Positions 1 through 12,582 of a stretch of 12,582 bases of DNA are shown one piece after another; positions within the stretch are counted from its first letter, which is position 1; every line of letters begins with the position of its first letter. The notes beneath the pieces were generated by a model. The model saw nothing but the letters and a program-made list of their open reading frames with translations. It had not been told where the DNA came from and made no database searches. Where the stretch lies: NCBI GenBank assembly GCA_947624465.1, contig CANQKJ010000030.1, positions 1 to 12,582 of the forward strand, in the 5' to 3' direction. The translations under genes and the position numbers were made by a program. Source of the DNA: an uncultured Oscillospiraceae bacterium (GTDB lineage Bacteria; Bacillota; Clostridia; Oscillospirales; Oscillospiraceae).

Positions 1-79
1 AGAGAATGCTGTGTTAGTGGCACCTGTATTTCATCCCCTTTGGTGCCTTGTAGCGCAGCGGAAAGGAATGGTCATAAGT

Positions 80-1102
80 ATGGAGGATATTCTTCGGGAG
101 CTTCAACGGACAAGCGACCCGGCCTATCTCCACACCGTTTCCATGAATGAGCTTTACCAGAATGTCTACCAGAGCAGACCGCCAATCATTGACGGTCTGC
201 TCTACCCTGGGACATACCTCTTTGCAGGAGCGCCCAAGGTGGGCAAGTCATTCCTGATGGCCCAGCTTGCCTATCATGTGAGCATGGGCCTCCCCCTGTG
301 GGGCTACCCCGTCCACAAGGGCACCGTCCTCTATCTGGCGTTGGAGGACGACCACCGCCGCTTGCAGGGGCGGCTGTATCGGATGTTCGGCATGGACGGC
401 ACCAACGACCTGCTTTTTGCGATCTACGCCAAACAGCTCGGCCTGGGCCTGGAGGAACAGCTAAAGAAGTTCGTCCGTCAGCACCCCGACACCAAGCTGA
501 TTATCATTGACACCCTCCAGAAAGTCCGGGAGGTCGGCGGGGACAAGTACAGCTACGCCAACGACTACGAGGTGGTGGGCAAGCTGAAACGCCTTGCGGA
601 TGATTGCGGTATCTGTCTCCTGCTGGTACACCACACCCGAAAGCAACAGGCCGATGATAAGTTTGACATGATTTCCGGCACCAACGGCCTGTTGGGAGCG
701 GCGGACGGGGCCTTTCTTCTTCAAAAGGAGAAACGGACAGACGGCAGCGCCATTCTGGACGTGGCCGGGCGTGACCAGCAAGACCAGCGGATGTATCTCA
801 CCAAGGACAGGGAGCGCCTTGTGTGGGAGTTGGAGCGGCTGGAAACGGAGCCGTGGGTGGAACCGCCCGACCCGGTATTGGAGGCCGTTGCCGCCCTTGT
901 GACGGCGGACAGGCCCGCCTGGGGCGGCACCGCCACAGAGCTGGCGGCGGCGCTCCAGACCGACATGAAGCCCAACGCCCTGGCGATGCGGCTGAATGTC
1001 CGGGCCGGAAGGCTGGCGGCGGAGTACCATATCCGCTATGAGAACAGCAGGAGCCACGCCGGGAGAAGTATCACCCTCACCCTGGAACCGCCCCAGGCGT
1101 GA
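80..1102 (+). CDS. RepA-like AAA-family ATPase (plasmid/ICE replicative helicase type)
   Basis: P-loop ATPase of about 340 residues, resembling the RepA hexameric helicases of mobilizable plasmids and the AAA_25 proteins of gut-Firmicute conjugative elements. Walker A is GAPKVGKS (about residues 50-57). Walker B is KLIIIDT with Asp near residue 144. A LVHHTRK motif follows near residues 182-188, then SGTNGLLGAADG near 199-210, matching the motif order of RepA/DnaB-like ATPases. The C-terminal 80 residues look like a small helical DNA-binding segment. The reading frame is open back to the window start, with a GTG at 11 and ATGs at 68 and 80. I chose ATG 80 because AAAGGA at 62-67 is about 12 bases upstream, whereas it directly touches ATG 68. 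The role in unwinding or replication of a mobile element is inferred from family and from the relaxase downstream. An alternative is a general AAA ATPase in element maintenance. Confidence 0.85.
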   Translation: MEDILRELQRTSDPAYLHTVSMNELYQNVYQSRPPIIDGLLYPGTYLFAGAPKVGKSFLMAQLAYHVSMGLPLWGYPVHKGTVLYLALEDDHRRLQGRLYRMFGMDGTNDLLFAIYAKQLGLGLEEQLKKFVRQHPDTKLIIIDTLQKVREVGGDKYSYANDYEVVGKLKRLADDCGICLLLVHHTRKQQADDKFDMISGTNGLLGAADGAFLLQKEKRTDGSAILDVAGRDQQDQRMYLTKDRERLVWELERLETEPWVEPPDPVLEAVAALVTADRPAWGGTATELAAALQTDMKPNALAMRLNVRAGRLAAEYHIRYENSRSHAGRSITLTLEPPQA

Positions 1103-1180
1103 CGACCGTGACGGCTGTGACGGCTTTTTTGAGAGCGGGGGCGGTGTGTAAAACATCGTCACGGTCGTCACGGCCGTCAC
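1099..1180. repeat. Two opposed triplets of 9-bp repeats (iteron-like)
   Basis: Three head-to-tail 9-mers of the form GTGACGRCY lie at 1099-1107, 1108-1116 and 1117-1125. After a 28-base spacer, three copies in reverse orientation (NNYCGTCAC) lie at 1154-1162, 1163-1171 and 1172-1180. Every copy keeps GTGACG and varies only in its last three bases. The first copy overlaps the stop codon of the ATPase gene. Together the blocks could form a 27-bp imperfect stem. Directly repeated 9-mers beside a RepA-like ATPase suggest initiator or relaxosome protein binding sites. That function is inference; the repeats themselves are plain in the sequence. Confidence 0.75.
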
Positions 1181-1188
1181 GGGGAGCG

Positions 1189-1268
1189 GGGCCAAAAGTC
1201 AAGGGGCCATACCTGGGGGTGGAGATTGCCGCAAGGCAATACAACCCGAACCCCTTGACTTTTGGCCC
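1189..1268. repeat. 18-bp perfect inverted repeat with nested hairpin; candidate oriT
   Basis: GGGCCAAAAGTCAAGGGG at 1189-1206 is exactly complementary to 1251-1268. The 44-base loop holds a second perfect stem, ATTGCC-GCAA-GGCAAT (1225-1240), closed by a GNRA-type tetraloop. A long inverted repeat upstream of a MobV relaxase gene is the usual arrangement of an origin of transfer, so oriT is the leading reading. A cis-acting replication origin or a structured leader RNA are alternatives. GTGTGTAA at 1144-1151, just outside the repeat, loosely resembles the GTGTG/TTA nick region of the pMV158 MobV system, but this match is short. Confidence 0.55.
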
Positions 1269-1288
1269 ACGGAGAACACTGGCCGGGT

Positions 1289-1523
1289 GGGGGGAAAGGC
1301 TGTGCCTTTCCCCCCTGCCCAACGGCGAGTGTCAAAGTTTAGGCGGGGTGCAGGGTGCCCTTTTCAAAGGGCAGCCCTGCTGGGGGAGCCGTCCGCAGAC
1401 GGCGGGGGCAACGCCCCCACTCCACCCCGTAGGGCGCAAATGCGCTTTTGATGGCCGCAAGGCCGTCAAAAGTGCTTTTGCGTTACTTTCGCAGAAAGTA
1501 ACAAAGGCCGCCGCTGGCGCGGC
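1289..1523. repeat. Array of consecutive hairpins upstream of the relaxase gene
   Basis: This non-coding stretch holds a chain of stems. They are a perfect 12-bp stem with loop TGT (1289-1315), a 13-bp stem with one bulge (1350-1380), a 6-bp stem with loop CGCA (1388-1403), a 6-bp stem with loop AAC (1404-1418), a 4-bp stem with loop AAAT (1434-1445), an 11-bp stem with a GCAA loop (1446-1471), a 9-bp stem with loop GCA (1482-1502) and a GC-rich 5-bp stem (1507-1523). None is followed by a T-tract, so they are not ordinary terminators. The density of palindromes suggests single-stranded DNA signals (transfer or lagging-strand origin) or a folded leader RNA. No convincing gene is seen between 1103 and 1538. 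Confidence 0.65.
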
Positions 1524-1538
1524 GAAAGGAGTGTTGAT

Positions 1539-2723
1539 TTGAAAAGGACGATTAGCGCCATGGTGGGGCAGGGTTCGGTGAGCCACAACAGCAGGGCGTT
1601 CAACGCCAAGAACACCGACCCGGAACGCTCCCACTTGAATATAACCTACTGCCACGAAAATATCAAGACAGTTTTCCATGAGCTTTTTGACGAGGCCCTC
1701 AAGCGGTACAATGACAAGCAGACCAGGGCAGACCGCAAAATCGAGGACTACTATGAAAAGATACGTTCCAGTAAGCAGGAAAAGCCGTTCCATGAAATCA
1801 TCCTGCAAGTGGGCAACAAGGACGACATGAGCGCCGAGGGCGAGGACGGCCAGCTTGCGGCGGCGGTGCTGGACGAGTACATGAGAGGCTTCCAGGAGCG
1901 CAACCCCCGGCTTCGGGTGTTCTCCGCTCACCTCCACATGGACGAGGCCACGCCCCATCTGCACATCGACTTTGTGCCGTTCACCACCGAGAGCAAGCGG
2001 GGCCTGGACACAAGGGTATCTCTCAAACAGGCGTTAGCGGCTCAGGGCTTTAAGGGCGGCACCAGAGGCGACACAGAGTGGAGCCAGTGGGTACGCTCTG
2101 AAAAGGAACAGCTTGCCGCTGTGATGGAGCGCCACGGGATAGAGTGGGAGGACAAAGGAACCCATGACAAGCACCTGTCTGTGCTGGACTTCAAAAAGGA
2201 GCAGAGAGCGAAAGAGATTGCCGAGCTGGAGGCGGTCAAGGCCAAGAAGCAGGGACAGGTGGAACAGCAGGAGCAGCGTCTAAAGGAGCTGGCCCCGGCT
2301 GTGAGGAACATGGAGCAGTTGGCGGCGCAGTTCTCCGATGACCCGGAGCGGATATTGCCGGAGCCGGGGCCGCTGGAGAGCGCCAAGTCCTACCGAGAGA
2401 AAAAGGCAAAGCCCCTGCTCGCCAAGATCGTCAAGGTGCTGCGCTCCCTGTACCGGGCCTATGTTGAGTTGAAAGGGAAGTATGAGCGTTTGCAGGGGGA
2501 CTATGGCCGGGTGCGGGAGGGCAATGCCAACCTGTCCGAACGCTTGCAGGAGGTGAAGATGGAGAACAAGGCCCTGCGGGGGACAGTTGCCGACTTTGAG
2601 CGGGTCAAGCGGGCTTTCGGCCCGGAGGAAGTAGAAAGGGCCGTGGAGGACGCTAAACGGCGAGAGGTGGCAGAGAAAGAGCAGAGGAAAGCAAAGCGGA
2701 GGTTTAGCCGGGGGGCAAGGTAA
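1539..2723 (+). CDS. MobV/Pre-family relaxase (plasmid mobilization/recombination protein)
   Basis: Protein of 394 residues that should nick one DNA strand at oriT and lead it into a recipient. The N-terminal Mob/Pre domain covers roughly residues 1-200. It shows SHNSR at 15-19, where His16 aligns with the catalytic His22 of pMV158 MobM by its following Asn and Arg. The metal-binding motif HxDExxPHxHxD spans 133-144 (H133, D135, E136, H140, H142, D144). Residues from about 215 to the end are rich in Glu, Lys and Arg with heptad-like spacing, a likely coiled coil. The start is TTG 1539, preceded by GAAAGGAG (1524-1531) with about 7 bases between; the frame gives MKRTISAMV, as expected for the family. 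A GC-rich hairpin (1507-1523) ends right at the ribosome site and could limit translation. Length and motifs are intact. Family assignment is firm; the transfer partner genes are not in the window. Confidence 0.93.
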   Translation: MKRTISAMVGQGSVSHNSRAFNAKNTDPERSHLNITYCHENIKTVFHELFDEALKRYNDKQTRADRKIEDYYEKIRSSKQEKPFHEIILQVGNKDDMSAEGEDGQLAAAVLDEYMRGFQERNPRLRVFSAHLHMDEATPHLHIDFVPFTTESKRGLDTRVSLKQALAAQGFKGGTRGDTEWSQWVRSEKEQLAAVMERHGIEWEDKGTHDKHLSVLDFKKEQRAKEIAELEAVKAKKQGQVEQQEQRLKELAPAVRNMEQLAAQFSDDPERILPEPGPLESAKSYREKKAKPLLAKIVKVLRSLYRAYVELKGKYERLQGDYGRVREGNANLSERLQEVKMENKALRGTVADFERVKRAFGPEEVERAVEDAKRREVAEKEQRKAKRRFSRGAR

Positions 2724-2730
2724 CGGGCAA

Positions 2731-2760
2731 CAGGAGGGCACTCCACGGGGTGCCCTCCTG
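2731..2760 (+). terminator. Hairpin terminator after the relaxase gene
   Basis: CAGGAGGGCAC (2731-2741) pairs perfectly with GTGCCCTCCTG (2750-2760) around an 8-base loop, 7 bases after the relaxase stop codon. The tail ATTTATACTT is only moderately T-rich, so termination may be incomplete. Confidence 0.7.
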
Positions 2761-2768
2761 ATTTATAC

Positions 2769-2797
2769 TTGTCAGCGGGTGATTTTACTGCTATAAT
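2769..2797 (+). promoter_or_regulatory. Sigma-A type promoter for the DUF1835 gene
   Basis: TTGTCA at 2769-2774 and a perfect TATAAT at 2792-2797 are separated by 17 bases. Transcription would start near 2804, about 30 bases before the ATG at 2836. The promoter lies right after the relaxase terminator, which makes the cargo gene an independent unit. Confidence 0.8.
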
Positions 2798-2835
2798 AAG
2801 GGCGATAAAAAGGAATTGGAAACGGAGTTTTTACC

Positions 2836-3786
2836 ATGCTACAAATAGTTTTTTCCGACAGTGAATGTGGGACATTGAAGCTGGCCACGCATTACAGGCC
2901 GTCCAGTTGGAATGATGGGGTGATTGGATTTATTTTCGGTGACGGAGAGAAAGAACCCACTCAGGAAGAGAAAGACCAAGTTATGGCCCGGTTAAAGGCC
3001 AAACGGGAGAAGGAGAACCGCCGGGCACGACCTGTGGGCGGCAATCCTGGAGATGTGCTATGCCCGTCTGTTGGGCTGGACATCGGCCCCATAAGCGGCC
3101 CCGATGTGGAGAAGGCCCGGTTTGATTTGCTCACCGCTTGGCTGGGGGACGACTTCCCACTCCCAGATACCGACCCGGACGATCATACTCAGCGGGATAT
3201 GCTTTGGGAACAGCGCCAGCGAGACAGGGAGCGGCTTTTGGAGGGAGGAAAACATGGCGAGGCTGTGCGTATTTGGTACAGCAACGTGCCTTACTCCCTG
3301 TGCGGGCTTTATGATGTGCTTTGGCAACTGCGGGACTGTGATTGCCCCGTGACCGTTTTGGAAATGCCCCAGTGGATGCCGCTGGGAGATGATACGGTGC
3401 AGTCCTGTTTGAGTTGGGGAGACCTGTCTCCGGGAGACTGGGCAGCGTATCTATCTCTTGAACGGGAAATCCCTAAAAATGTCCACAGAGCTATCGCCAT
3501 GGAGTGGTTCCGACTTCGAGATGAAAATGCTCCCCTGCGTGCCGTTGTCAATGGCCGTTTGCACAGTGTAGGGGAGGATTTCTACGATCCATTCATTCGT
3601 GCCCAAATCCCTGATGGAATTTTCCGGGTGGCTCATCTCATCGGTGATGTATTGGGGCGGTATCAATTGGGTATCGGCGACTGGTGGATTGCCAAGCGTA
3701 TTAAAGCTATGGAAATCCAAGGAGAACTGATTACAGTGTCCAAGGGTGACGGCTTCTATCGGAACGAAATGCGTCGAGCGCAATAA
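2836..3786 (+). CDS. DUF1835 and DUF3658 domain protein, function unknown
   Basis: Protein of 316 residues, probably cytoplasmic, with no signal peptide or membrane segment. The N-terminal MLQIVFSDSECGTLK is the DUF1835 opening strand and Gly-Ser/Thr-Leu turn. VGLDIGPI (79-86), IWYSN..YSLCGLYDVL (147-162) and a proline-containing VLEMPQW (174-180) continue that fold. DUF3658 follows from about 220, with W224, ENAPLRAVVNG (230-240), DFYDPFIR (248-255), HLIGDVLG (267-274) and GDWWIAKRI (281-289). The region 36-75 is charged and low in complexity and looks like an insertion relative to what I remember of the family. The ATG at 2836 has GGAG 8 bases upstream. Base composition is lower in GC than the flanks, and the gene has its own promoter, as expected for acquired cargo. 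No biochemical role is known to me for either domain, so none is proposed. Confidence 0.8.
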   Translation: MLQIVFSDSECGTLKLATHYRPSSWNDGVIGFIFGDGEKEPTQEEKDQVMARLKAKREKENRRARPVGGNPGDVLCPSVGLDIGPISGPDVEKARFDLLTAWLGDDFPLPDTDPDDHTQRDMLWEQRQRDRERLLEGGKHGEAVRIWYSNVPYSLCGLYDVLWQLRDCDCPVTVLEMPQWMPLGDDTVQSCLSWGDLSPGDWAAYLSLEREIPKNVHRAIAMEWFRLRDENAPLRAVVNGRLHSVGEDFYDPFIRAQIPDGIFRVAHLIGDVLGRYQLGIGDWWIAKRIKAMEIQGELITVSKGDGFYRNEMRRAQ

Positions 3787-3805
3787 AAGAAGACTTCCGA
3801 TATAA

Positions 3806-3834
3806 CAGGGTGTTTTCTATTGCTGAATACCCTG
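3806..3834 (+). other. Weak hairpin after the DUF1835 gene
   Basis: CAGGGTGTT (3806-3814) can pair with AATACCCTG (3826-3834) with one G-T pair, 19 bases after the stop codon. There is no T-tract directly behind it, so a terminator role is only possible. The rest of 3787-3978 is AT-rich and shows no gene that I can support. Confidence 0.35.
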
Positions 3835-3978
3835 GGAAACGGTGTAAAAGGTGTTGTATTCTCCTGCTTTTTGTGATACTATTTTGATACTAAGAAAAAT
3901 AGCGGCCAAAAATAATAGGCAGAATATTAACAAATTTGCGAAAGTTTCACCTGTGAAAACACAGTAAATACAGCCCCA

Positions 3979-3984
3979 TATAAT
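3979..3984 (+). promoter_or_regulatory. Possible -10 box for the GIY-YIG gene
   Basis: A perfect TATAAT sits about 48 bases before ATG 4032. The -35 region is poor: the best candidate is GTGAAA at 3953-3958, which is 20 bases away and is also one arm of a small palindrome, TTTCAC-CT-GTGAAA (3945-3958). The palindrome could be a regulator site. If this -10 is used, transcription starts near 3991, which excludes translation from the TTG at 3990. Confidence 0.4.
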
Positions 3985-4031
3985 AGGATTTGTCGAGTGG
4001 GAGTAACTTGACCGCGAATGGATGTGAGCAT

Positions 4032-4865
4032 ATGGGCTTTGGAAAAACAATCGAACTATTTTGGGTAAATGGTACGGCGGATGGGATTATTACCGCGGAA
4101 CTTTCCAACTGGAATGGGAAAGGTATTAAAGTGCCGCGTACCGAAATTATGTCGTGCCAGCGGGAAGATGTCTGTGAGCCCGGGGTCTATTTTTTGCTCT
4201 GTCAGGAAGATGATGGGACAGATTCTGTCTACATTGGTGAGGCAGAAAATATCAAAGACAGGCTGATTCAGCATCTCCGTGACTACCAAAGCGGGAAGGA
4301 AAAGTATTATTGGAATACTGCTGTCATTTTTGTTGGCAGGGATTTGAATAAGGCGCTGATCCGGTATCTTGAGAACCGTTTGGTGGAAATCGCTACGGAG
4401 TGTGCCCGCTATAAGATCCTCACAAAGAATACCTACAAAAATACCGTAGTGAAAGAGTCGCAAACTGCCAGTATGGAGGAGTTTATTGACAATATCAAAG
4501 TGCTTATCAACGCTATGGGCTATAAAATCCTGGAATCCGTTCCGATTGCCACTGATACTACGGAGTATCTGTATTGCAAAAGTGGCCATGCCAATGGGAA
4601 GGGGTTCATAAGTGCAGGCGGGCTTACAGTTGTAAAAGGATCGAAAGTCTCCGACCATTTGGCGAATTCCTTTGAAAGTGGATCCAAATCCTATTTTGAC
4701 TTGCGAAAGAAACTGGAGTCAGATGGCATTATTGCCGATGGCGAATTTATTAAGAACTATGAATTCAGTGCGCCGTCTGCCGCTTCCTCGGTCATTCTCG
4801 GACGTTCTTCCAATGGAAAGACGGAATGGAAGACGCATTCAGGTAAAAAACTAAGCGAGTTGTGA
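4032..4865 (+). CDS. GIY-YIG nuclease-family protein with C-terminal DUF4357
   Basis: Protein of 277 residues. The GIY-YIG fold is read from GVYFLL (51-56, the GIY strand), VYIGEAENIKDRLIQH (66-81, YIG strand plus the conserved Arg77) and YLENRL (112-117), whose Glu114 sits where the metal-binding catalytic Glu is expected. A linker region follows, and the C-terminal GRSSNGKTEWKTHSGKKL (257-274) matches the DUF4357 pattern of a small, Trp-containing module. No restriction methylase or helicase lies next to it. The protein should be a cytoplasmic nuclease, possibly acting on foreign DNA, but its target is unknown. Start choice: the frame is open from TTG 3990, which lies too close to the candidate -10 box. 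ATG 4032 gives the usual-looking N-terminus MGFGKTIELF, with only a weak GTGAG in front. TTG 4008, with GGGAG upstream, is an alternative. AT-richer than the copper and galactose genes, consistent with transfer. Confidence 0.82.
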   Translation: MGFGKTIELFWVNGTADGIITAELSNWNGKGIKVPRTEIMSCQREDVCEPGVYFLLCQEDDGTDSVYIGEAENIKDRLIQHLRDYQSGKEKYYWNTAVIFVGRDLNKALIRYLENRLVEIATECARYKILTKNTYKNTVVKESQTASMEEFIDNIKVLINAMGYKILESVPIATDTTEYLYCKSGHANGKGFISAGGLTVVKGSKVSDHLANSFESGSKSYFDLRKKLESDGIIADGEFIKNYEFSAPSAASSVILGRSSNGKTEWKTHSGKKLSEL

Positions 4866-4869
4866 TAGA

Positions 4870-4896
4870 AAGCCCTCCATCCCGGATGGAGGGCTT
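4870..4896 (+). terminator. Strong hairpin after the GIY-YIG gene
   Basis: AAGCCCTCCATC (4870-4881) pairs exactly with GATGGAGGGCTT (4885-4896, reading through the shared central bases), starting 4 bases after the stop codon. The tail CCCTTATAAAATAG carries few Ts, so this is a stable stem with a weak U-tract. It separates the cargo gene from the copper operon. Confidence 0.65.
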
Positions 4897-4921
4897 CCCT
4901 TATAAAATAGCCCCAGCCCCC

Positions 4922-4950
4922 TTGACAAACTCCCACCGGTATAGTATGAT
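4922..4950 (+). promoter_or_regulatory. Promoter of the csoR-copA operon
   Basis: A perfect TTGACA (4922-4927) and TATGAT (4945-4950) are spaced 17 bases apart, one of the strongest promoter matches in the window. Transcription should start near 4957, exactly where the GC-rich palindrome begins, leaving a leader of about 90 bases before the csoR start. Confidence 0.88.
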
Positions 4951-4956
4951 AACACT

Positions 4957-4971
4957 ACCCCCCAGGGGGGT
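4957..4971. promoter_or_regulatory. Candidate CsoR operator palindrome
   Basis: ACCCCCC-A-GGGGGGT is a perfect 7-1-7 palindrome at the predicted transcription start of csoR-copA. CsoR-type repressors bind short TA-flanked operators with a C-run facing a G-run, and here T precedes the left arm and GTATA follows the right arm. The position would block RNA polymerase when copper-free CsoR is bound. The regulator identity is inferred from the adjacent gene. Confidence 0.8.
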
Positions 4972-5047
4972 GTATATCGAACCGCCGGCCGCGTCCTTTC
5001 CTAAGGATGCGCTTTGCCGATTTTGAATGCGTAAAGGGGGAATCATT

Positions 5048-5308
5048 ATGATGGCCGACCGCAAGACCATCCTGCGGCTGCTCAAGACCGCCAGGGGCCA
5101 GATCGACGGCATCATCAGGATGGTGGAGGAGGACCGCTACTGTATGGATATCTCCCAGCAGGTGACGGCGGCGGACGCCATGCTCCGCCGGGCCAACCGG
5201 GAGATATTGACCGCCCATCTGAAACACTGCGTGGAACACGCCGAGAGCGACAAAGAGCGGTCCGACAAGATCGACGAATTGGTGAACGCCTTAGGGAAAA
5301 TCCTATGA
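5048..5308 (+). CDS. csoR: CsoR-type copper-sensing repressor
   Basis: All-helical DUF156-family repressor of 86 residues that binds operator DNA when metal-free and lets go on Cu(I) binding. The Cu(I) ligand set Cys-His-Cys is present as Cys32 (DRYCMDIS), His57 and Cys61 (HLKHC). The family opening DRKTILRLLKTARGQIDGI is complete. The start is ATG 5048 (followed by ATG 5051), 7 bases after AAAGGGGG (5033-5040). An earlier in-frame ATG at 5027 lies upstream of this ribosome site and is unlikely. The gene is first in an operon with copA, 17 bases apart, behind a promoter overlapped by a likely CsoR box, so it should regulate itself and copA. Other DUF156 members sense nickel, formaldehyde or persulfide; the ligand set and the copA neighbour favour copper. 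Confidence 0.92.
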   Translation: MMADRKTILRLLKTARGQIDGIIRMVEEDRYCMDISQQVTAADAMLRRANREILTAHLKHCVEHAESDKERSDKIDELVNALGKIL

Positions 5309-5325
5309 CCGAGGTGACTTGAGCC

Positions 5326-7869
5326 ATGAGACAGAAATTTATCGTCACCGGCATGACCTGCTCCGCCTGCTCCGCCCACGTGGACAAGGCGGTGCGGAAG
5401 CTGGAGGGCGTGTCCGAGGTGAACGTGAACCTGCTGGGCGGCTCCATGACGGTGGACTGGACGGGTGACTTGACCACCGACCAGATCATCGCCGCCGTGG
5501 ACAAGGCCGGGTACGGCGCGTCCCTTCCCGCGGCGAAGGGGGAGAGCGCCCGGCCTCAGCCCACCGTCCCCAACATGGAGGACGAGCTGAAGCGGATGAA
5601 GCGGCGGCTCATCATCTCCATCATCTTCCTGGCGCCCCTGTTCTATATCTCCATGGGCCACATGATGGGCTGGCCGCTGCCTCCGTTCCTGCTGGGCCAT
5701 CAGAATATGCTGGTGTTCGCCCTGACGCTGCTGCTGCTGACCCTCCCCATCATGTATGTCAACGACAAATACTACAAGGTGGGCTTCAAAACGCTGTGGC
5801 ACCGCTCCCCCAACATGGACTCGCTGATTGCCCTGGGCTCCGCCGTGGCGTTCACGTACAGCGTCTATGTGATGTTCCGGCTGGCCTACGCCCTGGGCCA
5901 CGGGGACATGGAGACGGTGGAGCGCTTCCACATGAGCCTCTATTTCGAGTCCGCCGGCATGATTTTGGCGCTGGTCACCGTGGGCAAGTATCTGGAGACC
6001 CGCTCCAAGGGCAAGACCGGCGAGGCCATCGCCCGGCTCATCGACCTGACTCCCAAGACCGCCGCCGTCCTCCGGGACGGGCGGGAGGTGGAGGTCCCCG
6101 TGGAGCAGGTGCGGGTGGGCGACCTGGTGATCGTGCGGCCCGGCGGCTCGGTGCCCGTGGACGGCGTGGTGGCGGAGGGGTCCTCCTCGGTGGATGAGTC
6201 CGCCCTCACCGGCGAGTCCATCCCCGTGGACAAGACCGTGGGGGACACGGTGATCTCCGCCTCCATCAACAAGTCCGGCGTCTTAACGCTCCGGGCCACC
6301 CGGGTGGGGGAGGACACCACCCTGGCCCAGATGATCCGCCTGGTGGACGAGGCCGCCTCCTCCAAGGCCCCCATCGCCAAGCTGGCGGATAAGGTGGCCG
6401 GGGTGTTCGTCCCAGCGGTCATCGGCATCGCCGCCGTGACGGCGCTGGCGTGGCTGCTCCTCACCGGCTCGGTGGAGCGGGCGTTGACCTCCGGCGTGGC
6501 GGTGCTGGTCATCTCCTGTCCCTGCGCCTTAGGTCTGGCCACCCCCGTGGCCATCATGGTGGGCACCGGCAAGGGGGCCGAGTACGGCATTTTGGTGAAG
6601 TCCGCCGAGGGGCTGGAGCGGCTCCGCTCGGTGACCGCGGTGGTGCTGGACAAGACGGGCACCGTCACCGAGGGCAAACCCAAAGTCACCGACGTGTACC
6701 CCCTGAACGGGAAGTCCGCCGAGGAGCTGCTGTGCGTGGCCGCCTCCCTGGAGAAGCCCTCCGAGCATCCCCTGGGGGCCGCCGTGGTGGAGGAGGCCGC
6801 CCATCGTGGCATTCCCCTGTGCCCGGTGGAGGGCTTTGAGGCCGTCCACGGCAAGGGCGTCCGGGGACACATCCAAGGGGCCTTCTACGTGGCGGGCAAC
6901 GCCGCCATGCTGGCGGGGGCCGGAGTGAAGCTGGGCGAGCACCAGTCCCTGGCCGACGAACTGGCCGCCCAGGGCAAGACGCCCCTGTTTTTCCTGGAGG
7001 ACGGCCGGCCCATCGGGGTCGTGGCCGTGGCCGACACGGTGAAGCCCACCAGCCGCGCCGCCATTGAGGGCTTCCGCAGGCTGGGTCTGAAAGTCGTCAT
7101 GCTCACCGGCGACAATAAGCGCACCGCCGAGGCCATCGGCAGAGAGCTGGGTCTCACCGACGTGATCGCCGAGGTGCTGCCCGCCGACAAGGAGCGGCAG
7201 ATCTCCGCTTTGCAGATGAAGGGGGAGAAGGTGGCCATGGTGGGGGACGGCGTCAACGACGCGCCCGCCCTGGCCCGGGCCGATGTGGGGGTCGCCATCG
7301 GCGCGGGAGCGGACGTGGCCATCGAGTCCGCCGACATCGTGCTGATGAAGTCCGACCTGGCCGACGCGGTCACCGCCGTGGAGCTGTCTAGGGAGACCAT
7401 CCGCAACGTGAAACAAAACCTGTTCTGGGCCTTCTTCTACAACGTCGTCTGCATCCCCATGGCCGCCGGCCTGTTCGGCTTCCAGCTGGACCCCATGTAC
7501 GCCGCCGCCGCCATGAGCCTCAGCTCCGTCACCGTGGTCAGCAACGCCCTGCGGCTGCGGTTCTTTAAGCCCAGCATCAAGCCGGAGCGTCCCAAAACTG
7601 ACGTGAAAGCCGCTGAAATTACCGTTAAAACCGGCAGGACCGCCGTTGAAACACCGAAAGGAGAAAACGATACTATGAAAAAAGTCACCATCGAGGGCAT
7701 GATGTGCCAGAACTGCCGCAAGCACGCCGAGAAGGCCCTCCAGGCCCTGGACCCCAACGCCACCGTGGACCTGGAGAGCAAGACCGGCACCGTCGCCTCC
7801 ACCGTCTCCGACGACGCTATCCGCGCCGCCATCGCCGACGCGGGGTACGAGGTCTCCGCCATCGCCTGA
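5326..7869 (+). CDS. copA: Cu(I)-exporting P1B-type ATPase with N- and C-terminal HMA domains
   Basis: Membrane ATPase of 847 residues that pumps Cu(I) out of the cytoplasm. An N-terminal heavy-metal-associated domain carries GMTCSAC (Cys12, Cys15). The membrane and catalytic core shows TGES (295-298) in the actuator domain, the ion-path CPC (398-400), phosphorylation site DKTGT (Asp442), SEHPLG (His481), MLTGDN (Asp596) and GDGVNDAPAL (Asp641, Asp645). YN (in FFYNVVCIP) and MSLSS near the last helices mark the Cu(I) P1B-1 class. A linker of about 40 residues rich in Lys, Thr and Glu leads to a second HMA domain from 784 with GMMCQNC (Cys794, Cys797). Bacterial CopA usually carries HMA domains only at the N-terminus, so the C-terminal one is notable. 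The start ATG 5326 has GAGGTGAC 7 bases upstream; the gene follows csoR by 17 bases and shares its copper control. Confidence 0.95.
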   Translation: MRQKFIVTGMTCSACSAHVDKAVRKLEGVSEVNVNLLGGSMTVDWTGDLTTDQIIAAVDKAGYGASLPAAKGESARPQPTVPNMEDELKRMKRRLIISIIFLAPLFYISMGHMMGWPLPPFLLGHQNMLVFALTLLLLTLPIMYVNDKYYKVGFKTLWHRSPNMDSLIALGSAVAFTYSVYVMFRLAYALGHGDMETVERFHMSLYFESAGMILALVTVGKYLETRSKGKTGEAIARLIDLTPKTAAVLRDGREVEVPVEQVRVGDLVIVRPGGSVPVDGVVAEGSSSVDESALTGESIPVDKTVGDTVISASINKSGVLTLRATRVGEDTTLAQMIRLVDEAASSKAPIAKLADKVAGVFVPAVIGIAAVTALAWLLLTGSVERALTSGVAVLVISCPCALGLATPVAIMVGTGKGAEYGILVKSAEGLERLRSVTAVVLDKTGTVTEGKPKVTDVYPLNGKSAEELLCVAASLEKPSEHPLGAAVVEEAAHRGIPLCPVEGFEAVHGKGVRGHIQGAFYVAGNAAMLAGAGVKLGEHQSLADELAAQGKTPLFFLEDGRPIGVVAVADTVKPTSRAAIEGFRRLGLKVVMLTGDNKRTAEAIGRELGLTDVIAEVLPADKERQISALQMKGEKVAMVGDGVNDAPALARADVGVAIGAGADVAIESADIVLMKSDLADAVTAVELSRETIRNVKQNLFWAFFYNVVCIPMAAGLFGFQLDPMYAAAAMSLSSVTVVSNALRLRFFKPSIKPERPKTDVKAAEITVKTGRTAVETPKGENDTMKKVTIEGMMCQNCRKHAEKALQALDPNATVDLESKTGTVASTVSDDAIRAAIADAGYEVSAIA
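7656..7663 (+). promoter_or_regulatory. Internal ribosome binding site within copA
   Basis: GAAAGGAG stands 11 bases before an in-frame ATG at 7675. The surrounding linker codons (7600-7680) are clearly AT-richer than the rest of copA, as in a gene-to-gene gap or a region selected for ribosome access. Confidence 0.6.
7675..7869 (+). CDS. Possible internally initiated CopZ-like copper chaperone (3' end of copA)
   Basis: Starting at the in-frame ATG 7675 gives a 64-residue protein, MKKVTIEGMMCQNC..., of the size and fold of a free CopZ chaperone. The Cu(I)-binding Cys pair is Cys11 and Cys14, and the C-terminal AGYEVSAIA is the usual last strand. The start MKK and the upstream GAAAGGAG look like a normal gene start. 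Two readings are possible: a former separate copZ fused to copA by loss of the copA stop codon, with the signal left as a relic, or a working internal start giving both a fused and a free chaperone from one gene. The sequence cannot decide between them. The same residues are the C-terminal domain of CopA. Confidence 0.5.
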   Translation: MKKVTIEGMMCQNCRKHAEKALQALDPNATVDLESKTGTVASTVSDDAIRAAIADAGYEVSAIA

Positions 7870-7883
7870 GAGAGGCAAAAGGG

Positions 7884-7911
7884 AAGGGCCGCTCCGTTTG
7901 GAGCGGCCCTT
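7884..7911. terminator. Bidirectional terminator between copA and the leftward operon
   Basis: AAGGGCCGCTCC (7884-7895) and GGAGCGGCCCTT (7900-7911) form a perfect 12-bp stem with loop GTTT. It follows the copA stop by 14 bases and ends 1 base before the stop codon of the opposite pseudouridine synthase gene. The flanking CAAAAGGG and TTTT give short U-runs on both strands, so one stem can serve both transcripts. Confidence 0.85.
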
Positions 7912-7912
7912 T

Positions 7913-8884
7913 TCACGTTATCCTGTAATCGGGGAAATATTCCTCCACAAAGTCCACGTCCTCCACTGTCCACTCCCGGCCGTTGAGGGGATTCAGGCAC
8001 CCCGCGTCGGTGGTGAAGTCGAACCGCAGCTTGTAGGAGTACAGCGCCTGGAACCGGCGGTCGTACTTTTTATCGTCCCGCTCCCGGCCGTATTTGCCGT
8101 CCCCCAGGAGGGGGTGGCCGGCGGCGGCGAACTGGGCCCTGATCTGATGGGTCCGACCGGTGATGAGGTCGCACTCCACCAGGGAAAGGCCGTTTCGCGC
8201 CGCCAGCGTTCTGTAAAGGGTGACCGCTGTACGGCCATTGGGAATAGGACGGTCATAGACCTTCACCTGGGCCTTGTCCTCGTCCTTGAGGATGTATCCC
8301 TTGAGCTGGCCCTCTCTCGGCTCCGGCGTCCCGTGGACCACGCAGAGGTACAGCTTTTGCAGCTCCCGGTCCCGGATCTTCTGGTTCATCACCCGCAGGG
8401 CCTCGGCGGTCTTGGCGGCGATGACGATGCCGCCGGTGTTCCGGTCGATGCGGTTGCAGAGGGCCGGGGCGAAGGAGTTCTCCCAATAGGGGGACCACTC
8501 CTTTTTCTGGTACAGATACGCCTGGATGTGGGTGATGAGGGTGTTGACCCGCTCCTTGTCGTCGGGGTGGACCACCACGCCGGGGCGCTTGTTCACCAGC
8601 AGCAGATGCTCGTCTTCATAGAGGATATCCAGCTGGGGCTTGAACACGGATAAAAAGGCGTTCTCCCGGTTGGGCTGCTCAAAGAACTCGTCGTTGATAT
8701 AGAGCTGCAAGAGGTCGCCCTGTTCCAGCCGGTCATCCTTTTTGGCGGCCTTTCCGTTGCGCTTCACCCGCTTGAGCCGGAGGTATTTCTGGGCCAGAGG
8801 GCCGGGGAGGAGGGGCAGCGTCTTGGCCAGCCAGCGGTCCACCCGCTGACCCGCGTCGTTTTGGCCGATGGTAAATTCCTTCAT
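7913..8884 (-). CDS. RluA-family pseudouridine synthase (RluC/RluD type, with S4 domain)
   Basis: Protein of 323 residues that should convert specific uridines of ribosomal RNA into pseudouridine. An S4 RNA-binding domain covers about residues 1-62 (DRWLAK, KYLRLKRVKRNGK). The catalytic domain has NRIDRNTGGIVI (144-155) with the nucleophile Asp147, then TGRTHQIR (242-249) and GHPLLGDGKYG (256-266), the standard RluA motifs. The target site cannot be read from the sequence; presence of S4 argues against RluA itself. The ATG overlaps the galT stop by 4 bases (ATGA) and has no clear ribosome site, so it is probably translated by coupling to galT. The link with galactose genes looks like operon sharing, not shared function. 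Confidence 0.92.
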   Translation of the reverse strand: MKEFTIGQNDAGQRVDRWLAKTLPLLPGPLAQKYLRLKRVKRNGKAAKKDDRLEQGDLLQLYINDEFFEQPNRENAFLSVFKPQLDILYEDEHLLLVNKRPGVVVHPDDKERVNTLITHIQAYLYQKKEWSPYWENSFAPALCNRIDRNTGGIVIAAKTAEALRVMNQKIRDRELQKLYLCVVHGTPEPREGQLKGYILKDEDKAQVKVYDRPIPNGRTAVTLYRTLAARNGLSLVECDLITGRTHQIRAQFAAAGHPLLGDGKYGRERDDKKYDRRFQALYSYKLRFDFTTDAGCLNPLNGREWTVEDVDFVEEYFPDYRIT

Positions 8885-10374
8885 GTTACGCTGTCGATGA
8901 ACCGCAGGAACGCGGCCTTGCCGGTCTCGTTCCGGGCGTAGACGCCGGCGTGCTCCAGCACCTTGGCGAACACAAGTCCCGTCTCCTTCTGAACGATGTC
9001 CAAGGCGTTCTCGCGGGTGAAAGTATAGTTGGGGGCGAAGCCCTCCGCCCAGTCGGCGTGCTTTTCGGTCAGCTCATTGGCCCGGAGGTCCCCGCCGGAC
9101 ACAAGGGCGTCAGCCACCGCCGCCAGCTCGGTTTTCAGCCGCGCCGGGAGGACGGCCAGGCCCATCACCTCGATGAGGCCGATGTTCTCCTTCTTGATGT
9201 GGTGCAGCTCCGCGTGGGGATGGTAGACCCCCAGGGGGTGTTCGGGGGTGGTGATGTTGTTCCGCAGCACCAGGTCCAGCTCGAACTTCTCCCCCCGGCG
9301 GCGGGCGATGGGGGTGATAGTGTTGTGGGGCTCGCCGTCGGTCTCGGCGAAGATGAAAGCGCTCTCGTCGGTATAGCCCCGCCAGGCGGTCAAAATCCTG
9401 TCGGCCAGATCCACCAGGCGGGCGGGGTCGTCCGCCGTGAGGCGGACCACCGACATGGGCCACTTGACGATGCCGGCGGCCACGTCCTCATAGCCGGGGA
9501 AGGTGACGGGAGTCTCCACCGGGGCCTTCTCCATGGCGAAGGTGTACCGCCCGCCCTGGAAGTGGTCGTGGGCCAAAATGGAGCCGCCCACGATGGGCAG
9601 ATCGGCGTTGGAGCCCACGAAGTAGTGGGGGAACTGGCCCACAAAGTCCAGCAGCTTGCCGAAGCAGGCCCGGTCGATCTTCATGGGCACGTGCTCCCGG
9701 TTGAAGCAGATGCAGTGCTCGTTGTAGTAGACGTAAGGGGAGTATTGCAAAAACCAGGGGGAGCCGTTGATGGTGATGGGCACCACCCGGTGGTTCTGCC
9801 GGGCGGGGTGGTTGACCCGGCCCGCGTAGCCCTCGTTCTCGGCGCAGAGCTGGCACCGGGGATAGGCGGAGGCGGGCAGGTTCTTGGCCGCCGCGATGGC
9901 CTTGGGGTCCTTTTCCGGCTTGGACAGGTTGATGGTGATGTCCAGGTCGCCGTACTCGGTGGGGGCGATCCACTTCACGTCTTTCGCGATGCGGTCCCGG
10001 CGGATGTAGTTGGTGTCCTGGCTGAACTCGTAGTACCAGTCGGTGGCCTTTTGGGGGTCCTCCCGGCAGAGGGAGAGGAACTTCTCAATGACCTGGGCGG
10101 GGCGGGGGGTGAGCCGGCCCATGAGGCCGGTGTCGAACAGGTCCCGGTAGACGACGGAGTTCTCAGCGAGGACGCCGCGCCGGTATGCGTCGTCGGTGAG
10201 TTCGTCCAGCGTGGCGGCCAGGTCGATGTCCCCCCACTCCGTGCCGGGGTCGGTATAGGAGTCCAGTTTCAGGACTTCCAGGACGGCGTTGGCGGCCCAG
10301 ATTTTCTCGCACTCGTCGATGAGGCCCTTGCGGAGGGCGTAGGTGATCAGCCTGGAGATCGCTTCGTTGACCAT
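8881..10374 (-). CDS. galT: UDP-glucose-hexose-1-phosphate uridylyltransferase (Firmicute GalT)
   Basis: Cytoplasmic Leloir-pathway enzyme of 497 residues. It exchanges UMP between UDP-glucose and galactose-1-phosphate. The length and sequence match the long Firmicute GalT type, not the 350-residue enterobacterial type. HDHFQGG (269-275) holds the His-x-His-x-Gln active site whose second His carries the UMP. A CQLC pair (174-177) could bind zinc. YHPHAELHHIKKENIGLIE (384-402) is a conserved C-terminal block of this type. ATG 10374 has GAGGTGAC upstream on the minus strand. Upstream lies galK in the same direction, 112 bases away; downstream the pseudouridine synthase gene overlaps by 4 bp. 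galE is not in the window. Confidence 0.95.
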   Translation of the reverse strand: MVNEAISRLITYALRKGLIDECEKIWAANAVLEVLKLDSYTDPGTEWGDIDLAATLDELTDDAYRRGVLAENSVVYRDLFDTGLMGRLTPRPAQVIEKFLSLCREDPQKATDWYYEFSQDTNYIRRDRIAKDVKWIAPTEYGDLDITINLSKPEKDPKAIAAAKNLPASAYPRCQLCAENEGYAGRVNHPARQNHRVVPITINGSPWFLQYSPYVYYNEHCICFNREHVPMKIDRACFGKLLDFVGQFPHYFVGSNADLPIVGGSILAHDHFQGGRYTFAMEKAPVETPVTFPGYEDVAAGIVKWPMSVVRLTADDPARLVDLADRILTAWRGYTDESAFIFAETDGEPHNTITPIARRRGEKFELDLVLRNNITTPEHPLGVYHPHAELHHIKKENIGLIEVMGLAVLPARLKTELAAVADALVSGGDLRANELTEKHADWAEGFAPNYTFTRENALDIVQKETGLVFAKVLEHAGVYARNETGKAAFLRFIDSVT

Positions 10375-10396
10375 ATTGTCACCTCAAAATGGGGTA

Positions 10397-10472
10397 CCCC
10401 GCAAAGCGGCCTTTGCTTTGTGGGGAAAGGAGGAGTAGCGGAACAAGTGAGCTTTCGGCGCAAGCCGGAAGC
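10397..10472. repeat. Two hairpins between galK and galT (possible dispersed repeat)
   Basis: CCCCGCAAAGC (10397-10407) pairs with GCTTTGTGGGG (10415-10425), and GCTTTCGGC (10451-10459) pairs with GCCGGAAGC (10464-10472) around a GCAA tetraloop. Each stem has a single imperfection, and in both it is a G-T pair on the plus strand, which becomes a C-A mismatch on the galKT transcript. A strong AAAGGAGGAG (10426-10435) lies between them but precedes no convincing gene. The unit looks like a mobile palindromic repeat or a structured RNA of the plus strand. Confidence 0.55.
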
Positions 10473-10486
10473 GAGGGATGTGGAGC

Positions 10487-11830
10487 TTACGACGACGCGG
10501 GGCCTGGACCGGTGTGCAGCGTCTGGCGGGAGGGGCCGCCCACCACTACCGTCCCACCAAAGGGCCGGATATGGAGCACGTGGCAGCTCCCCAGGCCCAG
10601 CACTTCCTCCATGCCGGACTTGAAGGTATCCAGCAGGTCGTTGGGGACGAAGGCCTGGATGGTGCCGGCGAAGCCGCCGCCGTGGACCCGGATGGCGCCC
10701 CGGCCTCCCAGCAGCTCCCGGCCCACGGCCAGGGAGACGGCCACCGCCTGGCTCCTGGGGGCGTCGGGGGACCAGATATTTTGCAGCAGGGTCTCGGAGG
10801 ACAGGCCGGACTCGTTCACCAGCTTCAGAAACTGGTCGAAGGCGCCGGCGGCCAGGGCCTCCGCCTCCTCCACGGCCCGGCGGTCGTCGGCGTAGTAGTG
10901 CATGGCGCGCAGGACCGCCCGGTCCCCGCACTGTTCCCGCAGGGCGGGCAGGTTGGCGCGGAAGTCGGCCTCGGCCACATCCCGCAGGAACTGGCAGCCG
11001 AAACAGCCGGCCACGGCCCCCATCTCCCGGGGGATATCGGCGTAGTCCTCGGTCAGGTCGGCGTGACAGGAGCCGGTGTCCACGATGCACAGGGCGTGGC
11101 CGGACCGGTCAAAGTCGTACCCCACCCGCTGGGGCTTGGGTTCGGCGGGGTCGGCGAAGTCGATGGCCACCGCGCCGCCCAGGGAGGAGGCCATCTGGTC
11201 CATGAGGCCGCAGGGCTTGCCAAAGTAGATGTTCTCGGCATACTGGCCCACCCTGGCGATATCGACAGGGCTGAGGGTCATGCCGCAGCAGTAGAAGTTG
11301 AGAATGGTCCCCACCAGGGTCTCATAGGCGGCGGAGGAGGACAGGCCGGAGCCGGAGGGCACGGCGGAGACGGCGTACGCGTCGAACCCGGCGAGGGCGT
11401 GGCCCATCTCGGACAGCTTGGCCGCCACCCCCCGCACCAGGGCGGCGGAGGTGTTCCGCTCCTCCTCTTTGGGGATCAGGTCGTCCAGAGAGACCTCCAG
11501 GGCGGGGTAGCCCTCGGAGGTGAGGCGGATGACCCTCTCCCCGTTGGGGGCGGCGCAGGCCAGGATGTCCAGGTCCACGCTGGCGCACAGCACATGGCCG
11601 TGCTGGTGGTCGGTGTGGTTGCCGCCGATCTCGGTGCGGCCGGGGCCGGAGAACAGGGCGGCGTTGCCTTTTTCGCCGTAGGCGGAGACGAAGCCCTCCG
11701 CTACATGGGCGGCCCGCTCCCGGGCGCACAGCAGACCGGCCTCCGCGCCGTCGGGGGCGTAGAGGCGGGCCAGGGCGCCGTCGTGGGCGCCGGCGCGCAG
11801 TTCCTTCGCAAGTTCAACAGAAGTGGGCAT
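10487..11830 (-). CDS. galK: Galactokinase
   Basis: GHMP-family kinase of 447 residues that phosphorylates galactose with ATP, the entry step of the Leloir pathway. The galactokinase signature GRTEIGGNHTDHQHG is at 64-78, the ATP-binding PSGSGLSSSAAYE at 158-170, the catalytic-base Asp211 in CGLMDQMASS, and the third GHMP motif GGGFAG at 384-389. It is somewhat longer than the enterobacterial enzyme. The frame is open upstream to 11899, but ATG 11830 is chosen because GAGGTGAC stands just before it on the minus strand and a matching promoter lies at 11865-11893. The product (galactose-1-phosphate) is the substrate of the next gene, galT, in the same operon. Confidence 0.95.
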   Translation of the reverse strand: MPTSVELAKELRAGAHDGALARLYAPDGAEAGLLCARERAAHVAEGFVSAYGEKGNAALFSGPGRTEIGGNHTDHQHGHVLCASVDLDILACAAPNGERVIRLTSEGYPALEVSLDDLIPKEEERNTSAALVRGVAAKLSEMGHALAGFDAYAVSAVPSGSGLSSSAAYETLVGTILNFYCCGMTLSPVDIARVGQYAENIYFGKPCGLMDQMASSLGGAVAIDFADPAEPKPQRVGYDFDRSGHALCIVDTGSCHADLTEDYADIPREMGAVAGCFGCQFLRDVAEADFRANLPALREQCGDRAVLRAMHYYADDRRAVEEAEALAAGAFDQFLKLVNESGLSSETLLQNIWSPDAPRSQAVAVSLAVGRELLGGRGAIRVHGGGFAGTIQAFVPNDLLDTFKSGMEEVLGLGSCHVLHIRPFGGTVVVGGPSRQTLHTGPGPASS

Positions 11831-11864
11831 ATCGGTCACCTCGCGTAAAAATGTTCCTGTTGAC

Positions 11865-11893
11865 AGTATAGAGAATCCCGGCGGAAAATTCAA
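11865..11893 (-). promoter_or_regulatory. Promoter of the galK-galT operon
   Basis: On the minus strand, TTGAAT (11893-11888) and TATACT (11870-11865) are 17 bases apart. The start of transcription would be near 11858, about 28 bases before the galK ATG. Confidence 0.75.
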
Positions 11894-11903
11894 GGTCATT
11901 TCA

Positions 11904-11938
11904 CGATTTTGGGGAAAACTTCGCTCCGGGGAAAATCG
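11904..11938. promoter_or_regulatory. Inverted repeat between divergent promoters (possible operator)
   Basis: CGATTTT (11904-11910) and AAAATCG (11932-11938) are exact 7-bp inverted copies 21 bases apart, lying between the galK and ddl -35 boxes. It could be a regulator site for the gal operon, but AT-rich 7-mers also occur by chance. Confidence 0.25.
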
Positions 11939-11948
11939 CCCGGCGCAC

Positions 11949-11977
11949 TTGCCACTGGATGGGGATTGTGATATAAT
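11949..11977 (+). promoter_or_regulatory. Promoter of the ddl gene, with extended -10
   Basis: TTGCCA (11949-11954) and TATAAT (11972-11977) are 17 bases apart, with TG one base before the -10 box (11969-11970). Transcription would start near 11984, about 50 bases before ATG 12033. Confidence 0.82.
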
Positions 11978-12032
11978 TTACCGCCGAACATAAAATAATG
12001 GCATCACGCGCTGTTTAAGGAGTGTATCGTCT

Positions 12033-12582
12033 ATGGATATCATCGTGTTGGCGGGGGGCCTCAGCCCGGAGCGCAACGTGTCCCTGTCCAGCGGCACAAA
12101 AGTGTGTCAGGCCCTCCGGGACCGGGGGCACCGGGCCGCCCTGGTGGACCTCTACCTGGGCACGGAGCGGACGGCGGAGGAGCTGTACGCCGCCCCCCTG
12201 GAGCTGTCCGCCATCGACCGGCGGGCCCCCGACCTGGAGGCGGTCAAAGCCGCCCGGAAGGGCGGGGAGGACGGACGGGTCCAGGCTGCCTTCGATCTGC
12301 TGGGCATCCCCTACACCGGCTCCGGCTATCTGGGCAGCGCCATCGCCATGGACAAGGATCTGACCAAGCGCGTCGTTGCCCCCTTGGGCGTGCGGACCCC
12401 CAAGTGGCAGTCCGTCGCTGTCACGGAGGACAATATGGCTGAGCTGACCGAGAGCCTGGACCTGCCCTGCGTGGTGAAGCCGGTGGACTCGGGATCCTCC
12501 ATCGGGGTGTCCATCGCCCACGACCGGGCGGAGCTGGCGGAGGCCCTGAAAGCCGCCGCCTCCCTGGGGGGCCGCACCGTCA
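12033..12582 (+). CDS. ddl: D-alanine-D-alanine ligase (partial; internal segment apparently missing)
   Basis: ATP-grasp ligase that joins two D-alanines for peptidoglycan synthesis; the gene runs off the right edge after 183 codons. The start ATG 12033 follows AAGGAG (12017-12022) by 10 bases. IVLAGGLSPERNVSLSSG (4-21) is the family opening with the substrate-binding Glu. LGIPYTGSGYLGSAIAMDKDLTK and the ATP-grasp segment VVKPVDSGSSIGVS are intact. Between them, KAARKGGEDGRVQ joins directly, where Ddl proteins normally have a strand ending in LHGxxGEDGxxQ. The His-Gly of that motif and some 20-35 residues before it are absent, with the frame kept. The gene may be a paralogue with altered activity, or carry an in-frame deletion. 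Family call is firm; activity is uncertain. Confidence 0.9.
   Translation, partial: MDIIVLAGGLSPERNVSLSSGTKVCQALRDRGHRAALVDLYLGTERTAEELYAAPLELSAIDRRAPDLEAVKAARKGGEDGRVQAAFDLLGIPYTGSGYLGSAIAMDKDLTKRVVAPLGVRTPKWQSVAVTEDNMAELTESLDLPCVVKPVDSGSSIGVSIAHDRAELAEALKAAASLGGRTV

Follow-up and report, generated by a model that had tools for sequence, protein, structure and literature searches.

The copA gene analyzed here, from an uncultured bacterium whose nearest named relatives are Oscillospiraceae, very likely has two products, a copper pump and a free C-terminal chaperone made by internal initiation of translation. Near the end of copA, many Clostridia have a conserved second start, from which they very probably also make a small, free copper carrier. 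In the proposed mechanism, ribosomes starting at position 5326 of the window (the whole stretch of 12,582 nucleotides analyzed) would produce an 847-residue copper pump with a chaperone-type C-terminal HMA domain. Other ribosomes would load at AAAGGAG (7657-7663) and start in the same frame at the ATG at 7675, yielding a free 64-residue CopZ-like protein that could deliver Cu(I) to the pump or to other recipients. This arrangement appears to be old; it occurs in the majority of sampled fused copA genes and may substitute for a separate copZ gene.

Two putative starts in one copA gene

The locus comprises the following features:

5027..5308, + strand: csoR, CsoR-family metal-sensing repressor (Pfam PF02583, 92.5 bits, cut-off 22.8), adjoining copA directly upstream
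5326..7869, + strand: copA, Cu(I)-exporting P1B-type ATPase of 847 aa with an HMA domain at each terminus
5338..5514, + strand: N-terminal HMA domain, motif GMTCSAC (CxAC)
7576..7674, + strand: hypervariable linker from the last conserved core segment to the C-terminal domain, from tail comparison
7657..7663, + strand: internal Shine-Dalgarno (SD) sequence AAAGGAG, 11 bases 5' of the ATG, invariant in 38/38 genus genes
7675..7677, + strand: internal in-frame ATG, codon 784 of copA, invariant in 38/38 genus genes
7675..7869, + strand: nested copZ-like coding region, 64 aa, motif GMMCQNC (CxNC), Pfam HMA 47.5 bits
7886..7913, + strand: terminator-like hairpin GGGCCGCTCC-GTTT-GGAGCGGCCC followed by TTTT, read from the sequence just 3' of copA

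The copA product has Pfam matches to E1-E2_ATPase, Hydrolase and two HMA stretches and reaches 593.9 bits against TIGR01511 (copper-translocating P-type ATPase; cut-off 397), while missing the narrower PRK10671 equivalog CopA model (649.9 of 1316). Its translation contains CPC (SCPCALG) and DKTGT, the membrane and phosphorylation motifs of CopA, which place it among the P1B-type Cu(I) ATPases. The best NCBIfam match of csoR, RicR, is under cut-off (56.4 of 175). The hairpin at 7886..7913 is missing from the terminator scan, whose scanner requires at least five T.

The first-pass annotation had described a ribosome site and ATG-AAA-AAA in frame before the C-terminal HMA domain, and both can be read in the sequence (GAAAGGAG at 7656-7663 and ATG-AAA-AAA at 7675-7683). 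It had also called the local codons AT-rich within a GC-rich gene; GC is indeed 0.57-0.58 in the 200-base bins from 7500 and 7600 compared to 0.67-0.74 in bins from 6000-7200, though the bin from 5600 is at 0.57 too. The 64-residue CopZ-like frame it proposed is likewise present: position 7675 opens codon 784 of the 847-codon frame 5326-7869, and the 64 residues from 7675 to 7869 (784-847) match PF00403 (HMA) at 47.5 bits, with a cut-off of 24.8. The arrangement AAAGGAG-N11-ATG occurs once in the window and was matched in 3 of 200 dinucleotide-preserving shuffles, the pattern itself having been derived from this sequence. Predicted folding of the 80 bases round the ATG is weak (-9.3 kcal/mol against a copA mean of -29.2), with 4 of 716 other codon-centred stretches of copA folding as weakly or more so. 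One sequence alone would leave room for chance, but comparison with 299 fused relatives excludes it, and on that comparison the signal is not a chance one.

Conservation of the internal site

After 32 duplicates had been dropped, 335 loci with a copA core gave 303, of which 278 are fused, 20 are without a C-terminal domain and 5 are cut by contig ends; L001-L003, L047, L030, L076, L195 and L046 (non-copA, duplicate or coreless) had been left out before this count. The family, with 177 genomes having a match, contributed 146 loci classed among the matches listed (129 fused, 15 without a C-terminal domain, 2 cut). Class loci were 28 obtained as best matches plus 40 regions picked for having a match that extends into the C-terminal domain, so that fused and unfused counts there give no prevalence; the internal site was no criterion in choosing them, and matches with internal stop codons (possible adjoining copA and copZ genes) were left out. 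The phylum sample (L424-L451) yielded 26 analyzed loci, 21 fused and 5 without a C-terminal domain, L450 and L451 repeating genomes already in the set. Gene rows are related by descent, and all counts are therefore of non-independent events.

Within the genus, AAAGGAG and the ATG are invariant in all 38 readable genes (36 genomes), while the linker round them varies. Apart from site and ATG there is no invariant column from -42 to +6, and at columns -38 to -20 the commonest base is kept in 12-36 of the 38 genes. In the genus, family, class and named-relative samples together, 255 of 278 distinct fused genes have an ATG with an SD match of at least 5 bases (at least 6 in 234), and three more (L099, L175, L310) have GTG with AAAGGAGG at the internal start. 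In the phylum sample, 14 of 21 fused genes have the site and 7 are without it, so that the site is less constant further out. Adding these 21 genes to the 278, with L216 counted by hand since its site sits upstream of the interval searched, brings the total to 299 distinct fused copA genes, of which 273 keep a start codon together with an SD of at least 5 bases and 26 do not. At least one gene with the site was found in 40 of 47 family codes and 124 of 156 genus codes with a classifiable copA. Cultured carriers of an internal site include Flavonifractor sp. An10 and Pseudoflavonifractor phocaeensis An507. The comparison of fused relatives that the first-pass annotation had suggested thus finds site and start kept rather than lost in most, and its proposal that internal initiation yields a free chaperone gains support; we infer from this conservation that ribosomes do start at the internal ATG in the cell. 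That annotation did not cover the breadth of conservation, the register shifts, the division between CxHC and CxAC motifs or the link to missing copZ genes described below.

Several null models indicate how far this exceeds expectation. An SD of at least 5 bases accompanies the start in 97% of 262 ATG genes, compared to 37% after synonymous recoding, a value that is high since SD-like bases arise easily from peptides such as KGE, and 7% after shuffling of linker codons. At other in-frame ATGs of the same genes it occurs in 203 of 6281 cases (3.2%), and at random places in these genes, under the same best-of-12-codons rule, ATG plus SD was found in 68 of 5560 (1.2%). Against internal initiation, 182 of 1260 other SD-like hexamers in copA bodies likewise have an in-frame ATG 4-13 bases downstream. 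The SD is spread over three codon registers (136, 112 and 10 of 258 genes, including three sites without GGAG or AGGA in L085, L086 and L342), so that bases rather than residues are conserved. In the 150 genes folded, out of 258 eligible, predicted minimum free energy is -10.0 kcal/mol round the internal start and -25.3 at other in-frame ATGs. Over 250 genes, the mean SD match is 6.7 bases at the internal start and 4.4 at the start of copA itself, whose position was assigned approximately. Eight genes have more than one C-terminal HMA domain; in six of them there is an SD of at least 5 bases, and it stands only before the last domain. With an SD sequence, an in-frame start and conservation at the nucleotide level, the locus classes as putative in-frame internal initiation.

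Alternative explanations

One alternative, raised by the first-pass annotation, is that site and ATG are the unused relic of a recent copA-copZ fusion through loss of a stop codon. Such fusion would be easy, and split forms do exist: in L185, L187, L189, L211 and L218, the CxxC of a separate HMA frame lies 20-77 bases past the copA stop. A decaying relic is strongly contradicted, however, by site and start having persisted in those 273 of 299 fused genes amid a hypervariable linker. Fused versus unfused state calls for only 9 changes on a 324-row tree, so that most fused genes are not fresh fusions, and the six double forms with the site have none at the domain before the last HMA. With site and start kept while the linker turns over, we reject a relic as very unlikely. 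SD-like sequences within genes have been proposed to slow ribosomes, and the element could instead be a pause that aids membrane insertion or folding of CopA, with no new protein started. In the genus, family, class and named-relative samples, 13 genes have no usable start, in that a start codon is missing or is a GTG or TTG with no SD. Three of them (L133, L148, L162) do have the 5-base SD-like GGAGG within the 66 bases before the motif, but an SD-like word of at least 6 bases occurs there in none of the 13. A pause would not need a start codon 4-13 bases further on, yet site and start co-occur, GTG takes the place of ATG at the same position in L099, L175, L310 and L428, and the predicted low structure covers the start. 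Pausing is therefore also very improbable.

Selection might act instead on the protein residues (Lys-Gly-Glu, Met), which could form a linker or be cleaved, for instance, with the DNA likeness being incidental. KGE (53 genes) and KEE (42 genes) are the most frequent readings, and the synonymous-recoding value above lends this some weight. However, the same bases are read in three registers as different residues (KGE, KEE, QGG, KGT, RRN), and all 38 genus genes have AAA GGA although AAA makes up on average 24% of their Lys codons and GGA 8% of their Gly codons, making residue selection extremely unlikely. An internal promoter just upstream could give the C-terminal domain a short mRNA of its own, and a scan found TTGAAA-17-GATACT at 7646-7674 (9 of 12 matches), one of three promoter-like sites in 4800-8000 where 0.6 were expected. 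The -10 box of this candidate runs up to the base immediately 5' of the ATG, so its transcripts would begin past the ATG, without the ribosome site, and we regard it as highly unlikely. A promoter further upstream might exist and would be compatible with the same internal start. On these points we put aside pausing, selection on the protein and the internal promoter, and keep internal initiation as our reading.

The C-terminal domain as a probable chaperone and the missing copZ

The Pfam match fixes the predicted fold of the 64-residue product, a single HMA domain with an MxCxxC motif (GMMCQNC). It falls below the NCBIfam cut-offs for CopZ (NF047957, 49.1 of 85; NF033795, 38.2 of 91; NF033794, 35.6 of 95), and we accordingly file it not as a member of CopZ but only as putatively working like one. 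Across the 278 fused genes, C-terminal domains carry CxHC or CxNC in 274 and N-terminal domains CxAC in 264; by this comparison of motifs, the C-terminal one is of the chaperone type. The short product would probably be stable and bind Cu(I), and may act as CopZ does, as a free soluble protein handing Cu(I) to CopA.

In the source genome (78% complete), the sole other HMA match, a DLDCANC domain, lies next to a second metal ATPase. We looked among the family genomes for a strict swap, with a separate copZ in every genome that has no internal site, and did not find one. Among matches listed (about 43 bits upward), a CopZ-like small gene is present in at least 4 of 13 site-less family genomes (G127, G182, G057, G080) and at least 2 of the 114 that have the site (G094, G153); it is thus commoner in site-less genomes (Fisher p = 0.0009, post hoc, counted by hand), and a separate copZ compensates only partly for loss of the site. 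Several site-less family genes retain a CxHC domain, yet no separate CopZ was found in their genomes, so the free form is not required everywhere. In the stretches examined, 8 of 13 site-less genomes (L404-L406, L408, L413, L414, L416, L417) and 1 of 5 control genomes (G148, L422) contain a small GMMCGMC protein (GMMCSMC in L408), encoded by frames of 85-118 codons. It was not accepted as a CopZ substitute.

According to PMC4938975, gut Clostridiales lack copZ in their CsoR regulon. A nested start could explain that absence as far as it is described there, and offers a testable answer to the puzzle: the chaperone gene called missing in gut Clostridia could sit hidden within copA, since annotation can overlook a small protein whose frame and stop codon are those of a larger gene. 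It is likely that a large part of the Clostridia has copZ nested in copA, convergent with Escherichia coli, and that this accounts for the absent copZ. If so, the ratio of pump with tethered chaperone to free chaperone would be set by translation alone. Other nested starts may be discoverable in the same way, through nucleotide-level conservation inside hypervariable linkers.

Comparison with known systems

Among the literature matches listed (titles and abstract openings, with few subscription journals and preprints), none described internal initiation in copA, which does not prove its absence. A heavy-metal domain at either end of the pump has a precedent in Archaeoglobus fulgidus CopA, whose C-terminal heavy-metal domain is described in the available part of PMC9433437; CopZ of this species differs, being a protein fused with an iron-sulfur domain according to the accessible text of PMC7558416. 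In csoR-copA-copZ and related operons, a separate copZ adjoins copA (PMC4938975, in the portion available). The present locus resembles these operons, as excerpted there, in bringing together a CsoR-type regulator, a Cu ATPase and a putative small HMA chaperone, but theirs are two genes parted by a stop codon whereas here one open frame would hold a second start. Translation of the CTP1L endolysin of a Clostridium tyrobutyricum phage from an internal ribosome site and start codon gives its C-terminal domain as a free product beside the full-length protein, as proposed here; as far as the available text tells, CTP1L differs in being a lytic enzyme whose short product oligomerizes with the full-length form, with no link to metals (PMC4777826).

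As with CopA(Z) of E. coli, one copA gene would give both a pump and a free chaperone derived from the pump's own HMA domain. E. coli copA frameshifting giving CopA(Z) was reportedly described in 2017 by Meydan and by Drees, and CopA(Z) is said, by the first-pass annotation as well, to be the N-terminal domain. The heptamer CCCAAAG, which we take to be the slippery sequence of E. coli copA, has a single forward-strand copy in the window; this copy, at 6679, falls within the catalytic portion of copA and not behind the N-terminal HMA domain. The conserved signal lies instead before the C-terminal HMA domain and in frame, and the locus is not classed with dual coding of the E. coli type. Where CopA(Z) of E. 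coli arises by programmed ribosomal frameshifting (PMC7558416, PMC9548414 and PMC10187127, in their available parts), a second in-frame start would here free the C-terminal domain with no recoding. The kind of arrangement is known from the E. coli frameshift; the mechanism would be new and act at the opposite end of the gene. If true, this would be a second, independent route from one copA gene to pump and chaperone, which suggests that the joint making of the two is itself selected.

A probable internal start in copA

The copper locus and its surroundings carry the following features.

11-1102 and 1539-2723, +: within these, an AAA_25 ATPase and a Mob_Pre plasmid recombination/mobilisation protein, upstream of csoR-copA
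3990-4865, +: GIY-YIG and DUF4357 protein
5027-5308, +: csoR, just upstream of copA
5326-7869, +: copA, in the order N-terminal HMA, P1B ATPase core, short linker, C-terminal HMA
7657-7663, +: internal Shine-Dalgarno (SD) sequence AAAGGAG, in the copA linker
7675, +: internal ATG in frame with copA, 11 bases after AAAGGAG and followed by AAA AAA
7886-7913, +: terminator-like hairpin 3' of copA, read directly off the sequence

The SD, in-frame ATG and AT-rich surroundings from which the first-pass annotation argued for a possible free CopZ-like chaperone are present at these coordinates. The product from ATG 7675 would comprise 64 residues, beginning MKKVTIEGMMCQNC. By base composition, the linker and start region is AT-rich, the gene as a whole GC-rich, and predicted folding is as weak as in the 80 bases around the ATG, or weaker, in only 4 of 716 other stretches. 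As csoR lies just upstream, the two genes probably form an operon. We propose, as the best reading, that one copA message, initiated at two sites, probably yields both the pump and a free chaperone. The AAA_25 ATPase, which we take to be RepA-like, and the Mob_Pre protein suggest that a mobilisable element adjoins the copper locus; the GIY-YIG/DUF4357 protein possibly belongs to the same mobile segment.

Conservation of the site

Elsewhere in copA bodies, 182 of 1260 SD-like hexamers have an in-frame ATG 4-13 bases on; a chance SD-ATG pair in one gene is therefore not rare, and it is conservation that carries the argument. A copA match was found in 40 of 42 genus genomes at the chosen threshold, and the comparison covered 38 distinct genes from 36 genomes, all with a readable C-terminal start region. 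AAAGGAG (-18 to -12) and ATG (0 to +2) are identical in 38/38 genes, rows that share ancestry and are not independent counts, while every other column from -42 to +6 varies, the commonest base in columns -38 to -20 being retained in 12 to 36 of the 38. Codon bias does not explain AAA GGA in all 38, since AAA makes up on average 24% of Lys codons in these genes and GGA 8% of Gly codons.

Beyond the genus, 200 family genomes and 243 class genomes were searched and 80 loci of named records added. With the genus, these gave 303 distinct copA loci, of which 278 are fused (C-terminal HMA in the pump's reading frame), 20 lack a C-terminal HMA and 5 are cut; some class loci were chosen for a matching C-terminal domain, so that fused and unfused counts are not a prevalence. 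Among the fused genes, ATG is paired with an SD of 6 bases or more in 234 and with a 5-base SD in 21; in 3 (loci L099, L175 and L310) the start position holds GTG, together with AAAGGAGG. The remaining 20 have ATG with a 4-base SD (3), ATG without SD (4), GTG or TTG without SD (6) or no start codon (7). One of these 20, locus L216, where AAGGAG and ATG sit further up, was re-scored as having the site (in-frame start plus an SD of 5 bases or more). A phylum sample of 249 genomes provided 26 analysed loci, 21 of them fused and 14 of these with the site; one phylum locus, L428, has GTG at the start position with AAAGGAG. Over all samples the site is retained in 273 of 299 fused homologues, the opposite of loss in most, which supports internal initiation as the annotation's main idea. 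Counted by group code with named records excluded, a classifiable copA came from 47 families and 156 genera, of which 40 and 124 respectively have at least one gene with the site.

Nucleotide or protein selection

Of 262 ATG genes, 97% have an SD of 5 bases or longer, against 37% after synonymous recoding with each gene's own codon use (200 rounds, maximum 43%), 7% after shuffling of linker codons and 203/6281 (3.2%) at in-frame ATGs elsewhere in these genes. To choose the start, 12 codons were considered and the best start codon taken; the same rule at random places of these genes returned ATG with SD in 68/5560 (1.2%) and any start with SD in 233/5560 (4.2%). Peptides such as KGE hardly avoid SD-like bases, which makes the recoding null high; codon registers, rather than recoding, therefore separate nucleotide from protein selection. 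Among 258 genes the SD bases fall in three registers (136, 112 and 10 genes); example readings are KGE, QGG or KGT in one, KEE, KEI or KED in another and RRN or RRE in a third.

Other properties also speak for a real start. Mean GC over codons -10 to +7 is 0.26-0.50, except 0.60 at codon -4, and 0.61 in whole genes (258 genes). In 150 of these 258, the internal start has a predicted folding energy of -10.0 kcal/mol and in-frame ATGs elsewhere one of -25.3 kcal/mol; the mean predicted unpaired probability from -18 to +3 is 0.65 versus 0.43. Over 250 genes the SD match averages 6.7 bases at the internal start; at the gene's own start, which was picked approximately and has no SD match at all in 72 of the 250, it averages 4.4. 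Of the eight genes that carry more than one HMA domain at the C-terminal end, six (L059, L085, L086, L138, L219, L431) have an SD of 5 bases or more before the last domain and none before the preceding one, the site being no more than GAGGTGA in L085 and L086, and L147 and L162 have no SD of that length. One of the nine N-terminal HMA domains that come second or later in their gene has a 5-base SD, its start being GTG. The 13 genes without a start codon or with only SD-less GTG/TTG were searched over the 66 bases 5' of the motif: SD-like words of 6 bases or longer are absent from all of them, and three hold GGAGG.

Domain type and separate copZ genes

CxHC is typical of chaperones and CxAC of pump domains. 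In the 278 fused genes the N-terminal motif reads CxAC (264) or CxSC (5), with 9 not found, and the C-terminal motif reads CxHC (251) or CxNC (23); by motif, the C-terminal HMA domain is of chaperone type. The 64-residue product scores under the NCBIfam CopZ cut-offs and is therefore described as a protein that would work like CopZ, not as a filed member. In the window's own genome (78% complete), HMA matched at just one other place, a DLDCANC domain in a separate 73-aa reading frame (L003:1483-1704, contig C42) flanked by an ArsR-like gene and a second metal ATPase (neighbour names by eye).

The DNA pattern G(M/L)xCxx(H/N)C matched in 41 of 42 family genomes, mostly copA's own domain plus scattered others. 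Separate CopZ-like small genes occur in at least 4 of 13 family genomes whose fused copA lacks the site versus at least 2 of 114 with it (hand count), so that site loss appears to accompany a separate gene more often. Most site-less family genomes have neither site nor separate CopZ-like gene among the matches listed, and there the tethered domain may be sufficient. Several family genomes (L404-L406, L408, L413, L414, L416, L417, L422) share a small HMA protein with GMMCGMC (GMMCSMC in L408), in reading frames of 85-118 codons, whose tail is basic and rich in Phe; in L414 and L416 it lies close to where copA ends.

History of the fusion

On a FastTree of 324 copA cores, where support is weak at many forks and several long branches come together, fused versus unfused requires 9 changes and site versus no site among fused genes 17, counted without direction. 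Most simply, the fused form with its site would be old, with losses recurring since. In L185, L187, L189, L211 and L218 the copA stop is closely followed by an HMA frame; such split forms show that fusion or fission does occur; the annotation's alternative, a relic of a recent copA-copZ fusion, is nevertheless unsupported given how widely the site is retained. Site-less fused genes (L133, L152, L139, L119, L142, L122, L135 and others) are scattered over several distinct parts of the tree. These seven are GC-rich, with an ATG start in L135 only. Site-less fused genes offer natural tests of the need for the free form.

Comparison with known systems

What the analysis shows directly are features of the sequence; from them we infer that ribosomes initiate there in the cell and that the product is stable, binds Cu(I) and is functional. 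An excerpt of PMC4938975 describes a CsoR regulon of human gut Firmicutes with csoR and copA, copZ being absent; among the ten Clostridiales genera of highest abundance, BLAST recovered a CopZ homologue in just one, an absence termed noteworthy there. A nested copZ, if true, would explain this absence. Among the listed titles and abstract openings, largely of open-access papers, we found no published report of internal initiation in copA. In part-texts of PMC7558416, PMC9548414 and PMC10187127, E. coli copA is cited as also giving a chaperone, by frameshifting, whereas the candidate route here is an internal start, of the sort that, in an excerpt of PMC4777826, frees the C-terminal domain of a Clostridium phage endolysin. 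A single gene for pump and chaperone is of a known kind, and the comparative case for a probable internal-start variant in copA is strong.
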